The notes under the pieces: model-generated
Databases searched by the model: none
Told to the model about the DNA's origin: nothing
What the model saw: the letters and a program-made list of their open reading frames with translations, nothing else
Shown: piece by piece, positions 1 to 61,073 of the stretch
How the letters are laid out: every line of letters starts with the position of its first letter
Position numbering within the stretch: position 1 is the first letter of the stretch
Position numbers and translations under genes: made by a program
NCBI RefSeq assembly: GCF_021298855.1
Contig: NZ_JAJTHI010000009.1
Span: 1 to 61,073, forward strand
Direction of reading: 5' to 3'
DNA from: Gemmatimonas sp.
GTDB taxonomy: Bacteria; Gemmatimonadota; Gemmatimonadetes; Gemmatimonadales; Gemmatimonadaceae
DNA: 61,073 nucleotides

Positions 1-120
1 CTGTAAGGGGTCTAGCGTTTCTGAGGCTTGCTCAGGAGGTACGGTAGGAAGGCTCGGGGCTTCCGGCTACGTAGAGAGATAGTAGATTTCCGGAATCTTT
101 ACTCCGGGAGTCTGGATACC

Positions 121-981
121 ATGGCGAAAGCCAAGCCGCCGGCGCCGTCTCACGTGGGCCCCTCTCCGGCCGTTCGTGCGCGCAAGAGTAGGAGGGGAGG
201 ACCGAACGCCGGACGCGGGGGGGAAAGCGGCCGCGCGTTCCGCGCGCAGCTGCAGGTACTTATCGCACGTGCCGGCTCTCAAGAACGCCTGGCGCGTCAG
301 TGTGGTCTGTCCCTGCAGACCGTGAACGATTGGAAGAACGGCAAATCGCTCCCCGGCTTCGAGCAGCTCTTGAAGCTCAGCGACTCCATGGGGGTGACGC
401 TCGACTGGCTCTGCCGCGGACTAGGCCCGGAGTCCCCGACGATTTCTCGGAGCCAGGAGAGTCTCGAGGTCGACCTTTCACGGTACGTGGTCGAGGCGGT
501 GGCGCGCGAAGAGGGCCTGCCGGTCGCAAGCGCACACGTTGACCTCCGCATCGACGCGCAGTGGCTCTTGCAGACGGTAACCGCGCGCGTCCTCGAACGG
601 TTCCGGTCGACACGGAAGCAATTCGTTGCCGACGCGGACAGGGAGGTTCGGAGCCTGCAGGCAATGAACTACCTCGAGGACCTGAGCTACTTCCTCGCGA
701 CTCAGACACGAGACCGGCCCCTCAGAGAGCAAGCAATCGGAGCGCTTCTCCGTCTCGGAGAAGATCTACTCCGAGGGATCCCCGACGTGGACGACAAGTA
801 CTCGCAGGAACCTGGTGTGTGGTTCAAGCGCTCCCGGACGGCCTACGAGGTCCTTTTGCCGAGCGCCGAGGCAGTCCTTCAGGCGTTCTCCGTGGCCCAC
901 GAAAAGGATCCGGTCGTCGAAAGTCTGCGGCGTCTCTCGCGCGCGCGTCCGAACTCGAAACGCGGGGTGGTGGGGAGCTAG
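121..981 (+). CDS. XRE-family helix-turn-helix regulator
   Basis: DNA-binding protein of 286 residues. Residues about 40-100 form an XRE/Cro-type helix-turn-helix (QERLARQCGLS, then LQTVNDWKNGKSLPGF) ending in the LDWLCRG motif common in phage-type repressors. The N-terminal 40 residues are basic and low complexity. Residues 100-286 match no family I know. I chose the ATG at 121 because a GGGAG ribosome site lies 10 bases upstream; an in-frame ATG at 28 is also open. It converges on the integrase gene, sharing the four bases CTAG at their stop codons. Its place beside an integrase suggests a regulator of the integrated element, which is inference. Confidence 0.75.
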   Translation: MAKAKPPAPSHVGPSPAVRARKSRRGGPNAGRGGESGRAFRAQLQVLIARAGSQERLARQCGLSLQTVNDWKNGKSLPGFEQLLKLSDSMGVTLDWLCRGLGPESPTISRSQESLEVDLSRYVVEAVAREEGLPVASAHVDLRIDAQWLLQTVTARVLERFRSTRKQFVADADREVRSLQAMNYLEDLSYFLATQTRDRPLREQAIGALLRLGEDLLRGIPDVDDKYSQEPGVWFKRSRTAYEVLLPSAEAVLQAFSVAHEKDPVVESLRRLSRARPNSKRGVVGS

Positions 982-2381
982 CGTGCGGCCTGTTTCCCGG
1001 GTTGCAGGAGAGCGGAGAGCTCCTTCGCGACTTCGTCAGCCGCCTCCTGGCGCACATCCCGTCGCGCCTTGGCGTATCGTTCGCTGGTGCGGGTCTGTGT
1101 ATGACCGAGCAGGGATGCGATGAGAATGAGGGAATGCCCGGCGTCTGCGGCCGTCGCGCCGAAGCTGTGCCGTAGATCATGGATGCGAACGCCCTCCAGC
1201 TTGGCGTGTGTGCGTACCGCCTCCCACAGCCGCCGCGGGACACCGATCGGCCGATCCGTCTCGACGGTCGCCGTGCGCTTGGCGCCGAACCCGCGGCGTG
1301 ACGAGGGAAAGACGAAAGGCGAGCCGTCCACGCGCGGCAGCTCCTCTAGGAGCAAAAGCGCCGCCGCACCGATCGGCCGCACGGCGCGCCCGGTCTTCGT
1401 GTCCCCGAGTATGGCGACAGCCTTCGCCTTGTCGATAGCGTCCCACCGGAGGGCGCAGACCTCCCCGATTCGCCACCCCGAGAGCAGCGCGAAGCGGAGC
1501 GCCCCAACGGCGAACGGATCGGCCTTCACCGGCTGATCGGCGCTCTTCGGCCGGTGCTTGGTCTTCTTGCCCTTCACTTTCAGGCGGTCGGCCGGCGGGA
1601 GCCCCACAGTCTCCGCGAGGCGTAGCGCCTCCCCGAACCGCTGAATTTCGTCCGGGGTGAGGTAGCGCTCGCGCTCTTCCTCCGGGAAACGCTCAACCCC
1701 GCGCGCCGGGTTGCTCAGCCGCGGAATCACGCCGTGGACTTCACACCAGCTGAAAAAGCTTCCCAGAATCGCCACCAGGCGGTTTGCCGTGGTGGGGGTG
1801 GTGTGCAGCTTCCGGTGGAGGGCATCGACCTGCGAGAACGTGACTTCAGGGACCTTCGTCATCCCCAAGGCCGGGCGCGCGTGGGTCTCCCAGAGCCGGC
1901 GGTACTGCCGTAGCGTCTGCGGCTTCTTCTTGGTCGTGACGTGGTCTTTGAGCCAGTCTTCGACTTGATCGCGCATTCGCGGCACTTCCCGGTCTTGCCG
2001 AAGAGATTCCCGGCGCCCTGAGGCCGGATCTCCTCCCCGGACGATCGCACCCCGAAGGCGCTCCGCTTCGCGCCGCGCGCCGGCTAGGGACAGCCCGCGC
2101 GCATCCCCCATGGTGTAGCGCATCGGCGCCCCACGGCGCCCCTCACCCGGTCGACGGTACTGCAGAATCCAGGTGCGCGCTCCGGCCGCGGTCAGCATGA
2201 GTTCCAGACCGGTGACCCCGCCTACCGTGACATAGCGCCGGCCTTTTGCAGGCGGCTTAAGAGCGGCCACCTGCGTTGCTGTCAGACCCCGCCCCCCGCG
2301 GCGCCCGGGGGCGACAGTGACCGGTTTAGCACCCGGTGTAGTGACTTGTGCAGGTCCGGGCGACTGCGATTGGGTGCGCAT
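978..2381 (-). CDS. Tyrosine recombinase / phage-type integrase
   Basis: Site-specific tyrosine recombinase of 467 residues. Residues 31-110 resemble the DUF4102 arm-binding domain (LTATQVAALKPP, GLELMLTAAG). A core-binding SAM-like domain follows (about 135-215), then the catalytic domain. The catalytic set is complete: R304 (SGWRIGEVCALRW), K329, H401 and R404 (HDLRHSFGA), H427 (LLGHTQTRT) and Y436. The gene is therefore probably functional. A 30-residue Lys-rich insertion near 265-290 separates the core from the first catalytic Arg. Its start lies 198 bases from a tRNA-Asn 3'-end fragment at 2579-2620, the usual position of an integrase next to its attachment site. Confidence 0.95.
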   Translation of the reverse strand: MRTQSQSPGPAQVTTPGAKPVTVAPGRRGGRGLTATQVAALKPPAKGRRYVTVGGVTGLELMLTAAGARTWILQYRRPGEGRRGAPMRYTMGDARGLSLAGARREAERLRGAIVRGGDPASGRRESLRQDREVPRMRDQVEDWLKDHVTTKKKPQTLRQYRRLWETHARPALGMTKVPEVTFSQVDALHRKLHTTPTTANRLVAILGSFFSWCEVHGVIPRLSNPARGVERFPEEERERYLTPDEIQRFGEALRLAETVGLPPADRLKVKGKKTKHRPKSADQPVKADPFAVGALRFALLSGWRIGEVCALRWDAIDKAKAVAILGDTKTGRAVRPIGAAALLLLEELPRVDGSPFVFPSSRRGFGAKRTATVETDRPIGVPRRLWEAVRTHAKLEGVRIHDLRHSFGATAADAGHSLILIASLLGHTQTRTSERYAKARRDVRQEAADEVAKELSALLQPGKQAAR

Positions 2382-2415
2382 GATGACGGAATTTCCTCAT
2401 CGGAGGTTCGACTGC

Positions 2416-2448
2416 GGATCTACACCGGATCTACACCGGATCTACACC
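2416..2448. repeat. Three perfect tandem copies of an 11-bp repeat
   Basis: The unit ggatctacacc occurs three times head to tail with no mismatch. A fourth identical copy stands alone at 2683-2693, on the other side of the attachment core. Position between the integrase gene and the core suits integrase arm-type binding sites or an excisionase/regulator site. That role is inferred. Confidence 0.75.
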
Positions 2449-2578
2449 GAGCCCCGAATGTGGCCAAAATGCCGTGAAAGCGCCAGAACGAGAAATGTGC
2501 CAGAACTAGCACACAGACAACGGTTTACGGACCCTTCACTGAAGGGAAGGAAGTACCCGGAAAGCCGGGTGCTGATAT

Positions 2579-2620
2579 CTGTTAATCACCCTGTCGGGGG
2601 TTCGAGTCCCTCCCCGGGAG
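2579..2620 (+). other. Attachment-site core: 3' half of tRNA-Asn
   Basis: These 42 bases read as the 3' half of tRNA-Asn: anticodon loop CTGTTAA (anticodon GTT), 3' strand of the anticodon stem, a five-base variable loop, a T-arm with TTCGAGT loop and a five-pair stem, the 3' acceptor strand CCCGGGA and discriminator G, without encoded CCA. The bases before the anticodon loop (gatat) cannot pair with the 3' anticodon strand (tcacc), and no 5' acceptor or D-arm is present. It is thus a duplicated core made by integration into a tRNA gene. The whole tRNA should lie at the element's other end, beyond position 1. Confidence 0.85.
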
Positions 2621-2646
2621 CTGTTGAAAATTCACGACGTACGAAG

Positions 2647-2677
2647 ACGGCCCGCCTCCAGAGCGCGGGCCGTTTTT
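2647..2677 (+). terminator. Intrinsic terminator behind the tRNA-Asn remnant
   Basis: A perfect 9-bp stem (acggcccgc at 2647-2655 with gcgggccgt at 2665-2673) closes a 9-base loop and runs into TTTTT. It starts 26 bases past the tRNA fragment, so it is probably the native terminator of the disrupted tRNA-Asn gene and marks the chromosomal side of the junction. Confidence 0.85.
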
Positions 2678-2760
2678 CGTTTGGATCTACACCGGTGCTA
2701 CCACGGCGCAGCTGGGCACCGCTGTACTGCGCCGTATGTGGTCGCGCCTGTGGCGACGGG

Positions 2761-3612
2761 TCACCGGGTCTCGAGCACGGTGACGGCGTCGCCTACCGCG
2801 AGTGTCCCCGGACCGGCGTGCGTGGCGTTCACGCCGAACACGACGCCATCGTCGGTGCGCCGATAGTCGGCGAACGCGCGCAACGGCTCGCCCCCCTGTG
2901 CGAGCGAGTCGGGGTCCACCGTGGTGAGGACACAGCGGGTACAGAGCGAGCCCATGCCCAGCGTCACGTCGCCCACGGTCACGCGGGTCCAGCGATCTTC
3001 CTCGTGCGGTTCGAGGTGACTCAACCACACGTTGGCGCGAAAGCGTCGCCGATCGAGGGGCGCCGAGGATCCGGTCTCGAGGAGCCGCAGGTTGAGCGCG
3101 TCCACGCTCGGCAGCCCCAAAACGAGCAGCGGCGCCCCATCGGTGAAGGCCACGCGCCGGGCCTCGTGGGGCAGCGGGCCGGCATACTTGCGCTTGAGCG
3201 GCCGCGACGCGTCGTCGTCGAGATGCACCAGACGACAGGCACGCCCGATCACGTCGCTGCACCAGTCGGCGGCGTCATCGCCGGCGTCGAGCGCCAGTGT
3301 GGCATCATCCCACACGAACACCGGCCGCGCCATGGCGTCGGCCCCGGGCACCGGCGCCGTGAAGGTCGTGTGGCGCGGCGCGTCCAGCACCAGCGCGCCG
3401 TGGCGATCGGCGGTGGCGAAACGCGGGGTGATATGCAGCAGCGCGTGACACTCGCGCGCCGTTATGGCCTGCCCTCCCCCATCCACGAGCAGCCATCGAC
3501 GATCCCCCACGGCGCCGCGGTCATCGAGCGGCATCTGCTCCACCGCGATCCCGGCGGCTGACTTGAGCGGATACACGGTGAGTCCGGCAACACGGGGGGT
3601 GGACGTCGTCAT
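2761..3612 (-). CDS. MOSC domain protein (YcbX-like)
   Basis: Protein of 283 residues with an N-terminal MOSC beta-barrel (VAGLTVYPLKSAAG, VGDRRWLLVD) and a C-terminal MOSC domain that includes GSLCTRCVLTTVD. The Cys in this segment is the conserved residue of the family. MOSC proteins bind molybdenum cofactor or act in sulfur transfer; YcbX relatives help molybdoenzymes reduce N-hydroxylated compounds. The start at 3612 begins MTTSTPRVAG and has GAGGAG upstream; the longer reading frame adds 22 residues with no family match. A moaC gene at 17.1 kb shows that cofactor synthesis is present nearby. The substrate is unknown. Confidence 0.88.
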   Translation of the reverse strand: MTTSTPRVAGLTVYPLKSAAGIAVEQMPLDDRGAVGDRRWLLVDGGGQAITARECHALLHITPRFATADRHGALVLDAPRHTTFTAPVPGADAMARPVFVWDDATLALDAGDDAADWCSDVIGRACRLVHLDDDASRPLKRKYAGPLPHEARRVAFTDGAPLLVLGLPSVDALNLRLLETGSSAPLDRRRFRANVWLSHLEPHEEDRWTRVTVGDVTLGMGSLCTRCVLTTVDPDSLAQGGEPLRAFADYRRTDDGVVFGVNATHAGPGTLAVGDAVTVLETR

Positions 3613-3716
3613 GCGGCAGGCGCTCCTCGGCGCGTACGGTGAGAGTACCCGTAGAAATAGACCGGGGTACATTTCCACCGCTACCCGCGATCTCCGGAAT
3701 TCCCCCGACTGCCCTC

Positions 3717-5120
3717 ATGCTTCGACTGCCCCCGCGATACCACCGCGGCATTGCACCGCTGGCGTTCGCCCTGCTGCTGGCCGTGCCGGGACTGGCCGCC
3801 CGCGCCCAAAAGGCGCCAACCATTCCCCACCAGAAGTACACCCTCCCCAACGGGCTCGAAGTCATTCTGCACGTGGATCGCTCGGTGCCCATCGTGGCCG
3901 TGGAGGGGTTCTACAAGGTGGGGTCGGGCGACGAAAAGCCGGGGCGCACCGGCTTCGCGCACCTGTTCGAACACGTGATGTTCATGGGGTCGCAGAACGT
4001 GCCCGTGGGCAAGTTCGACGAATGGCTCGAAGCCGCCGGGGCCAGCAACAACGGTTCCACCAATTTCGACCGCACCAACTATTACGAGACGGGACCGTCG
4101 AATGCCCTGCCGCTCATGCTCTGGCTTGACGCCGATCGCATGGGCTGGCTGCTGCCAACCATGGATCAGGCCAAGCTGGACCTGCAGCGCGACGTGGTGA
4201 AGAACGAGCGGCGTCAGGGGGTGGACAATGCGCCATACGGCAAGGCCGACGAAACGATTCTTCCCGTGCTCTTCCCCAAGGGGCATCCGTATTCGTGGGA
4301 CGTGATCGGCAGCATGGACGACCTCAGTGCCGCTGCGCTCGACGATGTGAAGGCGTTCTTCCGGCAGTATTACGCCCCGGACAACGCGACCATCACCATC
4401 GCCGGCGACTTCGACCCGGATTCCGCCAAGGCGTGGGTGGCCAAGTACTTCGGCCCCATCCCCCGCGGTACGGCCAGCATCACGCGCCCCGTCGCGCCGG
4501 CGGTGACGCTGACGCGCGACTCGGTACTGGTGCTCGAGGATCGTGTGCAGCTTCCGCGGGTCTACTACACCTGGCACGGCGTCAAGGCCTTCAGTGCCGA
4601 TGACGCGGCGCTCGATGCGCTTGCGGAGATCCTGGCCAGCGGCAAGAGTTCGCGCCTGTACCGTACGTTGGTGTACGAGAAGCAGCTCGCGCAGGACGTG
4701 CGCATGTCCAATGCGTCGCAGAAGCTCGACGGGTTCATCCAGTTGGTCGTGACCGCCAGGCCCGGGGTGGCGCCCACGGAGGTGGACGCCGAGATCACGA
4801 GTGTGCTGAACGCGCTCATTGCCGGTGGCGTGACCGACCGCGAACTCACACGCGTGAAGAACGGGGTACGCGCCAACACCCTCGACGGGCTGGCAAACGT
4901 GGCCAGCAAGGCCTTCCGCCTGAGTTACTACAACTACTTCACGGGGACGCCGGATTTCCTGGCGCAGGACCTGGCCAGGTACGAGGCGCTGACCCCGGCG
5001 GCGGTCCAGCGGGCCGCGCGCACGTATCTCGCCGGCACCCCTCGGGTGGTGCTGAGCATCGTGCCCGAAGGGAAGACCGCCCTGGCGTTGACCACGGCCA
5101 CGCTGGGAGGGATCAAGTGA
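3717..5120 (+). CDS. M16 zinc peptidase, catalytic subunit
   Basis: Insulinase-family metallopeptidase of 467 residues. A signal peptide (about 1-30, ending AARAQ) sends it to the periplasm or outside. The inverted zinc motif HxxEH is intact as H82-LFE-H86, and the distal zinc ligand is E164 in VVKNERR. Both the N-terminal and C-terminal M16 half-domains are present. The ATG at 3717 gives the best signal peptide; the frame is open a further 26 codons upstream. The next gene encodes the non-catalytic partner and overlaps by one base (TGATG), so the two probably form an obligate heterodimer made in equal amounts. Confidence 0.93.
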   Translation: MLRLPPRYHRGIAPLAFALLLAVPGLAARAQKAPTIPHQKYTLPNGLEVILHVDRSVPIVAVEGFYKVGSGDEKPGRTGFAHLFEHVMFMGSQNVPVGKFDEWLEAAGASNNGSTNFDRTNYYETGPSNALPLMLWLDADRMGWLLPTMDQAKLDLQRDVVKNERRQGVDNAPYGKADETILPVLFPKGHPYSWDVIGSMDDLSAAALDDVKAFFRQYYAPDNATITIAGDFDPDSAKAWVAKYFGPIPRGTASITRPVAPAVTLTRDSVLVLEDRVQLPRVYYTWHGVKAFSADDAALDALAEILASGKSSRLYRTLVYEKQLAQDVRMSNASQKLDGFIQLVVTARPGVAPTEVDAEITSVLNALIAGGVTDRELTRVKNGVRANTLDGLANVASKAFRLSYYNYFTGTPDFLAQDLARYEALTPAAVQRAARTYLAGTPRVVLSIVPEGKTALALTTATLGGIK

Positions 5121-6571
5121 TGCGCTCCCGACTGTTCTCACTGGTGGCCCTGTCGCTCCTTGGTGGCACGCCCCTGCTCCACGCCCAGGGCGCGGCGCTA
5201 CCGGCCAGCACCACGCCGCCCAGGCTCGCGGCACCCAAGGCACTCCAGTTGCCCACCATGGTGGAGCGCACCCTGCCGAACGGGCTCCGGCTGGTCATCG
5301 TGGAGCAGCACGAACTCCCGGTGGTGGACGCACAACTCGTCATTCGCACGGGCACTGAAGCCGATCCGGCCGGCAAGGCCGGGCTGGCCACCCTGACCGC
5401 CAACATGCTCGACGAGGGGGCCGGATCGCGCGATGCGCTCGCGCTGGCCGAGGAAATCGGCTTCCTCGCGGTGCGCCTGGGCACCTTCGCGGCACTCGAA
5501 CAGAGCACGGTGTCGCTCCACAGTACCCGCACCACGCTCGACAGCGCCATGGCCCTGATGGCCGACGTGGTGCTGCGTCCCACGTTCCCCGAGAAGGAGT
5601 TCACCCGCCTCAAGAGCGAGCGGCTGACGGCCCTGCTGCAGGAGCAGGATCGCGGGCCGGCCATGGCCGATCGCGCCTTCTCGGCGCTCGTGTTCGGCGA
5701 AGCCCACCCCTACGGCCGAAGCGTGAACGGCACCCGTGAAAGCGTGGAGCCCATGGGACTCGACGAGGTGAAGCAGTTCTGGCGCACCTACTATCGCCCC
5801 AACAACGCGACGCTCGTGCTGGTGGGCGACCTGTCGGTGAACGAAGCGCAGGCGCTGGCCACGGCGGCGTTTGGGGGCTGGGAGCGTGGCACGGTGCCGC
5901 CGGTCACGTACGCCAGGGCGCAGGCGCCCTCGTCCACGAGCATTCACATCGTGGACAAGCCCAAGGCGGCGCAATCCAGCTTCCGTATCGGGACCATCGG
6001 GGTGCCACGCCGCACCGCCGACTACTACCCGCTCATGGTCATGAACACGGCGCTCGGCGGTTCCTTCACCTCGCGGCTGAACAACACGCTGCGCGAGGTG
6101 AAGGGCTATACCTACGGTGCCGGCTCGTCGTTCAGCATGCGGCGCGAAGCCGGACCGTTCACGGCCCGGGCCGAAGTGGTGTCGGCCAAGACCGACTCGG
6201 CCCTCATCGAATTCATGAAGGAGCTCCGCGGCATGCGGACGCCCATGCCCGCCGACGAGCTGGCGAAGGTGAAGCGGTATCTTCGCCTCGGGTACGCCGA
6301 CGGGTTCGAGAGCACCAGCGACATCGCCTCGCAGGTGGCCGGTCTCGTGCCCACCGGTTTGCCGCTGTCGACGCTGGGCGCCTTCGACGCCGGCATCGCG
6401 CGCGTCACGGCGGCCGATGTGCAACGCGTGGCCGCGCGGTACCTCGATCCCACGAAGTTGCGGATCGTGATTGCCGGTGATCGCGCCAGCATCGAGCCGG
6501 CACTCAAGGCCACCAAGATCGCCCCTGTAGATGTCCGCGACATGCGCGGGCGCCCGGTCCTCGTCCCCTGA
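5120..6571 (+). CDS. M16 family partner subunit, no zinc motif
   Basis: Exported protein of 483 residues with the M16 fold but without HxxEH: the equivalent stretch reads LATLTANMLDEGAG. It keeps the substrate-binding C-terminal signature LREVKGYTYGAGS, in which the conserved Arg and Tyr hold the peptide. This is the known pattern of two-gene M16B peptidases, where one chain carries zinc and the other supplies the R/Y pair. The signal peptide ends near LHAQG. The ATG overlaps the preceding stop codon by one base; a GTG lies three bases upstream. Confidence 0.92.
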   Translation: MRSRLFSLVALSLLGGTPLLHAQGAALPASTTPPRLAAPKALQLPTMVERTLPNGLRLVIVEQHELPVVDAQLVIRTGTEADPAGKAGLATLTANMLDEGAGSRDALALAEEIGFLAVRLGTFAALEQSTVSLHSTRTTLDSAMALMADVVLRPTFPEKEFTRLKSERLTALLQEQDRGPAMADRAFSALVFGEAHPYGRSVNGTRESVEPMGLDEVKQFWRTYYRPNNATLVLVGDLSVNEAQALATAAFGGWERGTVPPVTYARAQAPSSTSIHIVDKPKAAQSSFRIGTIGVPRRTADYYPLMVMNTALGGSFTSRLNNTLREVKGYTYGAGSSFSMRREAGPFTARAEVVSAKTDSALIEFMKELRGMRTPMPADELAKVKRYLRLGYADGFESTSDIASQVAGLVPTGLPLSTLGAFDAGIARVTAADVQRVAARYLDPTKLRIVIAGDRASIEPALKATKIAPVDVRDMRGRPVLVP

Positions 6572-6581
6572 CCCCCGACTC

Positions 6582-7538
6582 ATGACGTCCCTCTTCGCTC
6601 GGCGCCTCACCCGCGCCGCCATGGCCGCCACGGTGCTGACGGCGCTCGCGTGCCGGGCGAGCGCGCCCGCCTCCGCGACGTCCGGCCGCACGACGCCGCC
6701 CAATGCGCGTGGCGCCAACGCCGCTCCCATGCTGGTCAGCACGGCCTGGGTGGCGGAGCACGCCGCCGATCGCGATCTCGTGATCCTGCATGTGGGCACC
6801 AAGGCGCAGTACGACAGCAGCCACGTGGCGGGCAGCCGGCACGTGTCGCTCGACGACATTGCCCTGCCGCAGCAGCCGGGGAGCCTCACGCTGCAGATGG
6901 CCGGCACCGAGCAGCTCACCGCCTGGGCCGTGCGCAACGGCATTGGTGACGGCACGCGGGTGATCGTGGTGCCGCACGACGTCAACCTGCAGAGCGCCAC
7001 GCGCGTGTTCTTCACGCTCTCGTACCTGGGTGCCGGTGACCGCACCTCGCTCATGGACGGCGGCTTTCAGGCGTGGAAGGGGGAGCAGCGGGCAGTGAGC
7101 TCGTCCGCCCCGGCTGCGGCCCCCAGCGTGACCTTCACGCCACGCGTGCGCCCCGAACTCATCGCCCTCGTCGGCCAGGTGGAAACGGCCACGCAGGACA
7201 AGTCACGGCACATCGTGGACGCGCGGCTCACCCGCTTCTACAACGGGGACGGCGGCGGCTACCCGCGTCCGGGCCACATTCCCACGGCCGTGAACATCCC
7301 CATCTCCAGCGTCAGTGTGAACGGCTTCTTCCGACCGCGCGCCGAGTTGGAGGCGTTGTTCATGGCACAGCAGGTAGACCGCAGCAAGCCGGTCATCACC
7401 TACTGCCATATCGGCCAACAGGCCACGCTGCTCTGGTTCGTGGCCACGCTGCTGCAGCGGGACGCGCGCATGTACGACGGCTCCTTCCAGGAATGGAGCG
7501 GCAGCACCCGGCCCATCGTGGCGCCCGGGGGCAAATAG
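6582..7538 (+). CDS. Two-domain rhodanese-like lipoprotein
   Basis: Predicted lipoprotein of 318 residues (lipobox LTALAC, lipidated Cys 24) with two rhodanese domains in tandem, at about 48-170 and 190-310. The first lacks a catalytic Cys, as usual. The second has C275 in VITYCHIGQQA, the active-site loop of thiosulfate or 3-mercaptopyruvate sulfurtransferases. Reactions in this family move sulfane sulfur from a donor to cyanide or a thiol. Membrane anchoring outside the cytoplasm is the less common feature. The ATG at 6582 gives the lipobox; it follows the M16 gene by 10 bases and may be co-transcribed. Confidence 0.88.
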   Translation: MTSLFARRLTRAAMAATVLTALACRASAPASATSGRTTPPNARGANAAPMLVSTAWVAEHAADRDLVILHVGTKAQYDSSHVAGSRHVSLDDIALPQQPGSLTLQMAGTEQLTAWAVRNGIGDGTRVIVVPHDVNLQSATRVFFTLSYLGAGDRTSLMDGGFQAWKGEQRAVSSSAPAAAPSVTFTPRVRPELIALVGQVETATQDKSRHIVDARLTRFYNGDGGGYPRPGHIPTAVNIPISSVSVNGFFRPRAELEALFMAQQVDRSKPVITYCHIGQQATLLWFVATLLQRDARMYDGSFQEWSGSTRPIVAPGGK

Positions 7539-7556
7539 GCGCGGGGCGGCCCCCTT

Positions 7557-7594
7557 CCGGGTGAGGGTACTTTTCCCCCGTCCCCTCACTCCGG
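7557..7594 (+). promoter_or_regulatory. Hairpin overlapping the purE ribosome site
   Basis: ccgggtgaggg (7557-7567) pairs with ccctcac (7583-7589) and ccgg (7591-7594) with one bulged T, giving 11 pairs around a 15-base loop. The 3' arm covers the first bases of the purE ribosome site (CCGGAG, 7591-7596). It could limit purE translation, or be a weak terminator for the rhodanese gene. There is no T-run. Confidence 0.4.
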
Positions 7595-7601
7595 AGACCG
7601 C

Positions 7602-8129
7602 GTGACCCCTGCTGCTCCCACACCGCTCGTCGGTGTGGTCATGGGCAGCGCGAGCGACTTCGACACGCTCGCGCCGGCCTGCGACATTCTGGCCGAACTA
7701 GGCATTCCGTACGAGGCGCGCGTGGTGTCGGCGCATCGTACGCCCGACTGGCTCTTCGAGTACGCTGAGCAGGCCGGAGCACGCGGACTGCGGGCCATCA
7801 TTGCTGGTGCAGGGGGCGCCGCGCATCTCCCCGGCATGCTGGCGGCGAAGACGCTGGTGCCCGTGCTGGGCGTGCCGGTCGTGGCGACCCCGCTCAACGG
7901 CATGGACGCCCTGCTGAGCATCGTGCAGATGCCGGCCGGCGTGCCGGTGGCCACGTTCGCGGTGGGCAAGCCGGGGGCGGCCAACGCCGCCCTGTTCGCC
8001 GCGCAGCTGCTCGCCGCGCACGACGAGGCGCTCCTGACGCGTCTGGCCGACCGTCGCGCGGCCAAGGCCGCGGAAGCGCTTGCCCGTCCGCTGGACGCCC
8101 CGCACGCCATTCGCCCCGCCGCCACGTGA
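7602..8129 (+). CDS. purE: N5-carboxyaminoimidazole ribonucleotide mutase
   Basis: Class I PurE of 175 residues, converting N5-CAIR to CAIR in purine synthesis. The family signatures are clear: [12 protein letters not shown] at the N terminus, [11 protein letters not shown] with the catalytic His, and [12 protein letters not shown]. Length fits bacterial PurE. The GTG start at 7602 follows CCGGAG by five bases. The last four bases overlap the purK start, so the two enzymes, which act one after the other, are translationally coupled. Confidence 0.97.
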
Positions 8130-9331
8130 CCGCCACCGCCGCACCGTCGCCCATCCTTCCCGGCGCCACCATCGGCTTCCTGGGCGGAGGACAGCTGGGG
8201 CGCATGACGGCGTTTGCCGCGCGCTCGATGGGCTACGACATCCAGGTACTCGACCCCGAAGCGGCCTGTGCCACGCGCCCGGTGGCGTCGCGCACCATCA
8301 CGGCCACCTACGACGATGTGGAGGCGGCCATTTCCCTCGCCTCCGAGTGCGACGTGGTGACGCTGGAAATCGAGCAGATCCATCCCGACGTGCTCGATGC
8401 CGTGGCCGCACGCTGCGCCCTGCGCCCGGGACGCGAGCCGGTCTACATCATTCAGGATCGCATTCGCCAGAAGCAGTGGCTGGCGGCGCAGGGGTTTCCG
8501 CTGGGGCGCTTCGTGGCTGCCACTCGGGCCAGCGACATTGCCGATGCCGTGAGCACCTTCGGCCCGTGCATCGCGAAGAGTACGCACGGGGGGTACGACG
8601 GGCGTGGCCAGGTGCGCCTGCGCGAGGCGGCCCAGGGCGCGGATGCCTGGGACGCGCTCGGCGCCCGCGCGTGCCTCGTGGAGCAGATGGTGGACATCCA
8701 CTACGAGATTTCGGTCCTGGTGGCCCGCTCGCCGAGCGGCGCGGTGGCGGTGTACCCGCCGTCGCGCAACCACCACACGAGCGGGGTGCTCACCTGGGCG
8801 GTGGTCCCGGCGGTGATCAGCGACGCCATGACCGTGCGCGCCCAGTCGCTCGCGAAAGCCGTGGCCGAGCGCATCGGGATCGTGGGCCTGCTGGCGGTGG
8901 AATGCTTCGTGACCACCGCGGGCGAACTGCTGGTGAATGAGCTCGCCCCACGTCCGCACAATACGTATCACCACAGCGAACGGGGCGTGGCCACGAGCCA
9001 GTTCGAGCAGCTCGTGCGCGCCATCTGTGACCTGCCGCTTGGCGCCACCGATGTCTTCGCGCCGTCCGCGATTGCCAACCTGCTGGGTGACGTGTGGCTG
9101 CAGGACACGGCGCCCAATACCTCGCACGCGCTCGCCATTCCCGGGACGCGCCTCCACCTGTACGGAAAAGCCGGGGCCCGCGCCGGCCGCAAGATGGGCC
9201 ATCTCTCGGCGATCGGCACCGATGCGCAGGATGCGCTGGGTCGCGTGCTGGAGAGCTATCGTCGGCTGTCACCGGGTACGGTGGCCAGCTTCGATGTGCA
9301 CGAGCCGGTGCTTGCCCACGTGACCTCCTGA
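8126..9331 (+). CDS. purK: N5-carboxyaminoimidazole ribonucleotide synthase
   Basis: ATP-grasp enzyme of 401 residues making N5-CAIR from AIR, bicarbonate and ATP, the step before PurE. The Rossmann-like start [12 protein letters not shown], the ATP-grasp core ([16 protein letters not shown]) and the metal-binding [15 protein letters not shown] motif are all visible. The GTG start at 8126 lies within the purE stop (GTGA). Confidence 0.97.
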
Positions 9332-9380
9332 CTTCCCCCTTCGGACGGAACCCTCGGCTCTTCCCCCCGGTTAACTGCAC

Positions 9381-9758
9381 ATGTTTCCACGCGACTTCTA
9401 CGAGATCCTGCACATCATCGGTATCGCCATGCTGTTCCTGGCGATCGGTGGCGTTGCCACCCACGCCGCCAACGGCGGCACCAAGGCCGAGAGCAAGACG
9501 CGCGGCCTCATGAGCAGCATGCACGGCATCGGTGCCCTGCTCATCCTGGTTGGTGGCTTCGGCATGCTGGCGCGCATCGGCTTTCAGCACGGCAGCAACT
9601 TCCCCGGCTGGCTCTGGGTGAAGATCATCGTCTGGCTCGTGCTCAGCGCCATCGTGCTGCTGCCGTATCGCAAGCCGGCGCTCGCCCGGCCCTTCATTTT
9701 CCTGCTGCCCCTGCTGGCGGGCGTGGCGGTGTACATGGCGCTCTACAAGCCGTTCTGA
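9381..9758 (+). CDS. Small four-helix membrane protein
   Basis: Hydrophobic protein of 125 residues with four likely membrane helices (about 8-28, 47-67, 75-95, 99-118). A conserved-looking N terminus ([19 protein letters not shown]) and several His and Gly residues in the helices recall small SirB-like or uncharacterised inner-membrane families, but I cannot name one. It sits 49 bases after purK and 4 bases before ackA on the same strand, so it may ride on either transcript. Function unknown. Confidence 0.8.
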
Positions 9759-9762
9759 CGGC

Positions 9763-10998
9763 ATGAACATTCTGGTGCTCAACGTCGGCTCGGCGACCGT
9801 CAAGTTCCAGGTGGTGGTCACCGATGCAGAGCGCATGGCGAACGACGATGACACCAAGCTGTTGCGCGGCCAGATCGAACGCATTGGCGGCGAATCAGTC
9901 ATCACCGTGCGCCACGCCGACGGCACATCGCGCCGGCAAACGGCCGCGCTGCGCGACATGCGGGCAGCTGTCGACTGGCTGGTGGGGCACGTCACCTCGC
10001 CCGAGAGCGGCACCGGTCTCGCGGCGCGGGCCGACATTCACGCGGTGGGGCATCGCGTGGTGCACGGTGGCGAGCAGTTCCGCCGCAGTGTGCTCATAGA
10101 CGATGCGGTTCTGCAGGGGATCGAGGACAACGTCGAACTGGCCCCCCTGCACAATCCGCACAACCTGCGCGGCATTGAAGCCGCGCGAACGGCGCTTGGC
10201 GCCGGCGTGCCGCAGGTGGCGGTCTTCGATACCGCGTTCCATCACACGCTCCCGGAACAGGCGTACCTGTACGCCATTCCCTACCCCCTGTACCGGCGGC
10301 ACCGGATTCGCCGCTACGGCTTCCACGGCACGTCGCACCGCTCCATCGCCTACCGCTACCGCAAGCTCACGGCCCGCGCACGCGCCGATGTCCGCATCAT
10401 CACGCTGCACCTCGGCAACGGTTGCTCGGCGTGCGCCATTCAGGGCGGCGTGTCCATCGATACCAGCATGGGCTTCACGCCGCTCGAGGGGCTCGTGATG
10501 GGCACGCGATCGGGAGATCTCGACGCGGCGCTGCTGGACTTCATTGCCGCGAAGGAAGGGCTCTCGCTGTCACAAGTGGAAGCGATGCTCAACAGCCAGT
10601 CGGGGCTGCTGGGAATCTCCGGACTCACCAACGACATGCGCGACCTGCTGGCGGAAGCCAACGAGTTGCAGGATCGTCGGGCGCGACTCGCCATCGAGAT
10701 CTTCTGCTACCGGGCGCGCAAGTACATCGGGGCCTATCTCGCGGCACTTGGCGGCGCCGATGCGGTCGTATTTGCGGGCGGCATTGGCGAGAACAGCGCC
10801 GAGATCCGGGCGCGCATCTGCGCCGGTCTCGAGTGGGCGGGGCTGCACGTCGACGCGCAGGCCAACGGTGCACTGGTGGGAGGCAAGGAAGGCCGCTTCT
10901 CGGTGGAGGGCTCGACGCTGGAGGCGTGGGTCGTGCCCACCGACGAGGAACTGCTGATTGCGCGGGATACGTTTCGGGTCGTGAGCGGAGGGACGTAG
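9763..10998 (+). CDS. ackA: Acetate kinase
   Basis: Acetate/propionate kinase of 411 residues, interconverting acetyl phosphate and ADP with acetate and ATP. Diagnostic motifs run through the whole length: [79 protein letters not shown] and [12 protein letters not shown]. No phosphotransacetylase gene is adjacent. The active-site residues appear complete, so it should be functional. It probably shares a transcript with the small membrane protein ending four bases upstream. Confidence 0.97.
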
Positions 10999-13768
<2,770 letters not shown>

Positions 13769-13772
<4 letters not shown>

Positions 13773-14758
13773 GCCGTGCTCCATCTGCGCCATTGCGCAT
13801 CGCCCTTGCCGGGTGCGGGCATGTCGGCGGCAGTCTGCTCGACCTGCTCACCCAGCGGCGGCTGGCGGCAGCGCCCGGGCCCGACGTGCAGGTGCAGCGC
13901 GTGCTGGTGCGCCATGCCGCACTCGCGCGCCCGGCCTTTGCACGCGCGGTTCACGCCGGCCTCGCTGCCACGACCGCACTCACCGCCGACGTCGGTGCGC
14001 TGCTCGACGACGACATCGATGTCCTGGTGGAAGTCATTGGCGGGACCACCACCGCGCGTACCCTGGTGGAAACGGCGCTCGCGCGCGGCGTGCGGGTGGT
14101 GACCGCCAACAAGGCGCTACTTGGCGAGCGGGGGGCCGCGTTGCAGGCGCTCGCCGCGATCGGCAACACTCGGCTCGATTTCGAAGGCGCCGTGTGCGGG
14201 GCCGTCCCGGTCGTGCGCTGTGTGCGTGCGGGGGCGGCCGGTGTGGGCATTACCCGGGTCAGTGGCATCCTCAACGGCACCAGCAACTACGTGCTCGAAC
14301 GCGTGGCCCGGGGCGAGTCGCTGGCCGAGGCCGTGGCCGCCGCCCAGCAGTTGGGGTACGCCGAGGCCGATCCCACGCGCGATCTCAACGGGCAGGACGC
14401 CGAGGACAAGCTGCGCATTCTGGCGTGGCTCGCCTTTGGTGTTCCCCCTGACTCACTGTCGGTCACGCGCCGCGGCATCGATGCGGAGTCGGCGGCGTGG
14501 GCTGCACGGGTGGCCGCCGAAGGCGACCGGGTCAAGCTGCTGGCGACCGTGGCCCGCGAGGAGGGAGCGCAGGTGGCGCGCATTCTCCCCACGCGTGTCC
14601 ATGGCACGGACCCGTGGGCGCAGGTCGCCGGTCCCCGCAACCGCATTGTTGTGGAGAGCGACTCGGCGGGCGCACTGGTGTTCGAGGGGGCCGGCGCCGG
14701 CGGGTTGGCGACTGCGGGGGCCGTGCTGTCGGATGTCCTGGCTGGTGCCGGCGGGTAA
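13769..14758 (+). CDS. hom: Homoserine dehydrogenase
   Basis: NAD(P)-dependent enzyme of 329 residues that reduces aspartate semialdehyde to homoserine, the substrate of MetX. The nucleotide-binding start (IALAGCGHVGGSLLD), the VTANKALL segment and the catalytic-domain motifs SGILNGTSNYVL, GYAEADPTRDLNGQDAEDKL and the final TAGAVLSDVL are standard. It lacks the C-terminal ACT domain of feedback-regulated forms, so control may rest on the riboswitch. It overlaps metX by four bases (ATGA) and closes a metY-metX-hom operon. Confidence 0.96.
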
Positions 14759-14778
14759 GGGACACCGAGCCGGCCGGA

Positions 14779-14809
14779 GGGCCGACCGCACCGTGCAGGC
14801 GGTTGGCCC
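14779..14809. terminator. Hairpin between convergent genes
   Basis: gggccgaccgc (14779-14789) pairs with gcggttggccc (14799-14809) over 11 bp with one G-U, 20 bases past the hom stop and 10 bases before the stop of the facing gene. Likely a bidirectional terminator; no strong T-run on either side. Confidence 0.55.
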
Positions 14810-14818
14810 GCGGGGGCA

Positions 14819-15976
14819 TCAGCGTCCGATGCCGCGTGCTCGCAGCAGGGTGCGCACCGAATCCACCGGCAACGGACGCACCGTACCGGCGCGGCTCGAC
14901 ACCGGCGTGGCCATGAGCAGGGCGTTGTAGAGCGCCTCCTCGGTGGCCTCGGTGACCGCCTGGAAGAGCGCCGACATGGCGTCATTCCCCAGTTCGTCGT
15001 TGGTGGACAGCGCCGCATCGGGATTGCGCCGCACACGCGGGCTGGTGGAAAAGGCCAGCACATAGTCGCCCGAGCCGTTGGAGGCGCTCGAGCCGGTCCG
15101 CGCGAGGCCCATGATGGCGCGCGCCCCGAGTCGCTCGAGATTGCGCGCCAGCAGCGGCGCATCGGTGGCGATGACGATCATGCACGACCCGTCGCCCCGT
15201 TCCGCGTGGGCGTCGCCCGGCCCGCCCGCGCCACCCGGGCGCAAGGGGGCCACGTCGCGCTGAAAGGCGTACCGGCCAAGCAGTGGCCCAATGGGTACCC
15301 CCGCCATCTGCAGCACGCCGCCGTAGTTCCCCTGGACCAGCACCCCCACCGTGTGACCACCCAGCGATGCCGGCAACACGCGCGAGGCGGTGCCGATTCC
15401 TCCCTTCCAGCCGAACATCACGGTGCCGTGCCCCGCACCGACACTGCCTTCGGCGACGGTTCCCGTGTTCGCCGACTCCAGCGCCTGCACGACGGCGCGG
15501 CCAATCCCGCCCCGCCAACGGGTGGCGTTCAGCTGCCCGTCGTTTGTTTCGCCCACGATGGGATTGATGGAGCGGACCGACGCATTCTCCGGCTTCTGCA
15601 GCATCCACTGGGCGAGGGCATCGCCTGCCGGCCAGATGCACAGCGTGCAGGTGAGGAGAATGGGCGTCTCGACTTCGCCAAGCTCCCGGAGCTGCGTCAC
15701 CCCCAGCAGCTTGCCGAAGCCGTTGCCCACATGAAGTGCCGCCGGCACCCGCTCCCGATAGAGATCGCCGCCATGGGGCACAATGGCCGTGACCCCCGTG
15801 CGCAGCGAATCCCCCTCGGATACCGTGGCGTGCCCCACACGCACGCCGGCGACATCGGTGATGGCGTTGAACGGCCCGGGAGCGAAGATCCCCGGTGCCA
15901 GACCAACGGTACGGGCCCGCACCTGGGCCGAGAGCATGGCCGGGGCCAACAGGCCGACGAGCAGAAGGGAGCGCAT
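14819..15976 (-). CDS. P1-family peptidase (DmpA/L-aminopeptidase type)
   Basis: Exported protein of 385 residues with signal peptide ending near SAQVRA. It belongs to the DmpA/OAT-like P1 family of N-terminal-nucleophile hydrolases: ITDVAGVRVGHATV, VGNGFGKLLGVTQL, GSVGAGHGTVMFGWKGGIGTASR (cut here for length only at the family's central motif) and MIVIATDAPL. These enzymes cleave themselves before a Ser in the central glycine-rich motif and release N-terminal residues from peptides or cleave esters. The start at 15976 is only 11 bases from the oppositely directed holB start. Confidence 0.88.
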   Translation of the reverse strand: MRSLLLVGLLAPAMLSAQVRARTVGLAPGIFAPGPFNAITDVAGVRVGHATVSEGDSLRTGVTAIVPHGGDLYRERVPAALHVGNGFGKLLGVTQLRELGEVETPILLTCTLCIWPAGDALAQWMLQKPENASVRSINPIVGETNDGQLNATRWRGGIGRAVVQALESANTGTVAEGSVGAGHGTVMFGWKGGIGTASRVLPASLGGHTVGVLVQGNYGGVLQMAGVPIGPLLGRYAFQRDVAPLRPGGAGGPGDAHAERGDGSCMIVIATDAPLLARNLERLGARAIMGLARTGSSASNGSGDYVLAFSTSPRVRRNPDAALSTNDELGNDAMSALFQAVTEATEEALYNALLMATPVSSRAGTVRPLPVDSVRTLLRARGIGR

Positions 15977-15987
15977 TATGTTGAAAG

Positions 15988-17079
15988 ATGCCCTTCCGTC
16001 CCCTCTACGGCCACCACGCCGTTCGCGCCCGGTTGCGTGCCGCCGCGGGCGACGGCCGGTTACCGGCCAGCCTCCTGTTTCAGGGGCTGCGTGGCGTGGG
16101 CAAGCAGCGGCTGGCGCTGTGGCTGGGGCAGTACCTGCTGTGCGAACGCGCCACGACCGAGCGGCTCCCCGACCCGTGCGGCAATTGCCAGCACTGCCGG
16201 TATGCCGAACGCGGCGTACACCCCGATCTGCACTGGTTCTTTCCGCGGCCGCGGTTCAAGGACAAGGATCCCGACGTCGAGGACGTGAAGGCCGACCTGG
16301 GCGAGGCCATTGCCGAACGGCTGGCCGCCGACGGCCTCTACGCGCCGCCGCCAGGCACGGAAGGCCTGTATGTGGCGGTCATGCGCGCCCTCATCCGTAT
16401 GGCCGCCAACCGGCCGGCGATGGCGAAGGGGGTCGTATTCGTGGTGGGGGATGCCGAACGCATGGTCACGCAGGAAGGCGCCGACCAATCGGCCAACGCC
16501 TTTCTCAAGCTGCTCGAGGAACCGCCCCCGGGGGTCACGCTCATCCTGACCACCAGTGAACCGGGCGCGCTACTCCCGACCATCAAGTCGCGCGTCGTGT
16601 CGGTGCGTGTCCCCACGTTGCCGCGCGCTGACATGGAGGCGTTCCTGGCCGATGCGGCCGTGGCGCGCCAGCTGTCCCGCGCGCCACACGAGGAATTGCT
16701 GGCGCGCGCCGGGGGAGCGCCGGGGGTGCTCTTCGCCGGTGACGGGACGGCCGCCGCCTTTGCCAACGCGCGCGTCCTGCTGGAGGCGGCGCTCGCGCCG
16801 CGTACGCCCGACGGAACGGTGGTGCGCATCAAGGCCGCGGCGAAGCAGGGTATGGCCGGTGCGCGCGGCAGCTACAGCGACACGCTCGACGCCCTCACGC
16901 ATGTGCTGCACGCGCGGGTGCAGCAGCTCGTGAAAGCAGGCCACGAGAGCGACGCGCGACGCACCGCGAGCGTCATGACACTCGTGGAAGCAACCAAGAC
17001 GAAGGTGCAACACAACGTGAGTCCCAACCTGCTGACCGCCTCGCTCCTGCAGGCGATGCACCGCGCGCTCGTACCCTGA
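15988..17079 (+). CDS. holB: DNA polymerase III delta' subunit
   Basis: Clamp-loader subunit of 363 residues. It has the AAA+ start (PLYGHHAVRARLRAA, GLRGVGKQRLA in the Walker A position), the four-Cys zinc module (CERAT to CGNCQHC) and sensor 1 region (NAFLKLLEEPPPGVTLILTT) that ends in the SRVVSVRVPTL segment typical of delta'. The Walker A lacks the usual GKT/S, as in non-hydrolysing delta' chains. moaC follows eight bases downstream. Confidence 0.92.
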   Translation: MPFRPLYGHHAVRARLRAAAGDGRLPASLLFQGLRGVGKQRLALWLGQYLLCERATTERLPDPCGNCQHCRYAERGVHPDLHWFFPRPRFKDKDPDVEDVKADLGEAIAERLAADGLYAPPPGTEGLYVAVMRALIRMAANRPAMAKGVVFVVGDAERMVTQEGADQSANAFLKLLEEPPPGVTLILTTSEPGALLPTIKSRVVSVRVPTLPRADMEAFLADAAVARQLSRAPHEELLARAGGAPGVLFAGDGTAAAFANARVLLEAALAPRTPDGTVVRIKAAAKQGMAGARGSYSDTLDALTHVLHARVQQLVKAGHESDARRTASVMTLVEATKTKVQHNVSPNLLTASLLQAMHRALVP

Positions 17080-17087
17080 ACGCCTCC

Positions 17088-17624
17088 ATGACCCACTCCA
17101 ACGACGTGCCGCCTCCCGCCCCTGCCGCCCCACATCCGGAGCTCGCGCGCGAGTTTTCGCACGTGGATCGGGCAGGAAATTTTCAGATGGTGGACGTGGG
17201 CGACAAGCCGATTTCCGTACGGTCAGCGCGCGCCAGCGGGTCCATCACGATGCAGCCGGAAACGTTCAACCTCATACGGGACAATGGGTTGAAGAAAGGC
17301 GACGTCATCCCCGTGGCACGGGTGGCCGGAATTCAGGCAGCGAAGCGGACAGCAGAGCTCGTCCCCCTCTGCCACCCGCTGCCGTTGTCGGGGGTGGAGG
17401 TTCGGATTAACCTCGATGCATCTCTGCCTGGCTGCCAGGTGGAGGGTTTTGTCAGAACCACCGCCCAGACTGGGGTGGAGATGGAAGCGTTGACCGCCGT
17501 GTCCGTGGCGTTACTCACGATCTACGACATGGCCAAGGCGGTCGACCGGACGATGGTGATTTCCAACATCGTGCTGCGCGAAAAGCGCGGCGGCACGAAG
17601 GGGGACTTCACCGGGAGTCCGTGA
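17088..17624 (+). CDS. moaC: Cyclic pyranopterin monophosphate synthase
   Basis: MoaC of 178 residues, the second enzyme of molybdenum cofactor synthesis, forming cPMP from the MoaA product. Family signatures: FSHVDRAGNFQMVDVGDK, LVPLCHPLPLSGVEV, EMEALTAVSVALLTIYDM and the C-terminal DRTMVISNIVLREKRGG with catalytic Asp and Lys. moaA is not in the window. Together with the MOSC gene at 2.8 kb it implies working molybdoenzymes. Confidence 0.97.
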   Translation: MTHSNDVPPPAPAAPHPELAREFSHVDRAGNFQMVDVGDKPISVRSARASGSITMQPETFNLIRDNGLKKGDVIPVARVAGIQAAKRTAELVPLCHPLPLSGVEVRINLDASLPGCQVEGFVRTTAQTGVEMEALTAVSVALLTIYDMAKAVDRTMVISNIVLREKRGGTKGDFTGSP

Positions 17625-17648
17625 ATGACCCGATGAGACAGAGGACCC

Positions 17649-18470
17649 ATGCACGATCTTGCAGATACAGCAGTGACCGCTCCACAGCAGGAAGCGCTGG
17701 TACGTCGCGAACGCCTCCTGCGGCGACGGGCGCAGCGCCGGATCCGTCAGGCCATCGTGGCCTCGGCCGCGGCATTCACCGGTGTGCTGCTGCTCAATCG
17801 TGAGGGGGCGCCCGCCGACAGCGTGGCGACCACCTCCACCAGCGCGCCGGCCGCGCCCCCCGCTTCGGCTCCCGGCAGCATGTCGCTGCTGCGCCCGGCC
17901 CCCTTGGCGGCCCAGCCCATCTGGCGGCGCCCGGGCGAAATCCTCAAGCGCGAGAAGACCGCGGCGGCGCCGGCCTTTGCCTTCGGCACCGACCCGCGCC
18001 TCAAGGAGCGGCACGAGTCGCTCAATCGCTGGCACCACATCTATAACTACAGCGCGCAGTACCGCATCAAGCCCGATCTCGCGCGCCGCATCTACGACGC
18101 CGCCATCGCCGCGGGCATCGAGCCGGAGCTTGGCTTCCGCCTTGTGCGGGTGGAGAGTGTGTTCGACCCGAAGGCCGAAAGCCCCGCCGGCGCCCTGGGA
18201 CTCACCCAGCTCATGCCCTCGACCGCGCGCGTGTTCGAACCCAACGTGACGCGCGAGCAGCTGCTCACCGCCGACGTGAACCTGCGCATCGGGTTCCGCT
18301 ACCTGCGTGGCCTCATTCGCGAGTACAAGGGCGACCTCAAGCTCGCCCTGCTGGTGTACAATCGCGGCCCGGTGGCGGTGGGCCGTGCGCTCGCCATGGG
18401 GAAGAGCCCCGCGAACGGCTACGAAACAATTGTGACCAAGGGCTACCGCGGCCGCGGCACGCTGGACTAG
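17649..18470 (+). CDS. Membrane-anchored lytic transglycosylase (SLT)
   Basis: Peptidoglycan-cleaving enzyme of 273 residues. A basic N terminus precedes one membrane helix at about 33-52 and a Ser/Pro/Ala linker. The C-terminal SLT domain has catalytic E169 in LVRVESVFDPKAES, then GALGLTQLMPSTA and LLVYNRGPVAVGRAL. It cuts the MurNAc-GlcNAc bond to a 1,6-anhydro end. The protein is short for its group and has no LysM. It converges on an MltD-like gene only four bases away, so two transglycosylases share this spot on opposite strands. Confidence 0.9.
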   Translation: MHDLADTAVTAPQQEALVRRERLLRRRAQRRIRQAIVASAAAFTGVLLLNREGAPADSVATTSTSAPAAPPASAPGSMSLLRPAPLAAQPIWRRPGEILKREKTAAAPAFAFGTDPRLKERHESLNRWHHIYNYSAQYRIKPDLARRIYDAAIAAGIEPELGFRLVRVESVFDPKAESPAGALGLTQLMPSTARVFEPNVTREQLLTADVNLRIGFRYLRGLIREYKGDLKLALLVYNRGPVAVGRALAMGKSPANGYETIVTKGYRGRGTLD

Positions 18471-18474
18471 CCCC

Positions 18475-20175
18475 CTACTGCTTCTTTTTGGACGTGGATG
18501 AGGCGACCCGCTTTGGCTTGGGGGTCGCCTTCTTCTTTGCCGCCTTGGCCTTTCCCCCAGACTTCTTCACCGTGGACTTCTGTGATTTCGCCTTGGCCGC
18601 TTTCGCCGTGCGGCGCGAAGACCCCGCCGTTGTGGATTTCCGCACCTGCAGCGTCTGCCCCGCCAGAATGCGCGAGCCACGAAGCCCGTTCATGGCCTTG
18701 AGCTGCGATTCCCGCAGCCCGTAGCGCCGGGCAATCCCCCCCAGCGTTTCCCCGCGACGCACCACATGTACGCCACGCGCCGTGAGCGCGCGCGTTCCGC
18801 CGCTGCCACCATACTTCTCGAGTGACGGATCGGGGATGTCCCGGGCGTCGGCCAGCACCTGCTCCTGCGGCACCCGCAGCGTCTGCCCCGCCACGAGCCG
18901 CCCCTTGCGCGCCGTCCGCCAGGACGGATTGAACCAGCGCAGCTGCTTGAGCGACACACCGTGGCGGCCCGCGAACGCCGCCGGCGTCATGGCCTCCGTG
19001 ACCTTGGCGGTGCGATAGCCGCGCAACGCGTCCACGGGCACGCTGTCCAAGGTTGCCCGCAACGCCTCACCGCGGCCGGCAGGAACACGCAGCCACACCT
19101 CCGCGTCCGGCGGAGTAATGCCGCGCAGCAGCGCCGGATTGAGCTCCCGCAGCACGCCGTCGGCCACGCCGCCATACTGCGACACCGCGGCCAGGCTGGT
19201 ACCCGCCGCAGTGCGCACCGAGTCATAGGCGTAGGCCGGCAACGAGTCGATGCGCAGCCCGTACCGCGCCGGCATCTTCGCGACCAGAGCGGCCGCGATG
19301 AGCTGCGGCACGTAGTTCTTGGTCTCGGCGCGCAGATAGTCCTGCTCGGCCAGCGCAAAGAACCGATCCTCGCCCTCCGCCCCCTCGAGCTCCTCGGCAA
19401 ATCGGGTCAAGCCGCGGGACACCCGCCCCGGGCCGCCGTTGTAGGCGGCGGCGGCGAGGTACAGTGAGCCGAATTGCCTCTGCAGCACGCCAAGGAAACG
19501 GATCGCCCCATCGGTGGAGCGCGCCGGGTCGCGGCGCTCGTCCATCCACCAGTCCACCCGCATGCCCACGTCGCGCGCGGTGCTGCTCATGAACTGCCAC
19601 ATCCCCACCGCCGCCGCCCGCGAGTATGCGTGCGGGTCGTACCCGCTTTCAATGAGCGCCAGGTAGGTGAGATCCTCCGGCATACCGCTCGCCCGCAACT
19701 TGGAGCGGATCATGGGCTCGTAGCGGGTGCCCCGGGAAAGCCGGGCGGCAAAGCGCTCCTTGGCCTTGCTGCTGAACAGCTCCACGTAATGCTCCACCCG
19801 GTCGTGCGTTTCGTAGGCCCGCACGTCGATGTCCCACACGGGCCCTGCGCCAACCGCGCCCGCGCCGGCGTCCGCGTCCCCCGCCACCACCGCCGACGAG
19901 TCGCCGAACACGGCGATGGCCGCCCGGACCACATCGTCCGGCGTCGCCGGGTCCGTCCCCATGGTCCGTGCCGGGGTGAGGGGCGTCGGTACCGCCGTCT
20001 CCCCCGCCACCGGTTGCGGGGTGGCCGGGATGGGCTGGGGAAGCGGCGTGCTGGGGGGACGGTAACCGCGACAGGCCGGCAGCAGCGCCAGCAGCACGAA
20101 CGGCAGAGCGCGCACGAGCCGCGTGCGCCACGCCGCGGGGAACCGTCCTGCCGGGAGGGTGAGGGCAGGATTCAC
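18475..20175 (-). CDS. MltD-like lytic transglycosylase lipoprotein with LysM
   Basis: Predicted lipoprotein of 566 residues (lipobox LLALLPAC, Cys 35). After a Pro-rich linker comes an SLT domain (IRSKLRASGMPEDL, catalytic Glu in ALIESGYDP, GMWQFMSSTARDVGM, AAAAYNGGPGRVSR). Two LysM modules follow (VSLKQLRWFNPSW and VRRGETLGGIARRYG). The last 55 residues are a Lys/Ala/Ser tail like a histone H1 tail, unusual for MltD. I prefer the GTG at 20175, which puts the hydrophobic signal near the N terminus; the frame is open 35 codons further. Confidence 0.88.
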   Translation of the reverse strand: MNPALTLPAGRFPAAWRTRLVRALPFVLLALLPACRGYRPPSTPLPQPIPATPQPVAGETAVPTPLTPARTMGTDPATPDDVVRAAIAVFGDSSAVVAGDADAGAGAVGAGPVWDIDVRAYETHDRVEHYVELFSSKAKERFAARLSRGTRYEPMIRSKLRASGMPEDLTYLALIESGYDPHAYSRAAAVGMWQFMSSTARDVGMRVDWWMDERRDPARSTDGAIRFLGVLQRQFGSLYLAAAAYNGGPGRVSRGLTRFAEELEGAEGEDRFFALAEQDYLRAETKNYVPQLIAAALVAKMPARYGLRIDSLPAYAYDSVRTAAGTSLAAVSQYGGVADGVLRELNPALLRGITPPDAEVWLRVPAGRGEALRATLDSVPVDALRGYRTAKVTEAMTPAAFAGRHGVSLKQLRWFNPSWRTARKGRLVAGQTLRVPQEQVLADARDIPDPSLEKYGGSGGTRALTARGVHVVRRGETLGGIARRYGLRESQLKAMNGLRGSRILAGQTLQVRKSTTAGSSRRTAKAAKAKSQKSTVKKSGGKAKAAKKKATPKPKRVASSTSKKKQ

Positions 20176-20349
20176 ACGAGGGAACCTATGTGGAGGGACC
20201 ACGTTCGGACACCGGCGGTCGCCCCGCGTTCCTTGGCCGACAACACACGACCGGTGCCTGACCTGCGGACCGCAGGCCACGGCGGCCGTCGGTGGGCCGT
20301 GGTGTTGCCCGACCGTGCGGGGGTCTTCACCACCCGTGCCCGGCCCGCA

Positions 20350-21015
20350 TCAGCCCGCCTCCACGATCCCCGCTTCCAGCGCGAAGCGGGTCAACCCCGC
20401 GACCGAGTGAATCTGCAGCTTGCGCATGAGGCTCTCACGATGCGCCTCGACCGTGCGTCGGCTGATGCCCAGTTCGGCGGCAATGGCCTTGTTGGTCAGG
20501 CCGCGCGCCACGCCGCCCAACACCGCGCGTTCTCGCGGCGTGAGCAGTTCGAGTTGCAGTGCCGGGCTGTGCTCCGGCACCGCCTCCGCCACCGCCAGAC
20601 GGCGCACCACGGCGGGACTGAAGAAGGTCCCGCCGGCGTGTACCGCGCGAATGGCCGCCCGCAACTCTTCGCCGGCCGAGTCCTTGAGCAGGTACCCGTG
20701 CGTCCCAATGCGCACCCCCTCGCGCACGTACTCCCCCTGATCGTGCATGCTGAGCAGCAACACCTTCGCCGCCGGGAGCAGCTCACGGACGCGCGCGGCG
20801 GCCTTGAGCCCGGTTTCCTCGGGCATGGTGATGTCGAGCACCACCACATCGGGCCGATGTTCGAGGGCGAGCTCCACGGCCACGCGCCCGTTGGAGGCTT
20901 CGGCCACCACCTCGATGAGCGGATCGGCATCGAGCACGTAGCGCAGCCCCTCGCGCACGAGCGCGTGGTCGTCGGCAATGAGCACGCGGATGCGGGCGGG
21001 CGTGGGGGTCGTCAT
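20350..21015 (-). CDS. NarL/LuxR-type response regulator
   Basis: Response regulator of 221 residues. The receiver domain has acidic D15-D16, phospho-acceptor D61 (VVVLDITMPE) and the Lys of GYLLKDSAG. A C-terminal LuxR helix-turn-helix spans about 155-215 (LTPRERAVLGGVARG, NKAIAAELGISRRTVEAH). The ATG at 21015 lies one base past the stop of the histidine kinase gene, so they form a two-component pair. Its targets cannot be read from the sequence. The 174 bases after its stop, up to the mltD-like start, hold small inverted repeats but no gene. Confidence 0.95.
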   Translation of the reverse strand: MTTPTPARIRVLIADDHALVREGLRYVLDADPLIEVVAEASNGRVAVELALEHRPDVVVLDITMPEETGLKAAARVRELLPAAKVLLLSMHDQGEYVREGVRIGTHGYLLKDSAGEELRAAIRAVHAGGTFFSPAVVRRLAVAEAVPEHSPALQLELLTPRERAVLGGVARGLTNKAIAAELGISRRTVEAHRESLMRKLQIHSVAGLTRFALEAGIVEAG

Positions 21016-21016
21016 C

Positions 21017-22948
21017 TCAGCGGCTCCGGATGGCGGCGGTCGACAGGGGAACATGGATCAGCACCTCGGCCCCCGGCGCGCGGTTGGCGATGTGCAGTTT
21101 GCCGCCGGCGGCGAGCAGGCGTTCGCGCATGCCGGTGAGCCCCATGCGGTGGTCGGTGTCACGCAGGCGCCCGCCGCGCAATGTGGGGAACCCCCGGCCA
21201 TTGTCGGTCACGGTGAGCGTGAGGCGCTCGGCGCCCACCTGCACGGCCACCTCCACCAGGGTGGCATCGGCGTGCCGCACCACGTTCGACAGCGACTCCT
21301 GCAGCCCGCGAAAGAGCGCGAGGTCGGCGTCCCCCGAGAGCACCGGCAGTGTGGCTGGCGCCGAGAAGGTGGCGCGCACGCCGCTGCGCTCGGTGAAGTC
21401 GGTGACGAGCGAGTGGAGCGCCGGACGCAACCCCAGATCATCGAGGAGCGTGGGGCGCAGGTCGCTCGTGACCTGCCGGATGCTGGCAATGCCGGTGTCG
21501 ACGAGGGCGAGCAGCCGGTCGAGTCGCGGCGCCGCCTCGCTGGTCAGCGCCCCGCGCAGCGCCTCGAGCTGCATCTTCACCGCCGAAAACACCTGGGCGG
21601 TTTCGTCGTGCAGTTCGCGCGACAGACGTCGTCGCTCTTCCTCGTGCTGCCGCAGCATGCGCGCCGAGAGCTGTTCGAGCGCGCGCGTGCGATCGGCCAG
21701 CTGCCGGTCGAGTGACCACTGATCGAGCGCGGCGCCCACCTGCTGCCCCAGTGCGAGCAGGAAATCGTCATCGAGGGCCGTGAACGGATTGCGAATGTCG
21801 CCGGCCATGATGAGGGCGCCCACCAGATGCGCGCCCGCGCCAACGGGGAGCACGGCCACGAACGGCTGTTCTCCCGCCGCGGCCACCACCTGCGGGCGCC
21901 GCGAGACGCGCATGCGCGTCAGGGCGGCGCGCACATCGGGCTGCAGGTCGCTTCCCACCCAGCTCTCGCAGACCCCCGCGCCACGCAGCACGCGCCCCTG
22001 CAGCGTGGTCGTGCCGGCAGCGATGACCGGCGGGCGCGGCTCACGCGCCGCCTCGAGCACGCGGTCGAGGGCGTCTGCCGGTTGTTCCTCCTCACCGTCC
22101 GCCTCGACGCGTGCGGCGTCCGGCGCAGCAGGATCGAAGATGTACATGGCGGTGCCGCGCACGCCGGGCAACGCGAGGGGGCGCGAGAGCAGCACGTCGA
22201 GTGGCTGCGTGTCGCTGGTGCGCCGCTGCAAGTCCCCCGAGAGCGCCGACAGCGCCTGCACCCCACGCCCGAGATCGTCGAGCACGAGCAGCACCAGCCC
22301 CGCGGCCACCAGCAACTCGAAGCTGATGTCGAGGTAGTACCCCCAGGGCGTCCAGGCGCCCTGCGCACGCAGGAACGGGTAGTCGAGGTGGTGCAGCCCC
22401 CAGAGCGCGAAGGATACGGCGAGCAGCTTCGCGCCCATGGAGCCCGTGATGCGGTGATGGCGCCAGAACACCCATCCGGTCCACGCCGTGGCCCCACTGA
22501 GGAAGAGCACCGCCGGCAGCGCCGCCCACAGGAAGTGGTCGAGCACGTAAATGGCGATGTACGACCAGAGCAGCGGAAAGAGCGCCAGCAGCAGATATGC
22601 GGGGCGCGCACGCGGTTGGCGCAGAAACACCAGCGCCGCCCACAGCAGGGCCAGCGCCGTCCAGCCGGTGGTGACCTGATGCCAGTAGAGCCATACCCGC
22701 TGGCCCGACAGCAGGAAGCTGAGGATGCACAACAGCCGTGCCACGTACACGCCCCACGCCACCGCGAACCATCCGAACCACGGCCGACGGTAGCGGGCGT
22801 ACAGATGCACACAGAGGACAGCCACCCCGGTGGTGATGGCGCCCTGCAGCAGCGTGGCCGCCAGCTCGGTCGCCACAATCGGCGGCGCGTCCACGGGCAC
22901 GTCCACCTGCCACCGCGCCATCGCGATCGACAGGGAGACCGGCACCAC
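21017..22948 (-). CDS. Membrane sensor histidine kinase, NarL type
   Basis: Sensor kinase of 643 residues. Seven or so membrane helices fill residues 28-225. A GAF-like domain (about 245-410) follows, then HisKA_3 with the phospho-acceptor H447 in RELHDETAQ, and the ATPase with N555 (N box) and TDNGRGF (582-587). It should autophosphorylate and pass phosphate to the regulator encoded next. The signal is unknown: the helix-rich N terminus is not a 7TMR domain I can name with confidence. It starts two bases after the mscS-type stop, so the channel, kinase and regulator genes are probably one operon. Confidence 0.92.
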   Translation of the reverse strand: MVPVSLSIAMARWQVDVPVDAPPIVATELAATLLQGAITTGVAVLCVHLYARYRRPWFGWFAVAWGVYVARLLCILSFLLSGQRVWLYWHQVTTGWTALALLWAALVFLRQPRARPAYLLLALFPLLWSYIAIYVLDHFLWAALPAVLFLSGATAWTGWVFWRHHRITGSMGAKLLAVSFALWGLHHLDYPFLRAQGAWTPWGYYLDISFELLVAAGLVLLVLDDLGRGVQALSALSGDLQRRTSDTQPLDVLLSRPLALPGVRGTAMYIFDPAAPDAARVEADGEEEQPADALDRVLEAAREPRPPVIAAGTTTLQGRVLRGAGVCESWVGSDLQPDVRAALTRMRVSRRPQVVAAAGEQPFVAVLPVGAGAHLVGALIMAGDIRNPFTALDDDFLLALGQQVGAALDQWSLDRQLADRTRALEQLSARMLRQHEEERRRLSRELHDETAQVFSAVKMQLEALRGALTSEAAPRLDRLLALVDTGIASIRQVTSDLRPTLLDDLGLRPALHSLVTDFTERSGVRATFSAPATLPVLSGDADLALFRGLQESLSNVVRHADATLVEVAVQVGAERLTLTVTDNGRGFPTLRGGRLRDTDHRMGLTGMRERLLAAGGKLHIANRAPGAEVLIHVPLSTAAIRSR

Positions 22949-22950
22949 CG

Positions 22951-24552
22951 TCAGCCGTCCACCGGCGGCGTTCCCTGCCCCGGCTGCGTGACGTGGTACA
23001 CCGTGCGCGACGGGAAGGCAAAGTGCGCGCCGCCTTCCCCGACGATGCGCATGAACTGCAGCAGCATATCGTGGCGAATCTGGAGGAACTCAGTCCAGTC
23101 GGTCGTCTGGAACCAGCTCACGACATTGAGGCGCACGGCCGAATCGGTGAACGCCACCACGTGCACGCGCACCGCATCGGGCCAGATCTTCGGATGCGCC
23201 CGCAACGCCTCTTCCAGCGCGTCGCGAATGCGCTGGATCTGTTCGGGGGCGGTGTCGTAGGTGAGGTCGATGTCGGTGCGCAGCAGAATGCGATCGCGCT
23301 CGCCGAACGTCTCGATGCGTTCGTCGGCGAGGCGACCATTGGGCACCCGCACGACGGTGCGGTCGATGGTGCGGAAGCTCGTGCTGCGCAGGCCAATCCG
23401 CTGCACCTCGCCTTCGGTGGTGCCGGCGCGCACCCAGTCGCCCACGCGAAAGGCCTTGTCGGCGGCGAGGCTCACGCTGCCGAAGAGATGCTCCACCGTT
23501 TTCTGCGCCGCGAGTGCCACGGCGATACCGCCAATGCCGAGACCGGCGAGCAGGGTCCCCACGGGGTACCCGAACTGGGCCAGGGCCACCAGCAGCGCAA
23601 TGATCGCCAATGTGACACGCAGGAAGTTGCCGAGCAGCGGCACCAGCGTGCGGGCCTGAGCGCCCTGTCCCGTTTCCCACGCCGCATTCTGCAGGCGGGT
23701 TTGCGCAATGCGAATGAGCCGCAGCAGCGCCCAGAAGATCGCGATGAGCGCGAGCCCGCGCGTGAGCGCCGCCACGAAGGCGTTCGCGCGCGGATTGAGT
23801 TCGAGCAACGCAAAGACCGGCCCGCCCGCGAGCGCCGCCGCCCACAGGCGGAACGGGCCACGCAGGTTCTCGAGCAGGACGTCGTCCCAATCGGTCACGG
23901 TGCGCCGCGCAATGCGCCCCAGGAGAGTGCGCAGCAGGGCGCCCAGCCCCCAGGCGAGCAGAACCAGCACGGGAATGGCCAGACCGAGCCCGATCCACTG
24001 CCACCAGTAGACGTTGAAAGGGCCTTCACCCATGAGCGTGGCTGGCAGCCGTTCGCGCACCCACGGGTTGCCCAGGGCCTCGAACCATCCATCCACGTGA
24101 TTCACCGTGGCCTGCGAAAAGACCCACCGCACCGGCGGCCCCCCGACCCGCACGAGACGCAGGGATTCTTCACGACCGGTGGGCCCCAGCAGATCCGCCA
24201 CCTTGTCACCGGTGAGGTCACCGTCGAGCGTATCGCCGGAGACGAGCGGCGACAGGGTGTTGGCATCCAGCGCCAGCCGCTGGTCGATGACCGTCTTGAG
24301 CCGACGCGCCAGCAGGGGCGCGCGTTCGCGCTGCGCCGTGGGCACGGCCAGAAACTCGGCGGCCCCGTCCCAATCCGCGGCGTTGGCGTGGCGGAGAAAC
24401 GCCTGCAGCGCCGCTCGCGGCGACGCGGGCGACACAGCGGTCGGCACGCTGTCCTGTGGGGGCCGGCTGCCGAACCCGAGCTGGGCAGCCGCGGGGCTGG
24501 CGACAAGCACCAGGGGCAGGAGGGCGCGCCGGAGAGATCGCATGCGGAGCAT
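22951..24552 (-). CDS. MscS-family mechanosensitive channel
   Basis: Small-conductance channel protein of about 533 residues. A signal peptide (ASPAAAQ) leads an extended N-terminal domain (about 45-185) outside the membrane. Several helices follow, and then the pore-lining TM3 (GTLLAGLGIGGIAVALAAQK). The beta domain (FRVGDWVRAGTTEGEVQRIG, SFRTIDRTVVRVPNGRLADE) and C-terminal vestibule are complete. Such channels release solutes under osmotic downshock. ATGs at 24552 and 24543 are both possible. Co-transcription with the two-component genes hints at control of, or by, envelope stress. Confidence 0.92.
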   Translation of the reverse strand: MLRMRSLRRALLPLVLVASPAAAQLGFGSRPPQDSVPTAVSPASPRAALQAFLRHANAADWDGAAEFLAVPTAQRERAPLLARRLKTVIDQRLALDANTLSPLVSGDTLDGDLTGDKVADLLGPTGREESLRLVRVGGPPVRWVFSQATVNHVDGWFEALGNPWVRERLPATLMGEGPFNVYWWQWIGLGLAIPVLVLLAWGLGALLRTLLGRIARRTVTDWDDVLLENLRGPFRLWAAALAGGPVFALLELNPRANAFVAALTRGLALIAIFWALLRLIRIAQTRLQNAAWETGQGAQARTLVPLLGNFLRVTLAIIALLVALAQFGYPVGTLLAGLGIGGIAVALAAQKTVEHLFGSVSLAADKAFRVGDWVRAGTTEGEVQRIGLRSTSFRTIDRTVVRVPNGRLADERIETFGERDRILLRTDIDLTYDTAPEQIQRIRDALEEALRAHPKIWPDAVRVHVVAFTDSAVRLNVVSWFQTTDWTEFLQIRHDMLLQFMRIVGEGGAHFAFPSRTVYHVTQPGQGTPPVDG

Positions 24553-24584
24553 GCTCAATGATAACGGGACACTCTCGACACCGG

Positions 24585-24613
24585 TTGACCGGCTGCGCCA
24601 GATGAATGATTCT
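24585..24613 (+). promoter_or_regulatory. Probable tRNA-Lys promoter
   Basis: TTGACC at 24585-24590, a 17-base spacer and GATTCT at 24608-24613. The predicted start near 24620 leaves a 36-base leader before the tRNA. The -35 is strong, the -10 weak. Confidence 0.5.
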
Positions 24614-24655
24614 TCTGGCGTGTTCCGATACGGCGGTCAGTACCGGGCACCGGTC

Positions 24656-24728
24656 GACCGGGTAGCTCAGTCGGTAGAGCAGCGGACTTTTAATCCGTAG
24701 GTCGTGGGTTCGATCCCCACCCCGGTCA
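24656..24728 (+). tRNA. tRNA-Lys (anticodon TTT)
   Basis: A complete cloverleaf of 73 bases without encoded CCA. The acceptor stem is gaccggg (24656-24662) with cccggtc (24721-24727), discriminator A. The D-arm contains AGCTCAGTCGGTAGAGC, the anticodon loop is CTTTTAA with TTT at 24689-24691, and the T-arm reads GTGGGTTCGATCCCCAC. Confidence 0.98.
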
Positions 24729-24738
24729 TGGTCCAACG

Positions 24739-24777
24739 CAAACGGAGCGCGCCGGGTCACCCGACGCGCTCCGTTTG
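24739..24777 (+). terminator. Terminator hairpin behind tRNA-Lys
   Basis: A perfect 13-bp stem (24739-24751 with 24765-24777) around a 13-base loop, starting 10 bases past the tRNA. Ts are embedded in the 3' arm (CCGTTTGG) rather than in a clean run. Confidence 0.75.
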
Positions 24778-24836
24778 GCTTCTGTGGCAACCGCTCCTGC
24801 GCCCGTGGACCACGCCGCGGGCGATGCCCGGCGGAC

Positions 24837-25499
24837 TTAGCGGCTCGCCGTCATCGCGGCCACGGTGGTGGCACCGGCACCAGCCGGCGTCTCCACCACG
24901 AACGTCACGCGGCGGTTGAGTTCGGCCCCTTCGTCGGCCGCGCGGGCGCCCGGACGCACAAGGCGCGACTTGCCATAGCCCACCGTGCGCAGCTGCGCGC
25001 CGTCGAGTCCCCTGGTCACGAGGAAGTCACGCACCGCGTCGGCGCGCTCGCGCGAAAGACGCAGGTTGTACTCCTGGCTGCCGGCCGGATCGGCGAAACC
25101 TTCGATGGTGATCGTCGCGCCCTTGTAGTGCGCGTTGGCCACCTGCGCGAACTTTTCCAGCGCCGCCTGATCCTGCTGGCGCACCGCCGCGTCGTCGAAG
25201 CCGAAGTGCACCGGCATGGCAAACTTGACCTGGTCTTCCATGGCGGTAATGCGCGCGCCGAAGTCGTTGCGCAGCGTGCCGAGGTCGTTGCGCAGCGCGT
25301 TCAGGTCGGTGCGCAGCCCATTCACATCCGTGCGCAGCGCGGCATCGCCCGCTTCACGGGCCTGACGCTCGCCGTCCAGCGCCGCAGACTGCGCCACGCG
25401 CTGCGCTTCGAGCCCCTGGCGCACGAAGCCCTTGGTCGCGCACGCGCTGAGCGTCGTGGCCGCAAGCGCCATCATGGCGGTATACGGGATCTTTCGCAT
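24837..25499 (-). CDS. OmpA/Pal-like peptidoglycan-binding lipoprotein
   Basis: Lipoprotein of 220 residues (lipobox TLSAC, Cys 20). Residues about 25-90 form a coiled coil with heptad-like LRTDLNALRNDLGTLRND repeats, like an Lpp-type spacer. The C-terminal OmpA domain has MPVHFGFDDAAV, IEGFADPAGSQEYN and the peptidoglycan-binding LSRERADAVRDFL, and ends with LNRRVTFVV. It should tether the outer membrane to the cell wall. The long coiled coil between anchor and OmpA domain distinguishes it from ordinary Pal. Confidence 0.92.
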   Translation of the reverse strand: MRKIPYTAMMALAATTLSACATKGFVRQGLEAQRVAQSAALDGERQAREAGDAALRTDVNGLRTDLNALRNDLGTLRNDFGARITAMEDQVKFAMPVHFGFDDAAVRQQDQAALEKFAQVANAHYKGATITIEGFADPAGSQEYNLRLSRERADAVRDFLVTRGLDGAQLRTVGYGKSRLVRPGARAADEGAELNRRVTFVVETPAGAGATTVAAMTASR

Positions 25500-25718
25500 A
25501 TGTCACGTCCTCACGTTCCTGATGATGATGACCGAATCGTCGGGCGGGTTCGGCACACCGAGGCGCGAACCACGATACCAACATCACCATGACGCTCGTG
25601 CCAGCGCCGTGACGGTCATCACCCCGACGCACCGTGGTGTAATCTGGCGCACCAACGCCGCGTTACCGGGCCGGCGGCCCGTGCGTTCCCCAGGGTTGGT
25701 GTTGCGCGGCCGGCAGCC

Positions 25719-26567
25719 TCAGCCGGGGGTCTTGGCCAACCACTCCCCGCCGTCGACCACGAAGATGGCGCCGGTAATCCAGTCGCCGGCGGGAGACGCG
25801 AGAAAGGCCACCATGTTGGCAATGTCACGCGGCGTCCCCCATCGCCCCAGCGGAATGCTGGTCCGCGCGTACTCCGCCATCTTCTCCTCTGCCGCGGCAA
25901 ACAGGTCGGGCACGCCGCTGTCGGCGGGCGGCGTGAACGCCTTGCGTACCCCGTCGGTGGGAATGGGGCCCGGGGCAATGGCATTCACGCGAATGCGCTG
26001 CGGCGCCCACTCCACCGCCAGCGTGCGCGTGAGCGCGTCCACTCCTGCCTTGGCGGCCGTGGCGTGTGCCATGAGCGGCCAGCCGCGGTAGTGCAGCGTC
26101 ATGCTCGTGCTCACGATGCGCCCCCCGCCCTGTCGCGCCATGATGGGGTACACCGCCTGCGCGCAGTAGAACGTGCCGTAGAGATCGATCTCCACGACCG
26201 CCTTCCACGCATTGGGCGACAACGTGGCGCTCGGCGCGTAGAAATTGCCGGCGGCGTTGTTCACCAACAGGTCGATGCGGCCGTGCTCGGCGGCTACCTC
26301 ATCCACGACCGCCCGCACCCGCTCCGGGTCGCGCACGTCGAGCGGCACCACGCTGGCGCGATGTCCGCGCCCGGTGATCTCCGCCAGCGCCGCCTCCAGA
26401 TGCTGGGGCTTGCGGCTGGCAATCACGACGTGCGCGCCAAGCTCGGCCAGCAGCGAAGAAATGCCAAGGCCGATGCCCGTGCCACCGCCGGTCACCAGTG
26501 CCACCTGTCCGGCCAGCAGACCGGGCGCGAAAACGGCGGGGAGCGATTCAGCGGCGGGGTGACTCAT
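25719..26567 (-). CDS. SDR oxidoreductase, 2,4-dienoyl-CoA reductase-like
   Basis: Short-chain dehydrogenase of 282 residues. The cofactor motif is TGGGTGIG and NNAAG follows. The usual catalytic YxxxK is absent; instead the sequence is HATAAKAGVDALTRTLAVEW, keeping Lys but lacking Tyr. This fits peroxisomal-type 2,4-dienoyl-CoA reductases, which use other residues, and the following APGPI agrees. It would reduce dienoyl-CoA intermediates from unsaturated fatty acids with NADPH. The ATG at 26567 has GAGGAG seven bases upstream and lies inside the end of rnhB, overlapping by 20 bases. Confidence 0.85.
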   Translation of the reverse strand: MSHPAAESLPAVFAPGLLAGQVALVTGGGTGIGLGISSLLAELGAHVVIASRKPQHLEAALAEITGRGHRASVVPLDVRDPERVRAVVDEVAAEHGRIDLLVNNAAGNFYAPSATLSPNAWKAVVEIDLYGTFYCAQAVYPIMARQGGGRIVSTSMTLHYRGWPLMAHATAAKAGVDALTRTLAVEWAPQRIRVNAIAPGPIPTDGVRKAFTPPADSGVPDLFAAAEEKMAEYARTSIPLGRWGTPRDIANMVAFLASPAGDWITGAIFVVDGGEWLAKTPG

Positions 26568-27255
26568 CAGGCAACTCCTCGCGAGGCGATGGCTCGCGCA
26601 CTGGGGGGGTGGGGACAACGAGATCGGAGAAGTCGAGACTCCCCTGCGCCTCGACGCAGAAGCTGCGTCGATGATGCGGCGTGAGGCCGTGCACGGCGAG
26701 GGCGCCGCGATGCACGTCCGTACCGTACCCGCTGTTGCGCTCCCAGGCAAAGTGCGGATGACGCCGAGCCAGCGCCGTCATGAGCCGGTCGCGGGTGACC
26801 TTGGCCATGATGCTGGCGCAGGCAATGGCGTAGCATTTCGCATCGCCCTTCACCACGGCGGTGTGTGCCACGCCGAGGGTGCGGAGCGGCTTGCCATCTA
26901 CCAGCACGTGATGGGGCGGCTGCCCCAGGCGGGCCGGCACCCGGTCGAGCGCACGGCGCATGGCCAGCACCGTGGCGTGGTAGATGTTGAGGCGATCCAC
27001 CTCGCGCGCGCTCGCCGCCCCCAGAGCAATGACCAGCGCCTGGTCGCGAATGCGCGCAGCGAGCGCCACGCGTGTGGCGCGGTCGAGCTGCTTGGAGTCG
27101 TTGACCCCGGGAATGGCCCGCCGGTCCGGGGGCATGACCACGGCACATGCGACAACGGGGCCCGCAAGCGGGCCCCGTCCGACTTCATCGACTCCGGCGA
27201 GCAAGGGACCGTACTGCTCGCGCAGCGTCCGCTCGATGGGGCTCCAGCGAGCCAC
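26548..27255 (-). CDS. rnhB: Ribonuclease HII
   Basis: RNase HII of 235 residues, cutting RNA in RNA-DNA hybrids and at single ribonucleotides in DNA. The catalytic start GVDEVGRGPLAGPVV carries D23 and E24; LVDGKPL and ASIMAKVTRDRLM supply further active-site residues. The C-terminal 25 residues are a Pro/Glu-rich tail beyond the family core. It follows rplS by 22 bases, a common gene order. Confidence 0.96.
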   Translation of the reverse strand: MARWSPIERTLREQYGPLLAGVDEVGRGPLAGPVVACAVVMPPDRRAIPGVNDSKQLDRATRVALAARIRDQALVIALGAASAREVDRLNIYHATVLAMRRALDRVPARLGQPPHHVLVDGKPLRTLGVAHTAVVKGDAKCYAIACASIMAKVTRDRLMTALARRHPHFAWERNSGYGTDVHRGALAVHGLTPHHRRSFCVEAQGSLDFSDLVVPTPPVREPSPREELPDESPRR

Positions 27256-27277
27256 CGCCGTGCCGCCCCCGCGCCGG

Positions 27278-27637
27278 TTACTTGGCGGTCGGGCGAATGA
27301 CCTTGCGCTCCTTGATGCGGGCCGCCTTGCCCGTCACGTCGCGCAGGTAGTACAGCTTGGCGCGACGCACAGCGCCACGACGCACCACGGTGATGCTCTC
27401 CAGCATGGGGCTGTGCACCGGGAAGATGCGCTCCACACCCACGCCGTTCGACACCTTCCGCACGGTGAACGTCTCGCTCACGCCGGCACCACGACGGGCA
27501 ATGCACACCCCTTCGAAAGCCTGGATGCGTTCCTTGTCGCCTTCCTTCACGCGCACGTTCACGCGCACCGTGTCACCGGCGCGGAACGGGGCGACGTCCT
27601 TCATCCACTCTTTCTGGGTTTCGATAAACGGATGCAT
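27278..27637 (-). CDS. rplS: Ribosomal protein L19
   Basis: L19 of 119 residues, a large-subunit protein at the 30S-50S interface. The whole chain matches the family: [41 protein letters not shown] and [18 protein letters not shown]. The start at 27637 has GGGAG nine bases upstream. trmD and rimM, its usual partners, are not adjacent; rnhB is. The 322-base gap upstream is unusually long for this gene pair. Confidence 0.98.
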
Positions 27638-27959
27638 GGCATACTCCCGGGCCCACGTGCGACGGCCCGAATTCGGGGTGCTACGGATGCCGCTGTCCAC
27701 CGCGCTCCGAATGGTGCGCGACACGGACAACCGGTGCGAGAGGCCAGGACGTGGACTCGGAAGCGAAGTCTTCCGGCCGAACCGACGTGGCATCGCCAAC
27801 CCGGCGCTCCGTACCGGAGGAACCGGGCGACTGCTGCAAGCATCCCGGAATTCCGGGACAGCTTTGGAACATAGCCGTACCTTGGCGGCGGTGGTAGGGG
27901 CAGGATCGGCGCCTCCGGATACTCCCCACCGGCGCCCCCCCGCCCGTTAGTATCCCGCC
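27638..27959. promoter_or_regulatory. Divergent intergenic region with a 16-bp palindrome
   Basis: This 322-base gap separates rplS from the prolyl oligopeptidase gene, which point away from each other. No gene is visible. A perfect palindrome tcccggaattccggga occupies 27843-27858, 101 bases before the oligopeptidase ATG. On the minus strand a GGCTATGTT sequence just upstream could be an extended -10 for rplS, placing the palindrome in its leader. The palindrome could be an operator or a leader hairpin. The rest shows nothing I can name. Confidence 0.45.
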
Positions 27960-30022
<2,063 letters not shown>

Positions 30023-30026
<4 letters not shown>

Positions 30027-31036
30027 ACGCCGCGGGGCGCCGCTCCGGGTGGCGCCCGCTGCTGGTGGTCACGGCGGTGCTGGCGGCCGCTGGTGGTGCC
30101 ATTGGCGTCATGCTCCAGCGCGGAACGCCCGTGCGGGTGCTCACGCGACCCGGCATTGGCAGCGCCCCCGCCAGCACCCAGGGCGGCGAGCGCATGTTCG
30201 TCACCCGCGACAGCATCAATCTGTCCGCGCGGCAACTGGTGATGCGCTCGCGGGGCAGCGTGGTCATCGTGCACGGACTGGGCGAAGGGGACTCCCTCTT
30301 TGCCCGCTGGAACGAGGCGCTCGCCGCCTCCACCCAGATGAACGTCATTGGCCTGTCACTGCGCGGCAACGGTCGCTCGCGCGGCACCGAGGCGCGTGAC
30401 GATCCCCCGGAGGCTTACGCCCTCGATCTCGCGGCGGCGGTGCAGGAGCTCAAGCGTCGTCAGCCCAGCGGACCGGTGCTCTTTGCCGTTGCGTACGGTG
30501 GCGCGGGGATCACGGCGCACTACGAGCGCGTGCGCGCGACGCGGGAGCTGCCGGCGGTTGACGGCATCATGGTGTTCGACGTCGCGCCAGACGCGAACGC
30601 TCGCGTGCCAAACGGACGACCGGTCACGCTGTATCCGCAACGCCTGGCGTCGCTGGCCCTGCTGGGCAAGACCGGGGCCCCGTGGTTCGGCCATCTCGAG
30701 GTGGCCATGCAAAGCGGTGACGGGCGCGAGCTGACCACCCGCTGGACGCACGGCCACTGGCATCTGGCCTCGCCGGCGCTCGAGCCTTTGCTTGCGACTC
30801 ACGGCACCTCGCGCACACCGCTGCTGGTGCTGAGCCCGCGTGAGCGTCCGGCCGCGACCGCAGAGGCGGCGCAGCCCACGGAAGTGGAGTGGGTGCGTGT
30901 GGTGGGGACGGCAGACCCCACCCTGCCCACGGTGCAGGCAGCGGTCTCGCGCTGGAGCGCGGCCTACGCCGCCGATGCCTTCGACCCCATTCCCCCGCGC
31001 CCCACGCAGACGCTCGACGTACTCGGCCGGCACTGA
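30023..31036 (+). CDS. Membrane-anchored alpha/beta-hydrolase-fold protein, likely inactive
   Basis: Protein of 337 residues with one N-terminal membrane helix (about 12-32). The body has the alpha/beta-hydrolase layout: VIVHGLGEGDSLFARW, NVIGLSLRGNGRSRG and a nucleophile-elbow region. The elbow reads AVAYGGAG where GHSMGGA would be expected, so the Ser is replaced by Ala, and I find no clear Asp and His in their usual places. It may bind rather than hydrolyse a ligand. It overlaps the prolyl oligopeptidase stop (ATGA), which suggests joint expression. Confidence 0.75.
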
Positions 31037-31070
31037 CGCACACCGGCCACCTGGCCAGTCGCGATCCGGC

Positions 31071-33026
31071 TTACCGCACGGGGAACGGCCGGTGCGGCGG
31101 CAACTGCTCGGCAAAGCGCCACGGCGCCGCACCATCGCGCGTGAGCGGCGTAGCGGCCACCCGCGCGCGGACCATGGCAATGGGCATGGGCCCACCGCGA
31201 TAGAGGGCATCGTGGAACTCGCGGTCCTTCATGCGTCCGCTCTGGACGAGTTCCTTGTAGAGCGCTCGCAGCTGCAACCCGCCCAGCATGTACGCGGCCT
31301 GATAGATGGGCGAGTACGAGCCGTTGAAGCTGCGACGCACCTCGGCCTCACTGTTGGCCCGCTCGAAGGGCACCTTGTCCACGAGGTACGCGATGCACTG
31401 CTCCGGCGTCATCTTGCCCAGGTGGAAGCTGAGCGAGAACACGATGCGCGCACTGCGGTGCATGCGCCACGCCAGCGCACCCAGTCGGTCTTCGGGGCGC
31501 ACATGAAAGTCGTGATCCCAGAGAAAGAACTCCCAGTAGAGCGCCATCCCCTCGTTCCAGAAGGGCGTGTTGAAGAGTCGGCGGTGGGTGTTGTACCGCG
31601 CCGTCATGAACCCCTGCAGGTGGTGACCGGGGTTGAGTTCGTGAAAGACCGTGGCGCGCGAGAAGTGCGGATTGTTGCCGCGCATGCTCATCATCTTCTC
31701 TTCGTCGGTCATGTCGTTCGTGGGATACGACACGAGAATGTTCTCCCCGCCCAGGAAGAACGGACTCACCCGCTGCCGCTCGGGGGAGAGCATTTCCATG
31801 CGCCAGTCTTCACGGGCGAGCGCCGGAATGGTGACCCAGTCGTGCTTGCCGAAGAACGCCTCGGCTTCGTTGGCCAGATCGCGAATGAGATCGGGTTGCC
31901 GCCCCGGTTCCACATAGGCGTTCTTCACCTTCTCCATGGCCGCCTTCCAGTCGTCGCCGAAGCCCATCTGCCGCGCGGCCTTCTTTGCTTCTGCCTCGTT
32001 GAAGGCGTACTCGCGTTCGGCAATGGCAATGAGTTCGTCTGCGGTGTAGGGCACCATGGCGTGCCGCAGATCCATGGCCAGCCCTTCGGCGCCAATGGGG
32101 TCACCAATGATGGGCTCATTCGCGGCGGCCGCATTGCGCGGCGGCGGCGCGGCGGCGCCGGCCCCACCACCCGGAGCGGCCCCCGCCGCGGCCATGGCAG
32201 GTGCCGCGTTGGCGCCCTGAATGCCCACCACCCGCTGTCGGATGGTTTGCGCGTACCGCCGCATGGCCTCGTCGAGCTTCTGGTACGGGTTGGCCGCCCA
32301 CCAGGTGAACAAGGGGTCGTAGCCGCTGTAGAAGCGGTACCACTGCCCCACCGTGGCGCGAATCCGGTCGAGGCGTTCGGCCGCCCGGTTGCCGGCGGTG
32401 CGTGACACAAGGGGCGCAGCGGCCCGCGGGACGCGCGCACTATCGCCGGGGCCGCGCGCCGGTGCTGGCTCCAGCAGCTGTCGCAGGCTGTCCACCTGCA
32501 GCGTGACCATGGCGAGCGTGCGCGCCGACTGCTGCCCGTTGATGGTGAGCAGGTCACGCCGGGCTTCGTGCAGGGCCAGCAGCGTGTCGGCAAAGGGCAG
32601 CAGCGGGGTGACTTCCGCCAACTGCCGCTCCTCGCGGGTCATGAGATCGAGCTGGTAGCGCAGGTGGTTGTCGAGCAGCACGTAATCCACCTTGCCTTCC
32701 TGCGACAACCGGTCGAAGTCGTGGGCCGCCAGCTGCTCGCGCCACGCCATGAAGAAGGCCCGCAGGCGACGGCGCTGTGCCGGTGAATCGTCGCCGTCAT
32801 AGCGACGTTGCAGCGCCGCCTGATCGGCGGCGAAGCGCGTCACGACATCGGCGAGTTCACTCGTGGTGCTGCGCATGAGCTGCGCAACCGCCGGCACGCT
32901 GGCCTTGGGGTCGGCCGGAAACTGCTGTCGCGTGCTGGGGGGAATGCCCGGCCCCTGCGCCGTGAGCACCGCAGGGAGCAACAGACCGCACGTGAGGAAA
33001 GCCGACGACAGCGGACGCTTGGACAC
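31071..33026 (-). CDS. Exported DUF885 family protein, putative metallopeptidase
   Basis: Secreted protein of 651 residues with signal peptide ending LTAQG. It belongs to DUF885, with the signature HELNPGHHLQGF resembling the metal site of M32-like carboxypeptidases, and EAFFGKHDWV and FWNEGMALYWE. A Gly/Ala/Pro-rich insert lies near residue 275. Members are predicted zinc peptidases; the substrate is unknown. It probably starts at the GTG at 33026 (VSKRPLSSAF). It stands alone between the ABC-F gene and a convergent hydrolase gene. Confidence 0.85.
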   Translation of the reverse strand: MSKRPLSSAFLTCGLLLPAVLTAQGPGIPPSTRQQFPADPKASVPAVAQLMRSTTSELADVVTRFAADQAALQRRYDGDDSPAQRRRLRAFFMAWREQLAAHDFDRLSQEGKVDYVLLDNHLRYQLDLMTREERQLAEVTPLLPFADTLLALHEARRDLLTINGQQSARTLAMVTLQVDSLRQLLEPAPARGPGDSARVPRAAAPLVSRTAGNRAAERLDRIRATVGQWYRFYSGYDPLFTWWAANPYQKLDEAMRRYAQTIRQRVVGIQGANAAPAMAAAGAAPGGGAGAAAPPPRNAAAANEPIIGDPIGAEGLAMDLRHAMVPYTADELIAIAEREYAFNEAEAKKAARQMGFGDDWKAAMEKVKNAYVEPGRQPDLIRDLANEAEAFFGKHDWVTIPALAREDWRMEMLSPERQRVSPFFLGGENILVSYPTNDMTDEEKMMSMRGNNPHFSRATVFHELNPGHHLQGFMTARYNTHRRLFNTPFWNEGMALYWEFFLWDHDFHVRPEDRLGALAWRMHRSARIVFSLSFHLGKMTPEQCIAYLVDKVPFERANSEAEVRRSFNGSYSPIYQAAYMLGGLQLRALYKELVQSGRMKDREFHDALYRGGPMPIAMVRARVAATPLTRDGAAPWRFAEQLPPHRPFPVR

Positions 33027-33116
33027 GAGGAGAGACTCCGAGGGCGAGTGGCAGAACGGTCACGAATCCGCCCAACCTTACGCCCTGGGCAGCGCGTGCA
33101 CCACCCTCGTAGCGCA

Positions 33117-35006
33117 CTACTCCGAGGCGATCGTCTCCAGCGTTTCCCAGCGCGTCATCGCGGCCAGCAGGTCGTCTTCCAGCTTGGCCAGTGTGGCATG
33201 GATCTGCAGCACGCGCTGGCCGTCGCGCACCACACTCGGGTCGGCCAGCAAAGCCAACGCCGCGTCGCGTTCTCCCTCCAGTGACGCGATGCGATCGGGA
33301 AGGGCCTCGAGCTCCTTCCCTTCCTTGAACGTCAGCTTGCGCTTCTTCGGCGTGTCGGCCTTGGGGGCGGAGGTCGCCACGTGCCTGGGGGTCACCGGCG
33401 CCTCCAGCGGCGCGGGGCGCTGGCGCACCCAGTCGGAGTAGCCACCGGCGTACTCCTTCACCACCCCCGGCCCGTCGAAGACGAGGGTGCTCGTCACCAC
33501 CGCATCGAGAAACGCGCGATCATGCGACACCAACAGCAAGGTGCCGCTGAACTCGACGAGCAGTTGCTCGAGCACGTCGAGCGTCTCCATGTCGAGATCG
33601 TTGGTGGGTTCGTCGAGCACCAGCACGTTGAACTGCCGGGTGAAGAGCCGCGCGAGCAGCACCCGGTTGCGTTCACCGCCACTGAGCGCGCGAATGGGAG
33701 TGCGCGCCCGATCGGCGGAAAAGAGGAAGTCGGAGAGATAGCCGTGGATGTGGCGGCGCTGTCCGCCCACCTGTACCCAGTCGGTCCCGTCACCGACCGC
33801 CTCGATCACGCTCTGCTCGGGGTCGAGCTGCTCGCGCAGCTGGTCGAAGTACGCGATCTCGAGATTGGTCCCGTGACGCACCGACCCCGCCTGCGGCTCG
33901 AGCTCCTTGAGCAGGAGGCGGAGCAGCGTGGTCTTGCCCGAGCCGTTCGGCCCCACGAGCCCCACGCGATCCCCACGCATGATCGTGGTGGTGAGATCGC
34001 GCACGATGGGGCGATTCCCATGGGCAAAGGTGAGCCCCTGCGTTTCCAGCACCAGCCGTCCCGACCGTTCGGCCTCCTGGATCTGCGCGCGCGTGGTGCC
34101 CACCCGCTCGCGGCGCTGCGACCGCTCCACGCGCATCGCCTCGAGCTGTCGCACGCGCCCTTCATTGCGGGTGCGACGCGCCTGGATACCGGTGCGAATC
34201 CAGGTTTCCTCGATGGCCAGCCGACGGTCGAAGTCTTCCCACTCCTTCGCCTCGGCATGGAGCATCTGCTCCTTGCGCTCGAGGTAGCTGTCGTAGGTGG
34301 TGCCGTAGTCGGCGAGGCGGCCCCGATCGAGTTCGACGATGCGCGTGGCCACGCGGCGCAGAAAGGCGCGGTCGTGGGTCACGAACACCAGCGTGATGCC
34401 TTCGTCGATGAGGAACCGTTCCATCCACTCGATGGCCTCGATGTCGAGATGGTTGGTGGGCTCGTCGAGCAGCAGCACGTCGGGCGCATTCACCAGCGCG
34501 CGGGCCAGCAGCGCCTGGCGCGTGCGTCCGCCACTGGCCTGCTCGATGCGCGCCTCCGGATCGAGGCCGAGGTGCTGCAACGCGGTTTCCACACGCCGAT
34601 GCAGCTGCCAGGCGTTGGCGGCGTCCACCTGCCGGTGCAACCGATCGAGCTCCTGCAGCGCCTTGTCGGAGTGATCGGTGGCCACGCGCAGCGAGGCCGC
34701 GTGATAGCGGGCGAGCAGTTCGCCCGGCTCCCCGAGGCCGGAGGCCACCACATCGAACATCGATCCCGAGAGGGTGCGCGGGACCGCCTGCTCGAGACGC
34801 GCCACGGAGACGCCCCCCTGTCGCACCACCAGGCCATCGTCGGGAGGCAACGTACCGTCGAGCACCTGCATGAGCGTGCTCTTCCCTGCCCCGTTGCGCC
34901 CCAGCACGCACACGCGCTCGCCGCGTTCAATGGCGAAGGACGCCCGATCGAGCACCGGCGGCCCGCCAAAGGCCACGCGCACCTCCTGCATGGACAGCAG
35001 TGCCAT
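33117..35006 (-). CDS. ABC-F family ATPase, Uup-like
   Basis: Soluble protein of 629 residues with two ATPase domains and no membrane part. Walker A sites are GRNGAGKST and GPNGSGKTT; signatures are ASGGRTRQALLARAL and LSGGERNRVLLARL; Walker B is LLLDEPTNHLD and LVLDEPTNDLD. The last 90 residues form a charged helical domain ending in a coiled coil, as in Uup. ABC-F proteins act on ribosomes; Uup also affects DNA junctions and transposon excision. It begins on the last base of the stop codon of the upstream GHL10 gene. Confidence 0.93.
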   Translation of the reverse strand: MALLSMQEVRVAFGGPPVLDRASFAIERGERVCVLGRNGAGKSTLMQVLDGTLPPDDGLVVRQGGVSVARLEQAVPRTLSGSMFDVVASGLGEPGELLARYHAASLRVATDHSDKALQELDRLHRQVDAANAWQLHRRVETALQHLGLDPEARIEQASGGRTRQALLARALVNAPDVLLLDEPTNHLDIEAIEWMERFLIDEGITLVFVTHDRAFLRRVATRIVELDRGRLADYGTTYDSYLERKEQMLHAEAKEWEDFDRRLAIEETWIRTGIQARRTRNEGRVRQLEAMRVERSQRRERVGTTRAQIQEAERSGRLVLETQGLTFAHGNRPIVRDLTTTIMRGDRVGLVGPNGSGKTTLLRLLLKELEPQAGSVRHGTNLEIAYFDQLREQLDPEQSVIEAVGDGTDWVQVGGQRRHIHGYLSDFLFSADRARTPIRALSGGERNRVLLARLFTRQFNVLVLDEPTNDLDMETLDVLEQLLVEFSGTLLLVSHDRAFLDAVVTSTLVFDGPGVVKEYAGGYSDWVRQRPAPLEAPVTPRHVATSAPKADTPKKRKLTFKEGKELEALPDRIASLEGERDAALALLADPSVVRDGQRVLQIHATLAKLEDDLLAAMTRWETLETIASE

Positions 35007-36598
35007 CAGCGAGGCGCCCCGCGCAGCGGCAGCGGCATGCTTTCACGCCCGTTGCGGTGCACCGTCCGCACCACCACGTCATCGGCCGGGGCACTGTCGG
35101 CGCCGCCAATGACGAGCGACCGTTGCGCGGCGGGCAGCACCCAGCTGCGCCACGCGTTGCCACGCCGCACCTGCACGGTGATCCAGCGTGCGCCCGACGC
35201 CGACATCACCCGCACCACCTCGTCACCCGATGCCACATCGCGCGTCACCCGCGCTGCGGGGCGCGGCGGCCGCTGCGCGCCCAGCCACGGGGAGGCGGGG
35301 ACAAGCGCCGGTTCGCCGTACAGCTCCGCCACCAGCTTGTCGGCCAGCGCCTCCGCCTGCGCGGGTGGTGGGGGCTGCGTGGCCACGCCCACCGACTGCG
35401 GGGAGCGCGCTGCCCCCTGCACCGGCATGAGCGAGCGCATGCTGAAGAAAATGTCGCCGGTGGCGCCCTGCCCGTTGGCCGTGGTGGCGCGCGTGGCCCG
35501 CACCTGGTTGTTGAGCTCATCGGGCCCCCACTCGGCGCTCCCCGCCGCCGCGCGGCTGGAGTTGTGCCCCGGCCACATGTGGCGTCCCTTCAGGTTCTCG
35601 CCAATCCACCAGTCGAGCAGTACCGGATAGCTCTGCGCCGTGCGCGCGATGGGCCAGTACAGCTGCGGCGTGAAGTAGTCCACCCACCCCTCCCGCAACC
35701 ATTTCCGCGAATCACCGGCGAGCTTTTCAAAGCTGTCAAAGCCCTGAATGCTGGCCGGATAGCCCGGACGCCAGATGCCGAACGGGCTGATGCCCACCTT
35801 CACCCACGGCTTGAGCCGCTTGGTGCCGACGTACACCCGCTGCACGTAGCGATCCACGTTCCATCGCCGCCAATCGGAGAGGCCAAGCGCCCCGCCCTTC
35901 GCGCGATAGCGCGCGTACGACACGCTGTCGGGAAAGGGGACCTCGGCCTTGGTGCTGTCGGTCTCCGGATACGGGTAGAAGTAGTCGTCCACGTGAATGC
36001 CATCCACGTCGTAGCGCTTCACCACATCGAGCGCGACCTTCACCGAGTGCGCCAGCACACCCGGTTCGCCGGGATCCATCCACTCGTACTTGCCGTAGCG
36101 CCGCACCCACTGCGGATGCGTGACCGAGAGATGGGTGCGGGCATGAGGACTCGTGGCGCTCGGATGGCGCGCCCGGTAGGGATTGAACCACGCGTGCAGC
36201 TCGAGCCCGCGCGCGTGCGCCTCCTGCACGGCAAACGCGAGCGGGTCGTAGTACGGCTCGGGCGCGCGTCCCTCCACGCCCGTGAGGTAGGCGGACCACG
36301 GCTCGAGCGTCGACGCATAGAGCGCATCGCCGGCGGGGCGCACCTGCAGCAGGATGGCGTTGAGGCGCAGGTCGCGCGCGCGATCGAGGATGGCCACGAG
36401 CTCGGCCTGCTGCTGCCAGGCACTGAGCCCCGGTTTGCTGGGCCAGTCGATATTGGCCACGCTGGCCACCCACGCCCCGCGGAACTCGCGGGGGATGGGG
36501 GGTGGGCCATCGGGGGACTGGGCGGCGGCGTTCGGCGCGACGCCGCCCATCGCCGCGATGAACGCGAGGGCCGTGAGAGAGCGAAGGAGGTGACGCAC
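35006..36598 (-). CDS. GHL10-type glycosyl hydrolase (family-10-like)
   Basis: Exported protein of 530 residues with a signal peptide (ending NAAAQ). The core is the GHL10/DUF187 domain: FRGAWVASVANIDWPSKPG, AILLQVRPAGDALY, LHAWFNPYRA, YDVDGIHVDDYFYPYPETDS and VKVGISPFGIWRPG, a TIM barrel with acidic residues at strand ends. Related proteins act on glycans, perhaps cell-wall derived. A C-terminal beta domain (about 440-530) may be Fn3-like. Coupled to the ABC-F gene by a one-base overlap. Confidence 0.9.
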   Translation of the reverse strand: MRHLLRSLTALAFIAAMGGVAPNAAAQSPDGPPPIPREFRGAWVASVANIDWPSKPGLSAWQQQAELVAILDRARDLRLNAILLQVRPAGDALYASTLEPWSAYLTGVEGRAPEPYYDPLAFAVQEAHARGLELHAWFNPYRARHPSATSPHARTHLSVTHPQWVRRYGKYEWMDPGEPGVLAHSVKVALDVVKRYDVDGIHVDDYFYPYPETDSTKAEVPFPDSVSYARYRAKGGALGLSDWRRWNVDRYVQRVYVGTKRLKPWVKVGISPFGIWRPGYPASIQGFDSFEKLAGDSRKWLREGWVDYFTPQLYWPIARTAQSYPVLLDWWIGENLKGRHMWPGHNSSRAAAGSAEWGPDELNNQVRATRATTANGQGATGDIFFSMRSLMPVQGAARSPQSVGVATQPPPPAQAEALADKLVAELYGEPALVPASPWLGAQRPPRPAARVTRDVASGDEVVRVMSASGARWITVQVRRGNAWRSWVLPAAQRSLVIGGADSAPADDVVVRTVHRNGRESMPLPLRGAPR

Positions 36599-36659
36599 GG
36601 GGAGGGTGGTGAAGGGTCGCCGAAGTGTAGCACCGCAACCCGCTTCGCGGACTCGGCTC

Positions 36660-37172
36660 CTAGCCGCGCCTGGCGTCCACGACCGGCGTCACCCCGTCGG
36701 CAATCGCGAAGTCGATGATCGCGCGGTCGGCGGTGACCAGCGGCATGCCCTCGAGGCGCGCGAGCGCAATCAGCATGCGGTCGGCAGGGTCATTGTGCAC
36801 CGTGTCGCCGAGTCGGGTACTCTGGAGCAGCAACGAACGGGTCAGCGGACGGCATCGGATGCCCGGCGCCTGTTCCGCACGGTGCAGCCACACCATGGGG
36901 TCCACCGACAAGTGCAAGCGCCCCTTCGCGGCCTTGATTGCGACCTCCCAGAACGACACGTCGCAAACGACCAGTCTGCCAGCGGAAGCGGCATGCTCCA
37001 ACCGGTCGCGCACCGTTTGTCCGAGTGACTCGGTCGCGCCCTCCAGATACCAGATCCAGATGTGCGTGTCGAGCAACAGGAACCCGTCGTACGTCGTGAG
37101 GTCACGTGGCATCCAGACGCGGGTGCGTGCGAGGGTACGGGGCGACTCGCGAGAGATCTGGCGGCGCGTCAC
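36660..37172 (-). CDS. PIN-domain toxin (VapC type)
   Basis: Predicted ribonuclease toxin of 170 residues. The PIN acidic residues are all present: D35 (LLLDTHIWIW), E76 (VSFWEVAIK), D128/D131 (HNDPADRML) and D149 (VTADRAI). VapC toxins cut tRNA or rRNA until bound by their antitoxin. I use the GTG at 37172, because GGGGGGAG lies just upstream and the start overlaps the antitoxin stop as GTGA. This gives a 30-residue N-terminal extension before the PIN fold; an ATG at 37112 would give a more typical length. Confidence 0.9.
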   Translation of the reverse strand: MTRRQISRESPRTLARTRVWMPRDLTTYDGFLLLDTHIWIWYLEGATESLGQTVRDRLEHAASAGRLVVCDVSFWEVAIKAAKGRLHLSVDPMVWLHRAEQAPGIRCRPLTRSLLLQSTRLGDTVHNDPADRMLIALARLEGMPLVTADRAIIDFAIADGVTPVVDARRG

Positions 37173-37453
37173 CCGAACTCCCCCCAGGCCTCCGGGTCGG
37201 GGCTCACGAGGTCACCGTGCGACACCACCGTGCCGCGCATGAAGCCGAATCCGGTGGCCCCCTTGGACTCGATCGGCACCAGGCGCGCAACCGGCTTCCC
37301 GTGCTTGGTGACCACGATCTCGAACTCCTGCTGCTGTACCTGATCGAGCAGTTGGAGGCAGGTGTTCTTGAAGGTGCCGGCCGGCACTTCGCGGACGACC
37401 GCACCGGACGATGCGGGCGCGGGGTACTCGTGCGAGGCGTGGCGTCGTCCCAT
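37169..37453 (-). CDS. Phd/YefM-type antitoxin of the PIN toxin
   Basis: Antitoxin of 94 residues. The centre (VVREVPAGTFKNTCLQLLDQV, EIVVTKHGKPVARLVPI) is the Phd/YefM DNA-binding fold. The C terminus should wrap the toxin. The ATG at 37453 follows GAGGA by five bases. The gene lies upstream of and overlaps the toxin gene, the usual order, and the protein probably represses its own promoter through the palindrome at 37484-37493. Confidence 0.9.
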   Translation of the reverse strand: MGRRHASHEYPAPASSGAVVREVPAGTFKNTCLQLLDQVQQQEFEIVVTKHGKPVARLVPIESKGATGFGFMRGTVVSHGDLVSPDPEAWGEFG

Positions 37454-37483
37454 AGGAATCCTCGAGAAGTGGACGTTTTGTAC

Positions 37484-37522
37484 GGCTATAGCCATATTAG
37501 TACGGCCACTTTACCGGCACAA
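37484..37522 (-). promoter_or_regulatory. Promoter and palindromic operator of the toxin-antitoxin operon
   Basis: On the minus strand, TTGTGC (37522-37517), a 17-base spacer and TAATAT (37499-37494) form a good sigma70-type promoter. The perfect palindrome ggctatagcc (37484-37493) directly follows the -10 and covers the predicted start site. GCCGTAC occurs twice around it. Antitoxin-toxin complexes commonly bind such sites. Confidence 0.7.
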
Positions 37523-37897
37523 GCGGTCCATGGCCTGCGACGACGACAGTTGCGGTTTCTGCGCCCGGAGCGAGGCGGCGTCGTGCGTGCTCGCGTATCC
37601 GGGTGGCGCGTGGCGCGCGCTGGCGGCGCTGATCACTATCCCGACCTCCAAGCGGGCAACGTGTGTGTTGCCGGCGAGAGCGTTGCCCCGTATCGCACCC
37701 TGCGGTCCGGGTTCATGTCGCCAACCGGTACACCAGTTGGACCGCCACAGCGCGTAGCTTTTTCGGTGCGGATCACCGGGGCTACCCAGATCGTGGCCGG
37801 TGACTCAGTTCCGGTGAACACCCCGTGCGAGATTCAACGGGGGCTGAGCTGAGCTCGGATGGCGGGTCAGCTGGAGCACGCGCGTTCCACAGCTGGG
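37523..37897. other. Gap without a confident gene; possible gene remnant
   Basis: This stretch of 375 bases holds no recognisable gene. One plus-strand frame closing at 37852 reads protein-like over its last 45 codons (ending DSVPVNTPCEIQRGLS), but has no convincing start or ribosome site and no family match. It may be a decayed gene. It borders the toxin-antitoxin pair, so it may be part of an acquired segment. Confidence 0.25.
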
Positions 37898-39151
37898 TCA
37901 CCGCTTCAGCGTCGCCCCCACCAGCTTCCCCACCGCGCCCAGCGTGGTCTGCGCGGCATTCAGCCCCAGACGGAAATCCGCGTCGCTGAAAGTCTTGAAC
38001 AGGTCGGTGGGCTGGTGCCAGTGCGGGTCCCACCCGCTGCCCACCTGGGTGCCACGTTCATTCTCGCGCAGACTTACGGCGGGGATGAGATCCTGGAACG
38101 GCCCCGAGTCGGTGTTGGTCATGTGCGGCCCCACCTGTGCCGGATAATCGGTGGCGTACTTGCTGTTGGCCTGATGCAGCAGGAACGCCAGCTTCATCGA
38201 CGCGTCGGCCTGCTTCGAGTTGATCTGGAACTCGATGTTCACGTCGGCCTCGGGACGCTGCTCCTTGCGCATGGTGCCGTCGGGATTGGGCATGCCATGA
38301 TCGAACATCATCATGTCGTGCTGGATCATCCCCAGCCACTTGGGCTCCGGATACTTCCCCGAACCGCGGGGTTCCTCGATGCCCTGCAGCTTCGCCCGCT
38401 GCTCGATGTACGCGCGCGCGCCCTGCAGCCCGGTCTCCTCGTTGTTCCACAGCGCGAAGCGGATGGAGCGCTCCGTCTGCACCGCCGGGTCGGAGAAGAT
38501 GCGCGCCAGCTCCATGACGATGGCCGAGCCCGAGGCATCGTCGTTGGCGGCCTCACCCCAGCCGATGCCGTCCATGTGCCCGCCAATGATGTACATCTCG
38601 TCGGGGCGCGTGGTCCCCACCTTCGTGCAGTAGACTTCCTGCCGCATGCCGTTCACGCTCGGCTCGGCGTTGAGCGCGCGCAGCCGCGCATCGGGCTGTG
38701 CCAGCGAGTCGTTGTTCACACCGGCGCGGGTGCGTACGCCACGTGCCCTGCCGCCACCGGAGGCCTGCGTGGAGACCGGGCGCGGCGCGGCGCCCGCCGC
38801 CGCTGCCGGCGCATTGGCCGGGCGCTCGGCGAAGGCCGGGGGATTGTATTCGTAGGTGATGCGCTCGACGTTGGCGCAGCCGTAGCTCTTGAGCTGCGCC
38901 TCGATCCAGTCCACGGCATCACGGTTGCGCTTGGTCCCCTGACGGCGATCACCGAACTGCGTGAGCCCCTTGATGGTCCCCTTGTACTTCTCCAGGTCGA
39001 GCCGCGCCACGAGGAGCGCTACCGGGTCCGCGCTGTCCACCACGACCGGCGGATTGGGGAGGACGCGGACCTGGGCCGACAGCGGTTCCCATGCCGGTGT
39101 CGCGCCGAGGGTGACAGCAACGAAGGCAGAGGCGAAACGTCGGCAAGTCAT
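37898..39151 (-). CDS. Exported M28 zinc aminopeptidase
   Basis: Secreted peptidase of 417 residues, signal peptide ending about PLSAQ. M28 metal motifs are visible: IIGGHMDGIGWGEAANDDASG gives the first His and bridging Asp, and FALWNNEETGLQGARAY gives the catalytic Glu pair. Downstream Asp and His ligands lie in the C-terminal part. Such enzymes release N-terminal residues or work as carboxypeptidase Q-like dipeptidases. A Ala/Pro/Gly-rich insert (about 105-135) separates the N-terminal part from the metal domain. Confidence 0.92.
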   Translation of the reverse strand: MTCRRFASAFVAVTLGATPAWEPLSAQVRVLPNPPVVVDSADPVALLVARLDLEKYKGTIKGLTQFGDRRQGTKRNRDAVDWIEAQLKSYGCANVERITYEYNPPAFAERPANAPAAAAGAAPRPVSTQASGGGRARGVRTRAGVNNDSLAQPDARLRALNAEPSVNGMRQEVYCTKVGTTRPDEMYIIGGHMDGIGWGEAANDDASGSAIVMELARIFSDPAVQTERSIRFALWNNEETGLQGARAYIEQRAKLQGIEEPRGSGKYPEPKWLGMIQHDMMMFDHGMPNPDGTMRKEQRPEADVNIEFQINSKQADASMKLAFLLHQANSKYATDYPAQVGPHMTNTDSGPFQDLIPAVSLRENERGTQVGSGWDPHWHQPTDLFKTFSDADFRLGLNAAQTTLGAVGKLVGATLKR

Positions 39152-39199
39152 GGCGGGAAGGGCGAAGGAAAGCGCGCCGTGGCGCGGTGCAGGCGGGAG

Positions 39200-39754
39200 C
39201 TAGGGCGAGCCGAGAACCTTCAGCAGTGACCCGCGGTAGCCGAACTCCCAGTCGCCGCCGTAGCGGAGATCGGCTACGCGCCAGCGGGGCTCGGCGCCGT
39301 CAACGGCCGTGTTGACCACCACCAGCGTGTCCGTCCACTGTACGGCCGGCGTCTGGTCGGTGTTGGAAAACGCCACCGGCACCGCCACCGTATCGCCGCG
39401 CGCGGCCGTCTTCTGCACGACATACGTGGAGTGCCCCTCGAAGAGACTGCTGAACAGGTTGCCGTCGGCGAACGGGGGCTTCTCGGTGGGGGATGCCGCC
39501 GCAGCCGAATCGCGTTGGCGTCGGGCGTGCTGCAGCCCGGCATACAGTTCGGGGGTCAGGTACGGCTCGAGGGCGGGCATGGCGCGTGGATCGGGCAGAG
39601 TACGCACGCCGGTCAACTCGAGCGTGACGTAGAGCTGCACCACCACGTCGGAGGGTGCGAGGTCCTTGGTCTTGCCGCAGGCCACCAGCAGCAGCGCACT
39701 CGTGATGGTGCCCGCCGCGGCGCGCAACCACACACGCCGGAGGGAAAGACTCAC
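39200..39754 (-). CDS. DUF3828-like lipoprotein
   Basis: Lipoprotein of 184 residues (lipobox LLLVAC, Cys 26). The soluble part (LTPELYAGLQ, ADGNLFSSLFEGHSTYVV, and a final WRVADLRYGGDWEFGYRGSL) resembles the DUF3828 fold of small NTF2-like lipoproteins such as E. coli YbjP. No catalytic residues are known. Its start overlaps the stop of the upstream membrane-protein gene by four bases. Confidence 0.7.
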   Translation of the reverse strand: MSLSLRRVWLRAAAGTITSALLLVACGKTKDLAPSDVVVQLYVTLELTGVRTLPDPRAMPALEPYLTPELYAGLQHARRQRDSAAAASPTEKPPFADGNLFSSLFEGHSTYVVQKTAARGDTVAVPVAFSNTDQTPAVQWTDTLVVVNTAVDGAEPRWRVADLRYGGDWEFGYRGSLLKVLGSP

Positions 39755-40158
39755 AGCGCAATCGGGCGCGAGGGCATCAGCGCCATCTCACGCGTGCGCA
39801 TGCGCCCGCCCAGCCACGCCCACACCATGACGAGAGCCACGGACAGGAGGTGGAACCACGCGGGCGCCATGTCCCAGCGAGCGACCATGCCCACCACGTT
39901 GAAGACGAGCCCCAACGCGCCCAGCCCCAGCGCATGGCCCATGGGCCGGTCGGGTGCCAGGCGTGCGCACAGGTAGCAACCGAGCGTGGCGTAGAGTCCC
40001 ACGTAGCCGATGGAGAGCAGCAGCACCGTGGTACTGGTGGTGCTGCCATCGGCTTCGAAGAGCGACGGCATGGCCGACATGAGCGCGAGATCGGTGCCGA
40101 GGCTCAACAGGGCGATGAGCGCAAAGCCGGTCACCACGGCGACGATGCTGCGAATCAT
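39751..40158 (-). CDS. Four-helix membrane protein of unknown function
   Basis: Membrane protein of 135 residues with helices at about 5-27, 45-66, 73-93 and 98-118. I start at the ATG at 40158 (MIRSIVAVVTGFALI), where the first helix follows directly. I do not recognise the family. It is coupled to the lipoprotein gene, so the two may work together in the envelope. Confidence 0.7.
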   Translation of the reverse strand: MIRSIVAVVTGFALIALLSLGTDLALMSAMPSLFEADGSTTSTTVLLLSIGYVGLYATLGCYLCARLAPDRPMGHALGLGALGLVFNVVGMVARWDMAPAWFHLLSVALVMVWAWLGGRMRTREMALMPSRPIAL

Positions 40159-40210
40159 GGACGCAGATGTGTGGGCGTGAAGGGGGAGTGCATCCAACCT
40201 GTGGCGCGGA

Positions 40211-41557
40211 TCAGCCCACGGCAACTGTGGAGCGGCGCCGCATCTCGCCAGTGAGCAGCCAGAGCGTGACCCCCGCCTGCACGGTCATGGTCACCACACT
40301 GAGCACCCACACGTGCCGCAGGCGAAAGCCCGGGCGCTGGGCCAGCAGCAGCGCCGGCACCGCAAAGGTGATGAGCCGCGATGTACTGCTGATGAGTGAC
40401 GGCACGGTGTTCCCCAGCGCCTGAAACAGCCCACTGCAGGTGAAGATGAGCCCGGAGGCCACGAAGTTCCATGAAATGGTGCGCAGGAAATCGGTGGCCA
40501 CCACCAGCACTGCCGCCTCGCTCGTGAACCCCCGCACCAGGAGATCGGGACGGATCTGGCAGAGCAGCGTCAGCAGCGCCATGAGCAGGCTCCCCATGAT
40601 CGCCGCCCAGCGGAAGGTGTCGCGCACGCGGGCCATGTTGCCGGCACCCATGTTCTGACCAGCCAGGGGGGCCGCCGAGAAGGCCACCGCCATGGCCGGC
40701 AGGAAGATGCTTTGCATGACGCGCGAGCCAATTCCGTACCCTGCCTGCGCCGCCGAGCCGAAATCGCGGATCACGTAGTAGATGACGGCCGTGAACAGAA
40801 ACATGAGGGCGAACTCGGCACCGGGCGGCACGCCAATGCGCAGCATGCGCATGAGCACATCCCGGCGCGCCGTGAGCAGCTCCCGCCGAAAGCCGACGTA
40901 GTGCTCGAGCCGCACGAAATACACGACCATGAGCAGCACCGCGACGGCGATCGCCACCGAACTCGCCAGCCCCGCCCCCGCCACGCCCAGCGGCCGGCCC
41001 GTGCCCCACCCGGCAATGAGCACCGGCGCCAGGATGATGTTCATGACCACCGTGACGATCTGCACGAACATGGTGGGCTTCACGATGCCCGTGCCACGCA
41101 GCGCGGCCCCCATGGACACCAACGCGAACTGGAGCCCCAGCCCCGGCAGATACCAGCGCAAATAGGAGAGACCGGCGGCGCGGGTGGCCTCGTCGGCGCC
41201 GACGGCCTGCATGTACGGGCCGGCCAGCGCGAACCCACCCACGAGCGTGATGAGCGCGCACACGAACGCCCAGACGACACTCTGGTTGAAGACGAGGTTG
41301 GCATCGTGCTGATCCTTGCGCCCCACGGCGTTCGCGATCAGCGGCATCGTGCCCACGCCCAGGACCTGCGTGAGCGCCATGACGATGAACTGGACGTTGC
41401 CGGCGGCGCTCACTCCCGCCACGGCGGCATCGCCCAGGCGCGTCACGAACCAGAGATCGACCAGGTAGTAGAGCGTCTGGAAGATCATCCCCAGCGCCAT
41501 CGGCAGGGCGAGGCGCACGAGATGGCGGGGAATGGAGCCGGTGGTGAGATCGCGCAT
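40211..41557 (-). CDS. MATE family efflux transporter
   Basis: Multidrug/toxin extrusion exporter of 448 residues with about 12 helices in two six-helix halves. The start ITTGS-like segment (MRDLTTGSIPRHLVRLALPM), MIFQTLYYLVDLWFVTRLGD and ANAVGRKD are typical of the NorM/DinF group. It should export drugs or metabolites in exchange for Na+ or H+. It points away from the sugar transporter genes over a 97-base gap. Confidence 0.94.
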   Translation of the reverse strand: MRDLTTGSIPRHLVRLALPMALGMIFQTLYYLVDLWFVTRLGDAAVAGVSAAGNVQFIVMALTQVLGVGTMPLIANAVGRKDQHDANLVFNQSVVWAFVCALITLVGGFALAGPYMQAVGADEATRAAGLSYLRWYLPGLGLQFALVSMGAALRGTGIVKPTMFVQIVTVVMNIILAPVLIAGWGTGRPLGVAGAGLASSVAIAVAVLLMVVYFVRLEHYVGFRRELLTARRDVLMRMLRIGVPPGAEFALMFLFTAVIYYVIRDFGSAAQAGYGIGSRVMQSIFLPAMAVAFSAAPLAGQNMGAGNMARVRDTFRWAAIMGSLLMALLTLLCQIRPDLLVRGFTSEAAVLVVATDFLRTISWNFVASGLIFTCSGLFQALGNTVPSLISSTSRLITFAVPALLLAQRPGFRLRHVWVLSVVTMTVQAGVTLWLLTGEMRRRSTVAVG

Positions 41558-41654
41558 CACCAAGCCTGTGCCTGCGCCCCGCGAAGCGCAATTGACCGGC
41601 ATGCCCCTTCGGCCGGGTTGCCACCATCGTGCCCGCCCTGCTGATTATCGGGTC

Positions 41655-42719
41655 ATGTCCTTCCCGTTCCTGCCCTCCACGCGCCGCGCGTCGGCCCTTC
41701 CCGCGCCATCGGCATTCACCGGCGGCAGGCGCCTGTGGCACGTGCTCGGCGCGCTGCTGCTCACCGCCTGCGCCCACGCGACCGACGAGCCGGGGTCCAT
41801 TGGCCTCGTGACCAAGACCGAGACCAATCCGTTCTTCGTGAAGATGAAGGAAGGCGCCGAGCGTACGGCCGCGGCGCAGGTCATTCCGCTGCTCTCCGGT
41901 GCCGGCCGTTCCGACGGCGACAACGCCGGCCAGGTGGCCGCCATCGAGAATCAGGTGGCGGCGGGGGCGCGCGTCATCCTCATCTCCCCCAGCGATGCCA
42001 AGGCCATCGTGCCCACCATTACCCGGCTCCGCAAGGACGGGATCCTGGTCATCGCGCTCGACAGCCCGGCCGATCCGATGGATGCCACGGATGGGTTTTT
42101 CGGTACCGACAACTATCGGGCGGGTGAGTTGATTGGCGCCTACGCCAAGGCGCGCCTGGGCAGCACGGCGCCCAAGGCCGTAACGATCGATCTCCTCCCC
42201 GGGCACCCCACCGGGGCCCAGCGCCACAACGGCTTCCTCAAGGGGCTGGGCGTGGCCACCAATGACCGGACGAGCAACGAGAACGCGGCGCCGCCCGAGG
42301 TGGTGTGCTCGGGCGACAGCGTGGGCGATCAGGCCAAGGCCCAGAGCGTCATGGAAAACTGCCTGCAGCGCGCCCCACAGGTGAATGTGGTGTACGCCAT
42401 CAACGAGCCCAGCGCCGCCGGCGCGTGGAACGCGCTGGTCAAGGCCGGTCGGGAGAAGGACGTCTTCATCGTGACGGTCGACGGCGGCTGCCGCGGGGTG
42501 GCCGACGTGGCGGCCGGACACTTCGCCGCGACGGCGCAGCAGTATCCGGTGCGCATGGCCGAGTTGGGCGTTCTGGCCGGCGTGGAGTACCTGCGCAGCG
42601 GCAAGAAGCCCAGCGGCTTCACCGACACCGGCGTGGCGCTCGTTGCCGGCACGAAGCTGCCCGGCGTGGAAAGCCTCACGGTCGAGGAGGGCGCCGCGCG
42701 CTGCTGGGGCACCACGTGA
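41655..42719 (+). CDS. Sugar ABC transporter substrate-binding lipoprotein
   Basis: Periplasmic binding protein of 354 residues, anchored by lipobox LLLTAC (Cys 39). The fold is type I (RbsB/FrcB-like): SIGLVTKTETNPFFVKMKEG, IENQVAAGARVILISPSDA, IVIALDSPADP-like strand, and VVYAINEPSAAGAWNAL. Best fit is the FrcB fructose/ribose branch; the ligand is not certain. A TTGCCA/GATTAT pair at 41618-41648 would put transcription start at the ATG, hinting at a leaderless message, with low confidence. First gene of a three-gene operon. Confidence 0.92.
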   Translation: MSFPFLPSTRRASALPAPSAFTGGRRLWHVLGALLLTACAHATDEPGSIGLVTKTETNPFFVKMKEGAERTAAAQVIPLLSGAGRSDGDNAGQVAAIENQVAAGARVILISPSDAKAIVPTITRLRKDGILVIALDSPADPMDATDGFFGTDNYRAGELIGAYAKARLGSTAPKAVTIDLLPGHPTGAQRHNGFLKGLGVATNDRTSNENAAPPEVVCSGDSVGDQAKAQSVMENCLQRAPQVNVVYAINEPSAAGAWNALVKAGREKDVFIVTVDGGCRGVADVAAGHFAATAQQYPVRMAELGVLAGVEYLRSGKKPSGFTDTGVALVAGTKLPGVESLTVEEGAARCWGTT

Positions 42720-43657
42720 CGTTGCGTCGCCTGGCGGCGCTGGGACCGCTGCTGGCACTGCTGCTCGCCGTTGCGTTCTTTGCCACCCAATCGCCGCGCT
42801 TTCTCACCCTCGGCAACTTCTCGCTGGTGGCGCAACAGGTCACGGTGGTGGGCGTGCTGGCCATCGGCCAGACGCTCGTCATCCTCACGGCCGGCATCGA
42901 CTTGTCGTGCGGCATGCTCATGGCGCTGGGCGGCGTGGTCATGACGCTGCTGGCGGGACAGTCGGGGATGCACCCGGCGCTCGCCATTCTTGCCGGGGTG
43001 GGCACCACCACCCTTGCGGGGCTGGTGAACGGCCTGCTGGTCACGCGCGTCACGCTCCCTCCGTTCATCGTGACGCTGGGTACGATGAACATTGCGTTTG
43101 CGCTCACGCAAATCGTTTCCCGTTCGCAAACGGTGACCGACCTGCCGCCGCTCCTGACGGCGCTGGGCAACACCGTGCCGCTGCTGGGGACGCGCGTGGC
43201 CCATGGCACACTGCTGCTGCTCGCACTGTTCCTCGTGGCCTGGTGGCTGCTGCGGGAGACGGCGGCGGGGCGTCATGTGTATGCGGTGGGCAACAATCGC
43301 GAAGCCGCGCGGCTGGCGGGCATTGACACCAATCGGGTGCTGCTCGCCGTGTACACCCTGGCCGGTGCCCTGTATGGCGTGGCATCGCTGCTCGCGGTCG
43401 CGCGCACCGGGGTGGGCGATCCGCAGGCGGGGCAGACGGAGAATCTCGATACGGTCACGGCCGTGGTGCTCGGCGGCACCAGTCTCTTCGGCGGACGCGG
43501 CCTCATCCTCGGGTCGCTCGTGGGGGCGCTCATCGTGGGCGTGTTCCGCAATGGCCTCACGCTCATGGGCGTCTCCTCGGTCTATCAGATTCTGGTCACC
43601 GGGGTGCTCGTGATTCTGGCCGTTGCCACCGATCAATGGTCGAGGCGCGCCACGTGA
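42716..43657 (+). CDS. Sugar ABC transporter permease (CUT2)
   Basis: Inner-membrane permease of 313 residues with 8-10 helices, of the RbsC/FrcC group. Motifs: TLVILTAGIDLSCGMLMAL, PPFIVTLGTMNIAF, RHVYAVGNNREAARLAGI and LGGTSLFGGRG, the last facing the ATPase. The GTG start overlaps the binding-protein stop (GTGA). Confidence 0.94.
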   Translation: MTLRRLAALGPLLALLLAVAFFATQSPRFLTLGNFSLVAQQVTVVGVLAIGQTLVILTAGIDLSCGMLMALGGVVMTLLAGQSGMHPALAILAGVGTTTLAGLVNGLLVTRVTLPPFIVTLGTMNIAFALTQIVSRSQTVTDLPPLLTALGNTVPLLGTRVAHGTLLLLALFLVAWWLLRETAAGRHVYAVGNNREAARLAGIDTNRVLLAVYTLAGALYGVASLLAVARTGVGDPQAGQTENLDTVTAVVLGGTSLFGGRGLILGSLVGALIVGVFRNGLTLMGVSSVYQILVTGVLVILAVATDQWSRRAT

Positions 43658-44427
43658 GCGTGGCCGGCACCGCCGCGGTCGTGCTGCGGGCCCGCGGGCT
43701 CCGCAAGCAGTACGGGCAGGTCGTGGCACTCGACGGCGCCGATTTCGATGTGCGTGCCGGGGAGATTCTCGCGGTGATCGGCGACAACGGCGCCGGCAAG
43801 TCGTCGCTCATCAAGGCACTGTCCGGGGCGCTCCTCCCCGATTCCGGCGAGCTGTGGCTGGACGGGGCGCCGGTGCGCTTCACCTCGCCTGCCGACGCAC
43901 GCGCGGCGGGGATCGAGACGGTGTATCAGGATCTCGCGCTCGCGCCGGCCATGAGCATTGCCGAAAACCTGTTTCTGGGGCGTGAACTGCGGCGACCGGG
44001 TCTGGGCGGCACCCTGCTGCGCCGTCTCGATCACCCGCGCATGCAGCGCGAAGCGGCCGAGGCCCTGCGCGCGCTGGGCGTGAACATCCGGGCCATCACG
44101 CAGGCGGTGGAGACGCTCTCCGGCGGTCAGCGGCAGGGGATCGCCGTGGCGCGAAGCGCAGCGTTCGCGAGGCATGTGGTCATTCTGGACGAACCCACCG
44201 CCGCGCTGGGCGTGCGCGAAAGCGGCATGGTGCTCGACCTCATCCGCCGGGTACGCGACCGCGGGCTGTCGGTGGTGCTCATCAGCCACAACATGCCGCA
44301 TGTGTTCGACCTGGCCGATCGCATTCACATTCAGCGATTGGGGCGCCGGGCGGCGCTGGTGGAGAAGACGGCGATCAGCATGTCGGACGCGGTGGGGATC
44401 ATGACGGGGGCGTCGGATTTGGGGTAG
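43654..44427 (+). CDS. Sugar ABC transporter ATPase, single domain
   Basis: ATP-binding protein of 257 residues. Walker A GDNGAGKSS, signature LSGGQRQGIAVARS, Walker B VVILDEPTAALG and the switch His in VVLISHNMPHV are present. Unlike RbsA it has one ATPase domain, as in the FrcA subgroup, so it should act as a homodimer. The GTG at 43654 overlaps the permease stop (GTGA); an in-frame ATG at 43636 is an alternative. Confidence 0.94.
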   Translation: MSVAGTAAVVLRARGLRKQYGQVVALDGADFDVRAGEILAVIGDNGAGKSSLIKALSGALLPDSGELWLDGAPVRFTSPADARAAGIETVYQDLALAPAMSIAENLFLGRELRRPGLGGTLLRRLDHPRMQREAAEALRALGVNIRAITQAVETLSGGQRQGIAVARSAAFARHVVILDEPTAALGVRESGMVLDLIRRVRDRGLSVVLISHNMPHVFDLADRIHIQRLGRRAALVEKTAISMSDAVGIMTGASDLG

Positions 44428-44771
44428 GCGGGGGGTGGGGGACGGGGTGTTGGGGGGACGGAGTGAACGGCAGCGACCTCCAGCAGACGGCAGACGGCAG
44501 GAACGACAGTGCGCAAACCGGAGGGATTCGGAAGAACGGGCGCGCCGCAATGCGGCCGCGCCCGATCTCCTTTGCGGTAAGGAAATCGGCGGCGGCGCGC
44601 AGCGCCGACCGCCGCTTTCCTTTTTCCTGCCGTCTGCTCACTGTCGTTCCTCCCGTCTGCCGTCTGTCGTTCCGCATCGTACGCCGCCCCACCGATCGCG
44701 CCGCGCCCGCCGCGCCCCTCGCGCCGTTCGCCCCGTTTGCGCCCCCCTCTCACGCGGTGCACTTTCCCCCC
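44428..44771. repeat. Gene-free region with a long inverted repeat and nested hairpins
   Basis: No gene is evident in these 344 bases. The outer arms, 44484-44511 and 44639-44666, are inverted copies of 28 bases with one mismatch, built from the repeated word cagacgg. Inside lie a gggcgcg/cgcgccc hairpin (44538-44563), a small gatctcctt/aaggaaatc stem, and a terminator (44581-44625). The whole 183 bases look like a miniature element with inverted ends, but I see no target duplication. Confidence 0.7.
44581..44625 (+). terminator. Intrinsic terminator of the sugar transporter operon
   Basis: A GC-rich stem of about 17 bp (44581-44598 with 44602-44620, two small mismatches) with a tight loop, followed by TTTCCTTTTT. 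It lies 153 bases past the ATPase stop. Confidence 0.75.
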
Positions 44772-45812
44772 ATGCGCACTCCTGCCCTCTTCGCCGCGCT
44801 CGCGGCCACGCCCTTCGTGCTCTCGGCGCAGTCGTCGCCCACGATGCCCCCCGTCAACGACAAACCCAATCCCTACGCCACGGTGGAAGGATGGGCAAAG
44901 CTCCCCGATGGCCGAACATGGGGCTCCACCAGTGCGGTGGCCATCGACAAGGACGGCAAGCACATCTGGGTGGCCGAACGCTGCAGCGTGAACAACTGCG
45001 CCGGCTCCACGCTCGCCCCGATCCTCAAGTTCGATCCGCAAGGCACACTCGTCGCGTCCTTCGGCAGTGGCATGATCCTGTCGCCGCACGGCATCCACGT
45101 GGATCGCGACGGCAACATCTGGGTGGTGGACTGCGCCTGTACACTGGGCGCCGCGCAAGTGCCGGCGGGCAAGGGGCACCAGATCCACAAGTTCAGCCCA
45201 ACCGGCTCCTACCTCATGTCGCTTGGCAAGCCGGGCGGCGGCCGCGACACGGCGTTCTTCTGGCAGCCCAACGCGATCGTGACCGCGTCGAACGGCGACA
45301 TCTATGTGGCCGAAGGGCACTCCTCGCGCGCCGGCGCGAATGCGCGCGTGCTCGTGTTCGACAAGAACGGCGGACTCAAGAAAACCTGGGGCACCTGGGG
45401 GAAGGGCGAGGGGCAGCTCGATCAGCCGCATGCCCTCGCCTTCGACAGCAAGGGGCGCCTCTTCATTGGCGACCGCGGCAACGACCGCATTCTCATCGTG
45501 GACAAGGACTTCAAGATCCTCGACACGTGGTATCAGTTCAGCCGTCCGAGCGGCATCTGGATCGACAAGAACGACATGATCTACGTGGCCGATTCGGAGA
45601 GTGGCTCCGTGAACCCGCCACACGTGGCGTGGACCCGCGGCATTCGCATTGGCAGCGCGAAGACGGGGGAAGTGACGGCATTCATTCCCGACCCCGCCGT
45701 GAATCCGCCCAGCACCTCGAGTGCGGAAGGCGTGGCCGTGGATGCGGCGGGCAATATCTACGGCGCCGAAGTGGGGCAGAAGGCGCTGAAGCGGTACGAA
45801 AAGAAGAAGTAG
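44772..45812 (+). CDS. Exported NHL-repeat beta-propeller protein
   Basis: Secreted protein of 346 residues, signal peptide ending LSAQS. At least five NHL blades are visible (for example SPHGIHVDRDGNIWVVD, QPHALAFDSKGRLFIGDRGN and AEGVAVDAAGNIYGAE), the layout of a six-bladed propeller. Cys pairs in ERCSVNNC and VVDCAC suggest disulfides. Relatives include the amidating-lyase domain and SMP30-like lactonases, but catalytic residues cannot be assigned. A second such protein is encoded at 50.1 kb, with the quinoprotein genes between them. Confidence 0.85.
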   Translation: MRTPALFAALAATPFVLSAQSSPTMPPVNDKPNPYATVEGWAKLPDGRTWGSTSAVAIDKDGKHIWVAERCSVNNCAGSTLAPILKFDPQGTLVASFGSGMILSPHGIHVDRDGNIWVVDCACTLGAAQVPAGKGHQIHKFSPTGSYLMSLGKPGGGRDTAFFWQPNAIVTASNGDIYVAEGHSSRAGANARVLVFDKNGGLKKTWGTWGKGEGQLDQPHALAFDSKGRLFIGDRGNDRILIVDKDFKILDTWYQFSRPSGIWIDKNDMIYVADSESGSVNPPHVAWTRGIRIGSAKTGEVTAFIPDPAVNPPSTSSAEGVAVDAAGNIYGAEVGQKALKRYEKKK

Positions 45813-45821
45813 CGCAGCGTC

Positions 45822-45904
45822 ACCCGCCACCCGAAACTCGAAACTCCCCGCGGCTCACGAGATTCTCGTTGGCCGCGGGGAGTTTCGGGTTTCGGGTGGC
45901 GGGT
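45822..45904. terminator. Long hairpin between convergent genes
   Basis: Arms 45822-45853 and 45873-45904 are inverted copies of 32 bases with one mismatch, around a 19-base loop that itself pairs (acgag/ctcgt). Each arm holds two near-copies of a gaaact word. It fills the gap between the stops at 45812 and 45937 and is probably a bidirectional terminator, though without a T-run. Confidence 0.75.
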
Positions 45905-45936
45905 CGCGGGTGGTGCGTGCGCTCAGACCTGCGCCA

Positions 45937-48141
45937 TCACTTCGGCAACTTCATCGCCACCAGGCTCGTGTTCTCTTCCGCGCCGGTGGCGAAGACGATG
46001 TACTGCTGGCCCTTGTGCAGGAACGTCATGGGCACGGCGGTCGTCTTGGCGGGAATCTGCACCGTGGCCACGGTCTTGCCGGTGGCCTTGTCCAGCGCGA
46101 ACAGCTTGGGCGGCTCGCCCGGCAGTCCGCCGCTACGCCCCGTGCCGTAAATCACGAGGGTCTTGGTGGTAATGGCCTGCGCCTGGCCACGACCGGGCAG
46201 CGGCGGCAGCGTGACGCCCGCGAAAAGCGGATCGCGGCTCGTCTGCTTGATGAAGCCCGCATTGGGCGCCCACCAGCTCTTGTCGCCCGTACGCAGATCG
46301 TAGGCGGTGATGCCACCATACTCCTTGGGCTTGGCGATGGAAATGCCGCCAATCATGGAGCCGGAGGCGCGGCCGGCAAAGCCCACGTTTTCCGGCTTCT
46401 TGTAGCCTTCCGGCGTGGGCAGCGCACCAAGCAAGCCACAGTTGCTGGCGGGTGAGCTGTAGGCGAACTCGCTGCACGGATCGTTGAGCAACGACGCCGT
46501 GCTGAGCCCCGTAATGCTGGCCACGAAGATCTTCCCCGTCTCCGGGTCGATGGTGGCCCCGCCATCGATGTTCACGCCACCGCTGGCACCCGGCGCATAC
46601 CACGCGCACCGATAGCCGCTGGCGTCCTTGCCATCGGCCGCGGCGGGCGGAATGTAGTACGGCCCCATGCGGCACTTCTTGGCCAGGGCCAGCGCGCTGT
46701 CGCGAATGGCCGGCGTGTAGTCGATGAGGTCGGCCTCCACGAGCCCCTGCTGCGAATACGGCGCCGGCTTGGTGGGAATGGGCTGCGTGGCCGCCGATTC
46801 CTCACCCGGCACACCGCTCTTGAGCACCGGCGTTTCCGGCATGGGCCAGATGGGCTGTCCGGTGAGGCGATCGAAGACGTACAGCCACCCCTGTTTGGTG
46901 GGCTGCGCCACGATCTTGCGCGGCTTGCCATCGATGGTCACGTCCATGAGGTTGGGCGCCATGGGCGTGTCGTAGTCCCAGATGTCGTGGTGCACCATCT
47001 GGAAGTGCCACTTGCGCTTGCCCGTCTTCACGTCGAGCGCCACCAGCGAGTTGCCAAACAGATTGTCGCCGGGGCGATGGCCGCCGTATTCGTCCATGAG
47101 CGGCATACCCACGGGGATATACACGAGCCCCAGCGCTTCGTCGGCGGCATACGGCGCCCACGCATCGGTCTTGCCCACGCCCTTGGTACCCTGCTTGGAG
47201 CCGTTCTTCCAGGTGTCGGCGCCAAATTCCCCCGGCTGCGGCACGAGGTTGAACTTCCACAGCAGCTTGCCCGTGGGAATGTCAAAGGCGCGAATGGTGC
47301 CGATGGGGTTCGACGCGCGAATGGGGTAGTAGCCGTGAATGGAGGAGTTGCCCACGATCAGCACGTTCCCGACCACCATGGGCGGCGAGCTCGCGGCGAT
47401 CTGGCTGAGAATACCCACCGTGCCGTCGGCGCCGATCTTCTTGACCGGATCCCACCCTTCACCCGGCTTGGCTTCGCGATACGGGGCGGCATCGGAGATG
47501 ATGAGCGGGCCGCTGTCGTCCACGGCCAGCTTCTTCATGGGATAGCCCAGCCCCTCCATGAGGTCGACGGTGCCTTGCTTGCCGAAGAGCGGGTCCGGCT
47601 TGCCGGTCTTCGCGTCGAGCGACACGAGGTGATACCCCGGCGTGGTCACCAGCACGCGCTCCTTGCCCGCCTGATTCCAGTAGGCGAGGCCGCGCCCGGC
47701 AAACTGCCGCGGCGCCTTCTGCCAGCGGATCCCCTCTTCCACCCGGTACGCCCACAGCTCCTTGCCGGTCTCGGGATCCAGCGCGACCACGTGCCGCTTG
47801 GTGGAGGTCACGGTGAACAGGCGCCCGTTCGCGTACAGCGGCGTGGTGCGGTAGTACTCGTCGGGCCCGTGCTTTTCGCCCCCCTTCCACTCCCACGAGA
47901 CCTGCAGGGAGCCGAAGTTGTCGGCGTTGATCTGGTCGAGCGGCGAATAGCGCGTGCTCCACTGGTCGGCACCCCAATGGCGCCATTCACCAAAGGCGTT
48001 GCCGCGCACCAGCCCCCCGGCGGCGGCCGGCTTGGCTGCGGCCTGCGCGAGCAGATCGCGGCCGGTTCCACCCAGGGCCACGACGGCCCCGAGGACAAGG
48101 GAGGTGACGGTCGTTCTGGGGAGGGGACCGCGTCGGGTCAT
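45937..48141 (-). CDS. PQQ-dependent dehydrogenase (quinoprotein)
   Basis: Exported quinoprotein of 734 residues with signal peptide (about 1-33). The eight-bladed PQQ propeller is evident from repeats such as VVALDPETGKELWAYRV, IRAFDIPTGKLLWKFN and LVALDVKTGKRKWHFQM, and a start WRHWGADQWSTRYSPLDQIN. It resembles the glucose/membrane-type dehydrogenases more than methanol dehydrogenase, but has no N-terminal membrane helices and no own haem. Substrate unknown. It begins four bases inside the end of the HupE-cytochrome gene, so the cytochrome domain is a likely electron acceptor. Confidence 0.9.
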   Translation of the reverse strand: MTRRGPLPRTTVTSLVLGAVVALGGTGRDLLAQAAAKPAAAGGLVRGNAFGEWRHWGADQWSTRYSPLDQINADNFGSLQVSWEWKGGEKHGPDEYYRTTPLYANGRLFTVTSTKRHVVALDPETGKELWAYRVEEGIRWQKAPRQFAGRGLAYWNQAGKERVLVTTPGYHLVSLDAKTGKPDPLFGKQGTVDLMEGLGYPMKKLAVDDSGPLIISDAAPYREAKPGEGWDPVKKIGADGTVGILSQIAASSPPMVVGNVLIVGNSSIHGYYPIRASNPIGTIRAFDIPTGKLLWKFNLVPQPGEFGADTWKNGSKQGTKGVGKTDAWAPYAADEALGLVYIPVGMPLMDEYGGHRPGDNLFGNSLVALDVKTGKRKWHFQMVHHDIWDYDTPMAPNLMDVTIDGKPRKIVAQPTKQGWLYVFDRLTGQPIWPMPETPVLKSGVPGEESAATQPIPTKPAPYSQQGLVEADLIDYTPAIRDSALALAKKCRMGPYYIPPAAADGKDASGYRCAWYAPGASGGVNIDGGATIDPETGKIFVASITGLSTASLLNDPCSEFAYSSPASNCGLLGALPTPEGYKKPENVGFAGRASGSMIGGISIAKPKEYGGITAYDLRTGDKSWWAPNAGFIKQTSRDPLFAGVTLPPLPGRGQAQAITTKTLVIYGTGRSGGLPGEPPKLFALDKATGKTVATVQIPAKTTAVPMTFLHKGQQYIVFATGAEENTSLVAMKLPK

Positions 48142-50060
48142 GGGTTCTCCGTACGTGCGCGAGGGCGGGAAACGAGCGAATACAGCGGTAACGAGGGCGT
48201 GCGGGACAGCGGAGCAACCTGTTTTGGCGAACCGACGGCGCGCAGGGTGGAGTCGACCTTGACCGCCTTGAGCCACGCCGGCTCGGGATTGAGTTCCGTG
48301 CGACCGGCGGGCATCCCGTTGAGGCGGAGGATGTACGCCGTGACCCACACGTACTCGTCTTCCGTGAGACTGCCCGGTGCGGCCTTGGGCATGGCCTGAC
48401 TCACGTAGTCGTACAAGTCGAACAGCGGGCGCCCGAACCATTTGTTCTGGAAGGCCGGGCCCATGTGTGTCGCCGTGGTGTGGCACCCCAGGCAATTGCT
48501 CGTGAACACCTCACGGCCCTTGGTGGCCTGCTCGGCGGTGTACACCCCGGCCATGGTCGTGCGCGGCTGCGCCTCGGCGCGCACGGGCACGAGCCACGCC
48601 ACCGCCGCGAGCAGCAGCACCGCGACCACGCCACTCCGGGCACCGGGCGCTCCGCCCGAAACAAGCGGACGTCGCTGCAGGCGCGCCATGAGCCCCTGGA
48701 CCGCCCACAGGGCTCCCACGAGCACGAGCAGCGCCATGAGCGCGCGTACGATCAACACGGCGAGGGAGACGTCGAACACGGGCATGGTGAGGGGATACGA
48801 GTCCAGCACGGCATAGCGTTCCTGCGTCCAGTGCCACGCCTCGTGCGCCACAAACGCACTGGCCACGACGATCGCGGCGCGCTCCGGAACGCGGGTGAGG
48901 AGGCGGTCGAGCACGGGAACGGCAACGAGCAGCACCGCCACCTGGGCGACCTCCACCCCCACGTTGAACGCGAGGAGCGAGGTGAGCAGGTGCGGACCGG
49001 CAAACTGCAGGCTGTCGCGCAGCGCCGACGAGAAGCCGAAGCCGTGCACGAGCCCGAAGACGAACGCCAGCACCCAGCGACGCTCGAGTTGCGGACGCAG
49101 CAGATTCCCCACGGCCATGAGCACGATGGACGCCGCGATCACGACTTCCACGAATGGCGGAAACCACGCCACGTCGGGGGCGAAGCCCAGGGCCGACGCC
49201 ACGAGCGTAAGGGAATGCGCGACCGTGAACGCCGAGACGATACCAATGAGCGGCCGCAGCTGCCGGAAGGGGAGGACCAGGCAGAGCAGGAACAGGAGAT
49301 GATCGTAGCCGAGCAGCAGGTGATGGACGCCTTCCCGCGTGAACATCCACGCGGCGTGCCACCAGCGCGGGTCTACCCGCACCTCGCCGGGATTGCCATC
49401 GAAGGCGTAGCGGCGTTCGGTGCCATCGGCGTTCACCAGCGTGAGCACCGTGGTGGTGCGCACCCCCAGGTTGGCCCACGCCGGCTCGATCACCAGATCG
49501 CGCACGGGCGACCCGACCGGCACTTCCAGCAGCACTTCCAGGCGCAGCTGTCCATGGGGCACGTTGATCGAGTCGGCGAGCGGGTGCGAGGTGACCGCGT
49601 TGAGGGCGGACGCGTACTGCTCGAAGGCGCGATCAGAGGGAAGCGCGGCGCGTACCGCGAGCAGCTGCGGCGCCGGCAGCCGCCGCCCGCCATCGCGCAG
49701 GGTGATGGCATCGGCCACCCACAGCTGCGCCGCGTCGCGCAGGAACGGCTGCGCCCGTGACAGCTCGAGCGCTTCGTTGGCGCGCAGCGGGAAGTCCACA
49801 TCGCGCACGGCATCCATGGGAATCTGCACCAGCAGGCGCACACGATCGGCCAGCGGCGCGATCCAGGCGCGCACGCCAACATGCCGTGGAATCTCGTGGG
49901 CCAAGGCCACGCGACCGGGCAGCGCGACAGCCACCACGATGGCGATCACCGACAGGAAGCGAGCGAAGCGCAACGTGTCTCTGGACAGGGAGGAACAGGC
50001 GGGTAGGTTGGACGAAGTTACCACCCGGATGCGCGTTGCACACGGGGCCGGGCCCGCCAC
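48138..50060 (-). CDS. HupE/UreJ membrane protein fused to cytochrome c
   Basis: Fusion of about 640 residues. A signal segment (about 31-55) leads a beta-rich extracytoplasmic domain (56-230). The HupE/UreJ_2 membrane domain follows (235-455) with its motifs GVHHLLLGYDHLLFLLC, FTVAHSLTL and FGLVHGFGFSS. After another helix (477-494) comes a cytochrome c domain with haem site C523-LG-C526-H527 and probable axial M557. HupE relatives are linked to nickel or cobalamin-type import, but here the cytochrome and the overlapping quinoprotein gene suggest electron transfer. Start uncertain: GTG at 50060, or a later GTG/TTG. Confidence 0.88.
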   Translation of the reverse strand: MAGPAPCATRIRVVTSSNLPACSSLSRDTLRFARFLSVIAIVVAVALPGRVALAHEIPRHVGVRAWIAPLADRVRLLVQIPMDAVRDVDFPLRANEALELSRAQPFLRDAAQLWVADAITLRDGGRRLPAPQLLAVRAALPSDRAFEQYASALNAVTSHPLADSINVPHGQLRLEVLLEVPVGSPVRDLVIEPAWANLGVRTTTVLTLVNADGTERRYAFDGNPGEVRVDPRWWHAAWMFTREGVHHLLLGYDHLLFLLCLVLPFRQLRPLIGIVSAFTVAHSLTLVASALGFAPDVAWFPPFVEVVIAASIVLMAVGNLLRPQLERRWVLAFVFGLVHGFGFSSALRDSLQFAGPHLLTSLLAFNVGVEVAQVAVLLVAVPVLDRLLTRVPERAAIVVASAFVAHEAWHWTQERYAVLDSYPLTMPVFDVSLAVLIVRALMALLVLVGALWAVQGLMARLQRRPLVSGGAPGARSGVVAVLLLAAVAWLVPVRAEAQPRTTMAGVYTAEQATKGREVFTSNCLGCHTTATHMGPAFQNKWFGRPLFDLYDYVSQAMPKAAPGSLTEDEYVWVTAYILRLNGMPAGRTELNPEPAWLKAVKVDSTLRAVGSPKQVAPLSRTPSLPLYSLVSRPRARTENP

Positions 50061-50115
50061 CGGCCTACCCCCTGCGGCACCCGCATTGCCCCCCGCCCCC
50101 CCTTCGGAGTACGAG

Positions 50116-51297
50116 ATGCCGAGGTTTGTTCCCCCTCCCCGCTGGTCGATGCTGGCGCTCGCTCTGGCCGGCCTTGGCGCTGCCCAGGCCGTCCTGCAGG
50201 CCGACAGCCGTCAGACGGTGCAGGCGCCGCGGTTCGAAGTCGATCCGCTGTGGCCGCGGCCACTCCCCAACCACTGGATCCTCGGGTCCGTCATCGGGGT
50301 CGGCGTGGATAGCCGCGACCACGTCTTCATCATCCATCGGGGTGATTCCACGCTCAATCAGCGCACGGAGGCGGGGGCCAATGCCACGCCGCCCATTGGT
50401 GAGTGCTGCCGGTCGGCGCCGCCCGTGCTCGAGTTCGACCCGGACGGTAACCTCGTGAAGGCGTGGGGTGGTCCGGGCGCCGGCTACGACTGGCCGTCGT
50501 CCAACCACGGCGTGGCCATCGACGACAAGGACAACGTGTGGATCGGCGGCAACGGCGCCATGGATTCGCAGATCCTCAAGTTCTCGCACGACGGCAAGTT
50601 CCTAGCGCAGTACGGCGCCCCCAAGCAGGCCGCCAACAGCAATGATACGTCGCACTTCGGGCGGGTGGCCAAGATCACCTTCGATGCGAAGGCTGGTGAG
50701 GCGTACGTGGCCGATGGCTACGGCAACAAGCGCGTGGCCGTGATCGACGCGACCAGCGGGCGGATCAAGCGCTACTGGGGGGCCTACGGCAACAAGCCCG
50801 ACGACGCGCGATTGCCGCCCTACGACCCGTCGGCGCCGCTGGTGCAGCAGTTCCGCAACCCGGTGCACTGCGCCGAGCCCACCAATGACGGGCTCGTGTA
50901 TGTGTGCGACCGCCCCAACGATCGCATCCAGGTGTTCCAGAAGGACGGCAAGTTCGTGAAGGAAGTGCGCGTGGCCAAGGAAACGCGGGGCGACGGCTCG
51001 GTGTGGGACATCGCGTTCTCGCGCGACCCGCAGCAGAAGTATCTCTACCTGGCCGACGGCAAGAACGAGCGGGTGTACGTGATGGACCGGCAATCGCTCG
51101 AGATTCTCACCTGGTTTGGCGACGGCGGTCGCCAGCCGGGCCAGTTCTTCGCCGTCCACAGCATTGCCACCGACTCGAAGGGCAACGTGTACACCACGGA
51201 GACCTACGAGGGGAAGCGCGTCCAGAAGTTCCGCTACAAGGGCATTGGCGCGGTGCCGCGCGGCAGCCAGGGCGTGGTGTGGCCCACGGGTCGCTGA
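50116..51297 (+). CDS. NHL-repeat six-bladed beta-propeller protein
   Basis: Protein of 393 residues with an N-terminal hydrophobic segment (12-27) acting as signal or anchor. NHL blades are clear: SSNHGVAIDDKDNVWIGGNG, GEAYVADGYGNKRVAVID, DGLVYVCDRPNDRIQVF and FFAVHSIATDSKGNVYTTE. The pattern matches peptidyl-alpha-hydroxyglycine lyase-like propellers. The ATG at 50116 has GGAG eight bases upstream. It points away from the HupE-cytochrome gene over a 55-base gap, so they may share a regulatory region. Confidence 0.88.
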   Translation: MPRFVPPPRWSMLALALAGLGAAQAVLQADSRQTVQAPRFEVDPLWPRPLPNHWILGSVIGVGVDSRDHVFIIHRGDSTLNQRTEAGANATPPIGECCRSAPPVLEFDPDGNLVKAWGGPGAGYDWPSSNHGVAIDDKDNVWIGGNGAMDSQILKFSHDGKFLAQYGAPKQAANSNDTSHFGRVAKITFDAKAGEAYVADGYGNKRVAVIDATSGRIKRYWGAYGNKPDDARLPPYDPSAPLVQQFRNPVHCAEPTNDGLVYVCDRPNDRIQVFQKDGKFVKEVRVAKETRGDGSVWDIAFSRDPQQKYLYLADGKNERVYVMDRQSLEILTWFGDGGRQPGQFFAVHSIATDSKGNVYTTETYEGKRVQKFRYKGIGAVPRGSQGVVWPTGR

Positions 51298-51346
51298 TGC
51301 CCCTCTAAGCCTCGGTTGGGGCTTTACTGACTGAAGCACAGAACGA

Positions 51347-51403
51347 GAGAAAGGGAGAAACGGGGGGCCGCTTGAATGGCCGCCTTCCGTTTCTCCCTTT
51401 CTC
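51347..51403. terminator. Hairpin between convergent genes with repetitive arms
   Basis: gagaaagggagaaacgg (51347-51363) and its exact inverse (51387-51403) give 17 perfect pairs; ggcc/ggcc extends pairing inside. The outer flanks continue the repeated agaaa words. It lies between the stops at 51297 and 51456. The 5' flank also has a gcctcggttggggc stretch; no gene is visible in these 158 bases. Confidence 0.75.
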
Positions 51404-51455
51404 CGTTTCTCCTGGGGTCAGGTCACCCAGACCCCGACCCTGCCAGACGCCGACA

Positions 51456-51932
51456 TTACTGCGGGATGATCCCCTGGCACTCGATCTCGACCTTGGCGTT
51501 GGGGACCACCAGCGCCGCCACGACCACGGTGCTGCGCGCGGGCGGGTTGCTGGGGAAGAACTTGGTGTAGGCGCCGTTCATCCCCTGAAAGTCCTTCACG
51601 TCCGTCAGGAAGACCGTGCACTTGGTCGCCGCGGCGGCCAGGGTCGTGCCGGCGGCCTTGAACACCTTTTCCGTGCTCTCCAGCGCGCGCGTGGTCTGGC
51701 CGGCAATGGTCGTGTCGTTCGGGCTGGTACCCAGCTGGCCCGAGGCAAAGAGCTGGTTGCCCACGCGAATGCCGGGGCTCAGCGTGGCGGTGATGCGCTG
51801 CCCTTCCCCAACAACGGGCGTCCGGGCGCCCGCCGCTTGCGCCGAGAGCGGGGCAGCGGCGAGGATTGAGAGAGCCAGCGCGGCGACCGCCGGCGTGACC
51901 GATGACTTCGAAACGGGGCGTACTGCACGCAT
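51456..51932 (-). CDS. Exported RidA (YjgF) family protein
   Basis: RidA-fold protein of 158 residues with a signal peptide (ending SAQAAG), which most RidA proteins lack. Signatures: LFASGQLGTSPND, ALESTEKVFKAAGTTL, CTVFLTDVKDFQGMNGAY and NPPARSTVVVAAL, where the Arg binds the substrate carboxylate. Cytosolic RidA hydrolyses reactive enamine/imines. In the periplasm the substrate must differ or come from outside. The ATG at 51932 has GGAGGA eight bases upstream. Confidence 0.9.
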   Translation of the reverse strand: MRAVRPVSKSSVTPAVAALALSILAAAPLSAQAAGARTPVVGEGQRITATLSPGIRVGNQLFASGQLGTSPNDTTIAGQTTRALESTEKVFKAAGTTLAAAATKCTVFLTDVKDFQGMNGAYTKFFPSNPPARSTVVVAALVVPNAKVEIECQGIIPQ

Positions 51933-52028
51933 CGCGTTTCCTCCGGGGATTTCGTAAGGCTCCGGGTTGGAGCTCGTGGTCGCGAAGATCTGGAACCCGA
52001 TACCGGACACCAGGGAGATACGGCCAAT

Positions 52029-52274
52029 ATGCCGATGTTCGACTTCGTCTGCACCTCCTGCCAGCATGCGTTCGAGACGCTGGTACGTGGCAGCGCCGTC
52101 CCCGCCTGCCCCGCCTGCGGCAGTGTGACCCTCGAGCGGCAGCTCGCGCTCCCCGCCATCAAGACCTCGGGGACGCAGGCCAAGGCCATGCAGGCGGCCA
52201 AGCGTCGGGACAAAGCACAAGGCGCCGAGCGTATGCACGCCCAGCGCCAGTACGAGCTCAGTCACGACGACTGA
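52029..52274 (+). CDS. FmdB-type zinc ribbon protein
   Basis: Small protein of 81 residues with a zinc ribbon formed by C8, C11, C27 and C30 (FVCTSC and CPACG). The C-terminal half is basic and helical. Members are putative regulatory proteins of unknown role. It points away from the RidA gene over 96 bases. Confidence 0.9.
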   Translation: MPMFDFVCTSCQHAFETLVRGSAVPACPACGSVTLERQLALPAIKTSGTQAKAMQAAKRRDKAQGAERMHAQRQYELSHDD

Positions 52275-52300
52275 TCAGCAAACGCCCGGCGCCGCTGCCA

Positions 52301-54325
52301 TCAGCAGCTGCGGCACTTGTTGCTGTTCTTCGATCCCAGCTTGACCAGCAGCTCCACCGTTTCCAGGAAGGGCGGGATGCGCTGCACCGGACCATTGGCC
52401 ATGTCGGCCGTGGTCTGCCCGCGGCGGCTCATCGCCTTCACGTCGGTGCCCTTGCTCATGAGATACTGAATGAGCGCGTTGTCCCCGCGCGCCGCGGCAT
52501 GATGCAGCGGGTTGTACCCGTTGTGATCACGCGCGTTGGGATCGGCCTTGAGCTCTTCCAGCAGGTACTTCACGGCCGGCATCCACGCGTCGGGCGCGTG
52601 GCGATGCGAGTTGGCGGCGTAGCCCTCGCCGTACCCCACGCCGGACGCCGCGTGAATGGGATACACGCCCGGCCCGCCATCGGGCACGGGCGGCAAACCG
52701 GAAGGGTCGGTGCCACCAGCCGCGCCTTCTTCCGGCGCGTCATCGCCTGGCAGGCGACCGAGCGGCTTGATGGTGGGAATGGTGGGATCGGCCTTGTACT
52801 GCACCAGCAGCTTCATGGCCGGCACATCCAGCCCGTACGCCGCCCGCCAGAAGGGGGTGGCCCCCACCGTGTTCACGCCCAGCAGGTCGAAGTTGTACGA
52901 CATGAACCAGAGGTGCTTCTTGAGGCGCACGTTGGGATCGGCGCCGGCCTTGAGCATCTGCTCCATGAGCTCGAGGTGCGTGACCTGCTGCTGCAGCTGC
53001 GCGGTGGGCTGCGGGTAGAGCGACTTGGGCGCCCACTGCGTGTTGATCACGGCGTACAGCGGCGTGGCGCCGGCATCGCTGGCCAGCTTCACATCGGCGC
53101 CCCGGTCCAGCAGCATCTTGGCCAGATCGAAGCGCCCATTGATGGCCGCCATGAGCAGCGGCGACGAGTGATCGCCCTCGCTGACGTGGTTGAGGTTGGC
53201 CCCGGCGTCGAGCAACCGGCGCACCGCCTCCACATGGCCTTCGCGCACGGCAAAGAGCAGCGGCGTGAGGCCGCCCTTGTTGCCAATGAGCTCCCCGTAT
53301 GAGGGACCGCGCTGCTGGAACCCGGTGGCGGGTCGTGCCGAATCGCCGGAGGCGCGCGGTGCAGGACGTGCGCCCGACGCGGCAGCGGCCGATGCGGCAG
53401 GCGCCGGTGCGGCAGGCGCCGGTGCGGCCGGTGCCGGTGCAGCCGGTGCCGGTGCAGCCGGTGCCGGTGCAGCCGGTGCCACCGCCACCGGTACGGGGGC
53501 CGCCGCACTCGCCGTGACCGGACCGGATCCCACCGGAAAGTTGGGGGTCACGGTGCTGGGCGCCAACGGCGAGTCGGCCGACTTGAGGGCGGCCACCCGG
53601 CGGGTGCGCGCAATGAGCTGCGTGCGGATTTCCCGCTCCTGCTTGGGAATATCCTCGATCTTCGACGCCGCCTCGAGACCGGCGCCCGCCTTGATGAGCA
53701 CGTCGATGGCCGACACGCGACCATACGCGGCCGCCCACATGAGCGGCGTCTGGCCCCAGGCCGTCTCGCGCACATCCACCGGCACCTTCTTGTCCATCAG
53801 GGCCCGCACACTTTCCGCATCGCCATGGCCGGCGGCGAAGTGCAGCGCCGTTGCCCCACCGGTGCTGGTCACGGCCAGGGGATCGGCCCCGCTGGCCAGC
53901 AGCAGCTTCACCACCGCCGCGCGCCCTTCGCGCGCCGCGATGTGCAACGGCGTGTAGTTGCCGTTACGCGTGAGCGCATCGACCCGCGCGCCCGCATACA
54001 CCAGCACCTGTGCCGACGACAGATCACCGCGCTGCGCCGCCCAGTGCAACGGGGACATGCCGTCGGGCTGCGCCGCGTTCACATCCACCCCCTGCTTGAG
54101 CAGGGCGCGAACGCGCGCCGTGTCGCCACGCATCACGGCGTCGGCGAGCGGTGCTTCCGCCGGATTGCGCACGCCATGGGCGGTGTAGTCACCACGTGCC
54201 CCGTCAGACGGACGGGCCGCCGACAGCAGCGCCACCGCCGCACAGGCGCCGCACACCGCCGCGGCACGCATGACGCCCGGCAGCCGGCGTCGAGCCCCCT
54301 GCGTGAGGTCAGGCATTGGCAGCAT
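52301..54325 (-). CDS. Exported ankyrin-repeat protein
   Basis: Protein of about 674 residues with a weak signal peptide (residues 17-40). Ankyrin repeats run at about 55-210 (DGMSPLHWAAQRGD, NYTPLHIAAREGR, GATALHFAAGHGD, QTPLMWAAAYGR) and again after 330 (LTPLLFAVREGH, YNPLHHAAARGD). Between them lies a low-complexity Ala/Pro stretch of near-perfect AAPAP units encoded by a 15-bp tandem repeat. Its start overlaps the 3' end of the DUF1552 gene. The last residues KCRSC are a Cys pair. Confidence 0.88.
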   Translation of the reverse strand: MLPMPDLTQGARRRLPGVMRAAAVCGACAAVALLSAARPSDGARGDYTAHGVRNPAEAPLADAVMRGDTARVRALLKQGVDVNAAQPDGMSPLHWAAQRGDLSSAQVLVYAGARVDALTRNGNYTPLHIAAREGRAAVVKLLLASGADPLAVTSTGGATALHFAAGHGDAESVRALMDKKVPVDVRETAWGQTPLMWAAAYGRVSAIDVLIKAGAGLEAASKIEDIPKQEREIRTQLIARTRRVAALKSADSPLAPSTVTPNFPVGSGPVTASAAAPVPVAVAPAAPAPAAPAPAAPAPAAPAPAAPAPAASAAAASGARPAPRASGDSARPATGFQQRGPSYGELIGNKGGLTPLLFAVREGHVEAVRRLLDAGANLNHVSEGDHSSPLLMAAINGRFDLAKMLLDRGADVKLASDAGATPLYAVINTQWAPKSLYPQPTAQLQQQVTHLELMEQMLKAGADPNVRLKKHLWFMSYNFDLLGVNTVGATPFWRAAYGLDVPAMKLLVQYKADPTIPTIKPLGRLPGDDAPEEGAAGGTDPSGLPPVPDGGPGVYPIHAASGVGYGEGYAANSHRHAPDAWMPAVKYLLEELKADPNARDHNGYNPLHHAAARGDNALIQYLMSKGTDVKAMSRRGQTTADMANGPVQRIPPFLETVELLVKLGSKNSNKCRSC
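53394..53480. repeat. 15-bp tandem repeat inside the ankyrin gene
   Basis: Five to six copies of a unit close to gccggtgcagccggt, coding the AAPAP linker on the minus strand. Copy number is likely to vary by slippage without breaking the frame. Confidence 0.75.
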
Positions 54326-55700
54326 TCAGGTTGAGGATGCCGGTGCTGTCGCCGAACGCCGTCATGTCGTCGAGTCCCAGCGTGTGCATCATGCTCAGCA
54401 TGGCGTTCGCCATGGGCGTCCCGTCGGGCGCCTTGATGTGCAGATTGCCGGCCAGGCGATTCTCCGCCTTGCCCAACACGATGAGCGGGCAACGGCGATG
54501 ATTGTGCAGGTTCGAGTCGCCCATGGGCGATCCGTAAATGATCATCGTCTTGTCCAGCATGTTGCTCTCGCCTTCCTGAATGCTCTTGAGCTTGTCCAGG
54601 AAATAGGGGAGCATGGACACGTGGTACTTGTTGATCATGTTGAAGTCCTTCACGCCGCGCTCCGTGCCGCCATGGTGCGACGCCGGGTGGAACGGCTTGT
54701 CGGTACCGCTCTCCGGGTAGGTGCGGCTGGACCCGTCGCGTCCCATCTTGAACGAGAAGACGCGCGTGATGTCGGCCGCGAACGCCAGCGCCTGAATGTC
54801 GAACATGAGCTTCACATGTTCGGCGAAGGAGTCGGGCACGCCGGCCGGTGCTTCCGGCAGCTCACGCACCTCCCCGCTGGTGTTGCGCGCTTCCACACGC
54901 TGGATACGGCGCTCCACTTCGCGAATGTCGGTGAGGTAGCGATCGAGCCGCACCTTGTCCTCGGGCCCCAGCGCCGCCTTGAGCGACGACATCTCCCCCG
55001 ACACGAAGTCGAGGATGCTGCGGCGCGTGCGCCGGCGCTCGGCGCGCTCGGCGCTCGTACCTCCCACGCCGAAGAGCTTCTCGAAGGCAACGCGGGGATC
55101 GCGGATGACCGGGAGCGGCTCCGACGGCGAGGCCCAGCTGATGGAGTCGGTGTAGACGCAGGCATAGCCGTAGGCGCAGCCACCGGCCTGGTCGACATTC
55201 TCGATGCACAGCTGCATGGACGGAATGGGCGTGTCCTGCCCGAACCGCTGCGCGTACATCTGGTCGAGCGACGTCCCCACCTTCACATCCGAGCCTTCCG
55301 TCTGCTTGGGATGCATGTGCGTGAGGAACACCGCACTCGAACGGAAATGGTCGCCGCCGATTTCGTTGGGCGACGTGGGCTCGGCTTCGCGCGCGTCGGT
55401 GTTGCTGACGATCGTGAGATAGTCGCGGTACTGCTCCAGGGAAGAGAGTGCCGTGGGGGCGAGATCGTACTGCTTCCCCGTGGCCGCCGGCGACCACAAG
55501 TTCATCTTGGCGCCCCACTCGTTGCAGCCAGCCGCCCCGTGCACCATTTCGATGGCCACCAGGCGTGGTGCCTGCTTGGCACTGCCGAAGGCCCCGCGGC
55601 CCGTGGGAATCATGGCGTCGAGATACGGCAGGGCGATGGTGGCGCTCATCCCCTGCATGAACTGACGGCGCGGCATGGCCTTTCCGGTCAGGAAATACAT
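54309..55700 (-). CDS. DUF1552 family protein, Tat-exported
   Basis: Protein of 463 residues. The N terminus has a twin-arginine motif (MPRRQFMQGMSA), which points to export of a folded protein. The DUF1552 body shows APRLVAIEMVHGAAGCNEWG, FSFKMGRDGS, HHGGTERGVKDFN and TMIIYGSPMGDSNLHNH, related to the DUF1501/sulfatase-like alkaline phosphatase fold. DUF1552 genes regularly pair with the DUF1592 gene, as here 34 bases upstream. The biochemical role is unknown. Confidence 0.9.
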   Translation of the reverse strand: MYFLTGKAMPRRQFMQGMSATIALPYLDAMIPTGRGAFGSAKQAPRLVAIEMVHGAAGCNEWGAKMNLWSPAATGKQYDLAPTALSSLEQYRDYLTIVSNTDAREAEPTSPNEIGGDHFRSSAVFLTHMHPKQTEGSDVKVGTSLDQMYAQRFGQDTPIPSMQLCIENVDQAGGCAYGYACVYTDSISWASPSEPLPVIRDPRVAFEKLFGVGGTSAERAERRRTRRSILDFVSGEMSSLKAALGPEDKVRLDRYLTDIREVERRIQRVEARNTSGEVRELPEAPAGVPDSFAEHVKLMFDIQALAFAADITRVFSFKMGRDGSSRTYPESGTDKPFHPASHHGGTERGVKDFNMINKYHVSMLPYFLDKLKSIQEGESNMLDKTMIIYGSPMGDSNLHNHRRCPLIVLGKAENRLAGNLHIKAPDGTPMANAMLSMMHTLGLDDMTAFGDSTGILNLNAANA

Positions 55701-55734
55701 CGGTCGGTCTCCGGTCGTGTTGGTATCGAGGGGA

Positions 55735-58356
55735 TCAGCGCCCGCGGCCAGCGGCCGGGACTTTGCTGGCGGGTGTGACAGGTGCGGCGGGAGCAGTCGT
55801 GGTTGGTGCCGCCTTGACCGGCCCCTCCGCCACCACCTTCCGCAGGCGGAAGGCATCGCTCTTCACCACACCGAGGATGAAATCGTTGAGCTTGTAATTG
55901 TTCTTGCCGGCCGCCGCTTCGATGCGGCGCACCGTGGGCGCATCGTACCACTCGACGCGCCGCCCGAGCGCATACGCCATGAGGTTCTGCGTGAACGAGC
56001 GCATGAGCGGCACCGGTCGCTTCAGCAGCGCCTGCTGGAGCTCGGTGGGGTTGGTGATCCTGGTGCCATCGTAGTAGTCACCGCGGGTATCGAGTGCCGA
56101 CCCGTTCTCGCGAATGCGCCAGCGGCCCATCACGTCGAAGTTGTCGAGCGCCAGACCAATGGGATCGATGAACTGATGGCACGACTTGCAGGTCGCGTTC
56201 GCGCGATGAATTTCCATGCGCTCACGGGTGGTGAGCAGGCGCCCTTCCTGCGCCCCCTTGGTTTCTTCGAGGTCGGGCACGTTCGGCGGCGGCGGCGGCG
56301 GCGGGGAGCCCATGAGCACCTCCATCACCCACTTGCCGCGCAGCACCGGTGAGGTGCGATTGGCTACCGACGTGAGCGTGAGCACGCTCCCGTGCCCCAG
56401 GATGCCGCTGCGCGGCGAACCGGCCGGATACGTGACCCGACGGAAGTCGTTGCCGACGACCCCCGGAATGTCGTAGTGCCTGGCGAGCGATTCGTTGAGG
56501 TACGTGTAGTTGGCCGTGAACAGATCGAGCAGGCTGCGGTTCTCGCGCACGAGATGGTGGAAGAACAGCTCGGTCTCGCGCCGCATCTCCCTGGCCAGCT
56601 GCTCGCGGAAGTCGGGGAACTGGTTGGCATCGGGGTGCACGAGCTCGATGTCCTGCAACCGGAGCCACTGTGAGGCAAAGCGCGTGGCGAGCGCTTCGCT
56701 GCGCGGATCGGCCAGCAGGCGCCGCGCCTGCGCCACGAGCACCGTGGTGTCGGCGAGGCGACCGGAGCGCCCCAGCGCCACCAGCTGCGAGTCGGGGGGC
56801 GCGCCCCAGAGGAAGAACGAGAGACGTGACGCGAGGTCCACGCCGCTCACCGGCACGCGCCCCTTGGCCGCGGCCGGCACCTCTTCTATGCGGAAGATGA
56901 AGTGCGGGCTGGAGAGCATGGCCTCGAGCGCCGTGCGGATGCCGATCTCGAAGCCCCCGGCCTTCGCGCCTTCATCGTAGAAGGCCAGCAGCCCCTTGAG
57001 ATCATTGGCCTGCATGGGGCGACGGTACGCCTGCGCGCCCAACCGGGTCAGGATTTTCTCGGCGCAGGGACGCGCTTCGGTGGCCGACAACGGACGGCAG
57101 CTGAAAATGCGGCGGCGCGTTGGCGTGTCGGAGACCCCCGTGGGATTGTAGGGCCCCGTCACGGCAAAGTTCTGTATGTGCGCCTGCACGGTAATACCCG
57201 CCTGCGCCCCGATCTGCGTATCGGCGATGCTGTGCCCGAGCGGCGTGATGTTGTCATTCACCGGCCCTTCGAAGGTCCGCACGAAGGTGGCGGCGATACG
57301 CTGCGGGCCGGCCCGGATGGGGACCGGCTTGGTGCGGATCTCCATGCCCTGCGGATCGGCCTGCGACATGCCGCGATCGATATCAAGCAGCGCCACGCGC
57401 TCGCCGTTCACCGACACTTCGATCTTTTCGTCGAACGGCGCCGTGGACGCGAACAGCTGGCCGGTGGGAATGGCGTGCAGCGTAATGGTGAAGACGTACT
57501 CGCCGTCGGCGGGGAAGGTGTGCGTCACCGCCGCGCCGCCGCGCGTCCCGATCGGGGCACCCTCCACCTGATCCAGCTGCGACGCGAGTCGCGCAATCTT
57601 GAAGGTGCTGGTGGAGACGCTCGCCTTGGGGTCGCCCACGGCAAGGCGGGCAATCTCACTCGCCGCGTCGAGATAGGAGTCGAGCAGCGTGGCCGACGGC
57701 AGCTGCACGTCGGCGATGTTGTCGAAGTTCGCGCTCTTGGTGTCCAGCGGCAGCCACGAGTCGGCCCGGATGTCGAGCGAGAGCACGTCCTTCACGGCAC
57801 GCTCGTACTCGGCACGGTTGAGCCGCTGGAAGGTGCGGGTGCCCGGGTTCGGGTCGGCCGCGTAGCGCGCGTCCATCGTGCGCTCGATCGATTCCAGCAG
57901 GATCTGCAGCGTATCACCGCCCGGCTTCGCACGCCCCGGCGGCGGCATCATGCCGGTGCGCAGCTTGTTGATCATTTTCTCTGCCACTTCCGGGGCGGTC
58001 TGCCCAATGGTGGCCAGATCCAGATTCTGCAGCGACAGATTGCCCTGGCGGCGTTGATCGCTGTGGCACCCGGCGCAGGTCTTCTTGACGACCTCGCCCA
58101 ACGCCGCTGCCGTCATGGTGCGTGCCGCCGGCTTGAGTACCGGATGACCAACGCGGCGATTGGCGCGGGTCACGCTGCCCAGTACGGGATCGGCAGCACC
58201 ACTTACGAACGACAGATCGTAGGACGTGGCGGTCACGGGCGCCGAGCTGGCCACCTCACGAGACGCCCCCGACGGCGTCGTGCCCTCGGGTCGATCCACG
58301 GTGGTCAAGGCGAGCAGCGCCACGCATCCGGCACCAGCAGCTACCAACGACTTCAT
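55735..58356 (-). CDS. DUF1592-type cytochrome-like protein (PSD/PSCyt domains)
   Basis: Exported protein of 873 residues with the domain chain of planctomycete-type cytochrome proteins: a haem site C94-AG-C97-H98, DUF1587 (FQRLNRAEYERAVKDVL), DUF1595/DUF1592 in the middle, and DUF1588/DUF1585 at the end (RANATCKSCHQFIDPIGLALDNFD, with a second CxxCH). An inserted carbohydrate-binding-like beta region lies around 250-400. It may oxidise an external polymer with DUF1552, but no member is well characterised. First gene of a DUF1592-DUF1552-ankyrin operon. Confidence 0.9.
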   Translation of the reverse strand: MKSLVAAGAGCVALLALTTVDRPEGTTPSGASREVASSAPVTATSYDLSFVSGAADPVLGSVTRANRRVGHPVLKPAARTMTAAALGEVVKKTCAGCHSDQRRQGNLSLQNLDLATIGQTAPEVAEKMINKLRTGMMPPPGRAKPGGDTLQILLESIERTMDARYAADPNPGTRTFQRLNRAEYERAVKDVLSLDIRADSWLPLDTKSANFDNIADVQLPSATLLDSYLDAASEIARLAVGDPKASVSTSTFKIARLASQLDQVEGAPIGTRGGAAVTHTFPADGEYVFTITLHAIPTGQLFASTAPFDEKIEVSVNGERVALLDIDRGMSQADPQGMEIRTKPVPIRAGPQRIAATFVRTFEGPVNDNITPLGHSIADTQIGAQAGITVQAHIQNFAVTGPYNPTGVSDTPTRRRIFSCRPLSATEARPCAEKILTRLGAQAYRRPMQANDLKGLLAFYDEGAKAGGFEIGIRTALEAMLSSPHFIFRIEEVPAAAKGRVPVSGVDLASRLSFFLWGAPPDSQLVALGRSGRLADTTVLVAQARRLLADPRSEALATRFASQWLRLQDIELVHPDANQFPDFREQLAREMRRETELFFHHLVRENRSLLDLFTANYTYLNESLARHYDIPGVVGNDFRRVTYPAGSPRSGILGHGSVLTLTSVANRTSPVLRGKWVMEVLMGSPPPPPPPNVPDLEETKGAQEGRLLTTRERMEIHRANATCKSCHQFIDPIGLALDNFDVMGRWRIRENGSALDTRGDYYDGTRITNPTELQQALLKRPVPLMRSFTQNLMAYALGRRVEWYDAPTVRRIEAAAGKNNYKLNDFILGVVKSDAFRLRKVVAEGPVKAAPTTTAPAAPVTPASKVPAAGRGR

Positions 58357-58633
58357 CCCCGGGCCTCCAGGCTCAGGCGGGTGTGGTCGGGTGGGGGCGC
58401 CGGCGGGATCGCGCCCCCGAAAAAGGCTTACAACAAAGATACGATCAGGACGGCGAAAGTGTTCACTGGTGGGAACATGGCCGCCGGTGCCGAAAGCCCT
58501 CTGCCCTCAGCGCTTGTGCTCCCTCGGCCGTTGGGGTGGATTAGAGCAGCTGCAGGTTGCTGTACGCCGCCGCCAACACCCGCCAGGCCGCGGCCCTCCC
58601 CCTCCCCCTCCCCTACCCTCCCCGGAGGAGTTC
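58357..58633. promoter_or_regulatory. Divergent region: possible -7 box and leader hairpin
   Basis: Separates the DUF1592 operon (minus) from the aldolase-like gene (plus). On the minus strand TATCTTTG (58441-58434) equals the TAnnTTTG -7 box of Bacteroidota promoters. Between it and the start codon lies an 8-bp stem (58393-58400 with 58411-58418), so the operon leader should fold. Whether Gemmatimonadota use this box is uncertain. No gene is visible. Confidence 0.4.
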
Positions 58634-59614
58634 GTGCGATCACGCTCGATGCTGTCCGCCACGGCCATCCTGAGCCTTGGCCTCCTTCCTACCGCGCCCC
58701 TGCCGGCCCAGCGGCTCAACCCGGTCATCGACCTGGTGGCCGCTGGCAAGCCGGTGTTCGGCCTGTATGCCCCGGCCAATCGCCGAGCACGCCCCGGGCA
58801 GCCGGCACCGCCAGCCGACTCAATGAAAAACATGAGCCAGCTGGCGGCGGAGGCGCTGGCGTACAAGAAGCTGGACTACGTCTTCGAAGGCACCATGGAG
58901 TACAACTTCGACCAGACGTACCCGCCCTTCACCGAATTCGCGAAGGCGCTGCACGAGGGGGGAGCGCTGAGCAAAGGCAAGGCCCCGCGCCTCACGCACC
59001 CGCTGTTCGCGAAGACGCCGGAGATTGCCCCCGATCCAGCCGTCGCGACCGCCCGCATTGGCAAGCAGCTGAACGAGGGTGTGATGGGGATTGTCTTCGT
59101 GGATGTGCTGAACGCGGATGAGCTCAAGAAGGGCATCGCGGCCGTGCGCTTCAAGAGCAAGGGCGGCACCCGTGCCGACGATGTGGGCGCCGCGCCCGCT
59201 CGCTGGGGGATGAGCGACAAGGAGTACCGGGAGAAGGCCGATCTCTGGCCGCTCAATCCCAAGGGCGAGCTGTACACCTTCACGATCGTCGAAAGCAAGG
59301 AAGGGCTGCAGCACATTCGTGAGATTGCCGCAGTGCCCGGCGTGGGTGTGCTTTTCCCTGGTGCCGGCACGCTGCGCGGCGTGTTCACCACCACCGATGC
59401 GAACGGTCAGCGCAAGTTCGACGAGGCCGCCTGGGAGGCGGCCATTCAGAGCGTGCTGGCCGCCTGCAAGGAGTTCAAGGTGCCGTGCGGCTACCCGGCC
59501 GGCGCGCCTGACATCGAGAAGCGCATGAAGGAGGGCTTCAGCGTCTTCGTGATTGGCTGGGGCGAGCAAGGGTTCAAGGCGGTGGATCTCGGTCGCGCCG
59601 CCAGCGGGCGCTGA
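58634..59614 (+). CDS. Exported HpcH/HpaI aldolase-like protein
   Basis: Protein of 326 residues of the HpcH/HpaI aldolase/citrate-lyase family, which cleave or form C-C bonds at pyruvate enolate. VEGTMEYN-like and TFTIVESKEGLQHIREIAAVPG, then VGVLFPGAGTLRGVF, match the metal-binding Glu and substrate loop regions. A signal peptide (SLGLLPTAPLPAQ) is uncommon: the family is cytosolic. GTG at 58634 follows GGAGGAG by three bases; the ATG at 58649 is the alternative. Several insertions (about 55-75, 180-200) distinguish it from HpcH. Confidence 0.8.
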   Translation: MRSRSMLSATAILSLGLLPTAPLPAQRLNPVIDLVAAGKPVFGLYAPANRRARPGQPAPPADSMKNMSQLAAEALAYKKLDYVFEGTMEYNFDQTYPPFTEFAKALHEGGALSKGKAPRLTHPLFAKTPEIAPDPAVATARIGKQLNEGVMGIVFVDVLNADELKKGIAAVRFKSKGGTRADDVGAAPARWGMSDKEYREKADLWPLNPKGELYTFTIVESKEGLQHIREIAAVPGVGVLFPGAGTLRGVFTTTDANGQRKFDEAAWEAAIQSVLAACKEFKVPCGYPAGAPDIEKRMKEGFSVFVIGWGEQGFKAVDLGRAASGR

Positions 59615-59632
59615 GCCTGGGCGCGAAACACA

Positions 59633-59663
59633 AAGGGCCGCCGGACAGTGTCCGGCGGCCCTT
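59633..59663. terminator. Bidirectional terminator hairpin
   Basis: Thirteen perfect pairs (59633-59645 with 59651-59663) around a 5-base loop, midway between the convergent stops at 59614 and 59684. Short A- and T-flanks (aaa before, tt after) are present. Confidence 0.8.
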
Positions 59664-59683
59664 CGTGCTTTGCGGCGTGGTCT

Positions 59684-61060
59684 TTACGGGTTGCGGTCGA
59701 GGCAGCCCGCCGTCGCCTTCGGGTTGTTCTTTTCGTCGAAGGGGATGGGGAGATTCACGTCGTTGCCGTACACGCCGGCCAGTGGCGCCGGCAGGTTGCC
59801 GGTGGGGAACACCGTGTTGGCCGCACGGCCGTACTGCCGCACGAGGCGACGCAGGTCACCCAGACGGTGGCCGGTGAGATACAGCCATTTGGCGCGCTCC
59901 TCGAAGAGCAGCGAAACGGCCGCCGCCTGCGTGGTGGGCGCCGAACCCGGCAACGGGGCCATGGCCGGGGTAGTGGCGGTGGCGCGGAGGTTGTTGAGCC
60001 CGGCAAACACCGCGTCACGATCGGCCTGGTTATCGCGGCGTACACGCGCCTCGAGTTCGATCAGGCGCGCCTCGATGCCGTTGGCCACCACCGCCCCGGT
60101 CGTGCGGTCGTACTTGAGCTGCGTGGGGAGGTTGCGGCTGGAGCCGTTGAACCCGGTACGGGTGGACGGCACCCACGGGATACGCGGGTCGGCGGGGGTG
60201 GTGAGGAACGCGATACCGTTAAGCCCCTCGCCGCGCCCCTGCGCGTCGGGGAGCACGATGGCGTAGCGTGAATTGGGCACGGTGAGCGCGTTCCACATGC
60301 CATTTTCCTGACGACCCGACCCCGTGGAGTGCGCGGTGACCCACGCAAAGCTCGTCGGCACCGCAGCAACGGCAGCCGCGGCATCGTCGAACCGCCCCTG
60401 ATTGAGCAGCACACGGGCACGACCGATACGGGCGATGTTCTGCACACGCGTGTCGGTGCCGGCACTGGCCAGCGCCGAATCGAAGCTGGCGAGGGCGCGC
60501 GTGTAGATCTGCGCGGTGGTCTGCGGCTGGCCAAACTCAGTCGTGGTGCCGTCTTCCTCGGAGAAGGGCACGCCCGAGCAGTACGCTTCGGCGAAGAACG
60601 TCTCGACAAACCCACGGATGTTGTACATCTCGCCGATGTTCTGTACCGGCGTGGGCGCCACGCGCCGGAGCACGTTGATGGTACGCGTCGCCCCCGACCG
60701 GGCGCGGTGCAGGTTGCGGTAGAAGCCGTCCAGCGCCGGCAGGTTGTCGTTCATCGCCCGCTGGTTGGGAAAGAGGCGGTCGTCGAACGTGTCGGTGGAG
60801 TACATCTCGTCGGAGACGTTGCCGGTCACGACGACCATGCTCTCCAGGCTGGCGTTGCCGCTGAAGACGTTCTGGAAGTCCTGGATGACGCCCAGCCGGA
60901 GCGGCGTCGCGCCGGCCGTGGTGGCGTAGTCGTTGACGTTGAGGACGTCGGGATCGGTGATCTCGAGCGTGTCGGTGGTACACCCCGCCGCCACACCGAC
61001 CGCGAGGAACACTGCACTCGCCGGACGGATGAATCGACGAGTCACGAATGGGAATCGCAT
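59684..61060 (-). CDS. SusD/RagB-family nutrient-binding lipoprotein
   Basis: Lipoprotein of 458 residues (lipobox VAAGC, Cys 27). SusD features include the start LEITDPDVLNVND, TPR-like helices (NIARIGRARVLLNQGRFDDA), and the C-terminal LLFEERAKWLYLTGHRLGDLRRL that is highly typical. SusD forms the lid on a SusC TonB-dependent pore and captures glycans or peptides at the cell surface. The gene starts 13 bases from the right edge; its susC partner is expected just outside the window. Confidence 0.93.
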   Translation of the reverse strand: MRFPFVTRRFIRPASAVFLAVGVAAGCTTDTLEITDPDVLNVNDYATTAGATPLRLGVIQDFQNVFSGNASLESMVVVTGNVSDEMYSTDTFDDRLFPNQRAMNDNLPALDGFYRNLHRARSGATRTINVLRRVAPTPVQNIGEMYNIRGFVETFFAEAYCSGVPFSEEDGTTTEFGQPQTTAQIYTRALASFDSALASAGTDTRVQNIARIGRARVLLNQGRFDDAAAAVAAVPTSFAWVTAHSTGSGRQENGMWNALTVPNSRYAIVLPDAQGRGEGLNGIAFLTTPADPRIPWVPSTRTGFNGSSRNLPTQLKYDRTTGAVVANGIEARLIELEARVRRDNQADRDAVFAGLNNLRATATTPAMAPLPGSAPTTQAAAVSLLFEERAKWLYLTGHRLGDLRRLVRQYGRAANTVFPTGNLPAPLAGVYGNDVNLPIPFDEKNNPKATAGCLDRNP

Positions 61061-61073
61061 AGAAGCGTGCTCG

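Follow-up and report, generated by a model that had tools for sequence, protein, structure and literature searches.

The locus described here raises the question of whether a metal permease and a cytochrome c encoded in one reading frame, next to the gene of a quinoprotein, act as one protein or as two. The window, meaning the whole stretch of 61,073 nucleotides of Gemmatimonas sp. DNA that was analysed, contains on the minus strand an uninterrupted open reading frame of 640 codons (50060..48138) without frameshift. Its product is ordered as signal peptide, periplasmic domain, seven-helix HupE/UreJ-2 permease and class I cytochrome c (Table 1). Pfam matches to HupE_UreJ_2 (PF13795, residues 240-385, E 3e-41) and Cytochrome_CBB3 (PF13442, residues 511-577, E 1.6e-10) in this frame confirmed that the fusion of HupE and cytochrome c in one chain, proposed in a first-pass annotation, is real. 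The overlap with the PQQ-dehydrogenase gene, also proposed there, consists of an ATGA (start 48141-48139, stop 48140-48138), and GGAGA lies just 5' of the dehydrogenase ATG. Since the frame is open in further species as well, for instance in the single-contig genomes G039, G019 and G073, the fusion is not an assembly error; the frame was intact in 27 fused loci, complete genomes among them, and a frameshift was likewise rejected.

Table 1. Positions of the protein features discussed, numbered along the window.
Feature	Residues or length	Position	Strand	Remarks
N-terminal signal peptide	residues ~30-54	49899..49973	-	start TTG 49973 or GTG further upstream (uncertain); model helix 25-46
Ang (anglerase-type) periplasmic domain	residues 55-230	49371..49898	-	AF2 model, PDB match 9GCE
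HupE/UreJ-2 permease, 7 TM helices	residues 233-463	48672..49364	-	PF13795 core 48906-49343; model helices 233-463
Internal signal-peptide-like segment	residues 475-497	48570..48638	-	predicted signal peptidase I site A497↓Q498
Class I cytochrome c	residues 498-600	48261..48569	-	CLGCH 48494-48480; Met557 ligand 48392-48390
PQQ-type dehydrogenase, secreted	734 aa	45937..48141	-	PF01011 E 4e-157; ATGA overlap with fusion gene
NHLup, divergent secreted NHL-repeat beta-propeller		50116..51297	+	constant hupE neighbour
NHLdn, second NHL-repeat propeller		44463..45812	+	convergent with PQQ dehydrogenase gene; NHL repeats

The annotated GTG start of the fusion gene is doubtful, and a TTG at codon 30 (49973) would yield a normal signal peptide. 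This ends in LRFARFLSVIAIVVAVALPGRVALA, followed by HEIP, with the invariant His55 immediately afterwards, and the mature protein probably starts at this histidine (position 49898). H55 was kept in 100 of 100 rows, directly behind the predicted signal peptide in most of them and after an insert in a few. A periplasmic domain precedes the PF13795 domain, as expected of an Ang-HupE/UreJ-2 permease. The AF2 model of this N-terminal domain gave 9GCE, the Ang-1 domain of a HupE/UreJ-2 protein with Cu, as top PDB match (Z 10.7 over 58-230, 136 residues, rmsd 3.1), and ZrgA was the next match among soluble domains. For RbAng-1a, a Cu Kd of 74 nM has been reported (PMC12537917).

The anglerases Ang-1/Ang-2 HupE/UreJ-2 (Franco Cairo et al. 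2025, PMC12537917; 9GCE) share with the protein described here a signal peptide, a mature N-terminal His, an Ig-like beta-sandwich followed by the PF13795 permease, and intramembrane His at the same spacing. They come from Pseudomonadota and Actinomycetota, whereas the fusion is found in Gemmatimonadota and has an extra C-terminal cytochrome c. In addition, an NHL propeller, a cytochrome and a quinoprotein adjoin here, and the metal of the Ang domain would have to be assigned from 9GCE, a relative about 10% identical in this domain. The first-pass annotation knew of no described protein with this arrangement; none was found here for the complete chain, but its Ang-HupE/UreJ-2 part had already been described (PMC12537917).

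In the permease domain, H247, D253, H254, H282, E305, H339, E370, H406 and H410 are invariant or near-invariant. The spacing of H247/H254/H282 is that of the predicted HupE site His194/201/229 reported for Ang-HupE/UreJ-2 (PMC12537917). The H-x5-D-H motif is shared with the HupE/UreJ nickel/cobalt permeases, a family of secondary metal permeases; unlike R. leguminosarum HupE, the present protein belongs to the PF13795 subfamily with an N-terminal Ang domain. Matches of the helices to MFS halves and ferroportin (Z ~8) were set aside as uninformative for helical bundles. No urease or hydrogenase genes adjoining hupE were seen in the window.

The cytochrome domain carries the haem site and Met ligand that had been anticipated, CLGCH at 523-527 and M557, with C523, C526, H527, M557 and P558 conserved in 58 of 58 relatives, and its model shows a SoxD-like fold (2xts_B, Z 8.6). 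The adjoining dehydrogenase reached 524.9 bits with PF01011, against a Pfam cut-off of 26.7, and was under the NCBIfam cut-offs of every subfamily; with the membrane glucose/quinate dehydrogenase model TIGR03074 it scored 330.8 bits (cut-off 832.65), and it has no TM domain. W328, D389 and K416, invariant in 49/49, are the equivalents of W404, D466 and K493 of E. coli Gcd, while the other Gcd PQQ-contact residues D354, N607 and D730 are not kept. Here, a PQQ propeller would be paired with a class I cytochrome c acceptor, as in the quinohaemoprotein alcohol dehydrogenases 1kv9 and 1kb0 and the membrane glucose dehydrogenase Gcd. Compared with Gcd, the enzyme is 28% identical and without membrane anchor. 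Unlike in known PQQ dehydrogenases with a separate or fused cytochrome c, the fusion partner of the cytochrome is the permease encoded next to the dehydrogenase, not the dehydrogenase itself.

Gene order was compared in 101 loci from Gemmatimonadota, 27 of them fused, 31 split and 43 with hupE lacking an adjoining cytochrome or dehydrogenase. Genes were predicted with a codon-biased caller, because shadow ORFs, abundant in DNA of such high GC content, had overwhelmed a clustering of neighbours by raw ORFs. The fusion precedes a PQQ-type dehydrogenase gene wherever the contig continues. In all 31 split loci, hupE is followed on the same strand by a cytochrome c gene with its own signal peptide and then by the PQQ dehydrogenase gene; cytochrome and dehydrogenase genes adjoin hupE in 58/101 loci (fused plus split). 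In 7 of the 8 genomes that have hupE and the dehydrogenase gene at a distance from each other, the dehydrogenase gene still has the cytochrome gene directly upstream. About 94 of the 101 loci have NHLup in divergent orientation upstream of hupE, and an orthologue (41% identical) lies directly upstream of hupE in Azospirillaceae plasmids; this propeller has three conserved His and a vicinal Cys pair. NHLdn follows on the downstream side in many loci, fused as well as split. A cobalamin riboswitch was not found near the genes, nor was any other credible Rfam match, and Rfam miRNA matches, far under gathering scores, were discarded as chance hairpins.

In the HupE tree, fused rows do not form one clade, about four fusion/split changes are needed, and a single origin of the fusion was rejected by the AU test (p 0.003). 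A back-translated pattern search of GTDB contigs gave 3 close relatives only. Outside the phylum, where the distribution was sampled through plasmid records only, HupE/UreJ relatives appeared in Azospirillaceae; among these plasmid relatives none with a cytochrome was seen, since none covers 80% of the query.

Each of the 27 fused junctions contains a hydrophobic segment that closes with Ala↓Gln and has a fitting residue at -3 (off by 1-2 residues in a few). Within the genus, the h-region of this segment is 23% identical, versus 63% for TM1-7, and the codons of the site differ among fusions (GCG, GCT, GCC or GCA for Ala, CAG or CAA for Gln). The motif occurred in 38% of shuffled linkers and in TM1-7 just 5 times in 6168 aa. 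In the model, seven TM helices lie ahead of the segment, and therefore the topology fits a precursor; the pLDDT of the segment, only ~46-65, counts against this reading. Since the join keeps a conserved-looking cutting site, the halves are probably separated after synthesis. AxA↓Q could survive through descent, because signal-peptide cores drift fast anyway; the roughly four independent fusions weaken this objection but do not remove it. The fused gene is thus best read, with reasonable though limited confidence, as coding for a polyprotein precursor, from which signal peptidase would free a soluble cytochrome acceptor and leave a metal permease.

Among quinoprotein acceptors, many are bound to the membrane, and the chain might instead stay uncut, with the segment as an eighth TM helix tethering the cytochrome as an anchored acceptor of the dehydrogenase and HupE mainly an anchor or an independent permease. 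In length and hydrophobicity the segment would suffice as a TM helix, and its direction is the right one. Nevertheless, this is rather unlikely, given that the site is found in 27/27 junctions despite the diverged h-region and that split relatives carry an ordinary signal-peptide cytochrome adjoining the same dehydrogenase; HupE as just an anchor would also leave its conserved metal residues unexplained. Separate synthesis of the cytochrome by internal translation initiation within the fused gene is very improbable: in the window, GGAG precedes a GTG at the segment, and 39 codons ahead of the cleavage site there is an ATG, but several of the 27 fusions are without a listed internal start, and neither position nor codon is conserved.

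An uncut chain could also work as a redox-driven metal importer, in which electrons from the dehydrogenase would pass through the tethered cytochrome to Cu(II) at the Ang His, and HupE would import the resulting Cu(I). The Cu-binding Ang fold suggested by the model match, the 58 loci where both genes adjoin hupE and the repeated fusion would agree with this scheme. It is quite improbable, however, because 43/101 loci have hupE with neither neighbour adjoining, the cytochrome gene parts from hupE and remains with the dehydrogenase, and the cleavage site is retained. The suggestion of a single protein linking the dehydrogenase with a membrane event, including direct electron-metal coupling, thus found no support in view of the site in every junction, the cytochrome staying with the dehydrogenase and the partnership of hupE with the NHL propeller.

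PQQ supply was considered as well. No PqqC was seen in the genomes of the fused/split set, and therefore the dehydrogenase would rely on scavenged PQQ or may hold none. PqqC occurs in 38/298 genomes of the phylum (Fisher p 0.002 against the fused/split set, confounded by phylogeny and an inferred denominator). A PqqE search of the organism's own genome carried no information, since all 14 controls matched. The lack of PqqC would suit a HupE that supplies the dehydrogenase with imported PQQ, or with a metal for loading it, but PQQ scavenging in Gemmatimonadetes has been attributed to the outer-membrane transporter PqqU, reported to be widespread (PMC12124388), and hupE is frequent without any such dehydrogenase. 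Since the dehydrogenase has a signal peptide and is predicted periplasmic, import across the inner membrane would take PQQ away from it. PQQ uptake by HupE, raised in the first-pass annotation, is therefore highly unlikely and unsupported.

According to the precursor model, fusion would have arisen more than once from two adjacent genes of two functional modules. In the first, the Ang-HupE/UreJ-2 permease would capture a transition metal via its mature N-terminal His, most likely copper and possibly nickel or another, and then move it into or across the inner membrane, with the divergent secreted NHL propeller as constant partner. The second would comprise the secreted PQQ-type dehydrogenase and the soluble class I cytochrome c, which would accept its electrons and deliver them to the respiratory chain. 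The cytochrome's former signal peptide would have become the internal segment of the fused chain: with the N-domain periplasmic, the seven helices would finish in the cytoplasm and the segment would return the chain to the periplasm for haem attachment. Signal peptidase I would most likely cut at A497↓Q498, freeing the cytochrome, so that one gene would give two proteins in equal amounts.

FbcH of Bradyrhizobium japonicum is reportedly a precursor of cytochromes b and c1 that is cleaved at a signal peptide within the chain, a cleavage said to have been proven by Thony-Meyer et al. in 1991. The layout of the fused ORF is alike, with a c-type cytochrome joined to a polytopic membrane protein through an internal signal peptide in a single gene. 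Unlike in FbcH, whose products share one complex, the membrane protein and the pathway are others here and the cleavage is a predicted one.

With these results, the Ang-HupE/UreJ-2 metal-capture permeases, a recently named group, are extended to Gemmatimonadota, including soil bacteria of the genus Gemmatimonas, and gain a constant, uncharacterised partner, the NHL propeller. Together, the fused, split and separated genes make up a natural series. A fusion that arose repeatedly and kept its signal-peptidase site would, if true, be another, independent FbcH-type precursor, and it cautions against taking a gene fusion for a functional one where a former signal peptide forms the join.

The reading frame of the minus-strand gene is intact and encodes both the permease and the cytochrome domain, and its stop codon shares ATGA with the start codon of the PQQ-type dehydrogenase gene, with GGAGA just upstream; the fusion and overlap reported in the first-pass annotation stand. 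For the fusion protein, an AlphaFold2 model based on 63 sequences, those of the window and its relatives, reached a mean pLDDT of 84.8.

Features of the fused locus and related loci (residues are those of the fusion protein)
Feature	Position	Strand	Source or remark
Fusion gene	50060..48138	-	
N-terminal helix, then beta-rich domain	58-230 (beta-rich domain)		AlphaFold2 model
HupE_UreJ_2, PF13795	residues 240-385		Pfam
Seven TM helices	residues 233-463		AlphaFold2 model
Short helix	residues 475-489		AlphaFold2 model, weakly predicted
Cytochrome c, PF13442	residues 511-577		Pfam
Cytochrome fold	residues 509-600		AlphaFold2 model
Dehydrogenase gene	48141..45937		secreted PF01011 protein
Hairpin, ~85 bases	45818-45908		
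Secreted NHL propeller gene	50116-51297	+	median 70% identity across phylum
Ankyrin-repeat, DUF1552 and DUF1592/1588/1585/1595/1587 protein genes	52301-58356	-	upstream, in succession
HupE/UreJ-2 paralogue	L164:5681-6514		own genome (C18), 277 codons
Three NHL propeller genes	L152:6755-9999		G030
Propeller protein with cytochrome domain (H5)	NZ_CP092187.1:16945-17340		Deinococcus plasmid

Gene order, flanks included, was surveyed at 101 loci. The gene was fused in 27 (22 from the window's genus, plus genomes G040, G089, G056, G315 and G202) and split in 31, in the order hupE, separate cytochrome gene, dehydrogenase, all on one strand, while 43 had hupE without an adjoining cytochrome or dehydrogenase gene. 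The automatic tally was 25 fused and 33 split; loci L102 and L119 were moved to fused, since the cytochrome match merely overran the stop. As the first-pass annotation had asked, the dehydrogenase gene does come next in every fused locus with enough contig remaining, and in 31/31 split ones. Relatives of the N-terminal 460 residues occurred in 272/395 Gemmatimonadota genomes (E <= 0.001), some of which matched only through the cytochrome or only through a distant HupE. Four changes are needed to explain the fused state across the HupE tree, and a single clade of fused rows was rejected (p-AU 0.003; quick trees, two long rows). Repeated stop loss between neighbor genes is the simplest account; the tree does not fix the direction of change.

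Two modules meet at their edges in the fused gene, since the cytochrome stays with the dehydrogenase and hupE with the NHL propeller. In eight genomes a close dehydrogenase (63-72% identity) lay away from hupE; the cytochrome gene was beside the dehydrogenase in seven (G155, G101, G015, G030, G354, G257, G317), was not detected in G029, and was beside hupE alone in none. A divergent secreted NHL propeller gene adjoins hupE in about 94/101 loci, some exceptions being contig ends, and an orthologue (41% identity over 421 aa) lies directly upstream of hupE on two Azospirillaceae plasmids, making it the constant partner of Ang-HupE/UreJ-2 (Ang, "anglerase" periplasmic metal-binding domain) there and in Gemmatimonadota. 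A single protein coupling electrons to uptake, as first suggested, is the least economical reading but may still hold.

In the propeller, C97-C98, C252 and C264 are invariant and H131, H251 and H348 near-invariant; the three His possibly form a central metal site by analogy with PAL, which has a three-His one. In G030, three consecutive propeller genes stand beside the cytochrome and dehydrogenase pair, with no adjacent hupE. In the Deinococcus protein, the cytochrome (37% identical to the present one) is fused to the PQQ-binding-like quinoprotein itself. The upstream gene row is kept in the genus, its DUF1592 protein including a cytochrome c-like part.

The N-terminal and permease part can be assigned, from modeled fold and residue conservation, to the already known Ang-HupE/UreJ-2 kind. 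The top structural match of the N-terminal domain (Foldseek, VIA-align) was 9GCE (E 9.8e-4; Z 10.7, 136 residues, rmsd 3.1), closely followed by Zn-binding ZrgA. 9GCE is the Cu-bound Ang-1 domain of a HupE/UreJ-2 protein; the study behind it describes HupE/UreJ-2 permeases fused to periplasmic domains that begin, once mature, with His, and gives Kd of 74 nM for Cu(II) and 220 nM for Ni(II) (PMC12537917). Here, His55, after the predicted signal peptide, was found in 100/100 rows, and H247, D253, H254, H282, E305, H339, E370, H406 and H410 are kept among relatives, H247/H254/H282 with spacing identical to the permease site His194/201/229 predicted in that study. A metal would be the likely substrate. 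The shorter paralogue, an open frame, lies directly 3' of a putative heavy-metal RND efflux pump gene.

Split-locus cytochromes carry an ordinary signal peptide. A basic stretch, hydrophobic core and Ala|Gln occurred at the junction in 27/27 fusions; the pair was chosen during alignment, so the relevant figure is that each junction has it correctly placed. The motif appeared in 38% of shuffled linkers and 5 times in 6168 residues of TM1-7. Within the genus, identity was 23% in the hydrophobic core versus 63% in TM1-7 and 72% in the cytochrome core. Synonymous codons vary at the Ala|Gln site, and no conserved internal start codon was found among the fusions examined. The seven preceding helices would orient the segment like a signal peptide and bring the cytochrome to the periplasmic side, the compartment of haem attachment for cytochrome c. 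The site may have been retained through descent without cleavage; we infer that signal peptidase I cuts it, by analogy with Bradyrhizobium FbcH, a cytochrome b/c1 precursor whose junction this enzyme cleaves.

The dehydrogenase scored under the cut-off for every NCBIfam subfamily. It is 28% identical to E. coli glucose dehydrogenase Gcd; equivalents of Gcd W404, D466 and K493 were invariant in 49 sequences, whereas D354 and N607 are replaced. PqqC was found in 38 of 298 genomes from the phylum, whereas no fused or split genome matchable to that sample (~44, a denominator assumed from handle order) had it, a contrast confounded by phylogeny. Since PqqU, the outer-membrane PQQ importer, is reported to be widely distributed among Gemmatimonadetes, and PQQ is made by only 23% of all bacteria that carry PqqU (PMC12124388), scavenged PQQ is plausible and the suggested uptake by HupE is not needed. 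The strong hairpin between the dehydrogenase gene and the convergent second NHL propeller gene is probably a bidirectional terminator; Rfam miRNA matches were put down to chance.

Most likely, the product of the fused gene now ends up as two proteins: a metal permease of the Ang-HupE/UreJ-2 kind, and a separate soluble cytochrome that would serve as electron acceptor of the adjacent quinoprotein.
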